A stretch of DNA of 64,000 nucleotides from Syntrophorhabdus sp. PtaB.Bin047 (lineage in GTDB: Bacteria > Desulfobacterota > Syntrophorhabdia > Syntrophorhabdales > Syntrophorhabdaceae): NCBI GenBank assembly GCA_002067235.1, contig MVQP01000003.1, forward strand, positions 1 to 64,000, in the 5' to 3' direction. The notes under the pieces were generated by a model. That model had not been told where the DNA came from. It did not search any database and worked only from the letters and a program-made list of their open reading frames with translations. Made by a program: the position numbers and the translations under genes. Positions 1-64,000 of this stretch are shown one piece after another. Each line of letters opens with the position of its first letter. Position 1 is the first letter of the stretch.

Positions 1-75
1 TGCCCCCGTAGCTCAGGTGGATAGAGCAATGGATTCCTAATCCATGTGCCGCATGTTCGAGTCATGCCGGGGGCA
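1..75 (+). tRNA. tRNA-Arg (anticodon CCT)
   Basis: A full cloverleaf is visible. The acceptor arms TGCCCCC (1-7) and GGGGGCA (69-75) pair perfectly. The anticodon stem ATGGA/TCCAT closes loop TTCCTAA with anticodon CCT at 36-38. The T-arm GCATG/CATGC closes TTCGAGT (51-67). No 3' CCA is encoded. A tyrosine integrase gene ends 38 bases downstream and points towards it, so this tRNA is the probable chromosomal attachment site. The exact att core cannot be defined because the other junction is outside the window. Confidence 0.95.
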
Positions 76-112
76 TTTAATTTCAACAGGTTACGAAGCA
101 GGATGATTCGCG

Positions 113-1180
113 TTAGCGACCTTTGTTAGTGACCCTTGCCTTTTTCCCCTTGGCCTCAGCCTCGACATATGTATCTCTCAGCCTTGTCTCAAGAGCGTTG
201 GTGGCCAAGGGTTTGGCCGCTTGGATGGAAGACAGGTAGATGTCTGTTGTGGTTGCTCTCTCGTGGCCTAAAATGGCTTGGATGTCGGCAAGGGGGGTTC
301 CTTCCTGATCCATGGTGAGGGCAGCGAAATGCCGCAGGCAATGATACGTGAACTCAGGAACCTCGGCATCTTCGCATTTGTTCCGCAGAAACTTGCTACG
401 ATACCTGAAAGGATTGCCAGTGGCCGGATGGAAGAATACGTAGCTTGAATTGATCTCTTCGGCTGCTGAGATTCGTCTGGCCAGAATTTCACGGAGTGTA
501 GGACCAATGTTGATGCGGCGATACTTGGCGTGTCCGCCCTTTGCCTTTCGCGTTCTTAGAATAACGTAGCCGAGATCCAGACTGACGTTAGCGACCGTTA
601 GCGAGTTGATTTCCCCGCACCTGGCACCGGTGAGTGCCAAGGTCCACAGGTAGTCCCGCTGTTCGGGTCGGCATTTCAAGAGCACGGCGAGTATGTCGCT
701 AATCGGCGGGACGTACTTGTGTTTGCGATCCTCGGGATATTTCTCGATACCAAGAACAGGGTTCTTTTCAACCAAGCCCTTTTTGATGCCATGATTGAAA
801 AGGGCCTTGAGGTAGGCAAGGTATTTGTTGGCTCGCTGCGGAGAGATCTCAACGGCTATTTTGTCCAGAAAATCCGTGACGTCATTGCGTGTGATGATTT
901 GCTTGAGACCCCAGCCTTCATGTTCGCTGAGGCGAAGAATCAGGGCTTTGTTGTCCTGAAAATAGAGCCGGTCCCGTTTTTGCTCCAGATCTCTCAGCCG
1001 ACTTTCGGATAGCTGCTCGAATACCATAGGGATCGTCGGCAGTTTCGACAGCTCTATCCGCCTGTTTGCCTCTGCGAGCTTGGCCTGGGCCTGTGTCTCG
1101 AAGCCTCCTTCCGGCGTGATCGACTGGCCCCGGTAACGGAACTTGTACCACCATTTGTTTCTGGACTTCCATACCGCCAT
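113..1180 (-). CDS. int: tyrosine integrase (phage site-specific recombinase)
   Basis: A 355-residue tyrosine recombinase that would catalyse integration at the adjacent tRNA. The N-terminal Arm-type region (residues 1-60) reads WWYKFRYRGQS. A SAM-like core-binding domain follows, then the catalytic domain with Arg187 (TGARCGE), His280-x-x-Arg283 (HCLRHF), His306 (LGHER) and nucleophile Tyr315 (TDIYLSS). All key residues are present, so the enzyme looks active. The start has AAGGAAG about 9 nt upstream. It lies immediately downstream of, and out of frame with, the HTH gene that begins at 1331, which is typical of an xis-int pair. The tRNA-facing orientation is classic for tRNA-integrating prophages. 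Confidence 0.95.
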   Translation of the reverse strand: MAVWKSRNKWWYKFRYRGQSITPEGGFETQAQAKLAEANRRIELSKLPTIPMVFEQLSESRLRDLEQKRDRLYFQDNKALILRLSEHEGWGLKQIITRNDVTDFLDKIAVEISPQRANKYLAYLKALFNHGIKKGLVEKNPVLGIEKYPEDRKHKYVPPISDILAVLLKCRPEQRDYLWTLALTGARCGEINSLTVANVSLDLGYVILRTRKAKGGHAKYRRINIGPTLREILARRISAAEEINSSYVFFHPATGNPFRYRSKFLRNKCEDAEVPEFTYHCLRHFAALTMDQEGTPLADIQAILGHERATTTDIYLSSIQAAKPLATNALETRLRDTYVEAEAKGKKARVTNKGR

Positions 1181-1331
1181 TCAGTATCTTCCTTAGCCCG
1201 GATTCAGGAAAACGGAACAGCTTTCCAATTCGTATCGCGCCAAATAGTTCCTTGTGATCGTACACGAAGGTGAGACTGCAGTTGAACAGTTTGGCGACTT
1301 GCTCGGCCGTATATACAGTTTCTTCTATCAT
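918..1331 (-). CDS. excisionase-like HTH DNA-binding protein
   Basis: The first ~53 residues form a typical excisionase/MerR-type winged helix: YTAEQVAKLFNCSLTFVYDH, then AIRIGKLFRFPESGLRKIL. A protein of this type upstream of int usually acts as Xis or an int regulator. The frame stays open for 84 further codons overlapping int (918-1180) out of frame. That tail is Arg/Pro/Gly-rich and looks like a shadow of int rather than a conserved domain, so the functional protein may be only the HTH part, or a frameshift may join it to int. An AGGAAA ribosome site precedes the ATG. Confidence 0.7.
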   Translation of the reverse strand: MIEETVYTAEQVAKLFNCSLTFVYDHKELFGAIRIGKLFRFPESGLRKILNGGMEVQKQMVVQVPLPGPVDHAGRRLRDTGPGQARRGKQADRAVETADDPYGIRAAIRKSAERSGAKTGPALFSGQQSPDSSPQRT

Positions 1332-1369
1332 TCGGCAATATTTCCTGTCAATTCAAATATTTTGACGTC

Positions 1370-3895
1370 TCAATTCCTCATAAGCGATGTGCAGAGTGCT
1401 TGTGCCAATCGAACCGGCACGGCATTCCCGATCTGCTTGGTTTGTTGAGTCTTGGTTCCCGTGAAGGTGTAGTTCTCGAACGACATCGCCGCCGCCAGCT
1501 CGTGGGGCTGAAGCATCCGGAAGCGGATGTCTATCTGATATTTGCCGGATACCTCGACGAGGCCGAAGCGGTCCTTTGTGGTGATCGTCGGGACCGGATC
1601 ATCTGTGCTGGAAACCCCTTCACCGGCGCCGTAATACTTGATGAGGAAGGGCTCGACGAGAGCGCCGGCGCCATGACTCGTTACTGTGGGCAGGGGTTCA
1701 TTTATGGAGTGGTTTCGGGGCTTCTGTCCCTTGTTTTCTCCGAAGAAGGGGACCAGAAAAGGCTCGACGAGGGATATTGCGCCTGCCGTCGCGATGGTCG
1801 GTACTGGTTGATCCACATCGCGGGGAGCAGAGCAAGACTGTTGGCCGAGGAGAAAAGGTTCAATCAATGCCATTTCCCCGCGGTGGGCCCCGGTTATCGT
1901 AGGGACGGGTCGGTCGATAGAATGGGCCCGGTTCCCGTCGTTGCCTTCGTGGGTTATCGTGACCATAAACGGCTCGCACAGCCCCGTATGGTTCCCCCCG
2001 CCAGTGATCGTTGGCATCGGCCTGTCGACGTCCCTGGCGTCGTTCGTGCCGTAGAGTATGACCAGAAACGGTTTCGCGTTCGCCCCTCCGTACTTCTTCA
2101 ATCCCGCCGCGATCCTTGCGAGCGTTGCCGGTGCAAGGGGGCGCTTTCTCTCGAAGATGCTCTCTCCTTTGATTGTCCAGTCGATGATCTCCCGCGCCGT
2201 CCTGTATGGCTGCAGGCCGTAAAGATTCCCCGGTTCCCCGTGGGTAGGATCGGGCCAGCGGATTGGACGTTTCCCCTTCCTGGCGAGGACGAAAAGCCGC
2301 TGTCTCGTCGTCGGGTCGCCGTAATCGGCAGCGTTCAATACCCGGTCCTCCACGGTATAGCCGAAAGACCTGATCGCGTTGATCCACGCCTGATAGGTCT
2401 CACCCTTTCTGCTTTTCAGGGGTTTGCCTGACGCGCCCACCGGTCCCCAATCCCTGAACTCGCGGACGTTCTCGATGAGCATGTTGTCTACCCTGAGAGA
2501 TTCGAGCCAGCGGAGGACAAGCCATGCTGAGGATCTGAGCTGGTCATTGACGGGCTTGCCTCCGCGGGCTACGGAATGGTGGGTACAATTATGAACTACT
2601 ATCCCATCGGCAATATAGGATTCGTCTTCTTCTACCGACAGGTTGAAGACCTGAACCGATCTTCTACCCGGTTGGATGCGTTTGACCAAAGACCACGAAA
2701 CACCATTGTCAGCGTAGGCAGTTCTCTGCGATGCATTACTTTCCCATTGAACCCGCCATAGATCTCTGACATTCAACTGCCTTCCTTCAATGACCCTGCA
2801 ATGTTGTTTTCGATGATACAGGTTTGCTCGATATCCAAGAGATTCTGCTAAGAGCCTGATGCCGATGGCAAGCCTCTTTGATACTGTGGACGCGAACGTG
2901 ACCCTCTGACCTTTGTGGCCGTCGGCTGAGAGATATCCTTCGAGTAGGGCTTCCCTGTATCCCCTATAGAGCGTTAATGCCCATGCGGGGATAGTCTTGC
3001 CATGCGCAAGCCTGCCGAAGTGCTCCACTAACCAATCCACCAGCCCTTTGTGAGCGCATTCGAACAACCAAGCGGTTCGTGTTCTTCTCTTTCTCCATCT
3101 CAATTCGTCTTTAGCGGCGCGCGTCTTTCCGTTAGGCATCCATGCAGCAAGAATTCTGTCCAACTCATCGACTTCATGATCTCCGGCCACAATGCAAATT
3201 TCGCTACCTTGGCCCTCGCGGATTCGTACAGTTCCATCACCTAACCATCGGCCGATCAACCACCAGAAGTCTCGATTATTGATAGACATGCCCCGTCCAG
3301 GGACTTCTGGAACGCCCCTATGAAACATTGCGTTCGGCGTCGCCCATCTTACTGTTGTAGTGCAGAGCTTCTTTGCCTCTATCCATTCAGGCTCGCCGAA
3401 TGATCGGTCATATTGCCGGATATCGTTATTCCATTTGCGGCTCTGTCGGCGCGCTAAGAACGGATGATTAGACGTTACTTCCAGACCAGGATGTCCCTGA
3501 CCCTTGACAATTAATGTATCTGCCAAGTGGGACATGACTGATGTGACCGGCCGCCACCGGCCCTTGTGAGTAAGAACCACGTCTCCCTTTTTGATATTCT
3601 CGATGGGTATCAGGCCACGTTCGGCCAGGATAAGAGTCCCGGCAGGAAAGCATTCGGGGCTGGCGACGAGGATATTAACCCTTCCTCCCGGTATTTCGTC
3701 CTCGGGCCTGATACTCTCCAGGCGAGCGCAGATGTGACGGGCGCCGGGGTGATTCGCCTGATGTGTCGCAATGGCGACAGGCCAGTGATTGATTGCGAGG
3801 AGGTCTACTTGTTTGCCTATCGTGTGACAGGCGTTATAGAGGCCGGTAGAGGTGCCGCCACAGCCACAAAAAAGATCGACCGCTACAATCGCCAA
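1370..3895 (-). CDS. C5-cytosine DNA methyltransferase interrupted by an intein
   Basis: Phage Dcm-like methyltransferase that would protect phage DNA from restriction. Motif I is DLFCGCGGTSTG. Motif IV, read across the intein, is ASPE|CTHHS. Motif VI is ENVREF, motif VIII TRQRLFV, motif IX FRMLQPHELAAA and motif X IGNAVPVRLAQ. The target-recognition part carries five PxPTIT-like repeats (RPMPTITG, RPVPTITG, QPVPTIAT, EPLPTVTS, DPVPTITT). The intein removes 355 residues, leaving about 486 after splicing. I choose the TTG at 3895, with GGAGGAA 8 nt upstream. An ATG at 3982 is in frame but would run through the small gene 3898-4077 and has no ribosome site. All catalytic motifs are intact. Confidence 0.92.
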   Translation of the reverse strand: MAIVAVDLFCGCGGTSTGLYNACHTIGKQVDLLAINHWPVAIATHQANHPGARHICARLESIRPEDEIPGGRVNILVASPECFPAGTLILAERGLIPIENIKKGDVVLTHKGRWRPVTSVMSHLADTLIVKGQGHPGLEVTSNHPFLARRQSRKWNNDIRQYDRSFGEPEWIEAKKLCTTTVRWATPNAMFHRGVPEVPGRGMSINNRDFWWLIGRWLGDGTVRIREGQGSEICIVAGDHEVDELDRILAAWMPNGKTRAAKDELRWRKRRTRTAWLFECAHKGLVDWLVEHFGRLAHGKTIPAWALTLYRGYREALLEGYLSADGHKGQRVTFASTVSKRLAIGIRLLAESLGYRANLYHRKQHCRVIEGRQLNVRDLWRVQWESNASQRTAYADNGVSWSLVKRIQPGRRSVQVFNLSVEEDESYIADGIVVHNCTHHSVARGGKPVNDQLRSSAWLVLRWLESLRVDNMLIENVREFRDWGPVGASGKPLKSRKGETYQAWINAIRSFGYTVEDRVLNAADYGDPTTRQRLFVLARKGKRPIRWPDPTHGEPGNLYGLQPYRTAREIIDWTIKGESIFERKRPLAPATLARIAAGLKKYGGANAKPFLVILYGTNDARDVDRPMPTITGGGNHTGLCEPFMVTITHEGNDGNRAHSIDRPVPTITGAHRGEMALIEPFLLGQQSCSAPRDVDQPVPTIATAGAISLVEPFLVPFFGENKGQKPRNHSINEPLPTVTSHGAGALVEPFLIKYYGAGEGVSSTDDPVPTITTKDRFGLVEVSGKYQIDIRFRMLQPHELAAAMSFENYTFTGTKTQQTKQIGNAVPVRLAQALCTSLMRN
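2588..3652 (-). other. intein with LAGLIDADG homing endonuclease, inserted at the MTase catalytic Cys
   Basis: A 355-residue in-frame intein. It begins CFPAGTLILAERG (splice Cys1, block A) and has a block B-like SNHPFLARR. Two LAGLIDADG-type motifs are visible: WLIGRWLGDGT and LLEGYLSADG. It ends with block F (VFNLSVEEDESYIADG) and block G IVVHN followed by extein Cys. The penultimate His and terminal Asn needed for splicing are present. The +1 extein residue is the Cys of SPECTHHS, i.e. the methyltransferase's own catalytic nucleophile, so unspliced protein should be inactive. The endonuclease probably targets intein-free alleles of this motif. Confidence 0.95.
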
Positions 3896-3897
3896 GG

Positions 3898-4077
3898 TCA
3901 ATTCCTCCGTCCGTCTGTTATTGCAGGTGGTAATGGATATCTCACCCCCGGCAGCTCCAACATGACAGCCAAAGCAGGGCACAGATAGACCGGAACCGGG
4001 GCAGGATCCTCGATTGGGATATCGTTCGCCTCCAAGAGCCGTTCAAGTCTTTCGATTTCCTCAACGTAGTAATACAT
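3898..4077 (-). CDS. small hypothetical protein (59 aa)
   Basis: A short frame begins MYYYVEEIERLERLL and ends ITDGRRN. An AGAGG sits upstream of the ATG at 4077. It starts 2 nt after the stop of the 109-residue gene. Its stop overlaps the ribosome site/TTG region of the methyltransferase, so the two are translationally coupled. The N-terminal half is a likely amphipathic helix. I do not recognise a family. Its tight packing between two genes is the main reason to believe it, and it sets the true start of the methyltransferase. Confidence 0.65.
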   Translation of the reverse strand: MYYYVEEIERLERLLEANDIPIEDPAPVPVYLCPALAVMLELPGVRYPLPPAITDGRRN

Positions 4078-4079
4078 GC

Positions 4080-4409
4080 CTATACCTCTTGAGCTGATTC
4101 GGGCTTCGATGCCTCATTCTCCTTCATTTTGCAGAGGATCTGCCGATGCGCCTGCAGACCATTGATGAGGACGTCCAAGCTTTCGGTGTTCGTGAACCTG
4201 AATATCACGGCAGGGTCGATATCATCCGGCTTGTCTTTGAGTGGTGTCCCCACTTCCACGGGCTCCGTGGGGTAGAAGACGAAAAGAAGTGCCTCTTCCC
4301 CGTCCATGCGGCTGCGCAGGGTCCCGAGACCGATATCTCCATCGCCAAACTCAATATATGGGCACCACTTCTTAGTTTCCTCATCCTTGATAGCTGCTTT
4401 TATGGGCAT
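4080..4409 (-). CDS. hypothetical protein (109 aa)
   Basis: Soluble acidic protein with an N-terminal stretch MPIKAAIKDEETKKWCPYIEFGDGD and a predicted beta-rich middle. A GGAGGAGG ribosome site lies just upstream of the ATG at 4409. It sits between the deoxyribosyltransferase-like gene and the small gene before the methyltransferase, in the same minus-strand operon. I recognise no family or motif. Confidence 0.75.
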   Translation of the reverse strand: MPIKAAIKDEETKKWCPYIEFGDGDIGLGTLRSRMDGEEALLFVFYPTEPVEVGTPLKDKPDDIDPAVIFRFTNTESLDVLINGLQAHRQILCKMKENEASKPESAQEV

Positions 4410-4421
4410 TCGTTCCTCCTC

Positions 4422-4784
4422 CTATATGCTGTGCGTTCCGCCGTTTGCCACCATCCATTCATCGAGCATTCTCGGAAAGCTCTTGCCTTCCCCGTATGGT
4501 TCATTCTTAACGACCACTATTGGCTTGCCGAGAGAGAAGGCCATGCCCATATCGAAATGTGTCCCCTGGGACCGGCCATTGTAGAAGATGTGAACCTCGT
4601 CGGCCCGTCTGATATTCTCCAAGTTCTGCCGACAAATAGTGATGCCAGGCTTGTTCTGATTGGTGTCGCGCGCTGGTAAATGAACCCTGTGGCCTTGGAT
4701 TTCCAGCTTTCTTGCGTAGGCATTCACGGTATCGAAATAGGGCGCATCGACATTCCTTACCGAACAAATGATGAAGATTCTCAT
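4422..4784 (-). CDS. nucleoside 2-deoxyribosyltransferase-like protein
   Basis: A 120-residue Rossmann-like protein. It opens MRIFIICSVRNVD, a strand and loop typical of the family. It contains RRADEVHIFYNGRSQGTHFDMG and then MAFSLGKPIVVV, matching the family's 'D..I.Y..G..GT..E.G.A.ALGKP' signature. Members exchange or cleave bases on (deoxy)nucleosides. Here it could serve nucleotide salvage or DNA modification. Its ATG overlaps the stop of the radical-SAM gene (ATGA). A second relative lies at 35477-35854. Substrate unknown. Confidence 0.7.
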   Translation of the reverse strand: MRIFIICSVRNVDAPYFDTVNAYARKLEIQGHRVHLPARDTNQNKPGITICRQNLENIRRADEVHIFYNGRSQGTHFDMGMAFSLGKPIVVVKNEPYGEGKSFPRMLDEWMVANGGTHSI

Positions 4785-5646
4785 GCTACCTCCCCAAATA
4801 GACTGCCAGCGACGGCCGTTGGGCCGTAGTGGTATTTCTCAAACGGTATGTGTTCCAGAAACCGGAGTCGGCTGTAATAGCGCGTTACGTCCTCCAGTTC
4901 CTTCTTTGTCCATCCCTTCAGAACATAGGAGTTCTTGGCCATAGCAAATTCGCCCTCGATTGGCTGAAACCTCATGACGTTCGGTCTGATCCCGAGGGAT
5001 CGTATCCATTCCAGTTTCTCTCTTGCCTCTGCCGGCGTGTCGTTGAAACCTACGAGGACATACACTCCGATATCATTGAGACCATGTTCGCGGGCAGTAT
5101 CTATTGCCCTGTGGACTTCGGGCTTGTCTTCCCATGAGTCAAGAGAGAACCGGACCTTTGCGTGTTTGATCTCAGCTATCCGTCTTGCGTGATAGATCTC
5201 GAATCTACCGGCCTCCAAACCTTGGTTGAAGTCAACGAAGGGCAGGGTCTTGAGACGGTCGATGACCCGATTGAAATGGGTAATGCTGGTTGCCAGAAGG
5301 TTATTATCGCAGACTATCGGCCTGACCAGGAAATCCTCGATCTCGATCAAGTCACCTTCTATTCTATGGACGGCGCAGAATTCACAGCGGTTCACGCATC
5401 CACGGCTCGTAAACGTGGCCATGGGATTATGAAAATCCAGGGGCCTGTATGGAAGCTCACCGCCTATCTCAGCGACATCGGCCAAATATTCAGGCATGAG
5501 GTTCACAGCGCCCCCCCCGCGACTACTTTGAGCTTCGACGCTTCGGCTATTTTACGGGCTGTCGGCAAATCCCACGTGAAGACCACAGACAGATAAAGTG
5601 TGTCACCGACCCTCCACCTTGCTATACCTTTGCGCCAGTTATACAT
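4781..5646 (-). pseudogene. radical SAM protein with a frameshift in a G8 tract
   Basis: Two frames together make one radical-SAM protein. The N-terminal frame (5646-5503) begins MYNWRKGIARWRVGDTLYLS and ends KLKVVAGGAL-stop. The C-terminal frame (5506-4781) begins VNLMPEYLADVAEIGG, carries the 4Fe-4S motif CVNRCEFC and then a TIM-barrel-like body. The frames meet at eight consecutive G (C8 on the plus strand, 5511-5518). One extra G would give VVAGGGAVNLMPEYLAD, the expected continuous sequence. The upstream ATG overlaps the stop of the previous gene (ATGTATAA), supporting a 5646 start. Causes could be homopolymer sequencing error, slippage-controlled expression or true decay. Substrate unknown. 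Confidence 0.75.
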
Positions 5647-6349
5647 GTTTGGGATTCTCTCTCTTCCTGAACCCATACCGCCATACCCACGGGTTCGATT
5701 CCCACGGATGTTTCTTGCCGTTGATGGAGTCCCAAAGGGTCCAGAAGGAATGAATCAGGTTGATGTGCTGAGGTAGAAGGGTTACGCCTTCCGCCTTCGC
5801 GTCCTCCTCCGTGATGTCCTGCAACCTCTCAGGTCGCACAGAGATGACCGGGCTCTTAATCCTCCATGCCCATTTTGGCAGGAAAATAGACGGCCTCCAC
5901 TTGCCACAGGCGGGATAACTATCGAGGCTCCATGCTGCCTCGCAAGGAGCAAGAATCTGTTTCTCCCCGATGTAGAAGGCTGCGTTATCGGCACGATAGA
6001 CAATGATCGGGGAACCGTACTCATCACATGTTTCGGCCCATGTCTCCTTGACACACAGGATGTCGCCGGGCTGGTAAGGGGAAGGGTTCTCGTAGGGCGT
6101 TCTGAGCAAGGCTTGAAGGAACTTATTTTCATCAGGATACCGATTGGCGTCCCAATTCTCGCCGCCTACTCCGTTCCTATCCCATGTATGGACGTGACCG
6201 TTAGGAAAGAATGTGGCCCAGGGAAAGTGAACCGTCCCGTTTTGTTCGACGACGGGTTGCGGCTTTATCACCCTTCTCGTCTGTGTCTTCCTTCCTTCAA
6301 TGATCGCGCGAACCATCGGGCCGCTGAACAGTATCGGCTTTTCGGGCAT
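5639..6349 (-). CDS. phage protein with ASCH/PUA-like region
   Basis: A 236-residue protein beginning MPEKPILFSGPMVRAII, followed by EGRKTQTRRVIKPQP. This opening is very common in phage proteins of the ASCH/PUA superfamily, which are thought to bind RNA or modified bases. PYQPGDILCVKETWAE resembles the family's GD(x)L.VRE.W core. GGAGG lies just upstream of the ATG. It is packed between the frameshifted radical-SAM gene and a small Cys protein. Function inferred only by family. Confidence 0.7.
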   Translation of the reverse strand: MPEKPILFSGPMVRAIIEGRKTQTRRVIKPQPVVEQNGTVHFPWATFFPNGHVHTWDRNGVGGENWDANRYPDENKFLQALLRTPYENPSPYQPGDILCVKETWAETCDEYGSPIIVYRADNAAFYIGEKQILAPCEAAWSLDSYPACGKWRPSIFLPKWAWRIKSPVISVRPERLQDITEEDAKAEGVTLLPQHINLIHSFWTLWDSINGKKHPWESNPWVWRYGFRKRENPKHV

Positions 6350-6357
6350 CAGTCCTC

Positions 6358-6591
6358 CTATCTAAACAAAAAGTTGTACGCCTGCCGAAATGCCGTAGCG
6401 AACACGCCTTTGGGTCTCTCAATCGGTTCAAACCACGGGCAATCGTTGTTCTCATTCTGGTCTGTTTGCAGGGCGTAGTGTTTTTCTAGCCGCCACGGGG
6501 TTTTTACTTCACGCAGGCCCTTTGGATTCCTGCAGACTTCGCTAAGCTCGGAATCATATCGACAGTTGATACAGAAGACGTCGTTAGGCAT
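6358..6591 (-). CDS. small Cys-module protein (NNDCPWF type)
   Basis: A 77-residue protein reading VFCINCRYDSELSEVCRN, then NENNDCPWFEPIERPKG. The CxxC, Cys and DCPWF spacing suggests one metal site. The same module occurs twice in the protein at 29407-29970 and in weaker form at 10821-11225. Its ATG overlaps the stop of the PAPS-reductase-like gene. Function unknown; a Zn- or Fe-S-binding adaptor is possible. Confidence 0.7.
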   Translation of the reverse strand: MPNDVFCINCRYDSELSEVCRNPKGLREVKTPWRLEKHYALQTDQNENNDCPWFEPIERPKGVFATAFRQAYNFLFR

Positions 6592-7639
6592 ATTCTCTAT
6601 CCCCCAGTGAGGTGTTAGCGTTTGCCGATCTCAAATCAAACAGCGGCGTGATGTTCACGTCATCCTCCCACGCCACCCCTATGTAGTCGAGGACTCTACC
6701 CCAACCCATCTTATACATCCAGAATTCCCATTCCTTGGGGCTCGTTTCCCTGAGTCGATCAAACCGATGCGGGCGTTTTTCGATGTGGATACCGAAGCCG
6801 CACATGGTACAGCCGGTCCGCTTTGCCTTGGTGGTTTCCAGGGTTCCGTCGCGTTGGGTCTTGATCTCTCCATAGATTTCCGGCACAGGAACATCCAGGT
6901 CGAGAGCCAGTTGAAGCAGGTCGGTCCGTGAGAAGATCGCAAACGGACAGCTCCTCTGAACGGTCTTACCGTAGTAATTGCAGCCGTTCTTCATGAGAGC
7001 TTTTTGCCGTTGCCCACCTTCTGAAGCCATGAGCCCCATGTATGGATGCACCTTGTTGGCCTTTGCCCAATCGTCGGCGGGCTTTTCCTTCATGTGGTAG
7101 CAACAGTCGGGGCTCACCCGGAACGGGGCGGTTTGATAGGTCGTGCCGTATTTATCATTCTCGGGGCCTCCGAAGAGGTCAAGCCATTTCTGCGGTAGCC
7201 TCATGCGTGTTCCCTTTCTCCATCCGCCGTAGGCTCCCGTGTCGCCCGTCATGATCGCGTGTCTCACGGTTGAGTTCTTCTCTGTCGGGTTTTGCAGGAG
7301 CTGTATCTTGCCCGCCTTATCCTTACTGATGACCGGATAGCCGTGATCCTTTATGACCTGGACCTTGGTCTTGTAGGGCTTGAGGATGACCATGTTATCG
7401 AGGGCCTTGTGGACCCGCTGGATGGATTTGTCCTCCAGGCTGGAGAGGGAAACGCCTACTATGTCGGGGCTCACGTACTCTCTGAGGAAGAGAAGAAGCG
7501 TGATGCTATCCAAGCCGCCGACCGAGCAGAATACTTGCCCCTTCATTTGCTCAAAGAACTCCTTGCCGAGCCCCTTGGCATAGGTGATCTTGTACTCGTA
7601 GGGAAGGGCTTGAAGTTCCATAAATGACTTGATGCTCAT
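6584..7639 (-). CDS. PAPS reductase-like (adenine nucleotide alpha-hydrolase) protein
   Basis: A 351-residue protein with the PP-loop SVGGLDSITLLLF (SGGxDS variant). A C-terminal Cys cluster (SPDCCYH, NGCNYYGK, RSCPF, GCTMCGFG) may bind an Fe-S cluster or metal. This is the phage branch of the PAPS reductase/ATP-pyrophosphatase family, whose members activate substrates by adenylation, for example in sulfur chemistry of nucleic acids. The start MSIKSFMELQ at 7639 is chosen because ATGA overlaps the stop of the upstream radical-SAM gene. A longer frame to 7714 lacks this logic. Its exact reaction is not known. Confidence 0.8.
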   Translation of the reverse strand: MSIKSFMELQALPYEYKITYAKGLGKEFFEQMKGQVFCSVGGLDSITLLLFLREYVSPDIVGVSLSSLEDKSIQRVHKALDNMVILKPYKTKVQVIKDHGYPVISKDKAGKIQLLQNPTEKNSTVRHAIMTGDTGAYGGWRKGTRMRLPQKWLDLFGGPENDKYGTTYQTAPFRVSPDCCYHMKEKPADDWAKANKVHPYMGLMASEGGQRQKALMKNGCNYYGKTVQRSCPFAIFSRTDLLQLALDLDVPVPEIYGEIKTQRDGTLETTKAKRTGCTMCGFGIHIEKRPHRFDRLRETSPKEWEFWMYKMGWGRVLDYIGVAWEDDVNITPLFDLRSANANTSLGDREYA

Positions 7640-8334
7640 TTTGTGGTCTTCTCCGCGCGCAGCCTCTCCAGATTGTGCTTTTCCCTGACCTCGATACCGA
7701 GGTCGGTCAACCACCGGATCAGCTCCATAACCTTTTCGATAGGAGGTTCAGGCAGACCATGGCCTTTGCTGTCTGCGCCGATGTTAACAAAATCAGGCTT
7801 CACGTCGTTAATCCATGCGGCAAATTTCAGGACATCGAAGTCCATGATCGGTTCAACTGTGATGAACTTGTGAGCCTGCAGGGCCTTCATAGCCTCGAAT
7901 CTTTCCGTGGGATGTGGGGCAAGACTGATTTCCGGGGGTATGTCCCGGTTGGTTTCGATCGTACAACCGAAGATGCTATTGCCCGGCATGAGTGCGTCCA
8001 TCGTGAGATAGCGCGCCGGATTCTTGGTCTGCCAGACATACTCGTTATCAGGCCACTTGAGGCAGTGGTGAACGACCCTGTTGATAAATTCCTGGGGCAT
8101 CAGCTTTGCAAACAGGTCGTTGCAGTTCTCCTCGAAGATCACTTTGCCGGAACCATACTTGATCTTGAATTCGTTTTCGATGAGCCGCAATGGACCCGTG
8201 TACCTTGGATGCCTGCCGAACCTTGGATTGTCGACGTAGCAGTAAGAGCATTTGTGCGGGCACTCGCCGCCGAGATGAGAATGGGTGTGAGTCACCCATG
8301 GGTACATGTTACCCTGGGATTTCTTAAGTGGCAT
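7636..8334 (-). CDS. radical SAM protein, DUF5131/phage Gp37-like
   Basis: A 232-residue protein with the radical-SAM motif CPHKCSYCYV near residue 25, preceded by WVTHTHSHLGGE and followed by RYTGPLRLIENE. These features match the DUF5131 (phage Gp37/Gp68) family. It would bind a 4Fe-4S cluster and SAM and start radical chemistry. It overlaps the PAPS-reductase-like gene (ATGA) and lies in a run that also has a second radical-SAM gene, which hints at a shared modification pathway. Substrate unknown. Confidence 0.82.
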   Translation of the reverse strand: MPLKKSQGNMYPWVTHTHSHLGGECPHKCSYCYVDNPRFGRHPRYTGPLRLIENEFKIKYGSGKVIFEENCNDLFAKLMPQEFINRVVHHCLKWPDNEYVWQTKNPARYLTMDALMPGNSIFGCTIETNRDIPPEISLAPHPTERFEAMKALQAHKFITVEPIMDFDVLKFAAWINDVKPDFVNIGADSKGHGLPEPPIEKVMELIRWLTDLGIEVREKHNLERLRAEKTTK

Positions 8335-8701
8335 CGCGGGCCTCCTTAAAATAGGGGTCGATCAGAAATTCCTTGAAGGTCAGATCGCTCCATACGTCGC
8401 GTATATCAAGATACTTTTCGTACCTCTTTTGCGCCCTTGTCCTCGTGTCTTTCGGAAGTTGGTCGAAGGCTACCTTCCTACCCGCGTCGGAGACTTGGTA
8501 GTAGACCATATCGGAGTTAACGGGAGAGCTTCCGCTGTTGATCATCAGGCCCTTTTCGACCAGCAACTCCAGGTCCCGGATACCGTCGCTGTCAGAGTAA
8601 ACCGCGTAAAAGTTTCTATACGGCTTGTCGTGCGGTTTCGATATGCCAAGGCTGTGCTGCAGAATGTGGATCTGTTTGGGGGTGAGATCAACCATTGGCA
8701 T
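8324..8701 (-). CDS. hypothetical protein, possible winged-helix
   Basis: A 125-residue protein. The pattern LTPKQIHILQHSLGI, then LVEKGLMI and YYQVSDAGRKVA resembles a winged-helix domain with a wing ending in a 'TxxG' turn. The start may be 8701 or 8695 (ATGGTTGA overlapping the upstream stop). Part of the minus-strand accessory operon. DNA binding is an inference only. Confidence 0.65.
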   Translation of the reverse strand: MPMVDLTPKQIHILQHSLGISKPHDKPYRNFYAVYSDSDGIRDLELLVEKGLMINSGSSPVNSDMVYYQVSDAGRKVAFDQLPKDTRTRAQKRYEKYLDIRDVWSDLTFKEFLIDPYFKEARDAT

Positions 8702-9005
8702 TCTCTATGCCCTCCTCCTCATCGAATACCCCGAGATCCAATAGCCACTTACGGTGTTCCAGGGCCTTTGCGAACATTACTTCCATCCCGGCTCTCTTTT
8801 GGGCTTCGTCAGGGGAAGACGGCGGCGTGAATGACGCCATGGTGAGGTTGGCTACCTTCTCGGGGGTGTAGCCCTCTGTTCCCAGTAACCTGTCCAGTGC
8901 GGCACACGCATCATCGGGCAGGTCTTCATAGATAAATCCGTAGGCCACTTCCGGCGACATGTCTTTGATTCGCTTGTTCTTCTGTCCAATCCAGTCTACT
9001 TGCAT
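8688..9005 (-). CDS. hypothetical protein (105 aa)
   Basis: Acidic protein beginning MQVDWIGQKNKRIKDMSPEV and ending EEEGIENANG. The start at 9005 is chosen because it lies just past the stop of the DUF1643 chimera at 8996-8998. The alternative upstream ATG (9026) would overlap that gene further. No recognised motif. Confidence 0.65.
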   Translation of the reverse strand: MQVDWIGQKNKRIKDMSPEVAYGFIYEDLPDDACAALDRLLGTEGYTPEKVANLTMASFTPPSSPDEAQKRAGMEVMFAKALEHRKWLLDLGVFDEEEGIENANG

Positions 9006-10591
9006 ACATACTCCTTCAAGGTGCAATCCTTCTTGAGATACAGAGGATGCCTGGGAAAGCCTTCTTTCGTTACTCCGAGACAGTAGACCTTACCGAACAT
9101 CTGCAGGACCTGCCTGTCGCGGCCTCGATACCGGCCATGAATGCCCCAAGCCGCTACTACTGTGTGATTCCCGTCAGCATACTTCATGAGATACCTGTCA
9201 TGTTCCAGTCCGCCTGTGGGATCTTCTACCTGTTTCATTTCCGAGGGCAGGGTAGCTCGATACGCAAACAGGTTCAGCATGACCATGCCGCCGAAGCCGA
9301 GGGCCTGCGCGAACCTGATACACCTGCGAACCGTTGGATCATCCCGTTTGGCGTCCGCGGTCGACGGGTTCAGGCCGATAAAGACGAGGCTTTTGCCGCT
9401 GTTGTGATGGACAAAGAAGTCAGACGTAAGGTAGAGGTGGTCCCGATCCAACGTGAAACCGTAAAAATCATCCTCGCCAATAACCTCAACGGTGAACCCC
9501 GTCCTCAAATGGTCCTTCTTTTGCCTCCTTTCGCTTGCCTTCTTTCTGTCCACGCGGCAGGGAATGGTGTCTATGTTGCCAGAAATGCTAAGTCTGGAGA
9601 AGAACCCCCCTGCACCGGTTTGGCATGACTTGAACTGAACCGATTCATTTACCGATAGCCCGAGGCTTCTCGCTATGAAAGCCACGTCAGAAGCGAGAAC
9701 GGACGACTTAGTTACGAAGTCATATCCCCCCTTGCTGTAGTGGCCGTCGGTATCTATCAGACCCGCCAAAAGCTCACGCCTGTTTTCTGCCGAAGCGATC
9801 TTATAAGAGTGGGGGATAAATTTGTGCCCCGCTTTCTGCCCGGCAAGGCCCATCGACCTTATGGCGGTCACAACAGAATTGGGCTGTAATCTGTGCCGTT
9901 TATGGTTTGCCTTGGTGAAGGAAAGAGTTATGGCGTGTGTCTTGCTTTTCGGAGATTCCCTGAGACCCAAACCCCAGGCCTTCGCAAACTCCCTTACGCC
10001 GGAAATAATTTCAGCGTCGGCGCTTGTAATAGCCACGACTCCATTGAGAACCGTTCCGTCGCCGAGAATAACCCCTAAGACCCATGGAGGTACTGGTAGA
10101 TCGTTGATATTGCCGAGAGGCAACAACGGGGCTCTGTGAAGTTTGCGGAGGTGCTTCCAGGACTTCGATTTAGCAATCCAAGATTCCACGGTGATGAACT
10201 GGCGTTCCCCGCCCTTCTGATGAGAGGGACACACGGCCTTCTTGCCTTCATTTGTGCTCACAAGAGAAAGGACGTGGTTCCCGTTCACCACAAAAGGCTT
10301 GCCCCCGCGGCGAGGGGTAATTTGGTACATCATCTCCCGAACGCGACACAGCTCCAAAACACGACGAGCTTCCCCGTCTGGTCCCATGACCAATTCACCG
10401 ACAGTTATGTCCTCGACGTTTTTGACCGTTCCGTCAGCCATGAGGATGCCTGTCCCTTTTGCATGACATCCTGTGGGCAGGACCTCGATGCCGTTGTTCT
10501 TGCCCGGTCCCTTCAGGAACCTGAGAGCTGCATCCACGGCCTTTTGCTGATAGGGGCGCAGGACGTATTTGTCTGAGCCGAAGAGGGTCAT
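8996..10591 (-). CDS. chimera: SF2 helicase N-terminus + intein + DUF1643 domain
   Basis: One continuous 531-residue frame. Residues 1-41 (YVLRPYQQKAVDAALRFL, then IEVLPTG) are the N-terminus and half the Walker A loop of an SF2 helicase. Residues 42-397 are an intein. Residues 398-403 (SGKSLV) complete the P-loop. The sequence then switches to a DUF1643 protein (FIGLNPSTADAKRDDPTVRR, then NLFAYRAT, to the end). All helicase motifs after the P-loop are missing, and so is the usual N-terminal ~30 residues of DUF1643. This suggests an in-frame deletion that fused two neighbouring genes. Splicing should still give a ~175-residue hybrid. Activity of either half is doubtful. Confidence 0.85.
   Translation of the reverse strand: MTLFGSDKYVLRPYQQKAVDAALRFLKGPGKNNGIEVLPTGCHAKGTGILMADGTVKNVEDITVGELVMGPDGEARRVLELCRVREMMYQITPRRGGKPFVVNGNHVLSLVSTNEGKKAVCPSHQKGGERQFITVESWIAKSKSWKHLRKLHRAPLLPLGNINDLPVPPWVLGVILGDGTVLNGVVAITSADAEIISGVREFAKAWGLGLRESPKSKTHAITLSFTKANHKRHRLQPNSVVTAIRSMGLAGQKAGHKFIPHSYKIASAENRRELLAGLIDTDGHYSKGGYDFVTKSSVLASDVAFIARSLGLSVNESVQFKSCQTGAGGFFSRLSISGNIDTIPCRVDRKKASERRQKKDHLRTGFTVEVIGEDDFYGFTLDRDHLYLTSDFFVHHNSGKSLVFIGLNPSTADAKRDDPTVRRCIRFAQALGFGGMVMLNLFAYRATLPSEMKQVEDPTGGLEHDRYLMKYADGNHTVVAAWGIHGRYRGRDRQVLQMFGKVYCLGVTKEGFPRHPLYLKKDCTLKEYVCK
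9401..10468 (-). other. intein with LAGLIDADG endonuclease in a helicase P-loop
   Basis: A 356-residue intein between PTG and SGKS, a well-known intein insertion point in P-loop proteins. Block A is CHAKGTGILMADGTVKNVED and block B is NGNHVLSL. LAGLIDADG motifs are VLGVILGDGT and LLAGLIDTDG. Block F is DDFYGFTLDRDHLYLTSD, and the C-terminal junction is FFVHHN|S, with penultimate His, terminal Asn and +1 Ser. All splicing residues are present. It persists although most of the host helicase gene is gone. Confidence 0.95.
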
Positions 10592-10824
10592 GGGAATGCG
10601 AACCCCATGAGCTTCCCATCCTTGTGCTTCAGCTCTGTCAGATCGTTCTCCGAGTCGTAATAGAGCAACCGCTGACCTTCCTTGAGCGTTCCGGCCCGTG
10701 AGAGTTCTTCAACCACATCCTCAGCCGCGTTTGTGATAGTCATGTACTCATCCCAGGGGCCAAGGTCTCCGAGCGTGAGCGCTTCGGGCGTGTTGTCTAC
10801 GATTGCATAGTTGGCATGTCTCAC
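10588..10824 (-). CDS. hypothetical protein (78 aa)
   Basis: Acidic small protein: RHANYAIVDNTPEALTLGDL at the N-terminus, then an amphipathic region with NAAEDVVEELSRAG. The start is a GTG at 10824 overlapping the stop of the previous gene (GTGA). Its stop overlaps the ATG of the helicase chimera. The coupling on both sides supports it. No family recognised. Confidence 0.7.
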   Translation of the reverse strand: MRHANYAIVDNTPEALTLGDLGPWDEYMTITNAAEDVVEELSRAGTLKEGQRLLYYDSENDLTELKHKDGKLMGFAFP

Positions 10825-11225
10825 GGCTTGTCTCCTTTGGGCAGTTCGATCACGATGCCCCGGCAATACTTCTCGCCGTCTTCCATGATATCGAAGGTGG
10901 CGTGAGGTATGTTGGTTCTGAAAACCCATGCGTAACCGTCCGTGTCCCACTTGGCGCTAACCGGGTCCGTGATGCTTTCAGCGAGCTTCTTGAAGTAGGG
11001 GCAATCATCTTGTTCGCATTGGTTTTGAACAAGACCATTGGAATCGAAGAAGAGGTCCAGGTCATACCTCTCATCATTCACGGCTCCTCTAAGTTCAACG
11101 ACGTCATCGGAATAGCCGAAGATAACGACTAGGCCAGCGGCCTTTGCCTCGGCTTCCTCTTCGGGTGTAATCTCTTTCAGATATTCCCTACCGTTAAGTC
11201 TTGCTGCCAGTTCTTCTTTGGTCAT
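10821..11225 (-). CDS. phage hypothetical protein with DCPYF motif
   Basis: A 134-residue protein beginning MTKEELAARLNGREYLKEIT, a start shared by many phage hypothetical proteins. A middle NQCEQDDCPYFKKLAES is a shorter relative of the NNDCPWF module seen at 6358 and 29407. AAAAGGAG precedes the ATG. Function unknown. Confidence 0.75.
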   Translation of the reverse strand: MTKEELAARLNGREYLKEITPEEEAEAKAAGLVVIFGYSDDVVELRGAVNDERYDLDLFFDSNGLVQNQCEQDDCPYFKKLAESITDPVSAKWDTDGYAWVFRTNIPHATFDIMEDGEKYCRGIVIELPKGDKP

Positions 11226-11255
11226 GAATTCTCCTTTTGAACCCTTAAGGATTCC

Positions 11256-11348
11256 TTAATAGTTGGCAGGGGACCGGACTGTAACCGGCCTGACTGAGCA
11301 TACAATCTCGCCGCGCTCCGTTCTACGCCACCCCTGCCATGCTTTCAT
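11256..11348 (-). CDS. possible tiny peptide (30 aa)
   Basis: MKAWQGWRRTERGEIV is the opening of a 30-codon frame. Its ATG overlaps the stop of the upstream membrane protein (CGATGA). It is basic and Arg/Trp-rich. There is no separate ribosome site, so it would rely on coupling. It may be spurious; it is the only coding possibility in the 11226-11344 gap. Confidence 0.35.
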   Translation of the reverse strand: MKAWQGWRRTERGEIVCSVRPVTVRSPANY

Positions 11349-11671
11349 CGCATCAACCACCATGTAATCGCCGACCCTAGTGCGGCAATAGAACAAACCA
11401 CCACCATCGCCTTGATAACTGCTTTCCTGACTTCGCGTTTGATTGCGCCGTCGATATCACCCATTTGCTGAACCTCCTTGATTCCTTTCACACATACATG
11501 CGCCACAGACTCCCAGCCGACCCTGACAAAGCCGAAGGGCAAATGAATCTCGACGTTCGGGCACCAGACCGAGACGTGGAGCCCGAGACTGAGACAATCC
11601 CAGCCGACAAAGAAGAAGTAACAGCGAAAGCGCGCCCTGCTCATCTTGACGGACCGCGTGGTCAAACACAT
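11345..11671 (-). CDS. phage hypothetical protein with C-terminal membrane segment
   Basis: A 108-residue frame starting 2 nt after the thyX stop, with GAGGA upstream. The middle section WDCLSLGLHVSVWCPNVEIH and then LPFGFVRVGW is a motif I have seen in phage hypothetical proteins. The C-terminus (AVIKAMVVVCSIAALGSAIT, then WWLMR) is one membrane helix. A strong GGAGG sits inside the gene 8 nt before an in-frame ATG at 11464 (MGDIDGAIKREVRK), which would give a separate 39-residue membrane peptide. Confidence 0.6.
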   Translation of the reverse strand: MCLTTRSVKMSRARFRCYFFFVGWDCLSLGLHVSVWCPNVEIHLPFGFVRVGWESVAHVCVKGIKEVQQMGDIDGAIKREVRKAVIKAMVVVCSIAALGSAITWWLMR

Positions 11672-11673
11672 CC

Positions 11674-12357
11674 CTACAGGTCCTCGAACAAAACCGGTAT
11701 GGCTTCTTTGAACCCAGCGCGCATGGACTGAGCTAAGTCCTTCATCTGTGGATGGGCACCCTCGTGAGTGCGCAAAGCAAGAAAATGGCGCCACTCCCGG
11801 ACGTTGCAGGTCATAACCATCTCGGTCTTCAGGCTGTTGGGAAGGACCGAGCGCGCGCGCTGGGGTGATTGACCCATGTCGAGGAGTTTGAAGTAGTAGG
11901 CTTCCGCTACTTGACAGGCCAGTTCCCACGCACGGTAAGGATTGTCTTGGGCGGCCATGATGTGTTCCAGACCGATGCCCTTGAGCCCGGCGCTTTCGTA
12001 TCCAGTTTCGGGCAAGCCATCGAACCACACCGGCAGAATCACGGTGATTTCGCGGCCAAACTTGAGCTGACTGTAGTTGCAATAGCGAGTTGATTCCTGG
12101 GAATATGAGGCGAGCCTGTGCCTGACTATCTCATGCGTCACGCCCCTATCGGTGATGATCCTGACAGTGATATTAACGTGTTCAATAACCGACAGATGCC
12201 CCGTGGCGATCCGCTTCCTTATGAAGTCCGGGGACGTTCCCGGTCCCATCTTGCCTTCCGTCTTGTAACAGACCCGGCCGGCCGTCTCGATCAGGCGTAA
12301 TGCTTCGTCTGCATCCGGTTTGTTCAAGAATTCCCATGACTGTCTGATGATCTTCAA
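11674..12357 (-). CDS. thyX: FAD-dependent thymidylate synthase ThyX
   Basis: A 227-residue flavin-dependent thymidylate synthase: makes dTMP from dUMP with methylene-tetrahydrofolate and NADPH. The ThyX motif RHRLASYSQESTRY (RHRxxSxxxxSxR) is intact. Family features SVIEHVNITVRI and SLKTEMVMTCNVREW are also present. Normal length. It raises dTMP supply for phage DNA synthesis or could feed a thymidine-modification route with the nearby radical-SAM enzymes (inference). Confidence 0.95.
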   Translation of the reverse strand: MKIIRQSWEFLNKPDADEALRLIETAGRVCYKTEGKMGPGTSPDFIRKRIATGHLSVIEHVNITVRIITDRGVTHEIVRHRLASYSQESTRYCNYSQLKFGREITVILPVWFDGLPETGYESAGLKGIGLEHIMAAQDNPYRAWELACQVAEAYYFKLLDMGQSPQRARSVLPNSLKTEMVMTCNVREWRHFLALRTHEGAHPQMKDLAQSMRAGFKEAIPVLFEDL

Positions 12358-12818
12358 TTACCTTGCCTCCTTACGGTCTTATAGATTTGTTGCCATTGTT
12401 CGGCCTTGCCACCCAGGAGTTCTTCGAAGTCCGGGAGAAGTAAAAAGTCTCGGAAATGATTGCACCCCAGAGACTTCCATGGAATGCCGCTCGACATGTC
12501 CATGAGGCTCCACCAGCTACCGACCCGCACGAGTATATATTCGCGGTCATCCACGCTTAATCTGTCTCCGGGTCTCAGGGGCGTGTACTCGGGCTCATCG
12601 GGGACGTTCTCGATTATCTGGGGACCGAATGTCACCTTCCTGCCGTACTGGTCGACATATCTATCCGACCTGATCTTGCAGCAGCCGTCATAAACATCTT
12701 TTTCCGTCCGGATCATGTACACGGTGGTGATCTGTCCCAGGAACCGGGGAACGATATGGGGCCATTCTATAGCCTTTACCGGTTTGGTCCAGTCGATCTC
12801 TTTCAACTGCTCGTTCAT
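12354..12818 (-). CDS. hypothetical protein (154 aa)
   Basis: Begins MNEQLKEIDWTKPVKAIEWP. The middle part has LRPGDRLSVDDREYILVRVG, which looks like a small beta-barrel (SH3/PUA-like turn) followed by Trp-rich SWWSLMDM. The ATG overlaps the stop of the upstream gene (ATGA). Its stop overlaps thyX's ATG. Family not recognised. Confidence 0.7.
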   Translation of the reverse strand: MNEQLKEIDWTKPVKAIEWPHIVPRFLGQITTVYMIRTEKDVYDGCCKIRSDRYVDQYGRKVTFGPQIIENVPDEPEYTPLRPGDRLSVDDREYILVRVGSWWSLMDMSSGIPWKSLGCNHFRDFLLLPDFEELLGGKAEQWQQIYKTVRRQGN

Positions 12819-13084
12819 TTCTTCTTTCCTCCATCCGCCATCATCACGATCCCTTCGGTGAGCGGTCCGATGTACCGGGACCCCTTCTCGATGAGTTCCT
12901 TCACGCTCCAGCAGACCTCGCGTGTCTGTTCAAGGAAGTCATAGCCCTTGCCGAGATCGACTGTATCGCCAACCTCAAGGCGCGGCATGTTGCGGAAATA
13001 CTTGTTCATGAACTTCTCCATCTCGTCCTGTGAGACTTCCGCCAAGTATTTCCGTCCCGGCTCGATGATGCCCATTATTTTCAT
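12815..13084 (-). CDS. hypothetical protein (89 aa)
   Basis: The start MKIMGIIEPGRKYLAEVS at 13084 has GGAGA upstream and gives a compact soluble protein. A longer frame to 13147 has no ribosome site and would overlap the preceding gene. The C-terminus is Lys-rich (MMADGGKKK). No motif recognised. Confidence 0.65.
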   Translation of the reverse strand: MKIMGIIEPGRKYLAEVSQDEMEKFMNKYFRNMPRLEVGDTVDLGKGYDFLEQTREVCWSVKELIEKGSRYIGPLTEGIVMMADGGKKK

Positions 13085-13226
13085 CCCGTCTCCTTTCGTG
13101 TGCTGCATCCATGGCCGCACCTGTCCATCGCGCCGGGGCTTCTTCATTCAATCTTTCCCGGACCTGTTCGCTCATGGCTTCTTCGATTGCCTGTATTCCG
13201 ATTGCCGAGAAGTACCTTTTCGGCAT
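12975..13226 (-). CDS. hypothetical protein, start uncertain
   Basis: MPKRYFSAIGIQAIEEAMSE is the first possible ATG start, but the same frame is open upstream to 13370 and reads like protein (YEVFNVRDRREHGEICVDDY just before the ATG). That stretch has no ATG, GTG or TTG, so either an unusual start is used or a frameshift has removed it. The C-terminal ~35 codons overlap the next gene out of frame and look non-functional, so the real end may also differ. Confidence 0.45.
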   Translation of the reverse strand: MPKRYFSAIGIQAIEEAMSEQVRERLNEEAPARWTGAAMDAAHERRRDENNGHHRAGTEILGGSLTGRDGEVHEQVFPQHAAP

Positions 13227-13401
13227 ACCGTTGACCGTATGGATCTCGATGTCGTAATCATCGACGCAGATCTCCCCGTGCTCGCGGCGATCGCGGACAT
13301 TGAAGACCTCGTACTTGATCTCGTGATCGTTATTGAAAAGAATTAAGCTGAGGTTATCCGTGGTGTGCAGCTATTGACAGGGCTTCCCCCTGCCTGCAGG
13401 G

Positions 13402-13752
13402 CTATGCCTTGCCGTCCGTTGTGGTTCCTTCTCCTTTCTGTTGGATTCGCTTCTTGGTATGATCGGCGAGCTTTCTCGCTTTCTCTGCTTTCTTTGCCTG
13501 AAGCTGAATATATGCGGTGAGGCTCCCGAGATCCCGAGGATCGAACTTGCCGGCGCGCGCTGCCTCCTGAACGGTTCTCGGGGCTAGGCCCGCGGCTTGG
13601 GCAATGTCTTCGTAGGTGAAGGGAAAGACACGATTGGCCCGTGCCCGTTTGGCCTTGATGAGATCCCACATCCTCTTGCCAGCGGGAAAGCCGACTACCG
13701 GAGGCTTCTTTCCGGGAACCTGTTTTTTCCGGGGTCCAGTCAATCGCGCCAT
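13402..13752 (-). CDS. HTH DNA-binding protein
   Basis: A 116-residue basic protein with an HTH segment FPFTYEDIAQAAGLAPRTVQ followed by EAARAGKFDPRDLGSL. The 62-residue protein at 15280-15468 has a closely similar segment (FTLTDIAEATGKSIYAVKRA, AGKLDPRDLKSI), so the two are paralogues. The start MARLTGPRKK at 13752 lies only 6 nt from a strong -10 element, so the mRNA is probably leaderless. A longer frame to 13818 would start upstream of the -35 and is unlikely. First gene of the leftward operon; likely its regulator. Confidence 0.8.
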   Translation of the reverse strand: MARLTGPRKKQVPGKKPPVVGFPAGKRMWDLIKAKRARANRVFPFTYEDIAQAAGLAPRTVQEAARAGKFDPRDLGSLTAYIQLQAKKAEKARKLADHTKKRIQQKGEGTTTDGKA

Positions 13753-13758
13753 GGGAAT

Positions 13759-13788
13759 ATTGTAGCGAGAACAGCTTTTAACTGTCAA
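13759..13788 (-). promoter_or_regulatory. sigma70 promoter, leaderless start
   Basis: -35 TTGACA (13783-13788), 18-nt spacer, -10 TACAAT (13759-13764). The ATG of the HTH gene begins at 13752, so transcription should start at or next to the A of ATG. It probably drives the leftward accessory operon. Confidence 0.8.
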
Positions 13789-13824
13789 GATGGGAACGTT
13801 TTTAAAATGGGTTTTCAATACGCA

Positions 13825-14724
13825 TCAGTCTTTCAATGGATCGGGAAACAGTAAACCGTTCGCTGTAGCGGGTTTGTGCTCCAGCACCTTGACAACAGTC
13901 CTCTCCATCTTCAGAGATCCGGGGATTTCACCGGTCTGATTGAACCTGACGCGCGCAAGAAGGCTTTCGCCTTTTCCGAATTTCTCACCGGCATCTACCT
14001 TCGTCAGAAAATCAGCATCCTCGATATCGGCGTAGAAACTGTTGGTTCCGTCAGAGAAGCGCCACTTATTGCCCTCTTTGAATGTGGGGGACTCGATCAG
14101 CAGGTTAAGCGTCATTTCATTGTCCAGGACGGGTTTTTCCGGCGCAACCGGCAGGAATGCGGGGGCATCTTTCTTCTCGATCCTTGCGACAGGTTCCTCT
14201 TCATGGTATGACCTGATTTCGACAGATGAAAGGTCATTCTCCAGGGGTCTCTTGATGAACTTCTCCACGGCCCGGCCAGCGGCGGGATCTACTACAACGT
14301 TTATGGTGTCGGCATTGAACTGGTAAATATCTCCTTTATGGTTCTCTACCTGCACCATGTTCCTTCTGTCCACGCTGGGTTGAAGCGATTTTGGCGGTTT
14401 GCCGTCCAGGTGTATCCACGCCTTGACCGCCTCCTTGATTAGGGCGAGAAAGTCTTTTGTTTCGAGTGGAGTCGACACGAGGAGGTTGGCGGCGGCGGCA
14501 CCGACGAAAAAGAAAAAGTCTATTCCAAAGGACCCGCTCTTGAAGCCTTGGACCTCGGTTCGGATACTGACCTGATCGCCGTAGGTCTTTCGTGACGCGA
14601 TCCGAAGGAACTCGCTGAATCCCACTATGTTGTTGGCGACTTCATACGAATCCATGCCCCCGCTCTGAACCTGCGGGCCGTCATACTTCAAGGCAAGTTG
14701 ATCTTCGATTTTGTCAGATTCCAT
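13825..14724 (-). CDS. hypothetical two-domain protein with its own promoter
   Basis: A 299-residue protein. The N-terminal domain reads DSYEVANNIVGFSEFLRIAS, then TEVQGFKSGSFGIDFFFFVG; the hydrophobic FFFFVGAAAANLL could be a buried or membrane-contacting helix. After a linker, residues ~200-290 form a beta-rich domain (KWRFSDGTNSFYADIEDADF). Similar long proteins occur in prophages and accessory islands, but I cannot name a function. It has a near-consensus promoter and a G-rich ribosome site, and it does not overlap its neighbours, unlike the rest of the operon. That suggests independent (lysogenic?) expression. Confidence 0.75.
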   Translation of the reverse strand: MESDKIEDQLALKYDGPQVQSGGMDSYEVANNIVGFSEFLRIASRKTYGDQVSIRTEVQGFKSGSFGIDFFFFVGAAAANLLVSTPLETKDFLALIKEAVKAWIHLDGKPPKSLQPSVDRRNMVQVENHKGDIYQFNADTINVVVDPAAGRAVEKFIKRPLENDLSSVEIRSYHEEEPVARIEKKDAPAFLPVAPEKPVLDNEMTLNLLIESPTFKEGNKWRFSDGTNSFYADIEDADFLTKVDAGEKFGKGESLLARVRFNQTGEIPGSLKMERTVVKVLEHKPATANGLLFPDPLKD

Positions 14725-14748
14725 ACCCAGCCCCCCCTTTCTCTGAAA

Positions 14749-14777
14749 TTTATATTTTGGCGTGGAAGAAAAGTCAA
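14749..14777 (-). promoter_or_regulatory. sigma70 promoter for the 299-aa gene
   Basis: -35 TTGACT (14772-14777), 17-nt spacer, -10 TATAAA (14749-14754), 25 nt before the ATG at 14724. AAAGGGGGGG provides the ribosome site. Confidence 0.8.
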
Positions 14778-14842
14778 TATGTTTTAGGTACTGAAAAGAA
14801 TAGCTTTGGGTAATAGTTGGCGCGCGAGGCTCAGCGCAAATG

Positions 14843-15283
14843 TCATGCCGCTACATCTAAAGCAACGGCTATTTCTCGTTCAGGCCGCACGATTGGGGTT
14901 CTCATGGAGCAGAAAACCCACATATCCCTGTCGTAGTGCCAGGCGCACATACCGCAATCCGGGTCTGAACAGATCTCTGTATGAATCCATCGGTAGAGAA
15001 ACGAGGCTTGATGATGCACCGCGAAGTGGCATCTCACGCATAGAACGATCAGGTTCGATCTCTTGCAGTTCAGATAGTTTCCGTCCCGGTGATGAACACC
15101 CAAGCGATGCGTGGAGCGACAGACCGAACAGTAGGGCTGCTCCTTGCGGAGCTGCCTTGTAAGCTCTACCCAGAGCCTGCTTTTCTTGAATTCCCCAGAG
15201 GCGCTGTCCCAGCAAGGCGGGCGTACAAGATTGTGACGGGATACGAGGCGGCCGAATGGATAATGGTATTGCCGATAGATCAC
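14843..15283 (-). CDS. HNH endonuclease
   Basis: A 146-residue protein with a typical zinc-bound HNH fold: CSVCRSTHRLGVHHRDGNYL, then CKRSNLIVLCVRCHFAVHH. The two CxxC pairs hold zinc and HH...N...H form the nuclease centre. It may be a free-standing homing nuclease or a packaging/defence nuclease. The start is a GTG at 15283 overlapping the upstream stop (GTGA), with GGAGG 7 nt upstream, so it is coupled to the small HTH gene. The C-terminal tail has extra Cys residues. Confidence 0.88.
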   Translation of the reverse strand: MIYRQYHYPFGRLVSRHNLVRPPCWDSASGEFKKSRLWVELTRQLRKEQPYCSVCRSTHRLGVHHRDGNYLNCKRSNLIVLCVRCHFAVHHQASFLYRWIHTEICSDPDCGMCAWHYDRDMWVFCSMRTPIVRPEREIAVALDVAA

Positions 15284-15468
15284 TTCTTACCTCCGTATTC
15301 GATGATGCTCTTGAGGTCCCGTGGGTCCAGCTTGCCTGCATATATTGCTCGCTTCACGGCATAGATTGATTTGCCGGTGGCCTCGGCGATATCGGTTAAC
15401 GTGAAACAGAATACTCGTGTGGCGTTTTTTCGGTTCTGCCTGACTCTATCAATCATCTTTTGCGCCAT
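15280..15468 (-). CDS. small HTH regulator (62 aa)
   Basis: Basic 62-residue protein. FCFTLTDIAEATGKSIYAVK and AIYAGKLDPRDLKSIIEYGG match the HTH protein at 13402. It probably binds DNA upstream of itself, where two imperfect 42-43 bp repeats lie (15492-15534 and 15660-15701). GGGAGG precedes the ATG. Confidence 0.75.
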   Translation of the reverse strand: MAQKMIDRVRQNRKNATRVFCFTLTDIAEATGKSIYAVKRAIYAGKLDPRDLKSIIEYGGKK

Positions 15469-15491
15469 CCAAGAGGCCTCCCGGTTTCTGC

Positions 15492-15534
15492 AAATCGGAG
15501 TGATACTCCAGTGTACGACACCGATACGGGGTTT
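15492..15534. repeat. operator-like repeat copy 1
   Basis: Matches the copy at 15660-15701 at most positions. Shared cores are GTGATAC and GTACGACACCGAT followed by GGGGTTT. This copy contains two small dyads, GGAGT-gat-ACTCC (15497-15509) and GTGT-acg-ACAC. It starts 24 nt upstream of the small HTH gene. Confidence 0.7.
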
Positions 15535-15659
15535 CGCAAGGGGTAAATCTTGTTTGGCGGGGCAAATTCTACGTGCTGTACCGGTTTATTGAGGAGAATT
15601 CTGGTTATTTTGGGTCTTTTTGTCTCATTTTAGGTATCTGATGTGACTGGTTTTATGGG

Positions 15660-15701
15660 AAATCGCAGTGATACGTCGGCGTACGACACCGATTGGGGTT
15701 T
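15660..15701. repeat. operator-like repeat copy 2
   Basis: Second copy of the repeat at 15492-15534, 168 bp further from the HTH gene, in the same orientation. The GTACGACACCGAT core is identical. Confidence 0.7.
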
Positions 15702-15927
15702 TTGGGCTCTGTAGGGGTTTGCTGGTAAGCGACGTTAAACGGGAGAATAGGGGCCTGAAGGATCATGAAAGGCATGGGGATAGGCGTAACTAACTGGAAT
15801 AACGGGCTTTGACGGGAGTTTTGCATATATGGCAGAGGGGAGTCTCACCCCTGTATCCAGGGGCGCGCGTAAATCCAAACGGGTGGGGGTAGGGCGTCCG
15901 GGGTGGTCATGTCCGGCGTCAAGGGGC

Positions 15928-16042
15928 AAGTGTCAAGTATCAGGCAATAATTGACAGCTTGTGCACTATGTGAATTAGGGGCTATCCCTTGTGGTGACGG
16001 GACGTTAGGAGAATACGAGACCCCTTGCAAGTGTCAATTATT
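15928..16042. repeat. AAGTGTCAA motifs and inverted repeat
   Basis: AAGTGTCAA occurs at 15928-15936 and 16029-16037. AATAATTGACAGCTT (15946-15960) is a near-perfect inverse of AAGTGTCAATTATT (16029-16042). Possible operators or iterons for a regulator or initiator. Confidence 0.5.
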
Positions 16043-16689
16043 AGCAGGAAGGCGCGGCGGAAACCCAGCGAAAATATGGCCGGCGCGTCGACAGACCCCC
16101 CGTCTCCACCCCTCTCGCTCTACCACCCCGCAAACCCTTGCCGGGCCTGTCTCTACGTGCTACACCTGGTACACATAGTAACACCCGCTTACTCCTGCCT
16201 ATCCTGCCACATGACAGACACCCCGTCACCCCTTCCCGTTCTTCCCTTGCTACTAGTGCTATGGGTTATGGGTACTGGTTACTTATTTGGAATGGTTATT
16301 GATTTGGAATGGGTACTATCTGACAACCTATATTGACTACTTACCCGCAATCCCAAACTATACCCGCCTGCCTGCTGGGTTAGCTGTCCGGTCGGTTCCA
16401 TCGTGTTACTTCTATCTAGCTTGGTGTTACTGATATCATTGGAGTATAGCACGTTTCTATTTTCTCGTGCTACTACCTGTAGCTTTCTCTAACCCTAATT
16501 ATTTTTACTTTTTCTGCATTTTTTTCTTGACAGATTTTAAGGGTATCGGGGCATGGTAGCTAGATGCATAGATAGTCCTATGATATCAGGTAGTTACGGA
16601 CTAGTGCGAGTTCACGATATCCCTATTTTGACCTCTATTACTGTCTTATTAGCTAATGATATTGAGTACTTACGACGATAATAAACCTG

Positions 16690-16698
16690 TGTTATAAT
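16690..16698 (+). promoter_or_regulatory. extended -10 promoter of hicA (leaderless)
   Basis: TGT-TATAAT (extended -10; hexamer 16693-16698) with a weak -35 TTACGA 17 nt upstream. hicA's ATG is at 16705, 6 nt after the hexamer, so the mRNA should begin at the start codon. Confidence 0.75.
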
Positions 16699-16704
16699 AG
16701 ATTC

Positions 16705-16899
16705 ATGGCAAAGGTAAGAGATATCATCAAGCTGATTACGCAGGATGGTTGGTATCTTGTTTCTACTGAAGGCAGTCACAGGCAGTATAAGCACCCTGTC
16801 AAGGCGGGACGTGTCACTATTGCCGGGCACCCTAGCGACGACCTAGCACGCGGCACCCTCAAGAGCATTTTAAAGCAAGCGCAAATTGAGGTAAAATAA
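16705..16899 (+). CDS. hicA: HicA-family mRNA interferase toxin
   Basis: A 64-residue YcfA/HicA toxin: short dsRBD-like fold with the catalytic His in TEGSHRQYKHP and the typical TIAGHPSDDLARGTLKSILK end. It cleaves mRNA when free of HicB. The order toxin-antitoxin, with a 2-nt gap to hicB, is normal for hicAB. The first gene of the plus-strand island. Confidence 0.9.
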   Translation: MAKVRDIIKLITQDGWYLVSTEGSHRQYKHPVKAGRVTIAGHPSDDLARGTLKSILKQAQIEVK

Positions 16900-16901
16900 C
16901 C

Positions 16902-17177
16902 ATGGCTAAAATCATCGTAAGGGGTGCAAACATGGAAAGAGGTAAAGAGTATATGTTTCTGGTTATCATCGAAAAGGCGGAAAGAAACTTTTCGGCTTAC
17001 TCTCCCGATCTTCCGGGGTGTGTTGCTACTGGCAAGACCCTGGAAGAAGTTAAAGGGAACATGCAGGCAGCAATCGAAATGCACGTTAGGGGAATGATCG
17101 AAGACGGCTCACCGATCCCTGAACCTAGAAAGCGGGAAGAGTTCGCAGGTATCGAGTTTATGGCTGTAGCAGTCTGA
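16902..17177 (+). CDS. hicB: HicB-family antitoxin
   Basis: A 91-residue partner of HicA. The core FSAYSPDLPGCVATGKTLEE and the helix VKGNMQAAIEMHVRGMIEDG are typical HicB. There is no C-terminal DNA-binding domain, so this short form may not autoregulate by itself. It neutralises HicA and may help keep the prophage or island in the host. Confidence 0.88.
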   Translation: MAKIIVRGANMERGKEYMFLVIIEKAERNFSAYSPDLPGCVATGKTLEEVKGNMQAAIEMHVRGMIEDGSPIPEPRKREEFAGIEFMAVAV

Positions 17178-17194
17178 AGAAAGTAAGCGAAATA

Positions 17195-17267
17195 GCTCCT
17201 CAGTGTTGCGAGCGCTGAACAAGGAGCAAGAGCAAGAGCAGCACAAAACATAACGAAAGGGGAAAAC
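17195..17267 (+). ncRNA. structured RNA leader, copy A
   Basis: GCTCCT (17195-17200) pairs with AGGAGC (17222-17227), enclosing CAGTG/CGCTG with loop TTGCGAG. It is followed by ATAACGAAAGGGGAAAAC, which holds the ribosome site of the next gene. Leader B at 18305-18403 has the same loop, the same 3' end and a compensating stem, so this is a conserved element. Confidence 0.65.
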
Positions 17268-17357
17268 ATGTTAGACCTTACCGATTACACCGACAAGACA
17301 ATTGACGAAATAACAGATGATACTATTTCCGCCGTTCTGGAAGTGCTCCATGGGTGA
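17268..17357 (+). CDS. small acidic protein (29 aa)
   Basis: MLDLTDYTDKTIDEITDDTI is its start. It has a strong AAAGGGG ribosome site. Its stop overlaps the ATG of the next gene (ATGGGTGA). Very acidic. It follows RNA leader A directly, so it is the first gene under that leader. Function unknown. Confidence 0.6.
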   Translation: MLDLTDYTDKTIDEITDDTISAVLEVLHG

Positions 17358-17706
17358 GCCCGTCACGTTCTACGCTGTTGTTCCGGCCGGAAAGAGGAAA
17401 CTCGCGCAGCTATTGGTTGCGGTCGTTGACGGTCACACCGTGAAGAAGGAATACACGGGCAAGACCTACAAGACGAGCCGTGAAGCATGGACCGACATGG
17501 AAAGGCTGAACTGTATTGAGAAGGAAAAGCCAATTACGGACAATTCCCAGTTTTGCGGATCATATCCCTGTGACGGCGGGAAAGATTGTTGGATGAATGT
17601 TCACCCGACACGGTTACAGTGTGCCAAATGCCTGTGCTCATTCTGCACGCTCGGAAAATGCACGGGCGGGGATCTTATGAGGCAAGAAAGAAGGGGTGCA
17701 AAATGA
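17350..17706 (+). CDS. Cys-rich hypothetical protein (118 aa)
   Basis: The start MGEPVTFYAVVPAGKRK at 17350 overlaps the upstream small gene. The C-terminal half has eight Cys (FCGSYPCDGGKDCW; QCAKCLCSFCTLGKCTGG), suggesting one or two zinc or Fe-S sites. No family recognised. Confidence 0.7.
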   Translation: MGEPVTFYAVVPAGKRKLAQLLVAVVDGHTVKKEYTGKTYKTSREAWTDMERLNCIEKEKPITDNSQFCGSYPCDGGKDCWMNVHPTRLQCAKCLCSFCTLGKCTGGDLMRQERRGAK

Positions 17707-17906
17707 TGGTAAATGATATCAAGGTAGGCGATACGATCACCTTTAAATGTTCATCGGGAAGGGATTCAAGCTATTTCAGGAAGGCGACAAGAAAGGTGAC
17801 GGAAGTTCTGCCTGGCTGCAACATGGTGACCGTGACAAAGTTCGTCGGTTGGGAAAACTTCTATGTCCGGGGATCGGAAATACTGGAACACAAGAAGGGG
17901 GCATAA
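17703..17906 (+). CDS. hypothetical protein, KOW/SH3-like (67 aa)
   Basis: MMVNDIKVGDTITFKCSSGR, then TEVLPGCNMVTVTKFVGWEN: short beta-rich protein resembling SH3-like barrels. ATGA overlap with the upstream gene and AAGGGG upstream. Function unknown. Confidence 0.65.
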   Translation: MMVNDIKVGDTITFKCSSGRDSSYFRKATRKVTEVLPGCNMVTVTKFVGWENFYVRGSEILEHKKGA

Positions 17907-17907
17907 A

Positions 17908-18108
17908 GTGAAAATCGGATATATACCCCTTCATACCCCCGTGATTTATCGGGGCTGGCAATACGAGACCCGCACAGCGTGTAGCAGAGCATTTGGGACA
18001 ATCGGGATCATGAGCTACACTCCGGGCCTGTCTGGACCTGATGACGGGTATCATGTCAAGGTAGAAGAACTGGAAGAAATAAGGGAAATAGGGGTTTACC
18101 ATGACTAA
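17908..18108 (+). CDS. hypothetical protein (66 aa)
   Basis: GTG start at 17908, preceded by AAGGGGG. Begins MKIGYIPLHTPVIYRGWQYE, ends acidic (KVEELEEIREIGVYHD). In the same operon; overlaps the next gene by 8 nt. No family recognised. Confidence 0.6.
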   Translation: MKIGYIPLHTPVIYRGWQYETRTACSRAFGTIGIMSYTPGLSGPDDGYHVKVEELEEIREIGVYHD

Positions 18109-18298
18109 AACAGCTAAACGCGTCGCCTGGGCATTATCTACGGTAGAACCAATAGAAAAAAACGTATCAGAGCATGCCGTTTGGTGGTCGGCTTGTCATG
18201 CGGTGGTTTCTCAATTAGAGCTTCCGGGCAGCCACAACCAGCAATTTTTGCAGATGTGCCGATACGACTACTACAAGACGCATGCACAACCGAAGTAA
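18101..18298 (+). CDS. hypothetical protein (65 aa)
   Basis: MTKTAKRVAWALSTVEPIEK, helical, with a His/Gln-rich middle (LELPGSHNQQFLQMC). Overlaps the previous gene. Followed by RNA leader B. Function unknown. Confidence 0.6.
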   Translation: MTKTAKRVAWALSTVEPIEKNVSEHAVWWSACHAVVSQLELPGSHNQQFLQMCRYDYYKTHAQPK

Positions 18299-18304
18299 GC
18301 AAAA

Positions 18305-18403
18305 CCCCTTGGCATAACGAGCCGGGGAAAGGCTCCCAGTGTTGCGAGCACTGGACCAAGGGGCAACATAGTGTAGCACGAAACCATAACGAAAGGGGAA
18401 AAC
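18305..18403 (+). ncRNA. structured RNA leader, copy B
   Basis: Three stems make a junction. P1 is CCCCTTGG (18305-18312) with CCAAGGGG (18356-18363). P2 is GAGCC/GGCTC (18319-18335). P3 is CCAGTG/CACTGG (18336-18354) with loop TTGCGAG. The end ATAACGAAAGGGGAAAAC (18386-18403) carries the ardC ribosome site and is identical in leader A. P3 keeps its pairing despite base changes between copies. Confidence 0.7.
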
Positions 18404-19291
18404 ATGAAAGTCGAAGAAGTAATCACACAAAGAATCATGGAACAACTCGAACGGGGTGTAATTCCCTGGCAGCGTCCCTGGTCTGGTGGCGAAATGCCGA
18501 AAAACCTTGTCACGAAAAAGGAATACAAGGGGATCAACACCTTCATGCTCGCCGCGGCCGGTTTTTCGTCTCCCTTCTGGATGAGCTTCAAGCAGGTCAA
18601 GGAGCTTGGCGGATCGGTACTAAAGGGGTCTAAGGGTTTTCCGGTCGTGTTCTGGAAACAGCTTGACGTTAAGCCGAAAGGCAGCGAGACCGACGACGGC
18701 GAAACCCCGCAAGGATCGAGAAAAACCATACCTTTGTTGCGGTACTACACGGTTTTCAACGTGGATCAAACCGAAGGGATAGACCCGAAGAAAATCCCCG
18801 CACTGATTGCCCGGACCTACAACGACCTGGAGAAGAACAAGCAGTGTGAAGGCATCATCAAGAACATGCCGAAAAGACCTGGGATTGTTCACGCTGAACC
18901 GCGCGCGTACTATAGACCGTCTTCGGACGTCGTCAACATGCCGCGGTTTGAAACCTTCACAAGCTCCGAATACTACTACTCGACGCTGTTTCATGAGCTT
19001 ACGCATTCAACGGGGCACGAATCCCGCCTTAACAGAAAAGGGGTCTCGGGGTCCGATGGGCAATGGTCCGCCTTCGGATCGACGCCATACGCGAAAGAGG
19101 AGCTTGTCGCCGAAATGGGCGCCGCCTTTCTTTGCGGACACTGTCAGATTGAAAACAAGACCATCGACAACAGCGCCGCCTATATCCAGTCATGGCTAGG
19201 GAAATTAAGAAACGATCCGAAAATGGTCATTGTGGCCGCGGCACAGGCACAGCGGGCAAGTGACTTTATACGGGATCAGATAACGGAATAA
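18404..19291 (+). CDS. ardC: ArdC-like antirestriction protein
   Basis: A 295-residue protein. The N-terminal ssDNA-binding domain reads ITQRIMEQLERGVIPWQRPW, then KEYKGINTFML. The C-terminal zinc metallopeptidase-like domain has FHELTHSTGHESRL (HExxH) and EELVAEMGAAFLCG. ArdC proteins shield incoming DNA from host restriction during entry or conjugation. Here it is preceded by RNA leader B, which may time its translation. Usual length, all motifs present. Confidence 0.92.
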   Translation: MKVEEVITQRIMEQLERGVIPWQRPWSGGEMPKNLVTKKEYKGINTFMLAAAGFSSPFWMSFKQVKELGGSVLKGSKGFPVVFWKQLDVKPKGSETDDGETPQGSRKTIPLLRYYTVFNVDQTEGIDPKKIPALIARTYNDLEKNKQCEGIIKNMPKRPGIVHAEPRAYYRPSSDVVNMPRFETFTSSEYYYSTLFHELTHSTGHESRLNRKGVSGSDGQWSAFGSTPYAKEELVAEMGAAFLCGHCQIENKTIDNSAAYIQSWLGKLRNDPKMVIVAAAQAQRASDFIRDQITE

Positions 19292-19327
19292 CCCCTTTCA
19301 ATAGCTGTCCTATCGGCTATACGGGGA
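19292..19327 (+). promoter_or_regulatory. hairpin leader before the 196-aa gene
   Basis: CCCC...ATAGC (19292-19305) pairs with GCTAT..GGGG (19316-19326). The GGGGAAAGG ribosome site of the next gene overlaps the 3' arm, so the hairpin could limit translation. It is not the same motif as leaders A and B. Confidence 0.5.
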
Positions 19328-19339
19328 AAGGATAAAGCC

Positions 19340-19930
19340 ATGAGAACGAAAACGATCACGATATATAAATTCGATGAATTGCCCGAAGATGCACAGACAA
19401 GAGCCGTTGAAAATCTTTATGACGTGAATGTAGACAGTGATTACTGGCATGAATTCGCTATTGACGATGCCAAACAGATTGCCGCCTTAATGGGCATCGA
19501 GATCAAAAACATCTATTTCTCGGGGTTCTCTTCCCAAGGAGACGGCGCTTGTTTCGAGGGGTCCTATTCCTACCAGAAAGGCAGCGTTAAGGCAGTGAAG
19601 GAACACGCGCCACAAGATGAAGAACTTCACCGGATAGCTCAAGACCTTGCGGACCTGCAGAGACGTCATTTCTACAGGCTCACGGCCAAGGTAAAGCATA
19701 GCGGCCACTACTACCATGAATACTGTACGAGCATTGACGTTGAAGACAACGGCGACGGCGCGCCGGAAACAGTTTATGACGGCATAGCCGAATTCCTTCG
19801 GGACTTCATGCACTGGATTTATAGGCAGTTGGAGAAGGAACACGATTACATGACAAGTGATGAAGCGATTATTGAGACGATCCGCGCGAATGAATACGAG
19901 TTCTACGAAAACGGCAAGCTGGCCGCGTAG
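19340..19930 (+). CDS. phage 'antitoxin of TA stability system'-like protein
   Basis: A 196-residue protein beginning TITIYKFDELPEDAQTRAVE, with NIYFSGFSSQGDGACFEGSY and then ELHRIAQDLADLQRRHFYRL. This set of motifs marks a phage family often labelled 'antitoxin of toxin-antitoxin stability system'. The label is weakly supported by experiment, and no partner toxin is obvious beside it apart from the distant hicA. Function uncertain. Confidence 0.65.
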   Translation: MRTKTITIYKFDELPEDAQTRAVENLYDVNVDSDYWHEFAIDDAKQIAALMGIEIKNIYFSGFSSQGDGACFEGSYSYQKGSVKAVKEHAPQDEELHRIAQDLADLQRRHFYRLTAKVKHSGHYYHEYCTSIDVEDNGDGAPETVYDGIAEFLRDFMHWIYRQLEKEHDYMTSDEAIIETIRANEYEFYENGKLAA

Positions 19931-19944
19931 AGAAGGGGGATAAA

Positions 19945-20109
19945 ATGGAAGACAACAAATCTTTGGAACTGGCCGAAATCCACAGACTGAACCAGTTGAA
20001 CGCAGAAATGCTGTCCATGCTCAAGGACGTTGTCGAACTGTTGGCCGATGATACCGGGGAATGGATAGATCGGGTAAAAGCCCTGATCGAGAAGGCGGAA
20101 AGGAAATAA
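19945..20109 (+). CDS. small coiled-coil protein (54 aa)
   Basis: Begins MEDNKSLELAEIHRLNQLNA; predicted helical throughout and acidic, possibly a coiled coil. AGAAGGGGG ribosome site. The next gene follows after 1 nt. Function unknown. Confidence 0.65.
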   Translation: MEDNKSLELAEIHRLNQLNAEMLSMLKDVVELLADDTGEWIDRVKALIEKAERK

Positions 20110-20110
20110 C

Positions 20111-20359
20111 ATGGATACCTCGAAGCAAAAACGCGCTTGGCAGTCCATCCATCAGGAGCTTAACGGGTTTGTCGATCCCTATCGCACATGGAAAACCTAC
20201 CGTACCGATAGCGGCATGGGTGGAACATTTGACCTGAAATATCACGGCATGGAGCAAGGAAAACATGTGTTTTCCGTTCTCAACAAGGGGTTTGAGGAGC
20301 TGGTATTTGTGTGGACACCCGAACAGGCTGAAAGAAATATACAGAAGGGGACGCCATGA
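20111..20359 (+). CDS. hypothetical protein (82 aa)
   Basis: MDTSKQKRAWQSIHQELNGF, with ELVFVWTPEQAERNIQKGTP at the end. Overlaps the next small gene (ATGA). No family recognised. Confidence 0.65.
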   Translation: MDTSKQKRAWQSIHQELNGFVDPYRTWKTYRTDSGMGGTFDLKYHGMEQGKHVFSVLNKGFEELVFVWTPEQAERNIQKGTP

Positions 20360-20526
20360 AACAATCAGAACAAACGCAACTTTTCGATCTGTCAAAAACA
20401 TTCAGCCTGTCCGGGGATCAGCCAGTAAAGGTGAAACAGTTTACCCCGCCTGTTCACGAGCAGAAAACAACCTTGTTCGGGAAAAAGGTCATGAAACGGG
20501 ACTATGAAAGGGTGAACCATGGCTAG
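20356..20526 (+). CDS. small hypothetical protein (56 aa)
   Basis: Begins MKQSEQTQLFDLSKTFSLSG and ends KRDYERVNHG. Overlaps both neighbours (ATGA at its start, ATGGCTAG at its end), which supports translation. Basic and probably disordered. The QLFDL near the N-terminus resembles a clamp-binding motif (QxLFDL-like), so it might dock on the phage's own DnaN; this is speculative. Confidence 0.6.
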   Translation: MKQSEQTQLFDLSKTFSLSGDQPVKVKQFTPPVHEQKTTLFGKKVMKRDYERVNHG

Positions 20527-21832
20527 AAAAACGCTGCACAGTGTTGTTGTCTCTATGGGCGGTATCTCCAGGGACCGGGCCGGAAAAGCAGGATATGACA
20601 GCAAGACCTTTCTGGAAAATCGCTTGAGGGGGATTTTCAGGAAAGGCGGTCGGTCCGCGGATGACCTGGCAAGCGAGATCATAGGCATGGGGATCATCCC
20701 GCCTTGCCCGGACAACATGAATACCGACGATTGGCTGATTAAGTGCCTCATGGATGAAAGACAGGGGCTCGACGTTACGATTGAACAATTGGAAAATCTT
20801 GATAAACTGTATGCGGCACAGGAGCGGGAAGCTCTGAAAGAGCTTGAGGGGGCATTGAAGGATGAAGGAAAAACAGAAAGAGAAATCGAAACAGTCGTTG
20901 AAAGGGTTCGAGGACGTATTGAAGAAGAGGAGTATCTTGAAGCGTATTATCTCGACGCTGAAGAAGACGAAGAAGTATTGCTTGCAAATTTTGGCGCCAC
21001 TATAGAGAAGGAAGAGTCGACCGCTGCGCCGGCGATCCCCAGCACATGGCCGGGCAAGGTGTTCAGGCAGTACCTCACCGAAAAGGGTCTGTCAACTATC
21101 CCGGCCAATCCCTGGGAGCTTGAAGACTATGTGCCATGGCTCCGAGAAAACGGATACAAAGCAACGTCCATCGTCGCGCTGCTTGCACCGGTCCGGGAAA
21201 TGTACCGCCGCGTAGGCATCGAGACCAAGCGGATCATAAAGGGGCCGAAAAACCGGGTGACGTTTCTCAGGGATCCTTTGTCAGAAGAAAACGCGCGCGC
21301 GCTCATGAGCTATGCTGAAACACATTGTTCTCTCCGGGATTGCCTGATCGTTAAACTAATGCTTTACCTGGGGCTCCGGGACGTGGAAATCTCTCGCATG
21401 GATGCCGGGGACTTCTTCCCATTCGATGACACACATATCGTCAAGCTGTGGCGAAAGGGACACACAGGAAAGGATATCGAAAAGAAGGTCTCGGGGGGTC
21501 TATTGAAGACTTTCCTTGAATATCAGGAACAGGAGTCGTCAACGAGTCGTAAACCGGATGAACCCATGTTCCTGGGAGCATACGGGGACCGGATCCGGCC
21601 GGACGTGGTGAGCCGGACCATTGCCCGGATCATGAAAAAGGCCGGGGTCAAAAACGCAAGCAACAGTCACAGGATAAGCCCGCACAGCCTGAGACATACG
21701 GCCATAACCAAAGTGGCGAAAGAGACAAAGAATTCTTTCCTCATAATGCAGTTCGCGGATCACGAGGATCTGAGATATACAAAACCGTACCTGCATCACG
21801 TGGAAAGCCCGGAACTGTTGATAAAATGGTAA
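20519..21832 (+). CDS. second tyrosine recombinase with unusual N-terminal domain
   Basis: A 437-residue protein. The C-terminal half (about 175-437) is a tyrosine recombinase: Arg287 (YLGLRDVEI), Lys around 313-318 (WRKGHTGK), His389-x-x-Arg392 (HSLRHT), His415 (ADHED) and likely nucleophile Tyr424 (TKPYLHH). Residues 10-60 (GISRDRAGKAGYDSKTFLEN, LRGIFRKGGRSADDLASEII) resemble domains of large polyvalent phage/conjugation proteins. Residues ~90-165 are an acidic coiled coil. It closes the plus-strand island and may move it, or resolve phage multimers. ADH in place of LGH is a mild departure from the consensus. Confidence 0.82.
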   Translation: MARKTLHSVVVSMGGISRDRAGKAGYDSKTFLENRLRGIFRKGGRSADDLASEIIGMGIIPPCPDNMNTDDWLIKCLMDERQGLDVTIEQLENLDKLYAAQEREALKELEGALKDEGKTEREIETVVERVRGRIEEEEYLEAYYLDAEEDEEVLLANFGATIEKEESTAAPAIPSTWPGKVFRQYLTEKGLSTIPANPWELEDYVPWLRENGYKATSIVALLAPVREMYRRVGIETKRIIKGPKNRVTFLRDPLSEENARALMSYAETHCSLRDCLIVKLMLYLGLRDVEISRMDAGDFFPFDDTHIVKLWRKGHTGKDIEKKVSGGLLKTFLEYQEQESSTSRKPDEPMFLGAYGDRIRPDVVSRTIARIMKKAGVKNASNSHRISPHSLRHTAITKVAKETKNSFLIMQFADHEDLRYTKPYLHHVESPELLIKW

Positions 21833-21858
21833 ATCCAGAAAAGAAAGGAGAAGACAAA

Positions 21859-22011
21859 ATGGAAGAGAAAGCGAGAACGAATGTAAACTGTGCAAGTCCT
21901 TCCTGTAAGTGGAACCGTGAGGGGCAAAAGTGTGTCTACCCATTAGACAAACCGCTTGTGATCGGGAAGGGTGGCAAATGTGAGGGCTACGAAGCTCGGG
22001 AAGAGGGGTAA
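21859..22011 (+). CDS. small Cys protein, DUF1540-like (50 aa)
   Basis: Starts MEEKARTNVNCASPSCKWNR; Cys spacing CxxxxCxWN...C...C resembles DUF1540. AAAGGAG ribosome site upstream of ATG 21859. Probably binds zinc. Function unknown. Confidence 0.65.
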   Translation: MEEKARTNVNCASPSCKWNREGQKCVYPLDKPLVIGKGGKCEGYEAREEG

Positions 22012-22014
22012 AAG

Positions 22015-22080
22015 ATGGAACTGCTTATTCTGGCTGTACTCTTCGTGGGGTATCAGGCGCTGAAAAGGAGAAAACTTTAG
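22015..22080 (+). CDS. possible membrane peptide (21 aa)
   Basis: MELLILAVLFVGYQALKRRK: a hydrophobic helix with a basic tail. GAGGGG lies upstream. Last frame before the terminator at 22096. Small and unproven. Confidence 0.45.
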   Translation: MELLILAVLFVGYQALKRRKL

Positions 22081-22095
22081 GGAACCATCAAATCG

Positions 22096-22120
22096 AAGGG
22101 GCCGACATGCACGGCCCCTT
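22096..22120. terminator. convergent hairpin terminator
   Basis: AAGGGGCCG (22096-22104) and CGGCCCCTT (22112-22120) form a perfect 9-bp stem between the ends of the plus-strand island and the minus-strand operon. No clear U-run, but the position is right for a shared terminator. Confidence 0.6.
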
Positions 22121-22176
22121 CTGCCACCGAAGTGGACTTAAGCCCGATGCCAACGCAGAGCGGGTACAGTAAATCG

Positions 22177-22533
22177 TCAAAGTCCCTTCCTGGTGCTCTT
22201 TCCCCGCATAACCATCTTCACCATGGGGCGCTTCTTCTTCCATGCTTTGCGGGATTGCTTCAGGATCTCAACCGGATCGGCGCAAACCATGTTCTCTTCG
22301 GCCATGGCATGACGGAACCACGGCGGCGGAAAGATCGTTTCGAGCCAATAGGTGCTTCCCGATCTTGGCAGGTTCTGGTAGCTCAATTCCGGTTCCTGTT
22401 CAGGCAGGTAGATATCAGACATGTCCTTCTTCGTCGGCTTGATAAAGATGAGGCCCTGCAGGTATTCGCCAGTCGACGGCCAGCACTTTCCAGTTCGGAA
22501 CTCGCGCCAGAAATTATCCAGTAGGTCTGCCAT
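22177..22533 (-). CDS. hypothetical protein (118 aa)
   Basis: Begins MADLLDNFWREFRTGKCWPS; the middle is Trp/Pro-rich and the C-terminus very basic (KQSRKAWKKKRPMVKMVMRG). Last gene of the replication operon. No family recognised; the basic tail suggests nucleic-acid binding. Confidence 0.65.
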   Translation of the reverse strand: MADLLDNFWREFRTGKCWPSTGEYLQGLIFIKPTKKDMSDIYLPEQEPELSYQNLPRSGSTYWLETIFPPPWFRHAMAEENMVCADPVEILKQSRKAWKKKRPMVKMVMRGKSTRKGL

Positions 22534-22829
22534 TAGTTATTTCCCTCCAGTCTGTTCACGTAGGCCGACAAGAGACGGGTAATGCACACAGAAAAATCGA
22601 CATTGTATTTGCGCTGAAATGATTCCTGTCCTATCGTGTGCAGCTCGCTGTGCAGCTCGGGTGTAAGGGGCACCGTCAGGTAGTCACTGCCCTTCAAGGC
22701 CATGCCCGCCTTGCTGGTATGATGGGGCACGGAAGGGGAAGATCCGGACACCACACAGGGCTGTCGGCGGATGAAGGCTAGATACTTGGGAGATCTATGT
22801 GTCTTAGTTATTTGCTGCATTCTGGGCAT
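22533..22829 (-). CDS. HNH-type nuclease, DUF968/Ref-like
   Basis: A 98-residue protein with PCVVSG, then VPHHTSKAGMALKGSDYLTV and PLTPELHSELHTIGQESFQR. This follows the order of DUF968/Ref-like phage nucleases (C..CG...HH...G.K..D...PL...H..LH..G...F), although the usual Cys pair is reduced to one Cys and a Ser-Gly. A RecA-linked or Holliday-junction nuclease role is known for relatives. GGAGG upstream of 22829. Overlaps the upstream gene. Confidence 0.7.
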   Translation of the reverse strand: MPRMQQITKTHRSPKYLAFIRRQPCVVSGSSPSVPHHTSKAGMALKGSDYLTVPLTPELHSELHTIGQESFQRKYNVDFSVCITRLLSAYVNRLEGNN

Positions 22830-23064
22830 TGCGCAGGATCCTCCATATGTCCATACGGTTCGTCTTGAATGTCTCGCTCAACTCTGTGCACTTGGCCCCG
22901 CCGTAGTGCCGCCCGATGATGATAAGAGCCGCGCGTAACTCGTGGGTATTGAAAATGTGTTCCATGGCTTCGCGGAACTGGACCGCCATGAAAAGCTCCC
23001 GAAAAGCTTCGGGGTCGCCTTCACAGGCCCTTTCCATCATCATGTGCATTTCCTGCTTGGTCAT
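22804..23064 (-). CDS. hypothetical protein (86 aa)
   Basis: MTKQEMHMMMERACEGDPEA, all-helical, ending with an HTH-like SETFKTNRMDIWRILRNAQN. The ATG at 23064 overlaps the stop of the 47-residue gene (TAATG), so an upstream start at 23112 is rejected. A regulatory role is possible but unproven. Confidence 0.65.
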   Translation of the reverse strand: MTKQEMHMMMERACEGDPEAFRELFMAVQFREAMEHIFNTHELRAALIIIGRHYGGAKCTELSETFKTNRMDIWRILRNAQNAANN

Positions 23065-23207
23065 TAGCAGTCCTTCAAGAGGGCGTTCAGCTTCTCGCAG
23101 ATTGTCCTGCAAGTGGGTCGTTTGCCGCAGTTCGTACAGGGGGAAGCGGTCTTTGAAGGAGATCCGTTCTTGGATTTCTTGTCGATGATGTAAGACTTTT
23201 TGGGCAC
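23064..23207 (-). CDS. small Cys-rich protein (47 aa) under a start-codon hairpin
   Basis: GTG start, MPKKSYIIDKKSKNGSPSKT, then CTNCGKRPTCRTICEKLNAL and KDC. Six Cys suggest a zinc-binding knuckle. GAGGAG lies 8 nt upstream. The GTG codon lies in the 3' arm of a perfect 10-bp hairpin whose 5' arm is at the very start of the mRNA. First gene of its transcript. Confidence 0.65.
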   Translation of the reverse strand: MPKKSYIIDKKSKNGSPSKTASPCTNCGKRPTCRTICEKLNALLKDC

Positions 23208-23258
23208 GATGAACGCTCCTCTACCTGCACCTGCAGGTGATTTCGTCTATCGTGCCCA
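23201..23258 (-). promoter_or_regulatory. 5' hairpin sequestering the GTG start, with leader ORF
   Basis: TGGGCACGAT at the 5' end (minus strand; 23249-23258) pairs perfectly with ATCGTGCCCA containing the GTG start (23201-23210). The loop contains palindrome CACCTGCAGGTG (23228-23239) and the GAGGAG ribosome site. A 12-codon frame MGTIDEITCRCR (23259-23221) starts at the 5' end and stops next to that ribosome site. Ribosomes on it would break the 5' arm. Confidence 0.6.
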
Positions 23259-23263
23259 TAGAA

Positions 23264-23291
23264 ATTATACAACAACGCAGGGCGAATTCAA
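23264..23291 (-). promoter_or_regulatory. sigma70 promoter
   Basis: -35 TTGAAT (23286-23291), 16-nt spacer, -10 TATAAT (23264-23269). Predicted start near 23257, exactly at the hairpin's 5' arm. Confidence 0.7.
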
Positions 23292-23301
23292 GATGGAAAA
23301 T

Positions 23302-23757
23302 TTACGATCCGTATTCCTCGTGAGCATACATGGCCAGAAGGACAGCATCGGCCTCATTGTCGTCTTCGGGCTGCCTGCCAAGATATTTAACTGATGCCTC
23401 TATCATGGCTTCCTTGTCTACGTTGCCTCTTCCTGTAGCCCATTTCTTGAGGGTTTTTGTCTCAACCGGCACATGCTCTATACCCTTCTCTGCCCCAACT
23501 TCCTGTACACGACCTGCCATATTGACGCCTATTTCCGTGGCCGCTCCGCCTCGATGGTGAGCCCTTTCGTAAACCAGCAGCTTCACACCGGGGATTTGTT
23601 CAAGGGTCACAGACAGCCACCGTCTGAACCGCAGGAACATGGCGCCATTCGATTCCCCGCGGCGCTTGGAAAAATCCATGGTCCCGGACTCGATGATCTT
23701 ACCGGTCTTCACCAAGGCAAAACCAGTCTTTGTTGCGCAATCCAAGGCCAGGATCAT
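23302..23757 (-). CDS. RuvC-like Holliday junction resolvase
   Basis: A 151-residue RNase H-fold nuclease. Likely catalytic acids are Asp in ILALDCATKTGFAL, Glu in LLVYERAHHRGG and Asp in NEADAVLLAMYAH. Such phage enzymes resolve branched DNA before packaging. The start MILALDCATK at 23757 overlaps the stop of the zinc-ribbon gene (ATGA); a longer frame to 23838 would cover that gene. Confidence 0.82.
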   Translation of the reverse strand: MILALDCATKTGFALVKTGKIIESGTMDFSKRRGESNGAMFLRFRRWLSVTLEQIPGVKLLVYERAHHRGGAATEIGVNMAGRVQEVGAEKGIEHVPVETKTLKKWATGRGNVDKEAMIEASVKYLGRQPEDDNEADAVLLAMYAHEEYGS

Positions 23758-23879
23758 TTTTCTTCCCTCACTTCCCCGCATTTCCGGCACTGCCATGCCT
23801 TGCCCTTGACGACCGTTTTCCATCTGTTGTGGCCGCATTCCTTACATGGTTCAATGTCCTTTCTCGGTTTCCTTTTCAT
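23754..23879 (-). CDS. small zinc-ribbon protein (41 aa)
   Basis: MKRKPRKDIEPCKECGHNRW, then KGKAWQCRKCGEVREEK: one complete CxxC...CxxC zinc ribbon. Start and stop both overlap neighbours. Possible DNA- or clamp-associated adaptor; function unknown. Confidence 0.7.
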   Translation of the reverse strand: MKRKPRKDIEPCKECGHNRWKTVVKGKAWQCRKCGEVREEK

Positions 23880-24046
23880 TGGCCTTCTCCCTCGGCTTCC
23901 GGCGCCTCGTTGATCGGTATCAACCGCTCCTTTTTGCACCGTTTGTTCGTGCATTTGTAATACCAGTAGTGGGAATCCTTGGCGAACGCTTCCATCATGC
24001 CTGGATCGCAGTTCTCACACTTCACTTTGCCGGGTTTCTTGGGCAT
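23876..24046 (-). CDS. small zinc-ribbon protein (56 aa)
   Basis: MPKKPGKVKCENCDPGMMEA, then HYWYYKCTNKRCKKERLIPI: CxxC and CxxxxC pairs for one zinc. Starts 2 nt past the dnaN stop and overlaps the next zinc-ribbon gene. Function unknown. Confidence 0.7.
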   Translation of the reverse strand: MPKKPGKVKCENCDPGMMEAFAKDSHYWYYKCTNKRCKKERLIPINEAPEAEGEGQ

Positions 24047-24047
24047 A

Positions 24048-25112
24048 TTATCCTCTTATGGGCATGACGATGGCGGTGTATGAGCCCTCCGCAAGCAGGA
24101 TCGCTCCGTAGGCATCGGGAAGGGCCAGCGTCATATTGTCTTCCCTGAGCGCTCCCATGGCATCGAGAAGATTCTTGGTCTTGAACCGGAACGTAAGCTC
24201 GGGTGAGGCATATTCGGCATTGACCTCTATGGTAGCTTCGGCCTGTTCGCCTACCGACGCCACAGACAGCTTGCCCTCTGAGGCCGTGAGATCTATTAAA
24301 CCTTCGCCCTTGATGGCCTGGGCCTGTCTCAATGCCCGTTGAAAGTCCTCTCTCTTGACTGTGGCCACGTTCTTGTTGTCGGGGATAACGTTCTTGTAAG
24401 GGGGAAAGCCCCCTTCGATGAGGCGTAAATATACCGTGGCATCGCCAGATTTGAGCCTCAGCATCTTTTTCCCCACTTCAATGAGTATTTCCCCCTCCAG
24501 AAGGTCCTTGACGAAAAAAACCCCGGTTCTTGGGATTACACAGGAAACATCGGAGAGGGTCAGGGACGGATTGCGGGTTGTGACCAGAGCCATGCGGAAA
24601 CCGTCCGTGGCTACGACGGCTATGTTTCCGTCCTCGTCAACTGAGAGATGTAGGCCGGTCATGATATAGCGGGTCTCATCGGTAGCGACTGCATGATCCA
24701 CAGCATCGAGATATCCCTTGAACTCCTCAGCCTTAAAAGAGAGCTTTGTGGTAGCCTCGATATCGGGGATATCCGGGTATTCCTCAATATCCGCCATGGG
24801 CAGCTTAAAGCGGGACTTGCCCTGGGAGATTTTGAAAACGGTTCCGTCAACTTCCACCTTGACTTCATCCTTGTCGAGGGTCCGGAGCAGATCGAGAAGG
24901 CTCTTTCCCGGAACGCAGAGCCGGAGAAACTGGCTGTTCTCATGGGGTACGCTAACGATTGCCGTGATATCGAGATTCGTGGCCATGAACTGGATCTCGT
25001 GTTCGAGCATGGTTATAACGACGTTGGATAGTATGGGCATGTTCAACCGGGCGTTGACTATCGGCATGAGCTTCTGAAGCGGTTTGAGTAGTTCCTGTCT
25101 TTCAATGTTCAC
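24048..25112 (-). CDS. dnaN: DNA polymerase III beta subunit (sliding clamp)
   Basis: A 354-residue phage-encoded DnaN clamp. Three clamp domains are visible: NMPILSNVVITMLEHEIQFM in the first, TGLHLSVDEDGNIAVVATDG then FRMAL in the second, and YTAIVMPIRG at the C-terminus of the third. It is a bit shorter than host DnaN. It would tether a replicase and allow the phage to direct replisome traffic, as no polymerase gene is in this window. GTG start with GAGGAAG, overlapping the upstream stop. Confidence 0.93.
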   Translation of the reverse strand: MNIERQELLKPLQKLMPIVNARLNMPILSNVVITMLEHEIQFMATNLDITAIVSVPHENSQFLRLCVPGKSLLDLLRTLDKDEVKVEVDGTVFKISQGKSRFKLPMADIEEYPDIPDIEATTKLSFKAEEFKGYLDAVDHAVATDETRYIMTGLHLSVDEDGNIAVVATDGFRMALVTTRNPSLTLSDVSCVIPRTGVFFVKDLLEGEILIEVGKKMLRLKSGDATVYLRLIEGGFPPYKNVIPDNKNVATVKREDFQRALRQAQAIKGEGLIDLTASEGKLSVASVGEQAEATIEVNAEYASPELTFRFKTKNLLDAMGALREDNMTLALPDAYGAILLAEGSYTAIVMPIRG

Positions 25113-25558
25113 GTTGCTTCCTCCTTACGATGGTTTGGGTAGAATTGCATAATGGTTATGCTTAAGGCATCTTCCAGTACCCCGGCGACGCTTATCTTCG
25201 GGCGGCGGAGACCGCTGAGGTAATTGTTCAGGGCCTTTCTGGATATCCCGATCTCCTCGGCCAGGTCCTGGGCACTGAGATTCCGGCGCTTCATCCCACT
25301 ACGGATTATCCCTCCCAGTTCCAGCCATTCCCGATAGTCCCCTTGGGGCACGGGGTTAGGGTTGGGTCTAATGCCGTAGGCGGCTAGGTTAGAGCGGCTT
25401 TCCTGGATCAGCCTTTTCTGGTACTCTTTCTCCTTCTGTCCGGGCCGTCTCGGGTATTTGTCAGAATCCTGATACCCGCAAATGCAGCCTATCGTCTTGA
25501 CTCCGTGAACGTCCGTGTCGACGCTCATATGATTTCTTCCACACTTCGGACACGGCAT
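25109..25558 (-). CDS. zinc-ribbon + XRE-type HTH protein
   Basis: A 149-residue protein with an N-terminal zinc ribbon (MPCPKCGRNHMS, IGCICGYQ) and an XRE-like HTH (LSAQDLAEEIGISRKALNNY, LSGLRRPK). Excellent AAAGGAGGT ribosome site for the ATG at 25558; the longer frame to 25669 lies inside the loader gene. A regulator of the replication operon or an origin-binding protein. Confidence 0.8.
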   Translation of the reverse strand: MPCPKCGRNHMSVDTDVHGVKTIGCICGYQDSDKYPRRPGQKEKEYQKRLIQESRSNLAAYGIRPNPNPVPQGDYREWLELGGIIRSGMKRRNLSAQDLAEEIGISRKALNNYLSGLRRPKISVAGVLEDALSITIMQFYPNHRKEEAT

Positions 25559-25562
25559 ATAT

Positions 25563-26138
25563 CTACCTCCTTTCAAGTCTTCTATCGGGTCCCGTGATAT
25601 GCAGAATATTGTCGGGACCGCACATCTCCGCGATTCTGGATGGAATGCGTTCACCCAGCCTGTCCGCAAGCTCTTTCAGGCTCAGGTTGCTGGTGAACAC
25701 GGTTTGCTCCATGTTCCGGTAGCGCCTGTCGATGATCGTGTAGAGAGTCTGCAACGTCCACTCGGTGGGTTTCTCTACCCCGATATCGTCAAGGATGAGA
25801 CAGGGCACCTTGGAATAGTGATTGATGACATAGGTTTCACTCTCGTCCGCGCAGGGCTCAAAGGTGGCCTTGATCTTCAAGAGGAGGTCAGCCATGGTGA
25901 CAAATCTCATGGTGTCCGGTGAACTGATGGTTTCCCTCATGAGGGCCACCGCCATGTGGGTCTTGCCGGTCCCCGGTATTCCGAACAGGAAATAGCTCGA
26001 TCCGGATTTGAAACCCTCAAGGAGTGCCCAGCGCTTTGCCTCGATGTCGGTTCGTGATGCGTTGACGTGTCTCCGGCTGACGCCAGCTTTGAGCAAGATA
26101 TCCGTCTTCCTACTTTCCGGGTTGGCTTGCAGGGGCAT
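25563..26138 (-). CDS. DnaC-like helicase loader ATPase
   Basis: A 191-residue AAA+ protein: Walker A GIPGTGKTH, Walker B CLILDDIGVEKP, sensor VFTSNLSLKEL, Arg finger region RIPSRIAEM. DnaC/IstB-type loaders place the host DnaB helicase on an origin. Start MPLQANPESRK at 26138 lies just past the stop of the initiator gene; a longer frame to 26225 would overlap it. Next to an initiator protein, as usual in phage replication modules. Confidence 0.88.
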   Translation of the reverse strand: MPLQANPESRKTDILLKAGVSRRHVNASRTDIEAKRWALLEGFKSGSSYFLFGIPGTGKTHMAVALMRETISSPDTMRFVTMADLLLKIKATFEPCADESETYVINHYSKVPCLILDDIGVEKPTEWTLQTLYTIIDRRYRNMEQTVFTSNLSLKELADRLGERIPSRIAEMCGPDNILHITGPDRRLERR

Positions 26139-26139
26139 G

Positions 26140-27057
26140 TCAGCAGTCCTTTCCGAGCTTGTCAAAGGGATCCTGTTCACCCGGTTCATGACTTCGTTTA
26201 GCGTTTTGCTTATTGGTTCCATCATTGCGCTTATTCTCCGGTTCTATCCATTGTCTCCAATACTCGTGGCCTTTTCCGTCCAGTAGAAACCTCTTCGGAT
26301 CCTTTATGCCTATTCCCTTCTGGATCATCTCGCTGTCCGCATAGTTCTTGGCAGCGGTGTTAACGAGTTCGAGTTCTGCTTCAGCTATCAGGCAATACCG
26401 TCTGAAGGTTTCTTCCTTGTCCAGTTTCTTGCCGTTCCGAGCTGGGTACGCGCTCCAGAAGGCTGTGAACATCTGGGTAGAATGGGCTGAGACTGGAACT
26501 TTGTTCTGAGTGGGTTTGTCGCCTTTGGGCGGGTTATCTGTCGGTGTTTCTTCGGATGACGGGTCCGCTGGTTTCTCTTTCTTTATATCTTTCTCTTCTT
26601 CTAAAGAAGAAGAAGATGAAGAAGGTAGGCTACCTTCCGGTTTATCGTTCGGTTGTAACTGTGGTGGTAACTTCGGTTCAACCGTGGATTCAACCGGGGG
26701 TGTAACCGTGGTTACATTTTTTCCCCATCTTTTCTTTGCGCTCTTTCGCCCCTTACTCCTTTGTTTCTCTATAAATGCGAGACGTTCTTGTCTAACTTCT
26801 TCAAGGCGGGTATTTATCAAATTACCGTCTTCATTTTCGACAAACTTTGAAGAGACAGTTTCCCACAATCTGAGGAAGTTTTTGAGCGAGGTTATGGCGA
26901 TTTTTGCAAGCTTTTTCGGGTCGTTTTCGAGCGGTCCATTTGCCCATTGTATGAAGAGCAAGCGGGTATAAAGGCCGAGTTCATCCAACTCCCAGGTGAT
27001 GGTGTCGACGTAAAAATCATTAACGTATAACGGGAATGCCGGATTTTTCATTCTCAC
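26140..27057 (-). CDS. DUF1376-type replication initiator
   Basis: A 305-residue protein. The N-terminal DUF1376-like winged helix is NPAFPLYVNDFYVDTITWEL, then DELGLYTRLLFIQWANG. A long Ser/Pro/Glu linker (about 120-190) leads to a C-terminal helicase-loader contact region (MFTAFWSAYPARNGKKLDKE, YCLIAEAELELV). Such proteins usually bind the phage origin, often in their own gene. Confidence 0.8.
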   Translation of the reverse strand: MRMKNPAFPLYVNDFYVDTITWELDELGLYTRLLFIQWANGPLENDPKKLAKIAITSLKNFLRLWETVSSKFVENEDGNLINTRLEEVRQERLAFIEKQRSKGRKSAKKRWGKNVTTVTPPVESTVEPKLPPQLQPNDKPEGSLPSSSSSSLEEEKDIKKEKPADPSSEETPTDNPPKGDKPTQNKVPVSAHSTQMFTAFWSAYPARNGKKLDKEETFRRYCLIAEAELELVNTAAKNYADSEMIQKGIGIKDPKRFLLDGKGHEYWRQWIEPENKRNDGTNKQNAKRSHEPGEQDPFDKLGKDC

Positions 27058-27070
27058 TCTCGCCGAAGTC

Positions 27071-27102
27071 GGGGACGGGAGGGTGGAAGGTATCCCGTCC
27101 CC
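27071..27102 (-). terminator. hairpin between ssb and the initiator gene
   Basis: GGGGACGGGA (27071-27080) pairs with TCCCGTCCCC (27093-27102), a perfect 10-bp stem with a 12-nt loop. No U-run follows, so it may be an mRNA-stability or attenuation hairpin rather than a full terminator. Confidence 0.5.
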
Positions 27103-27142
27103 GGTTGTGCCATATTGCTACCAGATTGGATGATTTGCTCAA

Positions 27143-27595
27143 TCACAGCGGAACGTCGTCGCTGTAATCCTCTTCATGCACGAAATCGCCATCGTCTGAA
27201 CCGCCGTACTGACTACCGGAAGAGCCCGTGGAGCGCTGGCCAGATGATTTGTTCGATGATCCGTTCTTATCCTTTCCGCCGAGCATTTTCATGTCGTTGA
27301 TTACGATCTCATGGGTCTTCCGCTTGTTGCCGTCGCGGTCCTCATATTCGCGGACAACCAACTCGCCTTCGACATACAGAAGAGATCCTTTCCTGACATG
27401 TTCTCCGATGATTTCCGCGAGCTTTCTCCAGGCAACGATCTTGTGCCAGCTCGTGGAGTCGTGCTTGGTTCCGTTTTTGTCCTTCCACGACTTCGACGTG
27501 GCAAGATTGAACTGTGATACCGGGGTCCCGTCTGTCGTGTATCTCAGCTCGGGATCGGCGCCGACATATCCGATCAAAGTGACCTTGTTAAGCAT
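27143..27595 (-). CDS. ssb: single-stranded DNA-binding protein
   Basis: A 150-residue SSB with an OB fold (MLNKVTLIGYVGADPELRYT, WHKIVAWRKLAEI, LLYVEGELVVREYEDRDGNK), a Gly/Ser linker and an acidic tail ending DDVPL. The tail ends in Leu where the usual host tip is DDIPF, which could alter partner recruitment. GAGGAGGG ribosome site. Confidence 0.95.
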   Translation of the reverse strand: MLNKVTLIGYVGADPELRYTTDGTPVSQFNLATSKSWKDKNGTKHDSTSWHKIVAWRKLAEIIGEHVRKGSLLYVEGELVVREYEDRDGNKRKTHEIVINDMKMLGGKDKNGSSNKSSGQRSTGSSGSQYGGSDDGDFVHEEDYSDDVPL

Positions 27596-27812
27596 TGTTG
27601 CCCTCCTCCTCGCGCCGTTTTCTTTTCGGCATCATCTGGCGCGCGATTTCGTTATCAGCCCATTCTCTGACCGCTTCAAGCCGCTTCTCCCAGTCGGGTT
27701 CCTTGATCTCGACGGCGCGAGCCACCTTGTCAACGAGGAGAACGAGTTTGTTGGTTCGATTTTTCAGGGCCTGAACGTCAAGCCGCTCACACCTTTCGCA
27801 CATTGTTTCCAT
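27588..27812 (-). CDS. hypothetical protein (74 aa)
   Basis: METMCERCERLDVQALKNRT; one CxxC at the N-terminus, then helical and strongly basic at the C-terminus (MPKRKRREEEGNN). Overlaps ssb's start. Function unknown. Confidence 0.65.
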   Translation of the reverse strand: METMCERCERLDVQALKNRTNKLVLLVDKVARAVEIKEPDWEKRLEAVREWADNEIARQMMPKRKRREEEGNNA

Positions 27813-28011
27813 TTTTATCAGCCTCCACTTTGGCTATTCTCTCGGGATACTCCACAGCAAGGCAGGATGGCACGAAGGATGCCGAAGGTGCATGAACTCT
27901 TGCCACCCTGCCTATTCCTGTTTGGTCGTTGATGATAAGCACGTTGTATGCGTGTTTTTTTAGATCCTTTTCGTCGTGCTCACAGCCTTTGCATTTGAGA
28001 CAGTCTTTCAC
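27787..28011 (-). CDS. hypothetical protein (74 aa)
   Basis: MKDCLKCKGCEHDEKDLKKH: N-terminal Cys cluster (CLKCKGC) suggests a metal site. GTG start overlapping the upstream stop. Unknown function. Confidence 0.65.
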   Translation of the reverse strand: MKDCLKCKGCEHDEKDLKKHAYNVLIINDQTGIGRVARVHAPSASFVPSCLAVEYPERIAKVEADKNGNNVRKV

Positions 28012-28658
28012 GTAAGTTCCTTTTTTGGATAGAGTTTGTATGGACGCACACTTTCATCAATACGAATGCCCTTGATGACGTCCGTTTTAATCCACATCAA
28101 AATGTTTCTCTTGGCAGCGGTCGTGTCATTATAGTGGTGACTAATTCCTTCGATGAGTTCATTAAGCGTACACCCTGGGTGCCACAGCACGAATAAAAGG
28201 ACGTTTCTAGCGGTTTCCTTGAAAGGCGTCCAATGTCCACCTGATGCGCTCCCAGCGGCACAGAATGTCTTTTGCTGTTCATACAACTCAATACCCTTCG
28301 CCCGGCGAAAGAACCGAGGTCTCACGGATTCCTCTATCTGCCCGTCGCTCCATACACCCAGTAGGCCAACGCCAAGAGCCCGAAGTAATTTCCATGGAGC
28401 CTCGCGCCTTTTCCTTGCGGGAACCGCGGCCGAAGTAATGTGCGCTGAGGCAACACGGTCATCAAGTTGATTGAGCAACTGTATGCTCATGCTCATCTTT
28501 GTCTCTATGAGCCACGTTACAGAACCACTCTTAGCCACAATATCGGCAATTCCATTCCCGACAGGAACCTCCTGATATACTTCCCATCGAAGTTCCTGTA
28601 GCCACTTCACGACAGCGGCGGCCAGCTCTTGTTCAGAAGCAAACGGGGGTTTACGCAT
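28008..28658 (-). CDS. PD-(D/E)XK nuclease-like protein with winged helix
   Basis: A 216-residue protein. VYQEVPVGNGIADIVAKSGS and VTWLIETKMSMSIQLLNQ give the pattern G-x-D...E-x-K of PD-(D/E)XK nucleases. The C-terminal ~70 residues (GCTLNELIEGISHHYNDTTA) look like a winged helix. This could be a phage recombination nuclease or a nicking enzyme. Embedded in the replication operon. Confidence 0.65.
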   Translation of the reverse strand: MRKPPFASEQELAAAVVKWLQELRWEVYQEVPVGNGIADIVAKSGSVTWLIETKMSMSIQLLNQLDDRVASAHITSAAVPARKRREAPWKLLRALGVGLLGVWSDGQIEESVRPRFFRRAKGIELYEQQKTFCAAGSASGGHWTPFKETARNVLLFVLWHPGCTLNELIEGISHHYNDTTAAKRNILMWIKTDVIKGIRIDESVRPYKLYPKKELT

Positions 28659-28956
28659 CCTTACACAGTTCCTTGTACCTTATGATGGCAGCTCCGATAT
28701 AGTTGATGGCCCCGTAAAGCTCTTGGATGGCATCGTAGTCGCCGAGGTTGACCGTCTCATAGATCTTCTTCACGGCCTGACCGAGAGAGAACGCCACGGG
28801 ACTCTTCTGGAGCCTTCGGGTCACTTCGAGGATGATCTGGTTCTCAAAGGGCTCGCCGGCCTCTGCGTGACGCTCCTTCCCCTTGCCGTCCTGAGCCTGT
28901 TCGAGAGCTTCCCCGAAGATACGTTCCAGTGAGGCGTATTCCGGCCTAGCATCCAT
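28651..28956 (-). CDS. hypothetical protein (101 aa)
   Basis: MDARPEYASLERIFGEALEQ, then LGQAVKKIYETVNLGDYDAI: all-helical. ATG at 28956 chosen because it overlaps the upstream stop; 28974 is less likely. Resembles phage proteins of unknown function. Confidence 0.65.
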   Translation of the reverse strand: MDARPEYASLERIFGEALEQAQDGKGKERHAEAGEPFENQIILEVTRRLQKSPVAFSLGQAVKKIYETVNLGDYDAIQELYGAINYIGAAIIRYKELCKDA

Positions 28957-29407
28957 TGAGCCGCCCCTGGGCACGTTCGCCCCTTATGTACAGTTCCGCT
29001 TCATCACACAGGTCGTTCAAGGCCTTTGCGCATCCATCGGGGAGAAGCTGTCTCGCGTCCCCATGCTCGCTGTAGAAGGTTTCTGTTTTGTGCGGGGTAT
29101 TCAGGATGAGCGGAGCCGTGCTGTTCTCAAGGGTCATGATCGACGTGATCGTGGCGCCCATTGTCTCGCTGGCGCCTCCGTAGGAAAAGCTGACACCGCG
29201 AACCTCGATCTTGCTCTCGTAAGAAGAGGGAAGTTCGCAGATCTTGATGGCGAACGGTTTCAGCTTGTTCAGGGCCGTGAGGAATTCGGGACGGGGCCTG
29301 TCCTTGCTGGACAGGGTGAGTTCATCCACTTCCCCGTCGTTCTTCTCAACTTCGTACTCGAAGCGATACCGGGCATCTTTGCTGACTTTGATCTTGTTGA
29401 ATCGCAT
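28946..29407 (-). CDS. hypothetical protein (153 aa)
   Basis: MRFNKIKVSKDARYRFEYEV, beta-rich start, then GVSFSYGGASETMGATITSI. AAAGGAGG ribosome site. I recognise no domain. A conserved phage protein by context. Confidence 0.65.
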   Translation of the reverse strand: MRFNKIKVSKDARYRFEYEVEKNDGEVDELTLSSKDRPRPEFLTALNKLKPFAIKICELPSSYESKIEVRGVSFSYGGASETMGATITSIMTLENSTAPLILNTPHKTETFYSEHGDARQLLPDGCAKALNDLCDEAELYIRGERAQGRLNGC

Positions 29408-29970
29408 TATGCCTCCTTTCTCTGCCAGAACTTCCACCAGGGGCGCTTGGGGGCGATTTCGGACAATATGGCCGCGCCAGCCTTCATGGTGGGTCCAAAT
29501 ATCCCGCCAGTTGCCAACCTATCCAGTTCTTCCTTTAGCTCACGGAATTTGTCTCCGACCGTGATTTGGACGTAAGGCGGTTTCTTGAACCATGGGCAAT
29601 CGTTGTTCGCGTTGATCTCGGAAGGCTTGCGGTCGGGTTTGCTTTGTGGCGCTCTGTGGGTATCATTCATGTTCTCCGGGGCCAAGCAGGCGTCGGGCAG
29701 GTCTTCGATGCTCAAGGGGCCGATAATGTTCCCTATCGGTCCACGTCTAAAGCTCATGCAGTTCATGCAGTAGACCTTTGGCTTTGAGATCGGCACGAAA
29801 TAGGGACAGTCATTGTTCTTATTGACGTCCCGCGCCCACTGGGCCTTGTTCGGTGCTATCGGGTCCTTTGCCATTACCTCGCGGTGGGTACAGAACGCTT
29901 CATCCTTAAGCATCCCGCATCCAATGCAGTACACAGGCTCCTTTTGCTTTTCGGGTTTCTTCGTTGACAC
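29407..29970 (-). CDS. double Cys-module protein (NNDCPWF type)
   Basis: A 187-residue protein with two copies of the module: VYCIGCGMLKDEAFC...NKNNDCPYFVP and VYCMNCMSFRRG...DACLAP...NANNDCPWFKK. Each has CxxC, a further Cys and NNDCP(W/Y)F. The C-terminal helix is amphipathic and ends WWKFWQRKEA, probably membrane-touching. GTG start at 29970 with AAGGAGG upstream. Single-module relatives at 6358 and 10821. Confidence 0.7.
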   Translation of the reverse strand: MSTKKPEKQKEPVYCIGCGMLKDEAFCTHREVMAKDPIAPNKAQWARDVNKNNDCPYFVPISKPKVYCMNCMSFRRGPIGNIIGPLSIEDLPDACLAPENMNDTHRAPQSKPDRKPSEINANNDCPWFKKPPYVQITVGDKFRELKEELDRLATGGIFGPTMKAGAAILSEIAPKRPWWKFWQRKEA

Positions 29971-29981
29971 TGGATCCTCCT

Positions 29982-31118
29982 TTATGCCGCCTTCTTTTCG
30001 ATGGCGTCCCGTACCTCTTTCTCGAAAGCCTTCAGCTCGTTGATGGTGCATTCCGTGATATCCGGTTTATACTTTGCCCGGATCGGCTCGAACTGGTCTT
30101 TCGTGAGCTTTCGGCGAAGCTCCTTGATGTTGTTTATCAGGGTCTCTTTCTGTTGCTCGTCTGTGAGCTGGGTTTCCGCTGAACCGTTGTTGTCCGTGCC
30201 GCCTTCGCCGGATCCTTCGCCGACGATCTCGCCTTCTATGAGGACGTCCCCGGTGTCCATGGCGGGATTGATGTTCTCAGCAGGGGGCAGGGCATACTGA
30301 TTGTGAGACATGATGAACCTGGTGTCCTGCCTGAGCCTGTTGATGGCCGCTATGTCGATGGACGGGGCCGGAAGAAGCTGCAGAGTGTAGTGTATTTGCT
30401 TCTGCTCGTTGAAATGAGTTTCCGTGGGAACGCGCCGGAGAATCAGGGGAACCATGGCAAAGCGGCCTACAAGCTCTCCGGTTTCGCCGACCGCCGTCAC
30501 GCCGGCGTCCCGCATGATCGTCTGGACATACTCGATGCCAGAGTTTACGTCTATCGTACTGTTCTTGCTTGACGTGTCGATCTGGTATATCCCCCCCATG
30601 GAAACTTTGGGCAAGAGACACTGCAGGTGTCCCCGCAGGGTGCATTCGCCCTTCGGGTTTTCGTCGGATCGCAGGTTTGAACAGGGGCACTCGATATCTT
30701 CCATGCCCTTCGTGACTTCGTTGTAGCGTGTTGCCTGTTCGCCGTCGCCCATGCACTTGACACCCTTCGATTTGCCGTACCATGTATAGGCTTGTGGAAA
30801 GACAGCGCCGATATCGTTCACGGGCAACATGATCTCGATCTGTTCAGCGAGCTTGCCGTAGTTCTTCTGGATAAAGGTGAGAACGTCTTTTCTCTTTACC
30901 TCAAGTTCCTGGGCGCGCTTCATGGCGTCTTCCTGTGTCTTGAAGCCGTAGACCGCCCCCACTTCCTGGGGAAGGACAAAGAAGGGACATTCGGCCGGAA
31001 ACTCCTTGTCTCCCTTAACCACCTTGAAGCCCAGGCGGATTTTTCCGAGCCTGGGGATCCTTCTTCGCTCGCTCAAACCCTTTACCTTTGTGATCTTACC
31101 TACGAAGCCACTCATCAC
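29982..31118 (-). CDS. recombination directionality factor (RDF), Gp3-like
   Basis: A 378-residue protein matching the phage RDF family: KIRLGFKVVKGDKEFPAECP, FFVLPQEVGAVYG, EIMLPVNDIGAVFPQAYTWY, CMGDG, ECPCSN and LRGHLQCLLPKVSMGGIYQI followed by DTSSKNS. RDFs switch a recombinase from integration to excision. The known family partners serine integrases, yet both integrases here are tyrosine type; the role may be replication-coupled instead. Start GTG 31118 or ATG 31115. Confidence 0.78.
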   Translation of the reverse strand: MMSGFVGKITKVKGLSERRRIPRLGKIRLGFKVVKGDKEFPAECPFFVLPQEVGAVYGFKTQEDAMKRAQELEVKRKDVLTFIQKNYGKLAEQIEIMLPVNDIGAVFPQAYTWYGKSKGVKCMGDGEQATRYNEVTKGMEDIECPCSNLRSDENPKGECTLRGHLQCLLPKVSMGGIYQIDTSSKNSTIDVNSGIEYVQTIMRDAGVTAVGETGELVGRFAMVPLILRRVPTETHFNEQKQIHYTLQLLPAPSIDIAAINRLRQDTRFIMSHNQYALPPAENINPAMDTGDVLIEGEIVGEGSGEGGTDNNGSAETQLTDEQQKETLINNIKELRRKLTKDQFEPIRAKYKPDITECTINELKAFEKEVRDAIEKKAA

Positions 31119-31804
31119 GCTGCCCCTCCTTCGATTTCGTGTTCATCAATTTCCCGGAGAAGATTGCAGATCATGCGGCCAACTTCTTTTTCATCCCCGT
31201 CGGCAATGTTATGGAGCCTTTCGAGATTAATTCCGCTCATAAGCCGGGCTATGACCGCCGCCATGCTCGGCGCCTGGATCGTGTAGCCTCGCTGTAAGAA
31301 CTTTCTGAGCCGCATCATAGACCCGCCAGCGTCCTCGGCGCGCCGGGGAGCTGTGTAAACAAGCCTGCGCGCGGCCAGATCCGGGTAGAACTCATCGGAA
31401 CACAGACCGTACCAGACATGTTTACCGGTCTCGCCGTCTATCTGCATGCCGATGGCGGCTTGCGCAATCGTATAGTCGAAGGACTCAATGAGCTTTTCCG
31501 TGGAGTCGAAGCACCAGCGGGTGATGAATTGCGCCGGCTTGCGCGGATAGGCAAGAACGGTTATAGCGTTCTTGGTTTCATAGGTCCGGCCCTTTCGGGT
31601 GAGCGCAAGTTCCTGAGCGGCCATTTTCAGCGTGGACTTGTCGGGGCCGAACAGGTCGATATCCGAAACCTTCTCGCGCGCTATGGTAGCCCTGATGAAA
31701 CCGCCAGCGATGTTCAGCGACGGATAATTCTGTACCAGCTCGCGGATATCTTTGGGAATCCGCGAAACAACGAAACCGAGGTCGGTTCTCGTCAACTCTC
31801 TCAC
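31115..31804 (-). CDS. phage nucleotidyltransferase (poly(A)-polymerase-head-like)
   Basis: A 229-residue protein with NIAGGFIRATIAREKVSDID and LFGPDK: the GG..R...DxD signature of the DNA polymerase beta-like nucleotidyltransferase fold. It may add nucleotides to RNA or modify a protein. GGAGG before a GTG start. Substrate unknown. Confidence 0.72.
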   Translation of the reverse strand: MRELTRTDLGFVVSRIPKDIRELVQNYPSLNIAGGFIRATIAREKVSDIDLFGPDKSTLKMAAQELALTRKGRTYETKNAITVLAYPRKPAQFITRWCFDSTEKLIESFDYTIAQAAIGMQIDGETGKHVWYGLCSDEFYPDLAARRLVYTAPRRAEDAGGSMMRLRKFLQRGYTIQAPSMAAVIARLMSGINLERLHNIADGDEKEVGRMICNLLREIDEHEIEGGAA

Positions 31805-31816
31805 AAATAGCCTCCT

Positions 31817-33145
31817 TTAGTTGGGCCTTCTGATGGTCAGGATCTGCTTGAAACGTTTCTCTGTGGCTCGCATTACGGCCCCAGGGTCCAGTTTCTCCCG
31901 ATTCAGGTAGGAATATTTATCAAGACGGTTATCAACAATGTATGGGCCTGCCGTGGCCTTACGGACGCGGTTCTCCCGGAGAAGGTCGCGCACTTCTGTT
32001 TTAACCGCTTCCTTCTCCTCCTCAAGGGCGTCTATGTGGCCCTTCGTTTCGAGGTAGTAAGCACAGAGTTCGGGCAGGTTGGTTTTCAGGAATTCGTTGG
32101 CCTGATCGAACAGCGCGATGATCTTCCCCTTGAGGTCGATGTATTCCTGTTCAAAGCCGGGGTTCTTCTTGGTCCCGAGATCCGCGTTGGCCTGAATGTA
32201 TTTGGCAAGGATGTCCTCTATCCCGTCGAGGACGCCGTTTGTCGCAAGGGCACTGTACTCTTCCTCGAATCCCTGCCAGCATGTGCCTTCGATGGTTCCC
32301 CATGGGCAATAGTCGCATCTCCAATCGGAAAGCTCGTACTGCCGGTCCGGGAAAGTCCCGTTCTGGACATGCAAATAGACTTCCCTAAACTTGGCCATGG
32401 CGTTTCTTACGATGTTTTCCATGACGAAGATCGGTTCTTCCCGGCTTCCCACGACCTTTTCACCACTGGACCGGGACATCTCGATGATGTAGGCGGTATC
32501 GCTCTCAAGGTCATACTCGATGAGAAAATCCATGTAAGCCGCAGTGTTCTTGTTCTTGATTAACAGAACGCTACGGGTTATGTCGGGGTTAAGGTTGACC
32601 CTGATACCGCGTTGGTAGATGCAGCATTGCGTGATATAGTCCTGCGGATAGGCTTCGCTGTTCCAGATCTTCTCGAACGTGAAGTGATTGAGGCCCTTGT
32701 GTTCATAATGAGTATCCACGAACATCATGTCCGTGACGATGCCGTCGATGTGACCATGAATGACACCGGCCGGAATAATCTCGCTACCCGGTTGCAGGGC
32801 TCCACTCTCCACGAGCCTGGCGCAGGTCTCACAGATTCTTTCCGGTATCCACTCCTTGGCGTCCGGGAACATGTCTGTTACGTCGAGGTTGACCGCCATT
32901 TGCTGGCTGTGAAGCTGAAAAACGGTCTTGTTGAGCCAGTCCTCGGTGAGCGTTTCGTGTATGCTCGAATCATCGAGCACAAGGATGAACCGGTCATTGC
33001 GCTTCTGATCCGGGGCAATCCCGAGAGCGTGATAGACCATCTGCCTCATGCACCTTTCCGGGCCTGCACCGCTTGGCCGGGGGAAGTAGGGCTGCGATTC
33101 GGGCGGCTCCATGCCTGCCGCCTTGATAATTACATCGGCAATCAT
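31817..33145 (-). CDS. Cas4/RecB-like PD-(D/E)XK nuclease
   Basis: A 442-residue protein. CMRQMVYHALG at the N-terminus, GVIHGHIDGIVTD, HYEHKGLN and CDYCPWGTIEGTC make the Cas4-like layout: one N-terminal Cys and three later Cys for Fe-S, with D...E-x-K catalytic residues. The C-terminal third is a coiled coil (about 340-400). Likely exonuclease in phage recombination. The typical C-terminal Cys triplet is complete. Confidence 0.75.
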   Translation of the reverse strand: MIADVIIKAAGMEPPESQPYFPRPSGAGPERCMRQMVYHALGIAPDQKRNDRFILVLDDSSIHETLTEDWLNKTVFQLHSQQMAVNLDVTDMFPDAKEWIPERICETCARLVESGALQPGSEIIPAGVIHGHIDGIVTDMMFVDTHYEHKGLNHFTFEKIWNSEAYPQDYITQCCIYQRGIRVNLNPDITRSVLLIKNKNTAAYMDFLIEYDLESDTAYIIEMSRSSGEKVVGSREEPIFVMENIVRNAMAKFREVYLHVQNGTFPDRQYELSDWRCDYCPWGTIEGTCWQGFEEEYSALATNGVLDGIEDILAKYIQANADLGTKKNPGFEQEYIDLKGKIIALFDQANEFLKTNLPELCAYYLETKGHIDALEEEKEAVKTEVRDLLRENRVRKATAGPYIVDNRLDKYSYLNREKLDPGAVMRATEKRFKQILTIRRPN

Positions 33146-33381
33146 CTGTTCACCCCCGCATCCTTGAGGACCATAGCGCTACGATAGGTTAACGACGTAA
33201 TACTGTCCCGTTTCGCCCGGTCGTTCCATCCGTCCCGATAGCCCAATCTGTAGAGCAGTCCGATGGAGAATATGACGAACAGTACTCCAACAATACCGAA
33301 CAACAACGGCTTCATCCTGTGACCCCTCGTTTCCTCTTCTTCCTCGTCATCATCGGGAAGGGACCTGTTAAAACTCCTCAT
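33142..33381 (-). CDS. small single-span membrane protein (79 aa)
   Basis: MRSFNRSLPDDDEEEEETRG, then membrane helix LLFGIVGVLFVIFSIGLLYR. GGAGG upstream of 33381. Overlaps both the transglycosylase-like gene and the nuclease. Function unknown. Confidence 0.7.
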   Translation of the reverse strand: MRSFNRSLPDDDEEEEETRGHRMKPLLFGIVGVLFVIFSIGLLYRLGYRDGWNDRAKRDSITSLTYRSAMVLKDAGVNR

Positions 33382-33937
33382 TGTGCACCTCCATGACTTT
33401 CTTGTAATACCCTTTCGCCCCGCCTGAATAGCTGTGAAGGGCTTTCCTGACATCTCCCCGGTGCTTCTTGAGATAGTGAGCAAGGACGAACTTACCGGCC
33501 CGTACGTTTACCGTTGGGTCCAGTAGTTCGCCCCTGTGTTTGGCTATGCCTGCTTTCTTCAACTCGTCTTTCCAGACACACCAGCGGATCTGCATAAGCC
33601 CTATTGCACCTTTCCTGCTCACCGCGCGCGGGTTCCCGTTCGACTCCACCTTGATGATCTTTGGGATAAGGGTGTCAACGGGGCTCTGTGCTCTTGTCTG
33701 GTGCATGTGCCCCGTTGACATTGGGAGTAGTGAGAAAGCCAGAATAACAAGGGCAATGATGATGCCCTTCGCGCGCTGATAGACGCGCCGCTTGTCAGGC
33801 GCAAGAACGCTGAGCTTATTTTTCGGTCGCCGAATGGCCTTGTAGTTCTTGCCGTCCACACGGCCGTACATGGCGATAAGGAGAAGAGGGCAGGTTCTGA
33901 AAGCCTTGCGGATGAGCTTGGCCTGTCGCTGACTCAT
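33368..33937 (-). CDS. membrane-anchored lytic transglycosylase
   Basis: A 189-residue protein with membrane helix IIIALVILAFSLLPM (about 60-75), then an SLT/GEWL domain: IIKVESNGNPRAVSRKGAIG, LMQI, with catalytic Glu in KVES. It cuts peptidoglycan. The position in an early region, next to an AAA ATPase rather than the lysis genes, is unusual; it could act in DNA entry or prophage physiology. Confidence 0.82.
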   Translation of the reverse strand: MSQRQAKLIRKAFRTCPLLLIAMYGRVDGKNYKAIRRPKNKLSVLAPDKRRVYQRAKGIIIALVILAFSLLPMSTGHMHQTRAQSPVDTLIPKIIKVESNGNPRAVSRKGAIGLMQIRWCVWKDELKKAGIAKHRGELLDPTVNVRAGKFVLAHYLKKHRGDVRKALHSYSGGAKGYYKKVMEVHNEEF

Positions 33938-35502
33938 GCCGCTTTCTCCGGCTCGGGTTTCGTTGCCGTTACCGAACCGCCGTCACCGACAAACAAGGAG
34001 CCTTCAGGCACCTTCTGGCCTTCATGGTAGACGGAAGTAGCGAACAATTGAACGTCGTTCTCGATGACCCACCGTTGCAGAACCCCGAAAGACTCGTCAT
34101 CCAGGGACTCGACACGGTCACAGATAAGAACCTGAAAGGGGGCACCGGCGTTCAGACGTTTGGTCATGTCCAGACCCATCATCATCTGTTCGGACGTGCT
34201 CATGTTGTCCACGCTGATATCGCCTACCCAGACGGTGTTCCCCTCGATGCGCAGGTTGTCGATGGGTATGTTTGCTTCCTTCGTGAGCCTTGTAGCCAAA
34301 TCCTTCCGCAGGTACTTCAGGGTGTCCGTGAGCTTGTCGGCTTCGGCCTTCTTCTTCTCGTACTCGGGCCGGATGTCCTGTTCAGCCTCAAGCCAGATAT
34401 CGTACTTGGCTTCGTCGGCCAGGGCAGTTTCGTGCTCCGCCTCTTTGGCATGAAGGTGGGTGTTCAGCTCCTCGATATTGGGCATGTCCTTGATCTTGAT
34501 GGCTTCGAGGGTTTCACGCCAGTTCTTCAGGCTGTCTTCCAGGTCCCTGCGTTGCTTCTTTGTGTCATCAAGGACCTTGAGGGCCGTTTCTTTTCCTTCG
34601 AGTTTTTTCTGAAGCTCACTGATTTGCCCGCGAATGTCGTCTATCTCCGTGGTGAGCGTGACCCGTTCATCAGCTATTTCCCTGTCGCCCTTGAGGGCAT
34701 TCAACAGCGCTTCAGCACTCGCAATCTTCTTTTCGAGGTCTTCCCGAAGCGGCTTGTTCTTCTTTTCCTGCTCTTGGAGTGTTTCAGCGTTTGAGATTTC
34801 CTGTCTGAGAACGCCGATCTGTCGGGACAATTCTTCGACTGCTCCAGGTTGATAGGCGTTTGCGTCGAAGCCCTTGATTGCCTCCAACTTCCCGGTCAGT
34901 AAGGCCAGCTTCTGTTCGGCGATCTTGTTCAGCTCCGCCCGTTTCCGGTAGATGAGGCCGGTCTTTTCGTTGGCCAGCAAGTTGATGAGGTCCATGCCGT
35001 CCATCGTGTAGTCGATACCGTCCGTGAACTCATCGGAAACGTCCTTGAGGTCTTCAGGTTTCATCGTGGTCTTGAAGAGATCCCGGAGGTATTTGGCTTT
35101 GTCGTCGGAAAGGACGAGAGCGATCGGATTGAACAGGAAGCCCCGCTTTCCCTTATCAGCGATCCCTATGAGGCTGTCAATGTAGGTCTGGAGTGTGGTA
35201 TTAACTGACCCGTCCGCGCTCGTAACCTTGAGGCCCTTGGTTCCCTTCTGGGTGATCGTGCGCCTGATCTTGTATGCTTCAAGGTCAATGATGATCTCCG
35301 ACTTCTCTTCGCCGGTCCGGATCATCGAGGGATCGAGATTGCCGAATAGCCCGGCCGGTATTGACTTCAAGACGTCGGTTTTACCCTTCTTGTTCTTGCC
35401 CATGAGCAAGTTCATGTGCGGTGACAGGGGAGCACCATCACCACCGAGCTTCAGTTCCTTGAAGATAAGAAAGTTCTTAAGCTGTATGCCGGTAATCTTC
35501 AC
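33934..35502 (-). CDS. SbcC/SMC-like ATPase
   Basis: A 522-residue protein. N-terminal Walker A MGKNKKGKTDVL within LKNFLIFKELKLGG, central coiled coil (about 190-390), ABC signature MSTSEQMMMG and Walker B-like VLICDRVESLDD. The P-loop GKNKKGKT has Lys instead of the usual Gly of GxNGxGKS, and the Walker B has D-R in place of D-E. Probably partners the Cas4-like nuclease in recombination. GTG start with GGAGG. Confidence 0.78.
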   Translation of the reverse strand: MKITGIQLKNFLIFKELKLGGDGAPLSPHMNLLMGKNKKGKTDVLKSIPAGLFGNLDPSMIRTGEEKSEIIIDLEAYKIRRTITQKGTKGLKVTSADGSVNTTLQTYIDSLIGIADKGKRGFLFNPIALVLSDDKAKYLRDLFKTTMKPEDLKDVSDEFTDGIDYTMDGMDLINLLANEKTGLIYRKRAELNKIAEQKLALLTGKLEAIKGFDANAYQPGAVEELSRQIGVLRQEISNAETLQEQEKKNKPLREDLEKKIASAEALLNALKGDREIADERVTLTTEIDDIRGQISELQKKLEGKETALKVLDDTKKQRRDLEDSLKNWRETLEAIKIKDMPNIEELNTHLHAKEAEHETALADEAKYDIWLEAEQDIRPEYEKKKAEADKLTDTLKYLRKDLATRLTKEANIPIDNLRIEGNTVWVGDISVDNMSTSEQMMMGLDMTKRLNAGAPFQVLICDRVESLDDESFGVLQRWVIENDVQLFATSVYHEGQKVPEGSLFVGDGGSVTATKPEPEKAA

Positions 35503-35854
35503 TTGTTACCTCCTTGTATTTTTTGAGTTCATCCATGCCGTAGAAGATTTTCTTGCCTAAGCCCCTTGCCCTGCCAAGCTCAATGAGACAGCCCTTGGAG
35601 GATTCCCATGATCCTGCCAGGAGAATTGCATCGGCGATCTCCAGAAGGGGCAGGGCATACTTGAACATCCAGTCGGCATGGGAGAAGTTTTGAAGACGGC
35701 CGTCAAGGTCCCAGAAGGCGGACATGACATGGGGGATTATGGGGACGTGCCCCGCAACGAGAGCCTGCTTGCCTATTTCGTTGGCAAAGGCTACGTTCGC
35801 CTTGACCTGTTCAATGGTTTCAGCAGAGTAGGGGGACGAGACGTAAACGATCAT
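35477..35854 (-). CDS. nucleoside 2-deoxyribosyltransferase-like protein (DUF4406)
   Basis: MIVYVSSPYSAETIEQVKAN, later WMFKYALPLLEIADAILLAG, SWESSKGCLIELGRARGLGK: DUF4406-type deoxyribosyltransferase fold with the E.GRA..LGK signature. ATG at 35854 overlaps the methyltransferase stop (ATGA). A longer frame to 36121 is a shadow. Second family member in this phage after 4422. Confidence 0.75.
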   Translation of the reverse strand: MIVYVSSPYSAETIEQVKANVAFANEIGKQALVAGHVPIIPHVMSAFWDLDGRLQNFSHADWMFKYALPLLEIADAILLAGSWESSKGCLIELGRARGLGKKIFYGMDELKKYKEVTSEDYRHTA

Positions 35855-36930
35855 ATTGTCTCCGAGAATAGGGGTATTTGCTGGCCCGTACCGTTCTGGG
35901 CCTTCTCGATGTTCGAAAGGGCCATGCGGTGGTAGGATTCTTTCAGCTCGAAGCCGATGGCGTTCCGGCCTTGCTCCACTGCGACGTAGGCAACGCTTCC
36001 GATACCCATAAAGGGGTCCAGAACCGTATTGCCTGGGTTGGTATAGAGCTTTATGCAGCGACGAATCACTTCGAGCTGGAGAGGACACACATGCTTTTCT
36101 TCGTCGTTTTCTCTTGCGCACTTATAGCCGTCCAGGGTGTCGATCTCCAAGATATCGGTCCAACAGCCGTGAGCCCACTTTATCCAGTCTTCCTTCGTAA
36201 ACCAGCCGTCCGGGTTTATACCTTCACCGCCAGTCACGGTCCGGGTGACTGTGGCCCCCAGCCGTTCATCAAAGGACACAATCCGGTAAGGGATGATCTG
36301 ATAATCCTTCTTGACTCGTTTGATGTTGCCGTGGTCAATGTAGTTGATGATCGGAGACGGTTCGACAAGCATGATCTCCTTTTGTGTCTCAATGATCCCG
36401 TGGACCCTTCCGGCCGGGTCTGCATCTCCGGCAGGTTTGCGGAAGAACAGAACGTAATCGTTCATTGCTGGGGACAGGGATCTTGCGTCGCGCGCCCCGG
36501 TTACGAACATCAGTGAGTGTAGGTTATTGCGCTTGGCTATGTTTCGGGGGTTCTTGACTATGGCCACTTCACCGTGCGGAAAGAAACCGTGGTTCTGTGC
36601 CATGGTGATTACTGCACCGCGGAAGTCGCGCATGCCCATAAAACCGTGCTGCACCTTGTAAGTCAAAAGCTGTTGGACATGACAGCAAAAGATGCTTCCG
36701 GGCTTCAATACCCTGAATAGCTGTTCAAAGGCATACCGGATATGAACCGAGAACTGGCAGGCCATGAGGTTATCGGAATCCTGGCAGTTGCCGATATCTT
36801 CGGTCTTGTGGCTGTAGCTGAAGAGGGCTGCAAACGGGATTGACGTGATGCAGCAGTCTACCGAATTGTCCGGTAGAAAATCGGCCATTCCCTGTACGCA
36901 GTCACGGTTCCAGATCTGAACATCAGACAT
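35851..36930 (-). CDS. N4/N6 amino-DNA methyltransferase (beta-type)
   Basis: A 359-residue protein with motif order IV-then-I. DCCITSIPFAALFSYS is the motif IV site, with SIPF where SPPY/DPPY is usual. NTVLDPFMGIGSVAYVAVEQ is the SAM-binding FxGxG. GRNAIGFELKESYHRMA follows. It would methylate adenine or cytosine-N4 in phage DNA. Coupled to a helicase gene, as in restriction-like or anti-restriction pairs. Confidence 0.82.
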   Translation of the reverse strand: MSDVQIWNRDCVQGMADFLPDNSVDCCITSIPFAALFSYSHKTEDIGNCQDSDNLMACQFSVHIRYAFEQLFRVLKPGSIFCCHVQQLLTYKVQHGFMGMRDFRGAVITMAQNHGFFPHGEVAIVKNPRNIAKRNNLHSLMFVTGARDARSLSPAMNDYVLFFRKPAGDADPAGRVHGIIETQKEIMLVEPSPIINYIDHGNIKRVKKDYQIIPYRIVSFDERLGATVTRTVTGGEGINPDGWFTKEDWIKWAHGCWTDILEIDTLDGYKCARENDEEKHVCPLQLEVIRRCIKLYTNPGNTVLDPFMGIGSVAYVAVEQGRNAIGFELKESYHRMALSNIEKAQNGTGQQIPLFSETI

Positions 36931-38530
36931 TGAGTACCCCTTTCATCGCTTCGATATATGCGGCTTCCTGCATCGCTATCCCTTGCAGGAACTTTTCTTG
37001 CTTTGCCTTCACGTTGTCCCAGACCACACCTTCCAGCTCGGGGATGTAGGGGATGTGGACCTTGACCTGTTTCGTCTGACCATAGCGAACGGCGCGCCGG
37101 ATGCTCTGATAGTGCTGCTCAAAACTGTCCGAAAATCCCGAATAGACCATGCTTCCGCACATCTGGAAGTTCAGGCCGAAGCCAAGGAGAGACGCTTTTG
37201 AGATCAGCACGTCGGTCTTGCCCGATCTGAACCGTTCGATGATCTCCAACCGGTCCGCTTCCTTTGTCTTGCCCGTAAGGGTTTCAACGGTAAACGTCTC
37301 GTTCTGTAGTTGTTCCGCTATGATGCTTGATTCTTCATCGAAGATGGTCCAGACGAGGACCTGCAGTTCGTGATGAATAACGTCCCGTCTTACCAGGTCG
37401 GCAACGAACGCAGGCTTAAGGCTCGGTATCTTTGTCGTGCCTTCTTTTGAGTAGACAAAGCCTTTGGCGACCTCGGACAGCTCGATCCTCCTGGGCATGG
37501 TCAGCTTCGTGCGGTCAATGAAGAGTTGAGCCCGTTTGGACCGATCATCACCGTTCAGGACGAATGATCTTTGCTCCGCGGTCATCTCAATTCTGTACTC
37601 TTCGATCAACGGATCCGGCAGATCCTTGAGATGATCCTGAAACCCGTAGTTCTTGGGGTCGTTCAGATAGATTGACCATCCCGCCATGAACCGGTAGAAA
37701 GCGGCCTCTGCGTGTTGCTTGACCTTCCAGTTGCCGTCCCTGTCGCGCTTGAAGAAGGTCCACAGGATCTCGCCTTCGTCGCGGAGCTTTTCAAGGAAAG
37801 AGCCTTGCGATGCGTATTCCATCGTGTCATTAGGCGCCGGCGTGGCCGTGCAGGCCAGCTTGTACTCGATGCCCCTGCAGGACTTTATCAGTGCCCATTT
37901 GATCTTGCCGCCGCCCGCCTTCAGAAGACTTGCTTCATCGAGCACAACGCCGGCGCAATGCCGGATCTCCGATATGACCTCCGGTTGCTCTTTCCGGGGG
38001 ATGAACTTCTCGGGGTTGACTATGCCGGTTGTCGGCTTTCCATCCGTGCACCATGCTTTAAGGCTCTCTCGGGTCTCGATCTGTTCAATGGCCATTTCAT
38101 CCCCGTAGAACCTCCGGGCCATGTCGATTGTCTGCCTGATGATGTTCAGGGGAACGATAAGCAGAACCTTGCCGCCTGTTCTATGAGAGACCTGGCGCGC
38201 CCATTCCAGATACATCGGGGTCTTGCCACTCCCGGTGTAGCTCCATATGGCGTAGCGTTTGACTCTGAGGGCCTGCGAAACAATGAACCGCTGGTAGTCA
38301 AGGAGATATTCGGACAAAGGGAGCCAACCATGGTCTTCCGTTGCTGCTTGGACCCCAAGGATGTGAGCGAACCGGGCCGAACAGGAGATCCTGTACGTGT
38401 CGGATCGCCAGTCGTATGCGAGTTGGAACTCGGGGAGCTTCTTCGTCTTCAGAAACAGGTAGTACTCGTCAAGGGTCCACCGGTTGAAGTTCATGCTGAT
38501 GGTGTCATTTTGAATCTGGACGGCCTGCAT
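36923..38530 (-). CDS. SF2 helicase (SNF2/DEAD-like)
   Basis: A 535-residue helicase. LLDYQRFIVSQALRVKRYAI; Walker A SYTGSGKTPMY; motif II VVLDEASLL; motif III ACTATPAPN; C-terminal QSIRRAVRYGQTKQ (motif VI). Intact, unlike the helicase remnant at 8996. The start MQAVQIQNDT at 38530 overlaps the stop of a tiny membrane gene (TGATG). It may supply helicase function for recombination or cooperate with the adjoining methyltransferase. Confidence 0.85.
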   Translation of the reverse strand: MQAVQIQNDTISMNFNRWTLDEYYLFLKTKKLPEFQLAYDWRSDTYRISCSARFAHILGVQAATEDHGWLPLSEYLLDYQRFIVSQALRVKRYAIWSYTGSGKTPMYLEWARQVSHRTGGKVLLIVPLNIIRQTIDMARRFYGDEMAIEQIETRESLKAWCTDGKPTTGIVNPEKFIPRKEQPEVISEIRHCAGVVLDEASLLKAGGGKIKWALIKSCRGIEYKLACTATPAPNDTMEYASQGSFLEKLRDEGEILWTFFKRDRDGNWKVKQHAEAAFYRFMAGWSIYLNDPKNYGFQDHLKDLPDPLIEEYRIEMTAEQRSFVLNGDDRSKRAQLFIDRTKLTMPRRIELSEVAKGFVYSKEGTTKIPSLKPAFVADLVRRDVIHHELQVLVWTIFDEESSIIAEQLQNETFTVETLTGKTKEADRLEIIERFRSGKTDVLISKASLLGFGLNFQMCGSMVYSGFSDSFEQHYQSIRRAVRYGQTKQVKVHIPYIPELEGVVWDNVKAKQEKFLQGIAMQEAAYIEAMKGVLNV

Positions 38531-38640
38531 CAGAAGCCTTGTCCTGCGCGAATGAGGTAGCCCACGGCGATTCCCAGAACGAGGCTTACCAGACCTACAA
38601 TCCACAGGTTTGAACCAATCAGTTTCGACAGCCTTTCCAT
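38530..38640 (-). CDS. small membrane peptide (36 aa)
   Basis: MERLSKLIGSNLWIVGLVSL, VLGIAVGYLIRAGQ: a single membrane helix. GGAGG lies 4 nt upstream of the ATG. Stop overlaps the helicase ATG. Too short for most gene callers. Function unknown. Confidence 0.6.
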   Translation of the reverse strand: MERLSKLIGSNLWIVGLVSLVLGIAVGYLIRAGQGF

Positions 38641-38649
38641 AGATCCTCC

Positions 38650-38865
38650 TTACAGGCTCTCCGGCGTCGGTTTGATCTCGTAGCCTTCCTGCTTGAGAGC
38701 ATCAACGAGCCATTGCGCCACGACCTGCTTGATACCGAAGGCTTTCATTACGGCCGATTCAGCGCTTGTTGCTTGGCGTTTGGGCCTGAGCTTATTTGGT
38801 TTTGGAGCGTTGCCGAGTATTTTCCCGAGATAGTCGAAGAACTTGCCTTTCCAATCTATTCCCAT
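38650..38865 (-). CDS. hypothetical protein (71 aa)
   Basis: MGIDWKGKFFDYLGKILGNA; basic middle (KPNKLRPKRQ), helical C-terminus. Follows the next gene by 3 nt. No family recognised. Confidence 0.65.
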   Translation of the reverse strand: MGIDWKGKFFDYLGKILGNAPKPNKLRPKRQATSAESAVMKAFGIKQVVAQWLVDALKQEGYEIKPTPESL

Positions 38866-38868
38866 GAT

Positions 38869-39165
38869 CTACCTCCGGAAATTGAGAATATTCGCCGTCT
38901 TTTGCGTGGCGCCCATCAGTTCCGAGGGCGTGGGAAGGCCAAGGGCGTTGTATTGTCGGATGAACTGCCAGGCGAGGTCGTAGATCGCTGGCAGGGTAGG
39001 GTGAAGCAGCCTGCCGGCGGATGAGGGAATGGCCACACCCTCGTTGACTACAGCGGCGCCGCTGACGACGAACTGTCTGAGCTGATCGTAGATATCGTGA
39101 GCATCCCTGACAGTGATATTCTGAAGGGCGGCCTGCAGGGCATCGACCTGGGGGTTACGCTCCAT
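38869..39165 (-). CDS. hypothetical protein (98 aa)
   Basis: MERNPQVDALQAALQNITVR, all-helical, with AIYDLAWQFIRQYNALGLPT. AAGGAG ribosome site 10 nt from ATG. Unknown. Confidence 0.65.
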   Translation of the reverse strand: MERNPQVDALQAALQNITVRDAHDIYDQLRQFVVSGAAVVNEGVAIPSSAGRLLHPTLPAIYDLAWQFIRQYNALGLPTPSELMGATQKTANILNFRR

Positions 39166-39511
39166 GCGTACACGCTCCTTCCCTGGACACGGCGTCCACG
39201 GCGGCCATGAATTTCACCTGCTTGTTCAGCTCGTAGTCTTTCAGTTCACAGGTCAACAGGAGCTTTTTGCCGTCCGGAATGTCGATGATGACGAACCGCC
39301 AGACGTCGGCGAACCAGTATTCGGCCTCTCTTCCATGGCGCGCCTGTCGATTCAAATAGCTATTGAGGTTAATGTGACCGCGAGTAGCCCGCTTTAGGAG
39401 CTTGCTCATTGTCGATTCGGGGTCCCGGACACCAGAGGGATAGGCTACGGCACAGCGCTTGGCGAACTGTTCGCGGGCATGAGTCGTGATGACAACGTTG
39501 GAGATATTCAT
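39155..39511 (-). CDS. hypothetical protein (118 aa)
   Basis: MNISNVVITTHAREQFAKRC, later WFADVWRFVIIDIPDGKKLL. The pattern (ITxHAxxRF...R, then YWFADVWRFVI) resembles phage RelE/HigB-fold-like or DUF4258-like proteins; only tentative. Overlaps its neighbour by 11 nt. Confidence 0.6.
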   Translation of the reverse strand: MNISNVVITTHAREQFAKRCAVAYPSGVRDPESTMSKLLKRATRGHINLNSYLNRQARHGREAEYWFADVWRFVIIDIPDGKKLLLTCELKDYELNKQVKFMAAVDAVSREGACTHGA

Positions 39512-39512
39512 C

Positions 39513-39878
39513 TCAGGCCGCCACTTCTTTCTCGAACTCGATCATGGATTGCTTGAAGAGCTTGTAGGGGCTGATCTTTTCGAGCTTTGCGGCCCGGACA
39601 AAGTTCATGATGCCGCGGTGCCTGAGAACCCGTGTCGAATCCCGAAGCTCTTCTTTTGTCTGGGGCACAAAGAAACCCTTCGTGCATGACCCGATGAATT
39701 TGCCATGTTCAACTACAAGATGAGAAACGATCTCCTGAACCCGCTTGTAGGTGAGTCTGGTTTTTCTGGCGATGGCGCGACCGGGAACGGCGTTGGCCTT
39801 ACCCTTGAACCTGATTTCTATCCACACCTTTCTCTCGTTGTCATCGAGACCGTAGAATGAATTATGCAGTAGATCCAT
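39513..39878 (-). CDS. winged-helix DNA-binding protein
   Basis: A 121-residue protein with AVPGRAIARKTRLTYKRVQE and IVSHLVVEHGKFIGSCTKGF, a typical winged helix-turn-helix. GGAGG upstream. Likely early regulator next to the immunity region. Confidence 0.72.
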   Translation of the reverse strand: MDLLHNSFYGLDDNERKVWIEIRFKGKANAVPGRAIARKTRLTYKRVQEIVSHLVVEHGKFIGSCTKGFFVPQTKEELRDSTRVLRHRGIMNFVRAAKLEKISPYKLFKQSMIEFEKEVAA

Positions 39879-39896
39879 GAATGACCTCCTGTATCG

Positions 39897-40292
39897 TTAT
39901 TGTTTCAACTGCCTGAGCCCTTCGATGAGACGGCCAATCTGACCGACCTGCGAGAGCACGGACTGAAACTGCTGTTCGATCTGTTTCTCGAAAGTGTTCT
40001 TGTTCTTTCGGGGGGGACGCTCGAAGCCAAAGTGATCGCACATGAAGTAGATGATATGCTCAGGGGCTTCGGTGATCTCCATGGTTTTAATGAGTTCTTC
40101 GGGGTCTAGATTGACATCGCCGTATTCCTCGCTGATGGCCCTGGAGAGGGTGTTCCTGGCAGTATCGGGGATCTTTGAGGGGTAGAGCTTGATACCGATC
40201 TCTTTCATGCTCATTCCCTTCGGGTTGGCTCGGACCATACGGTTCAGAGCATCCATGATCCCGTCATAGATGAGCTGCACGTTTTCCGGCAT
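39897..40292 (-). CDS. CII-like phage regulatory protein
   Basis: A 131-residue protein: PKGMSMKEIGIKLYPSKIPD, TARNTLSRAISEEYG, then helical C-terminus (FEKQIEQQFQSVLSQVGQIG). The 'W/YP....A...L...L' pattern resembles phage CII/CP76-type activators. First gene of the long leftward operon after the divergent control region. GGGAGGT ribosome site. Confidence 0.65.
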   Translation of the reverse strand: MPENVQLIYDGIMDALNRMVRANPKGMSMKEIGIKLYPSKIPDTARNTLSRAISEEYGDVNLDPEELIKTMEITEAPEHIIYFMCDHFGFERPPRKNKNTFEKQIEQQFQSVLSQVGQIGRLIEGLRQLKQ

Positions 40293-40724
40293 AAATTACC
40301 TCCCTGTGATTTTTTGTGAAAGTCTTGCGTTAAGTGATGGACACAGCATTCTAGACATGTTGCGGCATCTCCTTAACGGTCACGAAACACAGCGTTAAGT
40401 GCTGTTTTCCGATTTGTTGATAAATTGTTTTCATGTTAACAAGTAAACAAATTGACAAACCCCCCGACCTTTCGGATAATGTAGTTTCCGGGGCTACTAT
40501 TATAGAAAGGCGAGGGGTGTCATTGTCTTTAGAAGGCAAAGGGCCACAGTCGGGCGCGATAGACTTTACGGGGGGCAAAGCGTATCCTGTGACCCGTTGC
40601 CGGTTTTTTGTGTGTTCAGGGGTTTTGAGTTCATGTTGTGTGATCTCTACCGCGCCCATAGTGGTAGTCTCTCAAAAACGAGATAAACAGTCAAGAGGAA
40701 AATCTCAAAAACTAGAGAAAGATC
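40293..40724. promoter_or_regulatory. divergent control region (immunity switch)
   Basis: No gene. It contains GCGTTAAGTG twice (from about 40331 and 40392) with a related inverted CCTTAACGG between them; an AT-rich dyad around GTTAAC (about 40424-40452); the rightward promoter at 40452; and TCTCAAAAAC-N-GAGA boxes at 40670-40683 and 40703-40718 just before the repressor. Suited to repressor and anti-repressor binding. Confidence 0.7.
40452..40480 (+). promoter_or_regulatory. sigma70 promoter towards the repressor
   Basis: -35 TTGACA (40452-40457), 17-nt spacer, -10 GATAAT (40475-40480). It leaves a leader of about 240 nt before the repressor ATG; no convincing gene lies in the leader. Confidence 0.75.
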
Positions 40725-41279
40725 ATGGATAAGTTTAGGCAGTGGCTCAGGGACTACTTACAACTTCGTGACAAGGCAGCGGAACTATCCAGACACACAG
40801 GCATTAACGACAAGACCATCAGTCGATGGAAAAAGGGGGAGCTGCCTGACCAATGGGCAAAGCTCGCTCGCCTGGCGAAGTATACGGGCATATCCTTGGA
40901 TGAAATGCTCCTGGAATCTCCCGAAAACGGGACAATAGCAGGGGATACGGGTATTCCATCGCACTTCCTAGCTTCTCTCCACGCCCGTCTGGCCAAATAC
41001 AAGCTTGAGACGCTATCCGAAGAGAGAAGGGACCAGCTATACAAAATGCTCGAGATCTTAGTGCAGATTCTCACGTCAGAAGATGAAGAAACCAAGATCG
41101 CCATTACGGCCAATTTGAAGAGCTTCAGGACCTCGGTCAGGCGAAGAGACGTGATTGTTGGCAACAAGCTCCCCGATCCAGCAAGCAGCATCGACCAGTC
41201 AGATGAGACTGACCGAGCCTCTCCGTCTGTTCCCGACAAGCCTCAAAAGACAATCTTGGGGGGGACCGGGGGGAAATAA
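40725..41279 (+). CDS. HTH repressor-like protein
   Basis: A 184-residue protein: HTH at AAELSRHTGINDKTISRWKK, then helical (LSEERRDQLYKMLEILVQIL). No LexA-type Ser-Lys protease domain, so it is unlikely to be inactivated by RecA autocleavage. Only plus-strand regulator facing the leftward operon, so probably the prophage repressor. Likely binds the TCTCAAAAAC and GCGTTAAGTG sites (inference). Confidence 0.75.
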   Translation: MDKFRQWLRDYLQLRDKAAELSRHTGINDKTISRWKKGELPDQWAKLARLAKYTGISLDEMLLESPENGTIAGDTGIPSHFLASLHARLAKYKLETLSEERRDQLYKMLEILVQILTSEDEETKIAITANLKSFRTSVRRRDVIVGNKLPDPASSIDQSDETDRASPSVPDKPQKTILGGTGGK

Positions 41280-41421
41280 GGAAGGGCGGGCCAAACTTAC
41301 GGCTTGTTGTATCCAACGGCAAAAGGGTAGTAGAGTAAGTATAAAGAAAGAGGCGGTATTCGGCGCCACTTAACCTGCTTCGGGGAAAGGTGCTTGAAAT
41401 AATGAAAGCGGAGCGTTAAAT

Positions 41422-41829
41422 ATGAAACCCTTCCTTCTCCTTCTGTTCCTGCTTCTCACCGGATGTGCCGGGGCTATTTATGACACGTTTCCCCGCCAGT
41501 ATCCGGAGACACATACGGTCAATATTACCGTCATCCGTAGTGCCGCAAAAGGTATACTTATTGCCAAGGATGTTCTCCTTGATGGTACGCCCATTGCCGA
41601 AATAGGAATGGGTGAGTATCTTGCCTTCCGCGTGACACCTGGTACACACAGTATCGGCATTCCTGAATCGCTACTGGCAATCGATTATAAGGCGGGCAGG
41701 GGCTATTATCTTCACATCGTACCCGATTCAAGGTGGCATTCCGGCTACTTTCTGCGCACCGAATTGATAGACGAGAAACGGGCAAAATCGTTGTTGTCGG
41801 AATATGCCAATATTACCCCTACCCGGTGA
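41422..41829 (+). CDS. predicted lipoprotein (lysogenic conversion candidate)
   Basis: A 135-residue protein with signal peptide MKPFLLLLFLLLTGC (lipobox LTGC, Cys15). The mature part is beta-rich (LLDGTPIAEIGMGEYLAFRV) and may be a DUF2846-like fold. It lies downstream of the repressor on the lysogeny strand, so it is likely expressed in the lysogen as a surface or exclusion factor. Confidence 0.75.
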   Translation: MKPFLLLLFLLLTGCAGAIYDTFPRQYPETHTVNITVIRSAAKGILIAKDVLLDGTPIAEIGMGEYLAFRVTPGTHSIGIPESLLAIDYKAGRGYYLHIVPDSRWHSGYFLRTELIDEKRAKSLLSEYANITPTR

Positions 41830-41846
41830 TTCTATGGCAAAAGTAA

Positions 41847-41911
41847 ATTGCACGAAACATGTTAGAGAAATTGCATTTGGATGTTAGATAATTGCATTTT
41901 GATGTTAGAAA
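41847..41911. repeat. three tandem ~21-bp repeats
   Basis: Copies at 41847-41869 (diverged), 41870-41890 and 41891-41911; core ATTGCATTTKGATGTTAGA. They lie between two convergent genes. One copy's GCATTTTG can pair with CAAAATGC at 41933-41940. Confidence 0.7.
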
Positions 41912-41993
41912 GTGAAGCCTGCCGGAATGCACCAAAATGCTGCGGCGTCGTGCTTGCCGCGATCGTTCCAAATTACGGTCAATAATCCCGCCT

Positions 41994-42323
41994 TCATGCA
42001 GGCATTTCCGGCCACACCTGGTTGGCATAATCTATCGTCGCCGGCAGATCTCTGAGTGCCTGTTTATACGCCTTCCAGGCCGTCTTTTGTTCAGTCGTCA
42101 TTCCTTCCCACCTTTCGGCGTTGCAGTATCTCAGGTCAACCTCGTCGAGCAGCCTATCCCTCTCCGGCCGAATGCCCGCGTTGAGCCATGCTTCCCGGCT
42201 GAACTGCCACACTCCGTTGACCCAGGAATAATGGGGTGACGGCCGTTCCGGAACCTCCTGATCACCGGGGTCTATCCTGTCGCCCTGATAGTATCCAAAC
42301 TTCTCATTGATGTAAAAACCCAT
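41994..42323 (-). CDS. tail fibre assembly-like protein
   Basis: A 109-residue protein; VNGVWQFSREAWLNAG and ERDRLLDEVDLRYCN, then WKAYKQALRDLPATIDYANQ is the usual C-terminal motif of tail fibre assembly (Caudo-TAP-like) proteins. Overlaps the tail fibre stop by 1 base. Probably chaperones the fibre next to it. Confidence 0.75.
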   Translation of the reverse strand: MGFYINEKFGYYQGDRIDPGDQEVPERPSPHYSWVNGVWQFSREAWLNAGIRPERDRLLDEVDLRYCNAERWEGMTTEQKTAWKAYKQALRDLPATIDYANQVWPEMPA

Positions 42324-43720
42324 TAGAACCTCCTTTTGGCTATGACCTTGTATGCCCAGTTGTTTGAGTTGGCAATAGATCTGTTGCCGTTCGAGATTGC
42401 GATCATTGTGGGCGGCCCAGAACTGGCGCGCTGCCAGTAAATCACGTTACGTGACCTCATGACTATCTGCCGGGGAGAATATTCGGTTCCGTTCGCCTCC
42501 ATCCACATCTCCACCTGATCATCGACGAGATAACCAGCCTCAGCGGAAATGCACTTTAGTATGATCTGCACATCGATGTCCCTGACGCCTATATTGTGCG
42601 AGAACGATACCGTCGTGGCGTTCGCTGGCAGATTATTGGTGTATCCCGAGTCATACCTCCCGGCCAGGGCGTAGTTGACAACCGAGGTAACCGAACTGCC
42701 GTCCGTCACGGCCTCGCCCAGAAATACGACCTGCTGTGCCGTCCATGTATCGCTGCCGTTGCTCAGATACATGACCCCCTCGGCGATCGAATACCAGTAC
42801 TGGTTAGAGGCGTGCGACGGTGCGGAGTACGAGTAAACAGGCATTACAGCCGTCTTGCCCAGGGTGATCGCTCCCGTGCTGGGGTTTCGTTCCGCATAGA
42901 GATAGTTTATGGAACTGGCCGTTAACGAGGAGATGGACGTATCCTCGTCTATGGTCCCCACATAATTGACGGCCCCCGAGGCCCCGAACCCGGCCGCGAA
43001 CGCAATCCGGACAGGTGTGGGAGACGCATCGATGTTCACGGCCAGGCCGGTGCCGACCGAGATAAAGGTCGGTTTGCCATAGGAGTCGATGACCGCTGAC
43101 AGCACGGTCTGACGGACAGGAACCTCAACACTGGTGCTCACTCCCAGATCGTTGAACAGTGAGCCGTCGTTGCTGTATTGCCATTTGGAGCCGCTCGCCT
43201 GATACCTGAGTGTCGGTTTGTTCACCGCATCGTTGTTGGCAATGATGTCGATATCTGAGGCCGTACCATTGCCTACCCGCAGGGCATTGACATCGATGCG
43301 TGTCTGGACCGTCCAGGTCGGGGATCCTTCCGTTCCCGTGTTTTTGACGATCTCGAGATTCCCGCCGTCGGACCTGATCGCCCACTCCTCGCCCGACGCC
43401 CCGGTGTCCTTCATCCTTACCAAGAGGCCGTCGCCCTTCAGTTTCTGGGTAGTGACGAATTCGTTCTCCGCCGCGAGGGCCGCGAGTCCGAGGTGGACCT
43501 CCTCCAGATTGCCAATCGTCAGCCATCCATCGTCAGCCTGGTTCCGCAGCTTCAGCAGACTGGCAGTGGTGTCAGGCCACAGCATGCTGGGGTATGTGAC
43601 TGCTGGCTCGTCGGGTCCCTCATTCTGTGTCGCCAGCGCCTGCAGAGCCGCATTGACTGCTGCGCGATAGGCCGAGCCGCCCTTGGCGGCCAGATTTGTG
43701 ATATTGTAGCTGTGTTGCAT
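42323..43720 (-). CDS. tail fibre protein 1
   Basis: A 465-residue protein. MQHSYNITNLAAKGGSAYRA at the N-terminus, ALLKxx-type repeats and LLVRMKDTGASGEEWAIRSD. The first ~200 residues are homologous to fibre 2 (43732); the C-terminal part (YSAPSHASNQYWYSIAEGVM...) is different and likely the receptor-binding part. GGAGGGG before the ATG at 43720; the longer frame to 43843 overlaps fibre 2. Confidence 0.82.
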   Translation of the reverse strand: MQHSYNITNLAAKGGSAYRAAVNAALQALATQNEGPDEPAVTYPSMLWPDTTASLLKLRNQADDGWLTIGNLEEVHLGLAALAAENEFVTTQKLKGDGLLVRMKDTGASGEEWAIRSDGGNLEIVKNTGTEGSPTWTVQTRIDVNALRVGNGTASDIDIIANNDAVNKPTLRYQASGSKWQYSNDGSLFNDLGVSTSVEVPVRQTVLSAVIDSYGKPTFISVGTGLAVNIDASPTPVRIAFAAGFGASGAVNYVGTIDEDTSISSLTASSINYLYAERNPSTGAITLGKTAVMPVYSYSAPSHASNQYWYSIAEGVMYLSNGSDTWTAQQVVFLGEAVTDGSSVTSVVNYALAGRYDSGYTNNLPANATTVSFSHNIGVRDIDVQIILKCISAEAGYLVDDQVEMWMEANGTEYSPRQIVMRSRNVIYWQRASSGPPTMIAISNGNRSIANSNNWAYKVIAKRRF

Positions 43721-43731
43721 AGCCCCTCCTA

Positions 43732-44940
43732 TCAGTACTTGATGCAGTACAACACGTTGATGTTGGCCGGTCTGGTCTCGTTCCCTCCGTTGTTGCCAAT
43801 CGAGGTCGTTACGTACAGCCAGTCGGGCACCGGGGCGATCCATTGATAATGGGTGCCCTCGCTGTACGCGGGTGCTCCGCCGCCTCCAACGGATGGATAC
43901 ACGTACGCCATGCCGTAGACGGTCGGCCAGTTGGTATTTATGGACGAGGACGCCGAATGGCTGTGACTGTATAACTGGTGACCCTGCTTCGTTCCCACGT
44001 TGTCGCCCGTCGTGCCGTCACCCCTGTTGGTGCGGGATGCCCTGTCGGGGTCCACACCGGCGCCATTATCCCGACCGCGCAGAAAATAGCCTCGATAGTC
44101 AGGCAGATTGAACGTCGTTGACCCGTTACCAACTCCATACATGGTTGAAATGACTGCAAAAAGGTCCGCGTACGTTGTCCGGCTGACCGCGGCCCCGTTG
44201 CATTGCAGGTAGCCGGCCGGAGCCGATGGACCGGCGTGGGTGATGACCGATCCTACGGGCATCGCGGACGGCGACGAACCACCGCTTCCTAGATCGTTGA
44301 ACGTCTCGCCGTCGTTGCTGTATTGCCATTTTGACCCGGCTGCCTGATACCTGAGCCGTGGCTTGTTGCCCCCATCGTTGTTGGCTATGATATCGATGTC
44401 CGCCGAGGTGCCGTTACCGATACGCAGGGCGTTAACGTCCATCCGGGCCTGGACGGTCCACGTCGGGGAACTCTCGGTGCCCGTGTTGAGTACGATCTCC
44501 AGGTTCCCCCCGGTGCTGCGGATCGCCCACTCCTCGCCGCTGGCCCCGGTGTCCTTCATCCTTACCAAGAGAGCGGCGCCCTTGAGCTGCTGGGACTGAG
44601 TAAAGCTGTTCTCGTCAAAAGTCGCGGCTAGGCCCAGATAGATGCTGGACAGGCTACCTATGGTGGTCCATGCCGTGTTCGCTGAGTTTCTAATCTTCAG
44701 GTAGTTATTGGTCGTATCCGCCCATAGTTGATAAGCATAGGGAGTTGTCGGTTGCGTCGCCCCCGATGAGAGCGATGCGAGGGCCTGCAGAGCCGCATTG
44801 ACTGCGGCACGGAACGTAGCTCCAGTATTGGCATCGGCCGTGCTGATATCGTAGTCATGCTGTGAAGCAAGGACGGGGGACGCAACGAGCATCAGCCCAA
44901 TAGCCACCCATATCAAGAATCGCTTCGCGGTTCTCATCAT
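43732..44940 (-). CDS. tail fibre protein 2 with collar domain and Sec signal peptide
   Basis: A 402-residue protein. N-terminus MMRTAKRFLIWVAIGLMLVA, SPVLAS is a good signal peptide (predicted cut VLA|SQHDYD). Then the shared fibre segment (ALLVRMKDTGASGEEWAIRS) and a phage collar domain (MPVGSVITHAGPSAPAGYLQ, NLPDYRGYFLRGRDNGAG). AAGGAGG sits directly upstream of ATG 44937/44940, so the signal peptide appears genuine. Fibre 1 starts right where the mature part here begins. A secreted or periplasmic fibre is unexpected. Confidence 0.85.
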   Translation of the reverse strand: MMRTAKRFLIWVAIGLMLVASPVLASQHDYDISTADANTGATFRAAVNAALQALASLSSGATQPTTPYAYQLWADTTNNYLKIRNSANTAWTTIGSLSSIYLGLAATFDENSFTQSQQLKGAALLVRMKDTGASGEEWAIRSTGGNLEIVLNTGTESSPTWTVQARMDVNALRIGNGTSADIDIIANNDGGNKPRLRYQAAGSKWQYSNDGETFNDLGSGGSSPSAMPVGSVITHAGPSAPAGYLQCNGAAVSRTTYADLFAVISTMYGVGNGSTTFNLPDYRGYFLRGRDNGAGVDPDRASRTNRGDGTTGDNVGTKQGHQLYSHSHSASSSINTNWPTVYGMAYVYPSVGGGGAPAYSEGTHYQWIAPVPDWLYVTTSIGNNGGNETRPANINVLYCIKY

Positions 44941-44947
44941 TTCCTCC

Positions 44948-47900
44948 TTAGTAGCCTACCGCTACCCAGTCTATTACGCGCTCTACCGTTGTGGCCCCGT
45001 TCTTGATGGACAGAGAAAAGCCTGCCGTGGTTATCAGGCTTGGATCAAGATACGGGTAATCTCCGTCCTGCATATCTTGGATGGTAATTCCTATCCTGGG
45101 CTTGGCCATGAACGGGGTTGCGAAGATCGGCGTGATGCCGCCCGTACCACAGGTGACGTCCTGCCCCGTCTCACTCCGGTCGGGGAGATCGGCGACGGCG
45201 TGAATCGCGCTTATCAATATACCCACCGTAGCGTCTTCCACTCTCATCGTGACCCTTCTCTTCGCGTAACGAAAGGTAAAATCCCCGACAATGAAGTCCA
45301 TCCAGTCCGTGTAGTTTACCCCGTCAAGGCTTGTTGATATCTGTGTTCTGATAGTGGCCCCAGAGGTATTCCCGTCCCAGTTTTCGACAGCGTCAATATC
45401 GGTGATTTCGTCGAAGGACTGAGACCTGTCGAACCCCGAGAACTGGACGAGCATGCTCATTCTAGCGGTCTGTACGCTTCCAAGGTCCAGGGGCGGCAAT
45501 TCGTAGGTGCCTTCAGTGACGTAACCGAAATCGAGGCTGTCAAAGTCTTCAAGGGCGTCTATGTCTTCGATGTCATCAAGCCCCAGAATCGTGTCCAGGT
45601 GGAGCGAGCCGTTGCTAACGGTGAGACCGGTTTTTGTTCCCGAGAAACCGGATTCCTCGATGTCCTCTCGGTAAGCGTTCCAGGCCAACACTGTCGGAAC
45701 ATCCGTGACGATATAGGCCGCATTTTCACTCTCGTTTGGTGGTACGCTCTGGTCAACAGCCTTAACTGCATATTTTCCGGACAAAGCCGCAGGAAGGGGT
45801 ATTGACGTACCGTAGATCTTACCTACGGTCGTCATCTTGTTCCATGTATCGGCGGTATTCTGTGAGAACTTGAGCAGGTAGTAATCAATGTCCGGATCCG
45901 CTACGGCATCCCACGACAAGAGCAAACCACCTTGGGCCGGGCTTGCCCGGAAATTTGTCACGTTCGATGGTGCGCGGGTTTTTCCCCATATGTAGACGCT
46001 TTCTACCAATCCCCCTTCAATGGTCTTGTCCGGAGTGACGCAGAAATAATAGAGAGATCCCTCTTTCAGCAACGGGCTAGTCTCGTAGGAGCGCCGTGTC
46101 GTGCTCCCGAGGAGCGTCCATGGACCCGAGGCGGCAGGAGCCTGATACACCCAATACTGTATAGCGTATCCTCTCCACGTCAGAGAGGCGACGGATTCAA
46201 AAGCTCCGAGAGCACTTTTCCTGAAGATTTCTGTCACAGACAGCCCGGCCATGCGCGTCAGACCGGAAATATTGCTGATAGCCGGTATTGCAACCGCATC
46301 GTTGTATACGTCGGGCACGTGCTCTACGGCGGTGATCCTGCGGCGAAGATTCTCCGCTCTTGTAATCCCTGTTATTCTGAAGAGCTTTGTTACTCGTCCC
46401 TCTTCGCCGAAGCTGTACTTTGCATGTCGGGTCGGGATATTCTCCCAAACAGTTGTTAAAATAAGTTCATCGGTCGTTGTGGTGGCTGCTACCGGTTCTA
46501 CGGTCAACTCCTCTGAGATATCCGTGTCGATATGCTGGACCTGGACCTTGTAGGTTGTGTCGGGTTCCAGAGTAACCTGTCGGTCCAGCGTTACCGTGTT
46601 GGCCCTCGCAAGAACGACTCGACCGGAATAACCCCATCTGGGCACGTCATGTGCCACCTCGATGATATCTCCCGGTAGACAGGCAATGGAATCTCTGCTG
46701 GCCTCAAAGGATGTGGTGTTCGTGATGTACCTGTTGCAGTTCAAGAGGAACTTGGCGTGCTTCAGCGCCATGCTCCGATCTGTACAACCTACGAGATCGA
46801 CCTGTCTTGGAGATATGTCGACACCCAGGGTATCGAAACCATCCTGTTCAACAACGGCCAGTCGTTTGCTGTAGTTCAGTTCCGCGTCGTAGTAGGTTAT
46901 CTCGATCTGGTTGGCTCGGTCATCCATGGGCAACCACTCTTCGCCGAACGAATCCTTGACGATGTTTCCCATCGTGAACAGGAAGCGTTGAGAGGGCAGG
47001 GTGTCGCCGTCATAGATACAGGTGAATTTGGAGCCAATCTGAAGAACGTTCCCCCGTCCAAGTGTACAGACGATGTCGATGGCCTTCCGCAGGTTCTTCA
47101 TGGTGTCAAAGTAGATGTTGCAGGTGTATCCATTCTGGTCGCACCAGCCAGCCCACTCCTCGAACTTCTCATATATGATTCGGTTATAGGGAACCGCTCC
47201 CCCGTACTCGTCATTGTGGAGGATATCGTAGCAAACCCACGCCGGATTCGTGGCTGGCTTGTTCTCGTAGGCCGCACCGGTCCAGACCGGCACGGTGAGA
47301 CGGGAGGCAAGGCAGGAAACACGCGGGGTGGAATTCGAGAGTTCGTCTGTGGCAAGGGCGTTCACAGCCATGAGCGCAATGCCAGGATAGGCAAAATCGT
47401 CGTAGATTATCTCCTCGACGTACTCCCAATAGGTAGCGTTCCTGTAACGAGCCCCCGCCGGTAAGGCCGAGGTCAATACAACGCGCACATCGTATTGACC
47501 CGGTGTAAGATTATCGATCCGGTAGTACCGTCTGATCGCGCTACTCTGGGCATCGCTGATGGTGTAGGTGCCCCACGCAGTCCACGACGGATCGGACGTC
47601 TTTTTGTATTCTATCTGGAATGTGACTGACTGAGCCGTCAGGCCACCATTGTCGTTTGCATAGTAAAGACCGTTCGGCAGAAGGATGCCCACCCCAAGGC
47701 CCTGTGTCGTGTTGCCGACCGTCGACCGGGTAATGTAAGACGTCGATAGCTTGGCACCTACCGCGATATCCGATATTGTGTCGTTAAAGTAGGGGATCGC
47801 TGACTGGCTGTTCGTGCCAAGCCGGGTCACAACATTGAGGTCATTGAAATAGGTATACGGATTGCCGTTGATTTCGTAATTGGTGATCGAATCAATTCCA

Positions 47901-48598
47901 GTCTTCCCGCCCTCGCAAACAGCGTACAGGATATTGAGGTATTGCAAACTGCCGCTTGTTGAAACGTAGCGACCAATGATCGGGGGAATGATTCTGTGAG
48001 TTCCATAGAGGACGGGCATCATCCCGCCTTCCTGTTCAGCGTTTGAAGACGGGTCCCAACCATAGGTGGCTGATTTGCTGTAATCTGAACTCGCATATGA
48101 ATAGTCTGCGGCATCATCGGACGCGACCGATGCTGGAAGCAGGGCGTTGACAAGGAGACCAGCGGCGATCATCATCCCCATCGAGGCCATAGTATAGGCC
48201 GCTCCGCCTACCGCAAACCCCATTCCCGGTATGCCCAACATCCCTATCCCGGCACCGGGGATGGTAACGGCCATAATAACCACGGCCAGCATGGCCACGG
48301 CCCGTACGATGTCCTTGCCCCCTCCACCGCCTCCTCCTCCGTCATGAGGCACGGCCGTGAAGATTATGCAGTCACCAGGACAGGGCATCAGGGTATCGAT
48401 CTCGCTTTCGGAAAGGAGCCTGGAGGGACAGGTATTGGTCGTCAGAGAGACTACGATATCCAGTCCACTGTCAAGGGGGGCAGGATAGAACTCATTCAGC
48501 GCATGCCGGATAGAGGGGAGATGGTCCACTCGCTTGGTGACCTTACTCTCAACGGGCCTGAACGGGTTCTTTATGCAGGTTAAGAGGATGCTTTCCAT
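44948..48598 (-). CDS. J-like tail tip / host specificity protein
   Basis: A 1216-residue protein with a gpI-like N-terminus (about 1-90), a Gly run and KDIVRAVAMLAVVIMAVTIP hydrophobic segments, then the J core (GGMMPVLYGTHRIIPPIIGR, NPAWVCYDILHNDEYGGAVP, GDIIEVAHDVPRWGYSGR) and Fn3-like domains. It sits at the tail tip and recognises the host. Start at 48598 overlaps the NlpC gene stop; the longer frame is a shadow. Host range should depend on its last third together with the fibres. Confidence 0.85.
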   Translation of the reverse strand: MESILLTCIKNPFRPVESKVTKRVDHLPSIRHALNEFYPAPLDSGLDIVVSLTTNTCPSRLLSESEIDTLMPCPGDCIIFTAVPHDGGGGGGGGKDIVRAVAMLAVVIMAVTIPGAGIGMLGIPGMGFAVGGAAYTMASMGMMIAAGLLVNALLPASVASDDAADYSYASSDYSKSATYGWDPSSNAEQEGGMMPVLYGTHRIIPPIIGRYVSTSGSLQYLNILYAVCEGGKTGIDSITNYEINGNPYTYFNDLNVVTRLGTNSQSAIPYFNDTISDIAVGAKLSTSYITRSTVGNTTQGLGVGILLPNGLYYANDNGGLTAQSVTFQIEYKKTSDPSWTAWGTYTISDAQSSAIRRYYRIDNLTPGQYDVRVVLTSALPAGARYRNATYWEYVEEIIYDDFAYPGIALMAVNALATDELSNSTPRVSCLASRLTVPVWTGAAYENKPATNPAWVCYDILHNDEYGGAVPYNRIIYEKFEEWAGWCDQNGYTCNIYFDTMKNLRKAIDIVCTLGRGNVLQIGSKFTCIYDGDTLPSQRFLFTMGNIVKDSFGEEWLPMDDRANQIEITYYDAELNYSKRLAVVEQDGFDTLGVDISPRQVDLVGCTDRSMALKHAKFLLNCNRYITNTTSFEASRDSIACLPGDIIEVAHDVPRWGYSGRVVLARANTVTLDRQVTLEPDTTYKVQVQHIDTDISEELTVEPVAATTTTDELILTTVWENIPTRHAKYSFGEEGRVTKLFRITGITRAENLRRRITAVEHVPDVYNDAVAIPAISNISGLTRMAGLSVTEIFRKSALGAFESVASLTWRGYAIQYWVYQAPAASGPWTLLGSTTRRSYETSPLLKEGSLYYFCVTPDKTIEGGLVESVYIWGKTRAPSNVTNFRASPAQGGLLLSWDAVADPDIDYYLLKFSQNTADTWNKMTTVGKIYGTSIPLPAALSGKYAVKAVDQSVPPNESENAAYIVTDVPTVLAWNAYREDIEESGFSGTKTGLTVSNGSLHLDTILGLDDIEDIDALEDFDSLDFGYVTEGTYELPPLDLGSVQTARMSMLVQFSGFDRSQSFDEITDIDAVENWDGNTSGATIRTQISTSLDGVNYTDWMDFIVGDFTFRYAKRRVTMRVEDATVGILISAIHAVADLPDRSETGQDVTCGTGGITPIFATPFMAKPRIGITIQDMQDGDYPYLDPSLITTAGFSLSIKNGATTVERVIDWVAVGY

Positions 48599-49002
48599 TT
48601 GAAGTATCCTTTGATCTTGTTTTTCCAGACGGGATCGTAGACGATGGAAGTTATGGATGCGGTCTTTCGCAGCGTGTGAATGAACTTTCCATTGCCAATA
48701 TACACCCCGAAATGACAGATCATGCCGGGGAAATGCGGGTTCGCCGCCAGGGCTACGGCGCAGGGAACTTCCGGTTTCTCCAGTTCTTCCCATTTACCGA
48801 CTTCTTCTTCGAACTGAACCCGGATCTCCTCTGTCGCGAAGCAGGAGATTCGATAATCAGGCAGCTCGATTCCGTAGCACTCCCTGTAAATCGCTATGAA
48901 GAGCCCGTAACAGTCATAGAAGGGTTTGCGGGTGACGGGGTCGAATTCGCCCCTGCCCATGTTCTTGAATGGACAGCCTATAAAGTCGTTCAGGCTTTTC
49001 AT
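48580..49002 (-). CDS. NlpC/P60-type tail peptidase (K-like)
   Basis: A 140-residue protein: catalytic Cys31 in FYDCYGLFIAIYRE, His in ICHFGVYIGNGKFIH. Lambda gpK-like peptidases open the cell wall during injection. ATGA overlap with the L-like gene fixes the start at 49002. Confidence 0.85.
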   Translation of the reverse strand: MKSLNDFIGCPFKNMGRGEFDPVTRKPFYDCYGLFIAIYRECYGIELPDYRISCFATEEIRVQFEEEVGKWEELEKPEVPCAVALAANPHFPGMICHFGVYIGNGKFIHTLRKTASITSIVYDPVWKNKIKGYFKWKASS

Positions 49003-49640
49003 ACGATCACCGGTGAGTTGCCGACGCCGGGAAACCCTCCGAACCGTTCCGAGTTGCCCAGCTCCCGACAACGGGCGAGCGTTCTGTCGCAGGTTGTTTC
49101 CGCACCTGCATAGCCACACCGCCAATTCCGGAATTGCTTGTACCGGCAACGATTCTTGAGGAGCCTGTTCAAGGGAAAGCGTTTGCTGAAAGGGTTATTC
49201 GCCCCCAGGGTGAATGTGGCCCATTTAGCGTTCGTCTTCGGCTGTTTCAGATGAAAGACATACTCCGTTTCCGGGACAGGTAGATCAAGATGCGCCGAGT
49301 GGACAACAGATATGGTCAGCTCTATCGGGCTGTAGCCGTTCAGCTTCGTATAGTGGTCGTACTCCTGTAAGTATCCCTCCATGGCGCGGGTGATATTGGA
49401 CACCTTGATGTCCACCCGGGGAACCTCGCCCTTGGACGTATCGCTGATCTCGTCGATCTCAAAGGGGAATGGAACGTAGGTATTACCGTTCCAGACGGTC
49501 TCGTCATTATCACTCGTGACCCTGATGTTGTCCTCAAGGCCCGGCACGTCGATGTCGAGTAGGATAATCCAGTATTTCCCGCTACCGCCAGCGAGCTTGT
49601 TCTTTTCCTGTATGGCTGCGGAAGATATCTCCAATGGCAT
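48999..49640 (-). CDS. minor tail protein L-like (Fe-S)
   Basis: A 213-residue protein. N-terminal beta domain (YWIILLDIDVPGLEDNIRVT, WNGNTYVPFPFEIDEIS). C-terminal Cys165, Cys175, Cys184 and Cys191 (NRCRYKQFRNWRCGYAG, ETTCDRTLARCRE) match the Fe-S-binding C-terminus of lambda gpL. Order M-L-K-J is conserved here. Confidence 0.85.
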   Translation of the reverse strand: MPLEISSAAIQEKNKLAGGSGKYWIILLDIDVPGLEDNIRVTSDNDETVWNGNTYVPFPFEIDEISDTSKGEVPRVDIKVSNITRAMEGYLQEYDHYTKLNGYSPIELTISVVHSAHLDLPVPETEYVFHLKQPKTNAKWATFTLGANNPFSKRFPLNRLLKNRCRYKQFRNWRCGYAGAETTCDRTLARCRELGNSERFGGFPGVGNSPVIV

Positions 49641-49988
49641 TTACATCTCCTCCAGTTCCAGACTGAGTTTTCGATGGCCAAAGGGTGTGACGAAGTCGGT
49701 TTTCAGTTTGCCAGTCCTGAACATAACCGTATGCACAACGCTTGTGACGGGATGTGTCCACGTGAACTCTTCGCCCACGTGGGAATCAAAAAACGTCTTT
49801 ATGGACTGGTACTGAGCTTCCGGCAGCTTCTCCCATGTTAAAGAGAAGGGACTGTGCCGTCCCCTTGAAGCGGTTGCCGTTACCTGAACGTAGTTGGCCT
49901 CGAACTCGGTGTTATCCATGGGCCTGTAGTACTCTTCCGAGGACCCGAAGGACGGCTGCTTCGTGTATGCGTCGTTAAAGCTGTCCAT
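49641..49988 (-). CDS. minor tail protein M-like
   Basis: A 115-residue beta-rich protein (VTATASRGRHSPFSLTWEKL, FFDSHVGEEFTWTHPVTS), ending KLSLELEEM. Positioned between tape measure and the L-like gene as lambda gpM. The ATG 49988 has GGAG nearby; a longer frame to 50030 overlaps a hairpin. Confidence 0.75.
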   Translation of the reverse strand: MDSFNDAYTKQPSFGSSEEYYRPMDNTEFEANYVQVTATASRGRHSPFSLTWEKLPEAQYQSIKTFFDSHVGEEFTWTHPVTSVVHTVMFRTGKLKTDFVTPFGHRKLSLELEEM

Positions 49989-50009
49989 TGATTTTCTCCA
50001 AATAGAAAG

Positions 50010-50033
50010 GGGATGCAGTATAATCTGCATCCC
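50010..50033 (-). terminator. hairpin terminator after the tape measure gene
   Basis: GGGATGCAG (50010-50018)/CTGCATCCC (50025-50033) perfect stem with 6-nt loop, followed on the minus strand by CTTTCTATTT. Likely reduces read-through into the minor tail genes. Confidence 0.65.
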
Positions 50034-50057
50034 TGTTAACTTATTGGCCCGTTGAGC

Positions 50058-53000
50058 TTATCTTCCTATTGCCGTTCTGAGACCGTAGGCGTTCCTGTCC
50101 AAAGCCTCAAGCCACAGTGTAACGATCAGCTCCTGCGGATTGACTCCCCGTGACGTTTCTTGCCTGGTGGCGAACTGCTGGCCCGTGTTGTTGTTGACCA
50201 CCAGAGAGACCTTGACGGTCGGCGCCTGACCGACCCCTTCGGCTTCCACGCCCAAGTTGCCGGACCGGGTCCGCTTGAGGGGCATGATCGCTTCCGCTCC
50301 GTCCTCGCCAAACACCCCTGCGCCCTTGGCAAAGGCAAACAAGGTGGGCCGGTCAACAACGGTGTTGAGATAGGGCTTGAGACCGGCAGTTGAAAATACG
50401 TTGCCTTTGGCACTGCCAAGAAAGCTGAATGTGCTGCCAAACGAAGAATAAGCACCCGAGTTGCTGGCGCCAGCAGTTGAACCGCCGCTCAAGTATCCCA
50501 TGGCCAGATCGGTCAGCCCACCAATAATCCTGTTCGTGATGAACTTCTGAACCATGCTGTTGTAGACATCATTCAGAACATTCAGGGCCAGTTCTCTGAA
50601 GTCCATGAACTTATCGGAGGAATAATTCAGAAAATCGCTAATACCGCTCTTCATCGGCTCGAAGTATGTGGACCGGATATCGTCGGCCAGCTTGCGGTAT
50701 TCGTCGCTGACTGCGGTAGCGGCCTCTCTCTGGGCCTGAGCGATGTTGCTGGCCAGTTCCCGATCTCTCTTTTCCTGCTCACGGTAAAGCTCAGCTAGCT
50801 TTTCGTGTTGCCCATAGGCCAGTTCGACCTTCCTCTCCCAGAGGCTCTTCCACTGGTCGTACTCGTTCTGGTAGGACCGGATGGCGAGTTCAAGACTGAG
50901 CTTGATTAGACTGGCGCGCCTCTGGTAGTACTCTCCCATGTTGAGCGCGCCATTTTCATACAGCCAGTCGATCTGCTTTTCTTCCTCTTCGACGGCCCAC
51001 TGATTCTGCTGGATCCTCCCCTGGATTTTGAGCTTCAGGATTTCAGCTTCGTGCTGATACTGTTGCATGAACTTTTCGACGGATTTCAGATAGAACTGTG
51101 TTTCGAGGTTCGAGACCTCCTTGAAGTAGTCATTCTGGGCCTTGACCCGATTGGCGTTGTTCTTTGTGAGATCGGCATCACGTTTGTCAGCCAGAGCGGC
51201 TTTTTTGTCGGTTGTTACACCCTTTTCGCTCATCCCTTTGCTGTATGCTTCTTCGATTTCCTTTGCTTCAAGCTGAAGTATTGCCAGACGGTTCTTGCGG
51301 TTCTCTGCCGCGTTCTCCAACTCGGCCTGATAGTATTCCTCAATCGTGGACCCGCCGAGCTTGTGGAAGTTTGAGAGAACGGCAAAGCGCAGGTCATAGT
51401 TGCTTTTCTCAATGTCGAGCATGGCCTTCGCGTGTTCTTTTGCGGCCCCGAGTTCGAGGCGGTAAACGCCCCTCGTTCCCTCTCCGCCACCACCCAAGAT
51501 GTTTTTGACGTAATCGGCAACAGCCTTCTTGTTCTTGGCATCATCCTTTCCTCCATCGAATGAGAGGAGGGGCTTGTTCATTATAAGTTGGATGTGCTCA
51601 GATATCGTCCCGGCTCGCCCGAGAGATGTGTCACCTATTTCCGCTATATTTGACCATTCGGCCGCGATATCTCTGTAGCCAGTCTTGATTGACTCAACGA
51701 TACCTGACCAGTTAAAGGTCGTGATGTTGTAAAAGACATTGGCCAATTCCCGAGCAGCTACAAGAACGATGCTGAACATGCTCCACATGGTGCGGAAAGC
51801 ATCCACGACAATCACCGACGCCCCCGCTACACCTGACATGACAAAACCAAGCGTTCTGAGCATCTGTATGAGAAGATCAACCCCACCCGCAAGAGAGTCT
51901 GTGGCGAACAGCGACGCCCCGAGTTCCTTCGAAAGATTCTTTAGGATCGTCAGTTTGCTTCTCATGGATTCGGACATGGCGTTGGCTGTTCTGTCCAGTG
52001 CCCCTTCCGATTTTTCCGACGCCTCGACAAGTTCCTTGTACTTTTCCATTTCCCTGATAAGGGCTATGAGAACATTCCGTCTCTGGGTAGGGGCAACATC
52101 CCGCAGAAACTCCAAAGCGCCAAGGGTCATGCCCTTGCCTTCACCGGTGCCGACAGCCGATCTCAGACCCTCGATGATCTTGGAAAACTGCTCCGCCATA
52201 GTCTTGTTCTTATCGAGCTGGATACCGATGCTTTCGAGGGCTTCGAGGCCCTTCTTGGACGATAGGGAGTCTATGAGGCCCCTGAGCGCGCGCGCCGCGG
52301 GTGCAGCTTTTGAACCAAGGTTGGTGATGATTGCTGACAAGGAAAGCATCTGGTCAACAGAGAACCCAGCGGCTTGTGACATCTGCCCCATATACTGGAT
52401 AACCGGCGTAAGGTCTTTGGGGTCCATGACGCTCTTTGCAAGGACAATGGTTACCTTGTCCAGTATGGACTTTATCCTCTGAGCATCGTTTTCCAGATTC
52501 GCCATTCCGGGGGAGCTTCGGAACGTGTTGACCAGGCCCACGATAGCCTTTGTAAATTTCTCTGGCTCTATTTCGGGGAATGAAAGTTGTACCTGCGCGA
52601 ACGACTTCAAGGAGGCTTTTACAGTATCAATGTCTACACCTGCCGCAAGCAGCCTGTCGGCGGCTTTGACCACCTCGTTGAAATCTATTGGGAGACGGGT
52701 TGCCATTTGCCGCGAGTAAAGGATTACGTCTCCCACCATTCGCCGATGGGCACTCGTGACCTCTTCTTCCATGGCCGAGTATCGCAGGAGCTTTGCTTGT
52801 GCCTGATCCACGTCGAGGACGTGCTGCGCTCCCATGCTAATTGTTTGTGTGGCTCCAAACAGCAGGGTTCTCGCGCCGTACCACCGGGCCTGAATCAGGA
52901 TCATGTTCTGGACATCCTTGATATAGCCCGAAATCCCGCCGCGCAGGTTAAGAATGGCTGAGTGATAGGCATCGAGAACACGGCCTCCGTCCGAGTGGGT

Positions 53001-53459
53001 CTGGCTGACCCGCCGTGTCGCGCTGGCCAGCTTGTCGGCTTCGCGCGCCTGTTGCTGGTAATAGGAGACCATCTGAGACCGACTACTCGCGTCCATCCCC
53101 CCGGTGAGCCAGCTATAACCACCAGAGGCGGTGAGGGACTTGTTTACGGCGGAAGCCTGCTGATAGCGTGCCTTCTGGAGAGCAATGAGTTCGGCGTTTA
53201 CTCTCTTCGCCATGGCCACTTCTTCGCGGGCAAGGTCGGCGTCCTGAGCCTTCTGATAGGCCACGAGGTCGCGTTTGAGCTGCTTCATATGATCGGATGC
53301 CGCCTTGACCTCTTTCGTCAGACCGTCGATGGACCCGGAACCGATACCAAACGATTTCGCGGCCTCTTGTACAAGGGTGCGCAACTTCTCCAGCTCAATC
53401 TTTATGGAAGCTGTATCAAGCTTGATGCCTACGCCTAGCCGTTTGATCTTGTCAGCCAT
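50058..53459 (-). CDS. tail tape measure protein
   Basis: A 1133-residue protein. TP901-like core around 200-500 (AAGFSVDQMLSLSAIITNLG, SKAAPAARALRGLIDSLSSK), hydrophobic segments around 545-600 (LGFVMSGVAGASVIVVDAFR), long coiled coil (690-960), and C-terminal region with ALNVLNDVYNSMVQKFI. Length sets tail length. ATGs and overlap with the T-frame gene match a G-T-H layout. Confidence 0.92.
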   Translation of the reverse strand: MADKIKRLGVGIKLDTASIKIELEKLRTLVQEAAKSFGIGSGSIDGLTKEVKAASDHMKQLKRDLVAYQKAQDADLAREEVAMAKRVNAELIALQKARYQQASAVNKSLTASGGYSWLTGGMDASSRSQMVSYYQQQAREADKLASATRRVSQTHSDGGRVLDAYHSAILNLRGGISGYIKDVQNMILIQARWYGARTLLFGATQTISMGAQHVLDVDQAQAKLLRYSAMEEEVTSAHRRMVGDVILYSRQMATRLPIDFNEVVKAADRLLAAGVDIDTVKASLKSFAQVQLSFPEIEPEKFTKAIVGLVNTFRSSPGMANLENDAQRIKSILDKVTIVLAKSVMDPKDLTPVIQYMGQMSQAAGFSVDQMLSLSAIITNLGSKAAPAARALRGLIDSLSSKKGLEALESIGIQLDKNKTMAEQFSKIIEGLRSAVGTGEGKGMTLGALEFLRDVAPTQRRNVLIALIREMEKYKELVEASEKSEGALDRTANAMSESMRSKLTILKNLSKELGASLFATDSLAGGVDLLIQMLRTLGFVMSGVAGASVIVVDAFRTMWSMFSIVLVAARELANVFYNITTFNWSGIVESIKTGYRDIAAEWSNIAEIGDTSLGRAGTISEHIQLIMNKPLLSFDGGKDDAKNKKAVADYVKNILGGGGEGTRGVYRLELGAAKEHAKAMLDIEKSNYDLRFAVLSNFHKLGGSTIEEYYQAELENAAENRKNRLAILQLEAKEIEEAYSKGMSEKGVTTDKKAALADKRDADLTKNNANRVKAQNDYFKEVSNLETQFYLKSVEKFMQQYQHEAEILKLKIQGRIQQNQWAVEEEEKQIDWLYENGALNMGEYYQRRASLIKLSLELAIRSYQNEYDQWKSLWERKVELAYGQHEKLAELYREQEKRDRELASNIAQAQREAATAVSDEYRKLADDIRSTYFEPMKSGISDFLNYSSDKFMDFRELALNVLNDVYNSMVQKFITNRIIGGLTDLAMGYLSGGSTAGASNSGAYSSFGSTFSFLGSAKGNVFSTAGLKPYLNTVVDRPTLFAFAKGAGVFGEDGAEAIMPLKRTRSGNLGVEAEGVGQAPTVKVSLVVNNNTGQQFATRQETSRGVNPQELIVTLWLEALDRNAYGLRTAIGR

Positions 53460-53807
53460 TTCGTTCCTTCTGCTTCTTCTTGAAGTCCTCTATCTCCCCG
53501 TCTATTCGGGCGATATGCGAATACGCGTTGAAGAAGAGCTGCGTTTCTTCAAGCAGTTGAGAGGGCAGGGCACTTATGCCTCCCATGCCCCCCGTGCTCA
53601 TGTTGACGAGGTTCGCTACCTGAATGCATCCTTCATCTAGAAAGGACAACGGACACTGCTTATAGACTTCACCTAACACGTTGACGGCAAAGGACTGATT
53701 GCCCTTGCCGTTGCAGTTCCTTACTGCCTGCAGGTGGTTCTTTATGCAGTCTCCGCAGCTCCATTCCTCATCTCGGGACCACTCTGAGATGCGGAGACTT
53801 CTTCTAA
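53452..53807 (-). CDS. T part of G/GT tail assembly chaperone (-1 frame)
   Basis: The frame is open across the end of gene G and reads RRSLRISEWSRDEEWSCGDC, IKNHLQAVRNCNGKGNQSFA and onwards to QKERNG. It is made by -1 frameshifting at AAATTTA (53805-53811), giving a 272-residue GT fusion. A GTG at 53679 (MLGEVYKQCPLS) could start a shorter form but lacks a clear ribosome site. The T domain ends in a basic coiled coil next to the tape measure start. Confidence 0.8.
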
Positions 53808-54269
53808 ATTTTCCGATTCCTCGGGGGAAACGACACCCATGACCTCGTTGGCCAGCTCGGTGATGATAGCCGCATCAAGGTATTCTATGCTCTCCTTGTC
53901 GAACGAGAGGAATTCGGTATCCGACACGGGCACGTTTTTCCATCCTGACAGACAGCGCTGGAGAACTTCGAGATGGATATTCAGGGTGTTGAGGGATGCC
54001 TGAACCATCGGAGTGAGGTCGAGACCGGACAGAACGGAAAGGTCCTCCTCGGTGATTTCATCGGGCTTCTTGCCCTCGATGGACGCAAGGGCGACCTGTA
54101 TCTTCGCAAGGTCATCGGTAACGCTCAGTCTCTGGGGATGGTTTGCTTGGATTTGAAGCATCTCACGCCTGCTGATGGATCTCAGCGTGAATTCGGGGGG
54201 GTTTTCCTCATCCCGGAACTCTTTCGGGATATAGGCGCGGGGTTTCTTGGAAAGTGCTATCGGTCTCAT
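53742..54269 (-). CDS. tail assembly chaperone G
   Basis: A 175-residue protein, MRPIALSKKPRAYIPKEFRD, then mostly helical and acidic. Position between tail tube and tape measure, and the slippery site near its end, identify it as the lambda gpG analogue. It coats the tape measure during tail assembly, with a fixed small ratio of GT. AGGAGG ribosome site. Confidence 0.85.
   Translation of the reverse strand: MRPIALSKKPRAYIPKEFRDEENPPEFTLRSISRREMLQIQANHPQRLSVTDDLAKIQVALASIEGKKPDEITEEDLSVLSGLDLTPMVQASLNTLNIHLEVLQRCLSGWKNVPVSDTEFLSFDKESIEYLDAAIITELANEVMGVVSPEESENLEEVSASQSGPEMRNGAAETA
53749..53811 (-). promoter_or_regulatory. -1 programmed ribosomal frameshift signal
   Basis: Slippery heptamer A-AAT-TTA (53811 down to 53805) in the zero frame of G (AAT codon starts at 53810). 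Six nt later a perfect 9-bp stem GTCTCCGCA/TGCGGAGAC (53798-53790 with 53757-53749), with an inner TCTC/GAGA stem. G's own stop lies beyond, at 53742. All elements fit a canonical -1 site. Confidence 0.9.
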
Positions 54270-54311
54270 CCTTTTGCCTCCTGTATGGCTTATTGGATTT
54301 GGAATAGAAAA

Positions 54312-54333
54312 GGGACAGACCGAAGCCTGTCCC
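54312..54333 (-). terminator. hairpin terminator upstream of gene G
   Basis: GGGACAG/CTGTCCC stem (54312-54318, 54327-54333), followed on the minus strand by CTTTTCTATT. Ends the lysis-gene transcript before the G gene. Confidence 0.65.
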
Positions 54334-54358
54334 CGGTTATTCAGTTCTTGTTATGCGA

Positions 54359-54931
54359 TTACCACCTATACGATACGTCCACCGCTGTCTTACCCTCGGG
54401 TTTACTGTTGATCTCGCCGTACAGACCAACATGAATGCGCCCAACGCGAAACACAGTCCATCTTCCGTAAAGATCGACCTGCTGTTTCAGGCCGCTTTCG
54501 CCGGCGACATATCCGAACCGGCCACCAAGTTCTTTCTTGTTCTGGAAGGCAAACAGGGGCACCGGTTCTTGCTTCATCACCATCGACCCTTCACCGGTTT
54601 TCGTGTCCACGATGGCCACTACGTCTGTATCACCCTCATAGGCCGGGACCTTCGTTGTGGCTATAATCTGCTTGTCCGGATCCTTTGCTACCTCAATAGG
54701 CAATTGTAGCTTCTCAACAACCTTCTCTTTTTCAATGGTGATGATGCGTTCCACCGGAACCTCGATACGTTTGATCTTTACCGTCTCGCGCATCTCGGCA
54801 CCGGGACTATACTGGGTCATATTCACAGGATCCGGTTTCTTAAAATGAAAGTAGGCCGCTGAGGTTCCGGCAAGAATGGCAAAGACCCCGGCAAGAATGC
54901 CAATGGATTTAAGGCTGAAGTTGATCGTCAT
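54359..54931 (-). CDS. membrane-anchored protein (190 aa), lysis-region
   Basis: MTINFSLKSIGILAGVFAIL, AGTSAAYFHF: one N-terminal membrane helix; then a helical segment (ERIITIEKEKVVEKLQLP) and a beta-rich C-terminus (GYVAGESGLKQQVDLYGRWT). It could be a spanin-like or tail-associated membrane protein, but no spanin motif is clear. ATG 54931 overlaps the stop of the previous gene. Confidence 0.65.
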   Translation of the reverse strand: MTINFSLKSIGILAGVFAILAGTSAAYFHFKKPDPVNMTQYSPGAEMRETVKIKRIEVPVERIITIEKEKVVEKLQLPIEVAKDPDKQIIATTKVPAYEGDTDVVAIVDTKTGEGSMVMKQEPVPLFAFQNKKELGGRFGYVAGESGLKQQVDLYGRWTVFRVGRIHVGLYGEINSKPEGKTAVDVSYRW

Positions 54932-55169
54932 CTTTCTTGCCCCCAAAGTAGGCTTTGATACCCTGGAATAGAGGAGCCAACTTCTTGACGCCGTACAGAG
55001 AGACGGCCAACCAAGCGATATCTGTCGCGCTCATCCGGAGAGGCTGTATCTTGACCGCCGACCAGACATGGTCGAAGGAATAGACCAACACGACGATGAG
55101 AAAGGCTAGGCTACCTATGGAAGGGTTGCCGTCGCCCTCGACTAATAAGTCCCTGACCCACTTTTTCAT
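54909..55169 (-). CDS. holin-like membrane protein (86 aa)
   Basis: MKKWVRDLLVEGDGNPSIGS, LAFLIVVLVYSFDHVWSAV, then SATDIAWLAVSLYGVKKLAP: two likely membrane helices and a charged tail KKDDDQLQP. Located beside the peptidase, as phage holins are. ATGA overlap with the peptidase stop fixes its start. Confidence 0.65.
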   Translation of the reverse strand: MKKWVRDLLVEGDGNPSIGSLAFLIVVLVYSFDHVWSAVKIQPLRMSATDIAWLAVSLYGVKKLAPLFQGIKAYFGGKKDDDQLQP

Positions 55170-55561
55170 GCCGTGCGTTCCCTTAACTGGAAATGAGGTC
55201 TGTCCGGAGTCTTCCATCTTCCACCCCATTCCAGACCGACAGATTCACCGATTTCCCCGGCTTCTTCGTAGTCGGCAATATCGTTATTGTTGACATCCGC
55301 TTTAATGTCCCACGAGACTTTGCCGTCTTTCACCAGAGCAATGTCGAATGCTGTTCTGCAGGTATGGCGGCTATTCCGGGTCCACGTGACCTTGTTGCCC
55401 GGTTTGGTCCTGCCGCGCGCATACAGTTCATCCTGTTCATCCTGGGATCGATAGGTGCAAGTGACGATAAACTGCAAACCCGCATCGTGCATCTGCATGG
55501 AAAACTCGTGAAAGAGTGTCTGTAGCTCGGGCACGAGATCTTCAATTTTACGGCTTGCCAT
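55166..55561 (-). CDS. M15-type L-alanyl-D-glutamate/D-Ala endopeptidase (endolysin)
   Basis: A 131-residue zinc peptidase: SRHTCRTAFDIALVKDGK supplies His and Asp, GESVGLEWGGRWKTPDRPHF supplies the third ligand His. Cuts peptidoglycan cross-links at lysis. Follows the 45-residue membrane protein; precedes the holin-like gene. Confidence 0.88.
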   Translation of the reverse strand: MASRKIEDLVPELQTLFHEFSMQMHDAGLQFIVTCTYRSQDEQDELYARGRTKPGNKVTWTRNSRHTCRTAFDIALVKDGKVSWDIKADVNNNDIADYEEAGEIGESVGLEWGGRWKTPDRPHFQLRERTA

Positions 55562-55566
55562 TGTTT

Positions 55567-55704
55567 TTACCCCTTGACCGCGTCGATGATCTTGTCGGTC
55601 CTTTCAGACGTTACCTTGCTGTTTTTCCGGGCGAACCAACCAACGATGAACCCTGCCGCGCCGAAGATTGCTGCACAAACAAAACCTGTCATGAATGCTG
55701 CCAT
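55567..55704 (-). CDS. small membrane protein (45 aa), possible holin
   Basis: MAAFMTGFVCAAIFGAAGFI, VGWFARKNSKVTSERTDKII: one membrane helix and a charged tail. Immediately upstream of the endolysin. Single-helix small proteins of this type often act as pinholins or antiholins. Confidence 0.6.
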   Translation of the reverse strand: MAAFMTGFVCAAIFGAAGFIVGWFARKNSKVTSERTDKIIDAVKG

Positions 55705-55705
55705 T

Positions 55706-55918
55706 CTACACCCCCTTGGTTTTTACCCGGCAAGCCGGGCATTTGACGATGACCACCATGGCATAGTTGTCTTGGGTCTCTGCCTTTGTTGCTCTATCTT
55801 TTGGAAGAACCCACGAATTGCCCCTACGGACCCTTCCACAGTTGCAGACATAACGAATCGCCCCATCTGGTTCTCCTGTTATTCCTGAATGAGCACGCCA
55901 GTTGTCTTGGGCTTGCAA
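55706..55918 (-). CDS. zinc-finger-like small protein, start uncertain
   Basis: IRYVCNCGRVRRGNSW and VIVKCPACRVKTKG give two Cys pairs for zinc. The frame begins at a TTG (55918) overlapping the upstream gene; a shorter start near the GGAGAACC is possible but there is no in-frame ATG. Unknown. Confidence 0.55.
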   Translation of the reverse strand: MQAQDNWRAHSGITGEPDGAIRYVCNCGRVRRGNSWVLPKDRATKAETQDNYAMVVIVKCPACRVKTKGV

Positions 55919-56172
55919 CCTGTCACTTCACAATCGATGGAGTGGCCGTGACTGTTCGCGCGCTTCCACAGGTCCTTGATATCGATCTTTATCCAACCGA
56001 GCAAAAGAATCTGGATGGTTTGGAGGCCACCCAGGGCCCAGAAGACGGTCGACCGATCATCTTTTTCCACGATCCTGCCTACCTCTGTCGCCCAGACGGT
56101 AATTGCGGCAAGACAAAGGAATGCAGCGATGATGATTCCCAGAATGATCCGGTCTCTCTTGGCTTTTGCCAT
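55879..56172 (-). CDS. two-helix membrane protein, holin-region
   Basis: MAKAKRDRIILGIIIAAFLC, LAAITVWATE (helix 1) and VFWALGGLQTIQILLLGWIK (helix 2), then HGHSIDCEVTGCKPKTTG, a tail seen in other phage lysis-region proteins. AAGGGG before ATG 56172; a longer frame to 56349 overlaps the zinc-finger gene. Candidate holin. Confidence 0.65.
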   Translation of the reverse strand: MAKAKRDRIILGIIIAAFLCLAAITVWATEVGRIVEKDDRSTVFWALGGLQTIQILLLGWIKIDIKDLWKRANSHGHSIDCEVTGCKPKTTGVLIQE

Positions 56173-56428
56173 TATTGCCCCTTGTCTCGTTTGAATGTGA
56201 GGCCACAGTCTGCGCATAACCACCTGGTGCCGCCTGAGTGACGATAGAGATGGTGAGAACCACATCTTAGACAGGCATTTTCCCGCAACAGCTTCTTCCG
56301 TGGATGTGGCTGCTTTATCCAGAGTCGAGAACAATTGCGGCACTGCCACCGTGGGCCTTGAGATAGGGGATTAGATGCTCCACAATCGGGGCAGACGGGC
56401 CGCTCCTCGGTTTTCGACAGATCTGGGA
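56172..56428 (-). CDS. double zinc-ribbon protein, start uncertain
   Basis: RPVCPDCGASNPLSQGPRWQ, CRNCSRLWIKQ and NACLRCGSHHLYRHSGGTRW, LCADCGLTFKRDKGQ: two zinc ribbons. The frame is open upstream to 56546 but overlaps the phosphoesterase out of frame; no good start lies between, so 56428 is only a likely upper bound. The stop overlaps the next start. Confidence 0.6.
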
Positions 56429-57214
56429 CTATAAAGTCTGGATTTTCGATTTTGCCAAACCTCTGAGGGTTTCGAAATGCACTTTGACGGCACCAGTCTT
56501 GCTGATGTCGATCACGGTTATACCGAAGTGAACAACCCCGCTCCACTTCCTTGCGCCCTTTGAGCCGAGGCCCTGTAGGGCAGGGGTTATGATGAAATGA
56601 CGGTTGCCATCGAATATATACCGGCTATAGTGAACATGACTTCGAATAAACAAGTCGGCCTGGGTTTCTCCCTCAAGCATCCATTGGAGGTTCCACGTCC
56701 CATCTCTCAGTATCGCCGTGTCCCTGCCATGGGGAATAGATGATCCGGACACGAAATGTTTCATGTTGATGATCCGGTCATTGATCTCGTAGAGACTTGC
56801 ATCGTCTATGTTGGCGTCCACGCCTTCAGCCTTCAGCTTATCGATAACTGCCGCTTCGAAGTCTTCTGACATACCGACGTGATAGGGTGTCCCAGGCTTT
56901 GCCCTGACTACCCTACAGCCCGTCGCCAGGATGCACTCGCTGGCCATCTCAGCCTGTTTCAGGCGGTCCGTAGTAATCAGTTCCGTGCCGCCAGATCTCT
57001 CGCCTTTGCCGTCTACCATGTCACCATTGACAAAGACGATATCAAAGGGCTTCCACTTTCTCAGCGAAGAGACGTAGAAGCCCCATAGTCTTGTCTGAAG
57101 TTCCTCTCTCGCGGTGTCCCCAAGGCCGTTACGCCAGCGGGGCGGTGTCAATCCCACTACGTGTCCGCAGTGAAGATCCGATATTACAAGGATGCGCTTG
57201 TCTCTCTTGGCTTT
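56429..57214 (-). CDS. metallophosphoesterase
   Basis: A 261-residue calcineurin-like phosphoesterase: ILVISDLHCGHVVG, FVNGDMVDGKGERSGG, then a likely distal His ligand in LFIRSHVHYSRYIF. Such phage enzymes act on nucleotides or DNA ends. Start GTG 57214 (MKAKRDKRIL); a TTG at 57253 is in frame but overlaps the major tail gene. Confidence 0.75.
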   Translation of the reverse strand, partial: KAKRDKRILVISDLHCGHVVGLTPPRWRNGLGDTAREELQTRLWGFYVSSLRKWKPFDIVFVNGDMVDGKGERSGGTELITTDRLKQAEMASECILATGCRVVRAKPGTPYHVGMSEDFEAAVIDKLKAEGVDANIDDASLYEINDRIINMKHFVSGSSIPHGRDTAILRDGTWNLQWMLEGETQADLFIRSHVHYSRYIFDGNRHFIITPALQGLGSKGARKWSGVVHFGITVIDISKTGAVKVHFETLRGLAKSKIQTL

Positions 57215-57239
57215 CACGGGCCGGGCTCCGGTGTCCTCT

Positions 57240-58607
57240 TTACAGGAACGCAAGGACAGCGGCGTCTTCCGACCCTACAAGCCCGTTCATGGCCTTGTAG
57301 GAGACGTCGTACTTGAACAGATTGTTATCCTTCGTGATCGGGGTCTTGATATAGCGCATGGCCGGAACGATCAGAACAATGGCGTTACCGGCCGTCACCT
57401 TGCCGTCACGACCGCAAACAATCACAGCGGTGCTCTGGGTGTCATTCTTGAAGGCCGTGTAAATGGCCAGCGACCTGTAGAGTTCCGAAAAAGACCCCTC
57501 GACGGTCCTCGCCGTGTGGATCTTCTGGCCTATACCGTTCGTGGTCAGGTCCTTGTCGTCGTAAATCTCATTACTGATCTTGAAGCTGAACTTATCGCAG
57601 TTGTGCGAGGAGCCACCGATTAGCACCCGCATATTCTTGGCCACTACGGGAACCTCGTCGTTGAAAGAGGGCGCTCCGAGACCGTAGGAGCCGGTTTCCT
57701 TATTGAAGGACACGCCGTTGAAGGAGAACTTAGGGACAATGACCTTGCCTGTCTCGAAATTGAGTTCCAGGGAGTCGATCTTGTTGCCACCGTAGCTTTC
57801 ATGCACCACGTCACCACGCCACAGGTCAATCCAGAAGCTGGGCAGATCACTCAAACTGAACTGGTAGTTGACGCTGGAGCGCAGGTCTGTATACCGGTCA
57901 GGCGCCGCAGAGAGGGCAGGGGAGACCGTAAGCGTGTCGGTGTCGGTGTCCAGTGCCGTGACGCGCGTGAACTCAATGGATGCTTTCTTGACGGTCGTCG
58001 CCGCATCAGGGACCGTCGTCACCGCGGGGGATATAGTGATGTTCTTGTCTGTCGCGTTGATTCCCGTGATCTCCACGGCTTCGATGAGTGCCGTTCCATC
58101 ACCGTTCGGAACCTGTACGATGTCTCCGACCGCAAGGCCGGTGACGCTGGTAAGTTCGATGGTTGTGGTTGTGCTACCGCTATCGACCGTAAAGGTGGTG
58201 ACGGTGGGGATGATGCAGGCAAGAACATCGTTGACATGGAAATGGCTTGCGTCGGCGACGGGGATCGAAGCGGTTGAAGCGCTGGCCCCGACGACGTCCG
58301 CCGTTGACGTCTTCTTCGTTCCGAAGCTGCCCTCATAGAGAACGTCACCCTCCGGCGCCGTGCCCTCTGCTCCGGACGCGCGCATGTTGATGGAGATGTT
58401 ACCGGGAGCCTTGGAAGCCCCGCGCAGCTCCGGTGTTCCATCTTTCGTATTGGAGATTTCGGTATAGGATTCCTGATCGTACTCTCCGTCCAGCTCGAAA
58501 TCGGCAACGCGGATCACGTTGCTCGACTCGGCAACCGGGTCAGCATTGAACAATAACTCCTTCTTTATCGCCAGCGTCGATTTTCTTACAAGGGCTTCAT
58601 TAGCCAT
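57240..58607 (-). CDS. major tail (tube) protein
   Basis: A 455-residue protein, MANEALVRKSTLAIKKELLF. N-terminal tube domain, central Thr/Ala-rich beta domain (about 110-240, e.g. FTVDSGSTTTTIELTSVTGL) and the C-terminal tube half (FSFNGVSFNKETGSYGLGAP). Longer than typical tail tube proteins because of the inserted central domain, which may project from the tube. GGAGG upstream. Confidence 0.82.
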   Translation of the reverse strand: MANEALVRKSTLAIKKELLFNADPVAESSNVIRVADFELDGEYDQESYTEISNTKDGTPELRGASKAPGNISINMRASGAEGTAPEGDVLYEGSFGTKKTSTADVVGASASTASIPVADASHFHVNDVLACIIPTVTTFTVDSGSTTTTIELTSVTGLAVGDIVQVPNGDGTALIEAVEITGINATDKNITISPAVTTVPDAATTVKKASIEFTRVTALDTDTDTLTVSPALSAAPDRYTDLRSSVNYQFSLSDLPSFWIDLWRGDVVHESYGGNKIDSLELNFETGKVIVPKFSFNGVSFNKETGSYGLGAPSFNDEVPVVAKNMRVLIGGSSHNCDKFSFKISNEIYDDKDLTTNGIGQKIHTARTVEGSFSELYRSLAIYTAFKNDTQSTAVIVCGRDGKVTAGNAIVLIVPAMRYIKTPITKDNNLFKYDVSYKAMNGLVGSEDAAVLAFL

Positions 58608-58622
58608 CTTTGAATACCTCCT

Positions 58623-58811
58623 CTATTCGTTGAGAAAGATCTCTTTTATCGGTACGCTGTCTGAGAACCGCTTGCATCGCGGACACTTCAGACAGATATA
58701 CCCATCGTTAATGAGCGCTACGCGGGACCGGAGAACCGGGGGATCATAAACCTTGAAACCGCATCCGCTGCACCTGACAACGGTCTTGCCGTTCTCCTTG
58801 TTGACTCTCAT
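58623..58811 (-). CDS. Com-like zinc-ribbon protein (62 aa)
   Basis: VVRCSGCGFKVYDPP and YICLKCPRCKRFSDS: Cys pairs like Mu Com, a translational activator. Overlaps the next gene (ATGA). Here it lies between the tail terminator and tail tube genes. Confidence 0.7.
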   Translation of the reverse strand: MRVNKENGKTVVRCSGCGFKVYDPPVLRSRVALINDGYICLKCPRCKRFSDSVPIKEIFLNE

Positions 58812-59284
58812 CGCTCGGTTGTGCTCTCGTATGACAGTGCGTTCACCTCAAGCAGCACAAAGTAGATCGTGTCTTTCTCGGGAAGTTGCCTTATGAGCGT
58901 TCTGCCAAGTTCAATGTCTGTTACAACGCTTCCAAGGGTGCAATTTGCCGATATGGCCTTTCTGACTATCCTGTCGTAGTCGCTCTCATAGTCTTCGGCG
59001 TCCTTCTCGTCTTCTCCTTCTACTAACTGGAACACGACAACGACGTGGAACCTGTATTTGGCCCAGACGTATTCAGTCCCGCCTCCGAAATCCGCCGCCT
59101 CCTCTGCTTCAGTCCCGGTCCCGCCCCTTCCGAGCTGCACGACCCGGATTGATCGGGGAAGCATGTTCTTGTTGATGTTCCGGCCAAGACCATAGCCAAC
59201 CTTGTCCGCTCCGATCTTGCTGATAATGTCGGGATTGGTCTTGAGGGTGTTGATAAGCGCATTTCTTACGGTCTTGATTTCCAT
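58808..59284 (-). CDS. tail terminator-like protein
   Basis: A 158-residue protein: EIKTVRNALINTLKTNPDII, KNMLPRSIRVVQLGRGGTGT, YRFHVVVVFQLVEGEDEKDA. Order and pattern fit a lambda gpU-like terminator that caps the tail tube. One-base overlap with the morphogenesis gene. Confidence 0.7.
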   Translation of the reverse strand: MEIKTVRNALINTLKTNPDIISKIGADKVGYGLGRNINKNMLPRSIRVVQLGRGGTGTEAEEAADFGGGTEYVWAKYRFHVVVVFQLVEGEDEKDAEDYESDYDRIVRKAISANCTLGSVVTDIELGRTLIRQLPEKDTIYFVLLEVNALSYESTTER

Positions 59285-59769
59285 TACGTCAGCTCCGGTT
59301 CAAACATTATTGCGAACCTGTCAAATACCCATTCTGCGTCCGGATCGTCAAGACCAAGGATCTCCCTGGGACCGGCAAGGGGAGCGTCACCCCTTTCGAG
59401 GCGTTCCGCTATGCTGGCCATAGCCTCTATACTGGCATTCAACCCCGGAATGGCCCGGTGCATGCCGATCACCGTCGTGGTCAAGGACTCGTCATCCGCC
59501 AGCATCTGAGAGAACAGCGCTCTGCCGAGATCGCCCGTGGCGGTCATGATCGGTTTACTGCCGTATCCCGCCTTTTCTTTCCGTTTAGTGTACTTCTTCT
59601 TCAGGGGAACAAACGGATCGCCGGCGACGTCAACGCCCTTCGATAAACGCTTGGTGGTCTGATTCTCGATGTACTGGCCACTGTCCTTGAAGAACAGGTC
59701 AAAGGACATACTCATCAGTCGGCTCAGGGTCGCATCTATCTCTGCGGTGTTCAGGATCACGTGTATCAT
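59284..59769 (-). CDS. phage virion morphogenesis / tail completion protein
   Basis: A 161-residue protein; DAGDPFVPLKKKYTKRK-like segment (DVAGDPFVPLKKKYTKRKEK), ATGDLGRALFSQML, then a C-terminal helix (WVFDRFAIMFEPEL). Matches the phage virion morphogenesis family (tail S/gpG-like). Overlaps its neighbour (ATGA). Confidence 0.78.
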   Translation of the reverse strand: MIHVILNTAEIDATLSRLMSMSFDLFFKDSGQYIENQTTKRLSKGVDVAGDPFVPLKKKYTKRKEKAGYGSKPIMTATGDLGRALFSQMLADDESLTTTVIGMHRAIPGLNASIEAMASIAERLERGDAPLAGPREILGLDDPDAEWVFDRFAIMFEPELT

Positions 59770-60113
59770 GACTCGATCACCGCGGGAGCTATGATGAAGC
59801 CGGGGCAGACATATCGCTCGAAGTCATTGAGGAGCCTGAAATTGAGCGTACCATCATTGACGATATCGCCGGGCTTCACGTCTACCGTGGATACGAAATA
59901 CAGATTGTACAAGGTGCTTTCGCCACCTTTTTCTCGATAAATGGCGTCCTCATCCTGTTGACTGTAGCGCTTCTGGGGAATGATGATGCAAGACACTCCG
60001 GACTGAACAGTCTCATAGCTTGTCACGTCCTCGGTTGTGCGAAGCCGCTGAATGGAGACGGTTGCATTACGCATGCGTCTGATACGGGCCGCTGCATCTA
60101 TGGTGATCGTCAT
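59766..60113 (-). CDS. head-tail joining (closure) protein
   Basis: A 115-residue protein: ATVSIQRLRTTEDVTSYETV, then VDVKPGDIVNDGTLNFRLLN. Position between the connector-like and morphogenesis genes suits a head closure protein. Overlap with both. Confidence 0.65.
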   Translation of the reverse strand: MTITIDAAARIRRMRNATVSIQRLRTTEDVTSYETVQSGVSCIIIPQKRYSQQDEDAIYREKGGESTLYNLYFVSTVDVKPGDIVNDGTLNFRLLNDFERYVCPGFIIAPAVIES

Positions 60114-60547
60114 TTAAACTCCTCAAACATGGGAGTGGTGGGCGAAATAACGTCGGCGCCATGTGCCGGCATGCAAGAGTAAGTCGAGATTGCCTGGCAG
60201 AATGCTCCGGATTCACCGTACAGGTCAGCCTCCAACTTATTGAAGTCAAGGTCTCGGGTGATCGAGGTCTCGCCGACCTTTTCGGTTCGGGCCATAATGT
60301 TGCGAATGGCCGGAACAAGGAGCGCGCAGAGGTACGAAAGAGCCGCATCAATCAGGTTCTCTTTATTATCGCCGGTGAGTGATGCCCAATCCGTGACCTT
60401 GCCCTTGATTGCCCTTTCCGCCTGGTCCACGAACGCTTCTACCGTGGCATCAGGCAATAGCACGGCGGAGTCTTCCCCGACGAGCTTTATCCGGGCCTGG
60501 GTCTTCCAGTTGCTTCGATTGGCGGTTGTCAGTATGCTTGCGGCCAT
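60110..60547 (-). CDS. head-tail connector-like protein
   Basis: A 145-residue helical protein: LLPDATVEAFVDQAERAIKG, ENLIDAALSYLCALLVPAIR. Fits an HK97 gp6-like connector. First gene of the neck cluster. Confidence 0.65.
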   Translation of the reverse strand: MAASILTTANRSNWKTQARIKLVGEDSAVLLPDATVEAFVDQAERAIKGKVTDWASLTGDNKENLIDAALSYLCALLVPAIRNIMARTEKVGETSITRDLDFNKLEADLYGESGAFCQAISTYSCMPAHGADVISPTTPMFEEFK

Positions 60548-60565
60548 TGGTCCTCAAGAAAGAAG

Positions 60566-60602
60566 GGGGGCATGCACGTTATAGGCATACGGCCCCTTCC
60601 CG
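60566..60602 (-). terminator. hairpin before the connector gene
   Basis: On the minus strand GAAGGGG ... CCCCTTC close an imperfect stem that also pairs GCATGC with GTATGC-like bases; TTTCTT follows. Likely terminator of the small structural genes. Confidence 0.5.
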
Positions 60603-60620
60603 GTTATGTCAGTTTCGGAA

Positions 60621-60917
60621 CTACTCTGCGGTGCCGGTGATCTTCACGCCGTTTACAAAGGCGATCTTCCCGAGCGCTATATCGCCTGCCACCGCGGGGC
60701 TTCCCGCTTCCGTGGTGTCCACAACCTCGGTCTTTCCTTCTATCCCGAAGATGGTAACGCCGGCCTTGATGTTCGCCGTTGCCAGATCGGCATCAACAGC
60801 GTGAAGGGTTGTGGCGGCGTAGAATCCCTGTTCTACCGTATCGCTGGCCGCTGACAGCTTCTTTGTCACAAGATCGGAAGGTATGCCTGAACGAAGAGGA
60901 GTCTTGATTTCAGCCAT
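60621..60917 (-). CDS. small structural (head fibre/decoration-like) protein
   Basis: A 98-residue protein; ANIKAGVTIFGIEGKTEVVD and AGDIALGKIAFVNGVKITGT are repeats found in phage fibre and decoration proteins. GGGGG before ATG. Likely exposed on the virion. Confidence 0.65.
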   Translation of the reverse strand: MAEIKTPLRSGIPSDLVTKKLSAASDTVEQGFYAATTLHAVDADLATANIKAGVTIFGIEGKTEVVDTTEAGSPAVAGDIALGKIAFVNGVKITGTAE

Positions 60918-60926
60918 TTTGTCCCC

Positions 60927-61343
60927 CTATATTGTGTCGAGAACTTCGACGTAGAGTTCGAGATAGATCGTTCCCGTCGCATGAGAGCTATCGTCATTCT
61001 TCACGACGGCGTAGAGTGAGCCCTCAATGGCGGCGTCCGCGTTCCGATAGTTGATATCGAGGCCATAGGTGTCATATCTGTTGTCGATGCCCTCGATGGC
61101 CAGTATCTCATTGATTGTGCCGGCTGACACTCCGGTTTTGTTTCTGATCGAAATATCAAAATCATCAGAGGACGAATAGGCGCGTATCTGCTTGATCGTG
61201 CCCTTGGTGGCCATCCCGCTGAGCTTCTGTTCGGCGCCCGTTGCGCTGGTGCCGACACTCGTGAGAGAGAATTTGTAGAGTATGAGGCGGGTGTTCGCCC
61301 CGTTGTGTCCTATTCCATGCACTGTTGCGACTGCATCATCCAT
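60927..61343 (-). CDS. hypothetical structural protein (138 aa)
   Basis: MDDAVATVHGIGHNGANTRL, then beta-rich with SSSDDFDISIRNKTGVSAGT. GGAGGG upstream. Between the capsid protein and the fibre-like gene. Perhaps a decoration protein. Confidence 0.65.
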   Translation of the reverse strand: MDDAVATVHGIGHNGANTRLILYKFSLTSVGTSATGAEQKLSGMATKGTIKQIRAYSSSDDFDISIRNKTGVSAGTINEILAIEGIDNRYDTYGLDINYRNADAAIEGSLYAVVKNDDSSHATGTIYLELYVEVLDTI

Positions 61344-61368
61344 ATCGTTGTCCCTCCAAAGGTTGAGG

Positions 61369-61392
61369 CCCCTTCGGTTAAGAAGGGGCCTT
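61369..61392. terminator. hairpin terminator after the capsid gene
   Basis: AGGCCCCTTC/GAAGGGGCCT stem (61369-61392 region) with 6-nt loop. On the minus strand the sequence that follows (CAACCTTTGG) is T-poor but the stem is strong. Confidence 0.65.
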
Positions 61393-61403
61393 TGTTATCG
61401 TGC

Positions 61404-62534
61404 TTACGCCTTCCCGTCCAGTTTCCTTGTCGCGGCCCGGAAGAGGTTCGAGAAGCCCACTTTGTTCGAGATGACGATGACTTGCCATTTCTCCCGGATC
61501 AGTCTGTCGGTCTCCACGAGGTCCACGCCCGTATTCCTGTGACCGATGATGCCGAACGTCTTATCGACGCCAATGAGATCATCCGTACCCAGTACGGAGG
61601 TATCGTTGAAAGGGATCAGATTGACCGCTCCGAAGGGCGACTGCGCAAAAACAGGGTCTCCGCCGACTGCGGCGCGGCTGAGCATGGTGGTCAGTAGGGC
61701 GTAGGTGGTGTCCGTAGGCGTGGTCATGGTGTAGAAGTCCACGAGGTCGGTAATGCTGCCGATGATGGCCGTCATCTTATAGGGGTAGAACTGCGCCTGC
61801 CACTTCAGGTAGGACTTGAAGGTCATCGACTCCACACCGGTGTTTCCCTCGATGCCCAGATCGGAGAGTTTGTCGACGTATGCACCGGTGCTTTCCTTGC
61901 CGGTTCCGTCGCCGCTCAGGATGACCGAAACGGCTTCTCCTAGTTCATCAACGACGCGCGTCATCGCGGCTCTCTGGAGAATAACGTCGAGGATGGGCAA
62001 CTGGACTTCCTGGATGAAATCGTAGTCCGCCTGGATTTCGATGGCGAAGTCTTCGATCTTGACGTTCTTTTCAGACCATGCCGCTTTCAGGACTTTCGGC
62101 CTGGCGCCCTGCGCTCTCTTGCCGGACCGTCTCTGCGTCTGGGTGTCGTCCAGATAGATACTCCTGAACATCCGGCCGTACTCCCACTCAGACACGATGT
62201 ACTGGAGGAAGTCTCCGCGCTCGATCATGGCAGCGTTGATCCTGCGGTTGATGTACTCCGGAAAGAGGATCCTGGATTCGGGAAGGTTGCTCTGGAAGAA
62301 GAGCTTGCCCTGTCCGGCGTAGATGCCGTGTTCGGGATCGTTTGTTCTCACAATCCCTAGGCGCTGCAACTGCCTGTCGAACGCATCGAGGCCGCTCTTG
62401 TCGTCGGGATGAGTGGGGTTCATCTCCTCAAGCAGGGCCGACAGTGAACATCCATGCTCGCTTGCGAGGTCGTACAGGGTGCCGTCCAGCTTGATCTCGT
62501 TGGGTCCGTTTACTCTTACGATCTTTATGGCCAT
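61404..62534 (-). CDS. major capsid protein
   Basis: A 376-residue protein: MAIKIVRVNGPNEIKLDGTL; arms and E-loop region (EWEYGRMFRSIYLDDTQTQR); GVESMTFKSYLKWQAQFYPY, DTTYALLTTMLSRAAVGGDP; C-terminal NKVGFSNLFRAATRKLDGKA. Position next to scaffold and decoration genes, and length, fit a capsid protein of the HK97 fold. AAGGAGG upstream of 62534; longer frame to 62600 overlaps the terminator. Confidence 0.82.
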   Translation of the reverse strand: MAIKIVRVNGPNEIKLDGTLYDLASEHGCSLSALLEEMNPTHPDDKSGLDAFDRQLQRLGIVRTNDPEHGIYAGQGKLFFQSNLPESRILFPEYINRRINAAMIERGDFLQYIVSEWEYGRMFRSIYLDDTQTQRRSGKRAQGARPKVLKAAWSEKNVKIEDFAIEIQADYDFIQEVQLPILDVILQRAAMTRVVDELGEAVSVILSGDGTGKESTGAYVDKLSDLGIEGNTGVESMTFKSYLKWQAQFYPYKMTAIIGSITDLVDFYTMTTPTDTTYALLTTMLSRAAVGGDPVFAQSPFGAVNLIPFNDTSVLGTDDLIGVDKTFGIIGHRNTGVDLVETDRLIREKWQVIVISNKVGFSNLFRAATRKLDGKA

Positions 62535-62560
62535 CTTTTGTTTCCTCCTTGGTTGTTGGC

Positions 62561-62597
62561 AATAAAAAAGCCCCCCGAACCGGTAAGGCTGGGGGGC
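62561..62597 (-). terminator. intrinsic terminator between decoration and capsid genes
   Basis: GCCCCCC (minus strand 62597-62591) pairs with GGGGGGC (62576-62570), and TTTTTTATT follows. Best intrinsic terminator in the window. It may lower, not stop, transcription into the capsid gene. Confidence 0.8.
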
Positions 62598-62617
62598 CAC
62601 TATGGTCGTGTGTTCTG

Positions 62618-63238
62618 TTACCTGCCCAGATCGACAGTGACGGTGTGGTTCGTGGTGTCAACGGACCTGACACACCAGCGTTTCGGGAACGTGGCTTCGT
62701 CCTTCTGGACCGCGACAACGAACTTGTTGTCAGCGGTGGCTCCGGCCGCGAGAGTGACCGTAACCGCCCCGGTTTCTCCTAGTGAGACATCATCAACCAA
62801 CTGGTCCTGGTTGGTGTCGCTGACGATCCCGATGATCTTCCCCCCGACAAGGTCCGCATCTGCCGCGCTGGCTCCGCTGGTATCTCCGAGGTCTACCGTC
62901 ACCTCAACGGTCTTGACCGCGACCTCATCCGCCAAAGCAACCTTGCCAGCGATCGAACCCCCGACAAGGTAATTCCAGCCAACCGAAGGGTTGCTGCCGG
63001 TGTAGCCGATCTCTGCGTATCCGTCCTCCTGAACACCGGTAAGAATGGTGGGGCCGTCGCCTATGGTCCTGACCACACCCGTAAAATTGAGCCCCGCGGT
63101 GACGAGAGCAACGGTATTGTTTTCGCTCACCATGACGGCCTTGTCCTCATCGGTCCCCCTCACAAGGGCCGACAGATAGGTCTTGTATCCGGCCGCGATT
63201 CCTACTTCATCCATGCTGCCTATGCCTCTATTTGCCAT
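62618..63238 (-). CDS. capsid decoration-like protein
   Basis: A 206-residue beta-rich protein: TAGLNFTGVVRTIGDGPTIL, GYAEIGYTGSNPSVGWNYLV, similar in style to DUF2190/lambda D-type stabilisers. GGAGGG upstream. Sits before the capsid gene as usual. Confidence 0.7.
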   Translation of the reverse strand: MANRGIGSMDEVGIAAGYKTYLSALVRGTDEDKAVMVSENNTVALVTAGLNFTGVVRTIGDGPTILTGVQEDGYAEIGYTGSNPSVGWNYLVGGSIAGKVALADEVAVKTVEVTVDLGDTSGASAADADLVGGKIIGIVSDTNQDQLVDDVSLGETGAVTVTLAAGATADNKFVVAVQKDEATFPKRWCVRSVDTTNHTVTVDLGR

Positions 63239-63273
63239 CTCGTGTTCCCTCCTTGGTTATTGGCTTTCTTGCC

Positions 63274-63786
63274 CTATTTCTTTGTCCGGTACAGCGCCGG
63301 ATTGTCGAGGTGGCTGTACTGGATGGTCATGTCCCGGTCGGACGTATGATCGCCCTTGTCGGCCTTGGCGAGTCTGGTCTTGGCCTCCTCCTTCATCGTG
63401 GTGATCTTGGCCGTCAGGTGTTCGAGACGCTTTTGGGCGTCCAGAGCGTTCAGGGTCGTGTCTTCCGCTTCTTTGTCCCACTTGTCTTCGTAGAGAATCA
63501 CGCCGAGCTTGTGATACTCTTCGCGCAATTCATTGAGGCGGGTCTCGCCTATCCTTATAAGGTCTTTCGATGCGTCAAGCTCGGCGCTGATTCCCTTTGA
63601 TTTCTCGGTCAGTTCGGTAAGGTCGCCCTGGGCCTTTGCGAGATCTTCCTTGACCTTCGTGGTCTCAGTCTGGGCAGTGGTGAGCTGCGTCTGCAGGTCC
63701 GTGACGGCCGTGTCGTGATCCGCCTTGGGCACATAGTGCTCCGCCAGTTCCTTTGAAAACTGCTTCACAAACTCTTCAAAATTCAC
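63274..63786 (-). CDS. scaffold-like protein (internal start)
   Basis: A 170-residue, strongly helical protein: VNFEEFVKQFSKELAEHYVP, coiled coil about 20-70 (LQTQLTTAQTETTKVKEDLA), ending SHLDNPALYRTKK. GTG start at 63786 with AAGGAGG. In frame with the upstream partial gene, so scaffold may be made both alone and as the tail of a protease. Confidence 0.75.
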   Translation of the reverse strand: MNFEEFVKQFSKELAEHYVPKADHDTAVTDLQTQLTTAQTETTKVKEDLAKAQGDLTELTEKSKGISAELDASKDLIRIGETRLNELREEYHKLGVILYEDKWDKEAEDTTLNALDAQKRLEHLTAKITTMKEEAKTRLAKADKGDHTSDRDMTIQYSHLDNPALYRTKK

Positions 63787-64000
63787 GTTATTTCCTCCTT
63801 CTTTAAGGTTATTTCCAATATCAGAAAGGGAGAGAACAAGTCTCCCTGTCATTGGATGCTCCGCTGAGAGCTTCTTGATGTTCTCCAGGCTACCTGGATC
63901 GGCCAGTTTAAGACTGTCTCCGTCGCCGGCTGCGAGCGTGGCAAGCGGGAGACCGCCGTCATCCACCAAATCGCAGGCCCCGAGATGGGCATTTTCAACG
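63274..64000 (-). CDS. partial upstream gene in frame with scaffold (probable protease-scaffold)
   Basis: The frame is open to the window edge: HLGACDLVDDGGLPLATLAA, GDGDSLKLADPGSLENIKKL, then runs into the scaffold without a stop. This is the nested layout of lambda C/Nu3. The protease part is mostly outside the window, so its identity is inferred from position. Confidence 0.55.
   Translation of the reverse strand, partial: VENAHLGACDLVDDGGLPLATLAAGDGDSLKLADPGSLENIKKLSAEHPMTGRLVLSLSDIGNNLKEGGNNVNFEEFVKQFSKELAEHYVPKADHDTAVTDLQTQLTTAQTETTKVKEDLAKAQGDLTELTEKSKGISAELDASKDLIRIGETRLNELREEYHKLGVILYEDKWDKEAEDTTLNALDAQKRLEHLTAKITTMKEEAKTRLAKADKGDHTSDRDMTIQYSHLDNPALYRTKK

What the first reader, a model, noticed from the sequence alone, without database searches (positions are those of the whole stretch)
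9376..9410. Helicase P-loop fused in frame to DUF1643 right after an intein
SGKSLV then FIGLNPSTADA: the helicase is lost after Walker A while DUF1643 lost its N-terminus. The intein remains intact in a gene that is no longer a helicase.
Basis: seen in the sequence. Interest (0 to 1): 0.75.

Follow-up and report, generated by a model that had tools for sequence, protein, structure and literature searches.

The report
Intein homing that destroyed its helicase
In a bacterial prophage, a selfish protein-splicing element (an intein) sits in a helicase gene whose remaining 90% has been deleted and fused in frame to the next gene; a sister phage still carries both genes whole and intein-free, so this looks like a natural record of intein insertion going wrong.

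Summary
Window 8996-10591 (minus) is one 531-aa ORF: 41 residues of an SF2 helicase up to Walker A (PTG), an intein with all splicing and LAGLIDADG motifs (42-397), four more helicase residues (SGKS), then DUF1643 from LV/FIGLNPSTADA.

The origin is resolved by a sister phage contig (IMG/VR 3300022177_000062; terminase 98% identical). There the same operon holds an intact, intein-free 391-aa helicase directly followed (TAG|ATG) by an intact 159-aa DUF1643 gene, with the same neighbours. The window therefore carries an intein inserted exactly at PTG|SGKS plus a 1,128-bp deletion that begins 12-18 bp past the intein. It removes 344 helicase codons and the first 29 DUF1643 codons.

Synonymous differences to the sister jump next to the intein (1 of 33 codons, then 7 of 8; permutation P < 5e-5), as expected of exon co-conversion. 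I infer one-sided, illegitimate repair of the intein endonuclease's break, as known experimentally for the T4 td intron. An independent later deletion, or import of an already fused allele, remains possible.

The DUF1643 body is not decaying, but it lacks its conserved N-terminal hairpin. No other fused case was found. An assembly artefact is unlikely.

The parts
10469..10591 (-). Helicase N-terminal remnant, codons 1-41 (MTLFGSDKYVLRPYQQ...GIEVLPTG); start codon overlaps the stop of the upstream gene (ATGA)
   Evidence: 97.6% aa identical to codons 1-41 of the intact sister helicase; 62% to an intact intein-free helicase in a same-genus genome; ATGA overlap
10469..10492 (-). Probable exon co-conversion tract, codons 34-41: 7 of 8 third positions differ from the sister, against 1 of 33 before it
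9401..10468 (-). Intein, 356 residues (CHAKG...FFVHHN) with two LAGLIDADG endonuclease motifs (GDG at 177-179, DTDG at 280-283)
   Evidence: Pfam; motifs A, B, F, G intact; invariant residues shared with phage helicase inteins; intein confidently modelled; absent from the sister
9389..9400 (-). SGKS: first four helicase C-exon codons left after the intein
   Evidence: alignment with intact helicases
9383..9388 (-). CTCGTC (LV): junction; identical to CTCGTC in the sister DUF1643 gene, TTGGTC in the sister helicase
8996..9382 (-). DUF1643 body (codons 404-531 and stop), N-terminal hairpin missing
   Evidence: Pfam E 2.8e-37; 92.2% aa identical to the sister DUF1643, dN/dS 0.13; conserved columns
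8688..9005 (-). Downstream gene whose ATG overlaps the 3' end of the fusion; operon partner conserved in the sister
10588..10824 (-). Upstream 78-aa gene, translationally coupled to the fusion, conserved in the sister
10821..11225 (-). Upstream 134-aa gene, conserved in the sister

Best explanation
The fused ORF is the product of a failed or one-sided intein homing event in a phage operon that ran helicase > DUF1643. The intein's LAGLIDADG endonuclease cut an intein-free helicase at PTG|SGKS. The upstream end was repaired by homology to an intein-bearing helicase, copying about 24 bp of donor exon and the intein. After 12-18 bp of downstream exon the copy was joined not to the helicase but, in frame, to a short match (CTCGTC) in the DUF1643 gene 1.1 kb downstream. 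This deleted 344 helicase codons and the first 29 DUF1643 codons. Shown: the intein insertion, the exact deletion relative to the sister, and the divergence step next to the intein. Inferred: that break repair, rather than a separate deletion, caused it, and that the intein still splices, giving a 175-aa chimera (41 + 134 residues). The chimera probably has no helicase activity and a doubtful DUF1643 activity. Loss of the helicase is probably tolerated because the phage has a second helicase (36923-38605) and is carried as a prophage.
For: Sister contig with both genes intact, intein-free and adjacent in the same operon; the deletion is 1,128 bp and starts right behind the intein, a place that takes up under 1% of the helicase-plus-intein length. 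Synonymous divergence rises from 1/33 to 7/8 codons at the intein boundary (permutation P 0 of 20,000) and 9/12 codons across the site differ against a 21% baseline (P 9e-5). Intein and endonuclease motifs are intact. All other helicase-type inteins examined whose C-exteins could be read continue into a P-loop ATPase or other full host protein. The same outcome, one-sided homing with microhomology junctions and long resection, is described for phage T4 (PMC2988022, citing Parker, Belisle and Belfort 1999), and intein endonuclease cuts without flanking homology led to deletions in Haloferax (PMC10643990).
Against: The donor is not known; the nearest inteins found are about 48% identical. A 6-bp match is short, and whether the donor helicase read CTCGTC there is unknown. 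The divergence step could reflect recombination in the sister lineage instead. The first 23 DUF1643 codons also look more diverged (10/23 against 14/107, P 0.026), which fits import of an already fused allele better than a join made in place. Cleavage and splicing were not assayed.
Confidence: 0.62

Rival explanations
1. The intein was fixed normally in an intact helicase, and an unrelated deletion between the helicase and DUF1643 came later. In-frame, intein-sparing deletions survived because an unspliced or frame-shifted product would be worse, or by chance.
For: Spontaneous deletions at short matches are common in phages; the operon order and the in-frame join need nothing more. Helicase loss is plausible with a second helicase present.
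Against: The deletion endpoint would have to fall within 18 bp of the intein, under 1% of the available 2.2 kb. No relative with the intein in an intact helicase of this operon was found.
Confidence: 0.2
2. The fused allele arose in another phage and was imported whole by homing, using the helicase N-exon as left arm and DUF1643 as right arm, so the fusion itself is mobile and deletes the helicase wherever it lands.
For: Raised synonymous divergence on both sides of the junction: codons 34-41 of the helicase (7/8) and the first 23 codons on the DUF1643 side (10/23 against 14/107). The endonuclease motifs are intact.
Against: The right-hand signal is weak (P 0.026). No second fused allele was found in viral contigs with two degenerate junction patterns (the three matches include no fused gene), nor in 46 class-level and 395 phylum-level genomes.
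Confidence: 0.13
3. Assembly artefact: reads of an intein-bearing helicase and of a DUF1643 gene were wrongly joined.
For: The genome is a fragmented assembly of 269 contigs and no reads were available.
Against: No repeat of 15 bases or more near the junction, so an assembler had nothing to slip on; no N; both flanks syntenic with the sister at 78-88% over the neighbouring blocks; the helicase remainder is found nowhere else in the genome; the join is in frame and the stop/start overlaps are kept at both ends.
Confidence: 0.04
4. Domestication: the fusion is a working gene. Splicing joins the helicase N-terminus to DUF1643, and the 41-residue helicase piece replaces the missing N-terminal element.
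For: dN/dS of the DUF1643 body is 0.13, like its neighbours (0.12-0.20); at most differing sites the window carries the commoner residue, with one window-specific change of a usual proline; operon coupling intact.
Against: The lost element (YRYxLxR) was present in all 80 relatives and holds two invariant residues; most of the measured divergence may predate the fusion; the helicase piece is poorly ordered in the model.
Confidence: 0.15

Closest known systems
One-sided (illegitimate) homing of the T4 td group I intron (Parker, Belisle and Belfort 1999, as reviewed in PMC2988022)
   Same: Mobile element inserted exactly at its site on one side, junction at a short match and long loss of sequence on the other, exon co-conversion.
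   Different: There a laboratory cross with an intron; here a natural intein in a prophage, joining two neighbouring genes in frame.
P-loop helicase inteins of phages (for example Klebsiella phage YX3973, Listonella phage phiHSIC)
   Same: Same insertion site PTG|SGK, 35-48% identical inteins, Hint plus LAGLIDADG.
   Different: Their C-extein is a full helicase; here it is DUF1643.
Arthrobacter FB24 Arth_1007 intein (PMC3196547)
   Same: An intein stranded in a gene that is no longer a helicase, thought to come from a phage.
   Different: Arth_1007 has lost catalytic residues and does not splice; here all motifs are intact and the C-extein is a recognisable second gene.
DUF1643 (PF07799) phage proteins
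   Same: Body conserved, 35 of 36 conserved positions after the junction kept.
   Different: N-terminal hairpin with YRYxLxR missing.

Membership tests
Class 1 LAGLIDADG intein at the helicase P-loop site | Nucleophile at position 1, block B His, C-terminal HN and Ser/Thr/Cys at +1 | tested here: met
   C42, H106, H396-N397, S398; invariant in the alignment
Class 1 LAGLIDADG intein at the helicase P-loop site | Two LAGLIDADG motifs with acidic residues | tested here: met
   D178 and D282; Hom_end and LAGLIDADG_3
Class 1 LAGLIDADG intein at the helicase P-loop site | Splicing and site-specific cleavage activity | not testable with these tools
   needs expression and cleavage assays
SF2 helicase | Motifs II (DExH), III and VI downstream of Walker A | tested here: not met
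   No helicase family in the ORF; sequence after SGKS is DUF1643; remainder absent from the genome
DUF1643 (PF07799) | Conserved core FxxLNPSTAD...DDPTxRRC...HPLY | tested here: met
   E 2.8e-37; 35 of 36 conserved columns
DUF1643 (PF07799) | N-terminal hairpin with YRYxLxR | tested here: not met
   7 of 7 conserved columns missing; motif present in 80 of 80 relatives; strands 13-19 and 25-32 of the model of an intact relative
One-sided illegitimate homing product | Element inserted precisely on one side, deletion starting beside the site on the other | tested here: met
   PTG|C exact; deletion begins 12-18 bp after the intein
One-sided illegitimate homing product | Junction at a short match | tested here: inconclusive
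   CTCGTC in DUF1643, donor helicase unknown, TTGGTC in the sister helicase
One-sided illegitimate homing product | Co-conversion of flanking exon | tested here: met
   Divergence step at codon 33/34, P < 5e-5; direction of transfer not proven

The most novel reading that the evidence does not exclude
The fused allele is itself a mobile element: with the helicase N-exon as left arm and DUF1643 as right arm, the intein's endonuclease would cut intact intein-free helicases in co-infecting phages and convert them to the fusion, so a natural homing element spreads by deleting most of its host gene.
Probability: 0.13. Interest if true: 0.78.

Novelty: new variant of a known kind. Interest (0 to 1): 0.52.

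Why it matters
Inteins are thought to persist in essential conserved sites because only exact removal is tolerated. Here the host gene was destroyed while the intein survived with all motifs intact, and the sister phage supplies an intein-free form of the same locus base by base. That makes it a natural case of repair gone wrong during intein homing, a process known mainly from laboratory crosses, and a way an intein can acquire a new host gene. If the fusion spreads by itself, it would be a natural counterpart of a gene-deleting drive, and testable in a phage cross.

Tried and rejected
Helicase remainder elsewhere in the genome: not found; the other helicase of the prophage (36923-38605) is a different, complete protein. 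Trans-splicing with a second half: no second half was found and the intein is complete. Stand-alone translation of DUF1643 from a start inside the intein: no ATG, GTG or TTG in frame was seen just before it when the sequence was read. Recurrent fusion in other phages: none in 33 intein loci, 80 DUF1643 loci or two junction-pattern scans (the three matches include no fused gene). Helicase near DUF1643 in other phages: only three of the 80 viral DUF1643 loci have a helicase-like ORF within reach. Fold of DUF1643: confident model (pLDDT 93) but no PDB match with E <= 0.001, best TM-score about 0.4, so its function stays unknown. DUF1643 sequence against PDB: nothing. First genome-contig scan found nothing; A1 was too divergent for a scan.

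Full report
What is there. On the minus strand, 8996-10591 is one open frame of 531 codons. Codons 1-41 are the start of an SF2 helicase up to PTG of Walker A. Codons 42-397 are an intein with Hint and LAGLIDADG domains, codons 398-401 are SGKS, and from codon 404 the protein is DUF1643 (Pfam E 2.8e-37, profile positions 10-134). There is no stop, frameshift or N. The start codon overlaps the stop of the upstream gene as ATGA, and the ATG of the downstream gene lies inside the end of the fusion, so both ends sit in a normal coupled operon.

Where it is. The window is the first 64 kb of contig C3 (78,335 bases) of a 3.6-Mb, 269-contig genome assembly. It holds an integrase at 113-1180, terminase and structural genes, and beyond about 69 kb ordinary bacterial genes such as a glycogen phosphorylase: an integrated prophage.

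Is the junction more than chance? In 80 viral DUF1643 proteins an N-terminal element with YRYxLxR is always present. The window lacks all 7 conserved columns before the junction and keeps 35 of 36 after it. An AlphaFold model of an intact relative (pLDDT 93) places the missing element in two strands (13-19 and 25-32) before the first core strand (39-44), which carries the FIGLNPS-like motif. In 33 intein loci of related type whose C-exteins could be examined, the sequence after the intein continues as a P-loop ATPase or another full host protein, except one cut by a contig end; none continues as DUF1643. No fused case was found by two degenerate junction scans of 2.9 million viral contigs: the first gave nothing, and none of the three matches of the second is a fused gene.

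The unfused form. A search with the downstream and the upstream neighbour proteins hit one common contig, IMG/VR 3300022177_000062. Its terminase is 98% identical to that of the window's prophage, and about 55 kb of the contig align at a mean of 88%. There the order is: upstream gene, 78-aa gene, an intact 391-aa helicase without intein (PTGSGKSLVIANL), stop TAG directly followed by ATG of an intact 159-aa DUF1643 (YRYDLWRRW...NILVFVGLNPSTADA), then the same downstream gene. Relative to this, the window has a 1,068-bp intein at PTG|SGKS and lacks 1,128 bp between the SGKS codons of the helicase and the LV codons of DUF1643. This removes 344 helicase codons and 29 DUF1643 codons. A same-genus bacterial genome carries another intact intein-free helicase of this kind.

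Mechanism. The deletion starts 12-18 bp behind the intein, a position that takes up under 1% of the helicase-plus-intein length. The divergence from the sister changes sharply at the intein. In the helicase piece, third positions differ in 1 of the first 33 codons and in 7 of the last 8 (maximum chi-square, 0 of 20,000 permutations). Including SGKS, 9 of 12 codons around the site differ against a baseline of 21% (P 9e-5). This is what co-conversion of a short exon tract from a diverged intein donor would leave. One-sided repair of homing breaks, with microhomology junctions and long resection on the side without homology, is documented for the T4 td intron (PMC2988022), and intein endonuclease cuts in Haloferax without flanking homology ended in deletions (PMC10643990). 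I therefore take aberrant homing as the likeliest cause. The CTCGTC at the junction equals the sister DUF1643 sequence; the sister helicase has TTGGTC, and the donor is unknown, so the match length is open.

What does not fit fully. The first 23 codons on the DUF1643 side also differ more than the rest (10/23 against 14/107, P 0.026). A join made in place predicts background divergence there; an imported, already fused allele predicts a raised tract on both sides. This is the basis of the more novel reading. The signal is weak, and recombination could have happened in the sister instead.

Fate of the protein. The intein keeps Cys1, the block B His, two LAGLIDADG aspartates, His-Asn and Ser+1 and is confidently modelled in the precursor. 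It probably still splices; the product would have 175 residues. The DUF1643 body shows dN/dS 0.13 against the sister, like its neighbours (0.12-0.20), and at most differing sites the window has the commoner residue. So it is not visibly decaying, although most of this divergence may predate the fusion. Without the N-terminal hairpin, DUF1643 activity is doubtful. Helicase activity is excluded by the missing motifs. The sister also has DNA aligning with the window's second helicase (36923-38605), so loss of one may be tolerated.

Artefact. Reads were not available. An assembly join is unlikely: no repeat of 15 or more bases near the junction, the sequence is single-copy, neighbours on both sides are conserved, and the lost helicase part is nowhere in the genome.

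Verdict. Real, explained to the base by a sister phage, and a new variant of a known kind: a natural, in-frame product of aberrant intein homing.

Noticed in passing
1370-3982 (-): A second intein (355 aa, LAGLIDADG) sits at the catalytic motif of a C-5 cytosine methyltransferase (SPE|CTHHS). The sister phage has this gene without the intein (L187 10524-11864). Here both exons are complete, and divergence does not rise at the intein.
   Followed up: partly
4438-8681: This stretch (radical SAM protein, PAPS-reductase-like protein, DUF5131 protein) has no DNA match in the sister, which carries different genes of partly similar type (for example L187 6476-7279 and 8330-9493): a module swap.
   Followed up: no
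36923-38605 (-): A complete second DEAD/Helicase_C helicase; the sister has matching DNA at 86%.
   Followed up: partly
G000 C3 about 69150-78335 (L011 9155-18336): Right prophage boundary: similarity to the sister stops near 69,154 and bacterial genes follow (glycogen phosphorylase, oxidoreductase, CheV-like protein); the left end is cut by the contig start at the integrase.
   Followed up: partly
L041 4887-5405 (DUF1643 model): DUF1643 is predicted with high confidence as an alpha/beta domain without a significant match in the PDB; its function is unknown although it is common in phages.
   Followed up: partly

Follow-up and report, generated by a model that had tools for sequence, protein, structure and literature searches.

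To our knowledge, the fast switch-on and later repression of antirestriction genes is understood for only a few plasmids. The nearest published case to the locus described here appears to be establishment gene regulatory sequence type 1 (EGeRS1) of the Bacillus plasmid pLS20, a foldable sequence of 420-750 bp that recurs immediately upstream of the ribosome sites of ardC and of four further operons, contains no detectable constitutive promoter, and blocks read-through expression in one orientation (PMC8708921). Two further elements bear some likeness to our locus: the STAXI motif (RF01728), a candidate structured RNA of Enterobacteriales that is built from two or three tandem pseudoknot repeats and lies close to genes for antirestriction, SSB and integrase (PMC2864571), and the Frpo/ssi promoters, which fold ahead of the anti-defence genes that mobile elements carry, act on single-stranded DNA entering by conjugation and have their -10 and -35 elements within the fold (PMC11541004).

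We analyzed a 64,000-nucleotide stretch of Syntrophorhabdus sp. PtaB.Bin047 (the window), in which, as with EGeRS1, copies of a foldable sequence directly precede the ribosome site of ardC and that of another gene. The likeness is one of arrangement, and there are clear differences: the leaders measure ~75-100 nt rather than 420-750 bp, they lie in a prophage rather than on a Bacillus conjugative plasmid, and leader 2 had no match among PLSDB plasmids by blastn. The leaders are not STAXI motifs, as they have no Rfam match and so no tandem pseudoknot repeats that fit that model. They also differ from Frpo/ssi promoters in setting, since tailed-phage head and tail genes surround them; a simple sigma-70 scan, which covers ordinary promoters, found no -35/-10 pair at the leaders.

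Judged by gene content, the host element of the leaders is a tailed prophage beside tRNA-Arg; the window encodes a tail tape measure, a central tail fibre J and major head proteins. The tRNA-Arg (CCT; 1-76) adjoins an integrase (113-1180), the two marking the prophage end. A + strand segment further in reads, in order, hicA, hicB, leader 1, a 29-aa ORF, an overlapping ORF, small ORFs, leader 2, ardC, a phrog_5162 gene and a tyrosine recombinase (20519-21832, +; PF00589, phrog_216), which is the second in the window and differs from the terminal integrase. The hicA/hicB toxin-antitoxin pair (16705-17177, +; PF07927, E 1.9e-23; PF15919, E 4.2e-12) lies just upstream of leader 1. Behind leader 1 we read the 29-aa ORF (MLDLTDYTDKTIDEITDDTISAVLEVLHG; 17268-17357, +) and, starting within its end, an ORF without Pfam or PHROG match (17349-17706, +). 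Behind leader 2 lies an ArdC-type antirestriction gene (18404-19291, +) encoding ArdcN plus MPTase-PolyVal domains (PF08401, E 4.6e-35; PF18818, E 1.3e-37; also phrog_7245). The genes downstream of the two leaders are thus unrelated, as the first-pass annotation had stated; the control of antirestriction that it suggested cannot be the only role, because copy 1 precedes a different gene. By eye, the gap after ardC (19292-19339) contains a possible hairpin (CCCCTTTC-A-ATAGC...GCTAT-A-CGGGGAAAGG) that would cover what is likely the next gene's ribosome site, and the non-coding region at 15500-15700 contains a near-repeat (GTGATAC..GTACGACACCGAT).

The two leaders, read from the sequence on the + strand at 17195-17267 (copy 1) and 18305-18403 (copy 2), are paralogous, as the first-pass annotation had proposed. 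A repeat search of the window found blocks of 26 nt and 20 nt common to both at a single offset of 1136, and copy-1 and copy-2 sequences, taken from the window and from the one other carrier described below, matched at 82-83% over 72-77 nt (blastn, E 6.7e-12). In copy 1, the predicted outer stem P1 (GCTCCT/AGGAGC; 17195-17200/17222-17227) encloses hairpin P3 (CAGTG-TTGCGAG-CGCTG; stem 17201-17205/17213-17217, loop TTGCGAG 17206-17212), and a linker leads to the ribosome site GGGG (17259-17262). In copy 2, P1 (CCCCTTGG/CCAAGGGG; 18305-18312/18356-18363) encloses both P3 (CCAGTG-TTGCGAG-CACTGG; stem 18336-18341/18349-18354, with the same loop at 18342-18348) and an extra hairpin absent from copy 1, P2 (GAGCC-GGGGAAA-GGCTC; stem 18319-18323/18331-18335, loop GGGGAAA), giving a three-way junction; the ribosome site GGGG follows at 18395-18398. 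The shared loop and the outer stems of the earlier description were accordingly present in both copies. Between the copies, P3 (CAGTG-TTGCGAG-CRCTG) is identical at 16/17 positions and the closing stretch of 22 nt, which runs through the ATG, at 22/22, both leaders ending in CATAACGAAAGGGGAAAACATG, whereas the linker has diverged. The identity of the ribosome-site end, correctly reported before, is partly generic, because the block is nearly matched (ACGAAAGGGGAAAACATG) in another genome of the phylum where no hairpin accompanies it. P2 itself resembles the ribosome block (CATAACGA..GGGGAAA), a score that leader shuffles reach 0.7% of the time, and its loop is perhaps a Shine-Dalgarno-like loop.

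Folding on the + strand gave -17.1 kcal/mol for the 51-nt core of copy 1 (z -2.4 against dinucleotide shuffles) and -33.0 kcal/mol for the 77-nt core of copy 2 (z -3.5). Copy 1 extended to its start codon folded no better than dinucleotide shuffles (z -0.67). The inner-stem difference between the copies (CAGTG/CGCTG versus CAGTG/CACTG), which had been presented as compensating, is one-sided, a U-G pair replaced by U-A, and the earlier wording overstated it.

The same module, with both leaders and an ArdC 97% identical, occurs in one IMG/VR phage contig, 3300022177_000062 (L009, L168, L172 and L304). Between the window and this contig, copy 1 differs in P1 by a double change, U-A to C-G, and copy 2, whose stems are identical, differs inside its folded part only by a single base in the P2 loop. 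When the four copies were aligned after P2 and the sequence flanking it had been removed from copy 2 to bring the cores into register, 42 of 44 pair cells (11 pairs, four sequences) were kept; one P1 pair had changed on both sides (U-A/C-G) and one pair on one side. Differences in the stems preserve pairing except at the outermost P1 pair. The covariation is not significant, as column shuffles of these four sequences, in effect two pairs, reached the observed level 130/500 times. The P1/P3 structure is consistent with the data and unproven from four sequences.

Homology between the window and the phage contig is split into two blocks, 17180-17353 and 18296-19337, that start near the 5' ends of the leaders, with different genes between and upstream of them; immediately ahead of leader 2, the two elements have unrelated genes. 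From this comparison, leader and downstream gene appear to travel together as a cassette. The 29-aa ORF and its homologue in the contig differ by eight synonymous and six non-synonymous codon differences. Copy-specific features (P2, P1 and the G/A difference in P3) are common to the window and contig orthologues, which places the duplication before the split of the two phages; since then, P3 and the ribosome block have been retained and the linker has changed.

Further searches returned this contig or nothing. At gathering threshold, a cmscan of the window against Rfam 15 and a permissive scan of 16500-19500 gave no family except tRNA, and two far sub-threshold matches lay elsewhere; the earlier description of the RNA as unnamed therefore stands. 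The covariance-model search proposed with that description recovered both copies and found nothing more in the organism's own genome, 39 genomes of the family and 395 of the phylum (~435 in all), the weak matches among these genomes lacking the fold and one being merely a similar ribosome site. Six other viral contigs contained the exact P3 pattern, none in leader context; the loop plus ribosome-site pattern gave no homologue among the matches listed and fetched, as judged by stem check or model; and the 16700-20500 segment had no match among phage records. Contig 3300022177_000062 was the only return from the ribosome-block search and from an integrase-based search. ArdC loci of related genomes contained no such leader, and about 160 ArdC loci together with several viral scans yielded no homologue beyond the same contig. 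We conclude that the two copies probably represent a small new leader RNA family.

The search of ArdC loci also gave two wider results. Across 137 distinct loci (among L009-L167), the 110 nt before ArdC had a mean folding z of -1.94, with 29% below -3, compared with a mean of -0.60 and 6% below -3 for 423 other leaders of the same loci, whose ORF starts were called by a simple rule (Mann-Whitney p 5e-14, an optimistic value, as the loci are related to each other). The excess persisted with longer control ORFs and without T runs. ArdC upstream regions were structured in many phyla, with many different folds, and a same-strand repeat within the locus was found for 22/137 ArdC leaders versus 32/423 others. 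In one set of viral contigs, a hairpin whose internal loop is AA/A recurs on the sense strand ahead of many genes, ArdC among them (L016:1540-4541; also L012, L014, L022, L025, L028, L029, L035, L036, L052 and L083, and more weakly L077 and L085). Among 19 copies of this hairpin, 16/19 pairs showed double changes and 96.7% of cells were paired, a level reached by 0/500 shuffles, and its model, R2, found 78 places, all on the sense strand. The family has no Rfam match. It is not homologous to the window leader, being unrelated in sequence and fold, and R2 has no match in the window; it covaries strongly, more than the window leader is seen to do. It is nonetheless, by comparison, the same kind of thing: a structured, repeated element that precedes ArdC and further genes in sense orientation. 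Upstream of ArdC in L015, L018, L023, L024, L030, L032 and L033 we noticed an apparent further leader family, with CCCTGCC...GGGGCGGGG hairpins and a second hairpin, and in L018 a similar hairpin also precedes a further gene at ~3400. In L111, the ArdC leader, which is that of a Mariniphaga MAG, recurs on the same strand at three other places in the locus (445-487, 2743-2872 and 5858-5996).

The best reading of the window locus, which on its sequence features we regard as evenly poised between right and wrong, is a duplicated cis-acting leader RNA that acts on the downstream ribosome site. In the + strand mRNA, each copy would fold into P1 carrying P3 with its UUGCGAG loop, P2 would add the three-way junction in copy 2, and the folded part would end ~40 nt before the start codon. 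Travelling with its downstream gene as a cassette, the leader would most likely work post-transcriptionally and in cis, by affecting how ribosomes reach that gene, and the two cassettes may then respond together. Duplication, foldability, position and cassette boundaries are seen in the sequence, whereas transcription of the leader as part of the mRNA and a regulatory role are what we infer. The reading is favored because P3 and the ribosome block were kept between old duplicates while the linker diverged, and because ArdC upstream regions in other lineages are more often structured than those of other genes; it is weakened because copy 1 folded to its start codon does no better than shuffles and lacks P2. 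The first-pass annotation's structured leader RNA thus survives as the best-supported reading, by position, the + strand U-G pair, the retention of P3 and the absence of promoter- or terminator-like sites, its covariation being minimal and its other carriers one. The last of these supports comes from a terminator scan of the + strand, in which neither leader had a G+C-rich hairpin with a T run behind it, and from a simple sigma-70 scan of that strand, also negative, which covers ordinary promoters as distinct from promoters formed by folding. A switch between two states seems quite improbable as the mode of action; in it, the P1 5' strand would pair with the Shine-Dalgarno GGGG and GUGUUGC with the linker (GCAGCAC, GUAGCAC or GUAACAC). 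In constrained folds the sequestered state lay ~3-7 kcal/mol above the minimum free energy, and a pair of the alternative helix is broken in one copy (V1) out of four.

An unlikely alternative is that the hairpins process or stabilize mRNA, serving as an intergenic RNase site like the RNase III sites of phage T7 or as a 5'-end protector, and so separate each cassette from upstream transcripts with no regulated response. Such a role would suit the intergenic position in a phage segment, the stable hairpin before each ribosome site, and the analogous hairpin family before many genes of other ArdC-bearing viral contigs. Copy 1, however, has helices of 6+5 bp and copy 2 helices of 8 plus 6-8 bp, which is short for an RNase III substrate; a T7-type site comprises about two helix turns with an internal loop and is cleaved in vivo.

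Less probable still, the leaders may be boundary repeats that provide homology for swapping cassettes between phages, their folding being incidental. The homology blocks do start close to the leaders, and the genes between and ahead of them differ, but P3 and the ribosome block were kept while the linker and the P1 sequence diverged, and P1 nevertheless stayed paired; this argues against a pure homology arm, which would not favor stems.

We think it very doubtful that the element works at the DNA level, as an operator or as a single-stranded-DNA promoter of the Frpo/ssi type. Plasmid anti-defence genes do use such promoters (PMC11541004), and copy 2 folds well as single-stranded DNA on both strands (z -3.1 and -3.7). 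Against this, the host is a tailed phage whose head and tail genes point to double-stranded DNA entry, the scan for ordinary promoters returned no -35/-10 pair at the leaders, and in copy 1 the U-G pair, possible only on the + strand, becomes an A-C mismatch on the other strand, where P1/P3 is not the predicted fold.

A short leader peptide translated from within P3 (GTG TTG CGA GCR CTG ...) is hardly credible and was rejected: its frame is open in all four copies and the G/A difference in P3 is synonymous, but 3/3 window-contig differences in copy 1 and 1/2 in copy 2 change an amino acid, and no ribosome site precedes the GTG in copy 1. An attC-like recombination site was set aside by eye, as there is no GTTRRRY/RYYYAAC core.

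Returning to the leader-RNA reading, we tentatively suggest, as a possibility we would not yet bet on, that the ArdC genes of many unrelated phages and elements are controlled post-transcriptionally by lineage-specific structured leaders, often repeated before other genes, and that the window leader is one such family. If true, leader RNAs would have evolved independently, time and again, to act on antirestriction genes. This general ArdC pattern is a more interesting lead than the window leader family itself. Together, a repeated leader that ties ardC to another phage cassette and the structured upstream regions of ArdC genes would offer a concrete and testable entry to post-transcriptional control of anti-defence functions.
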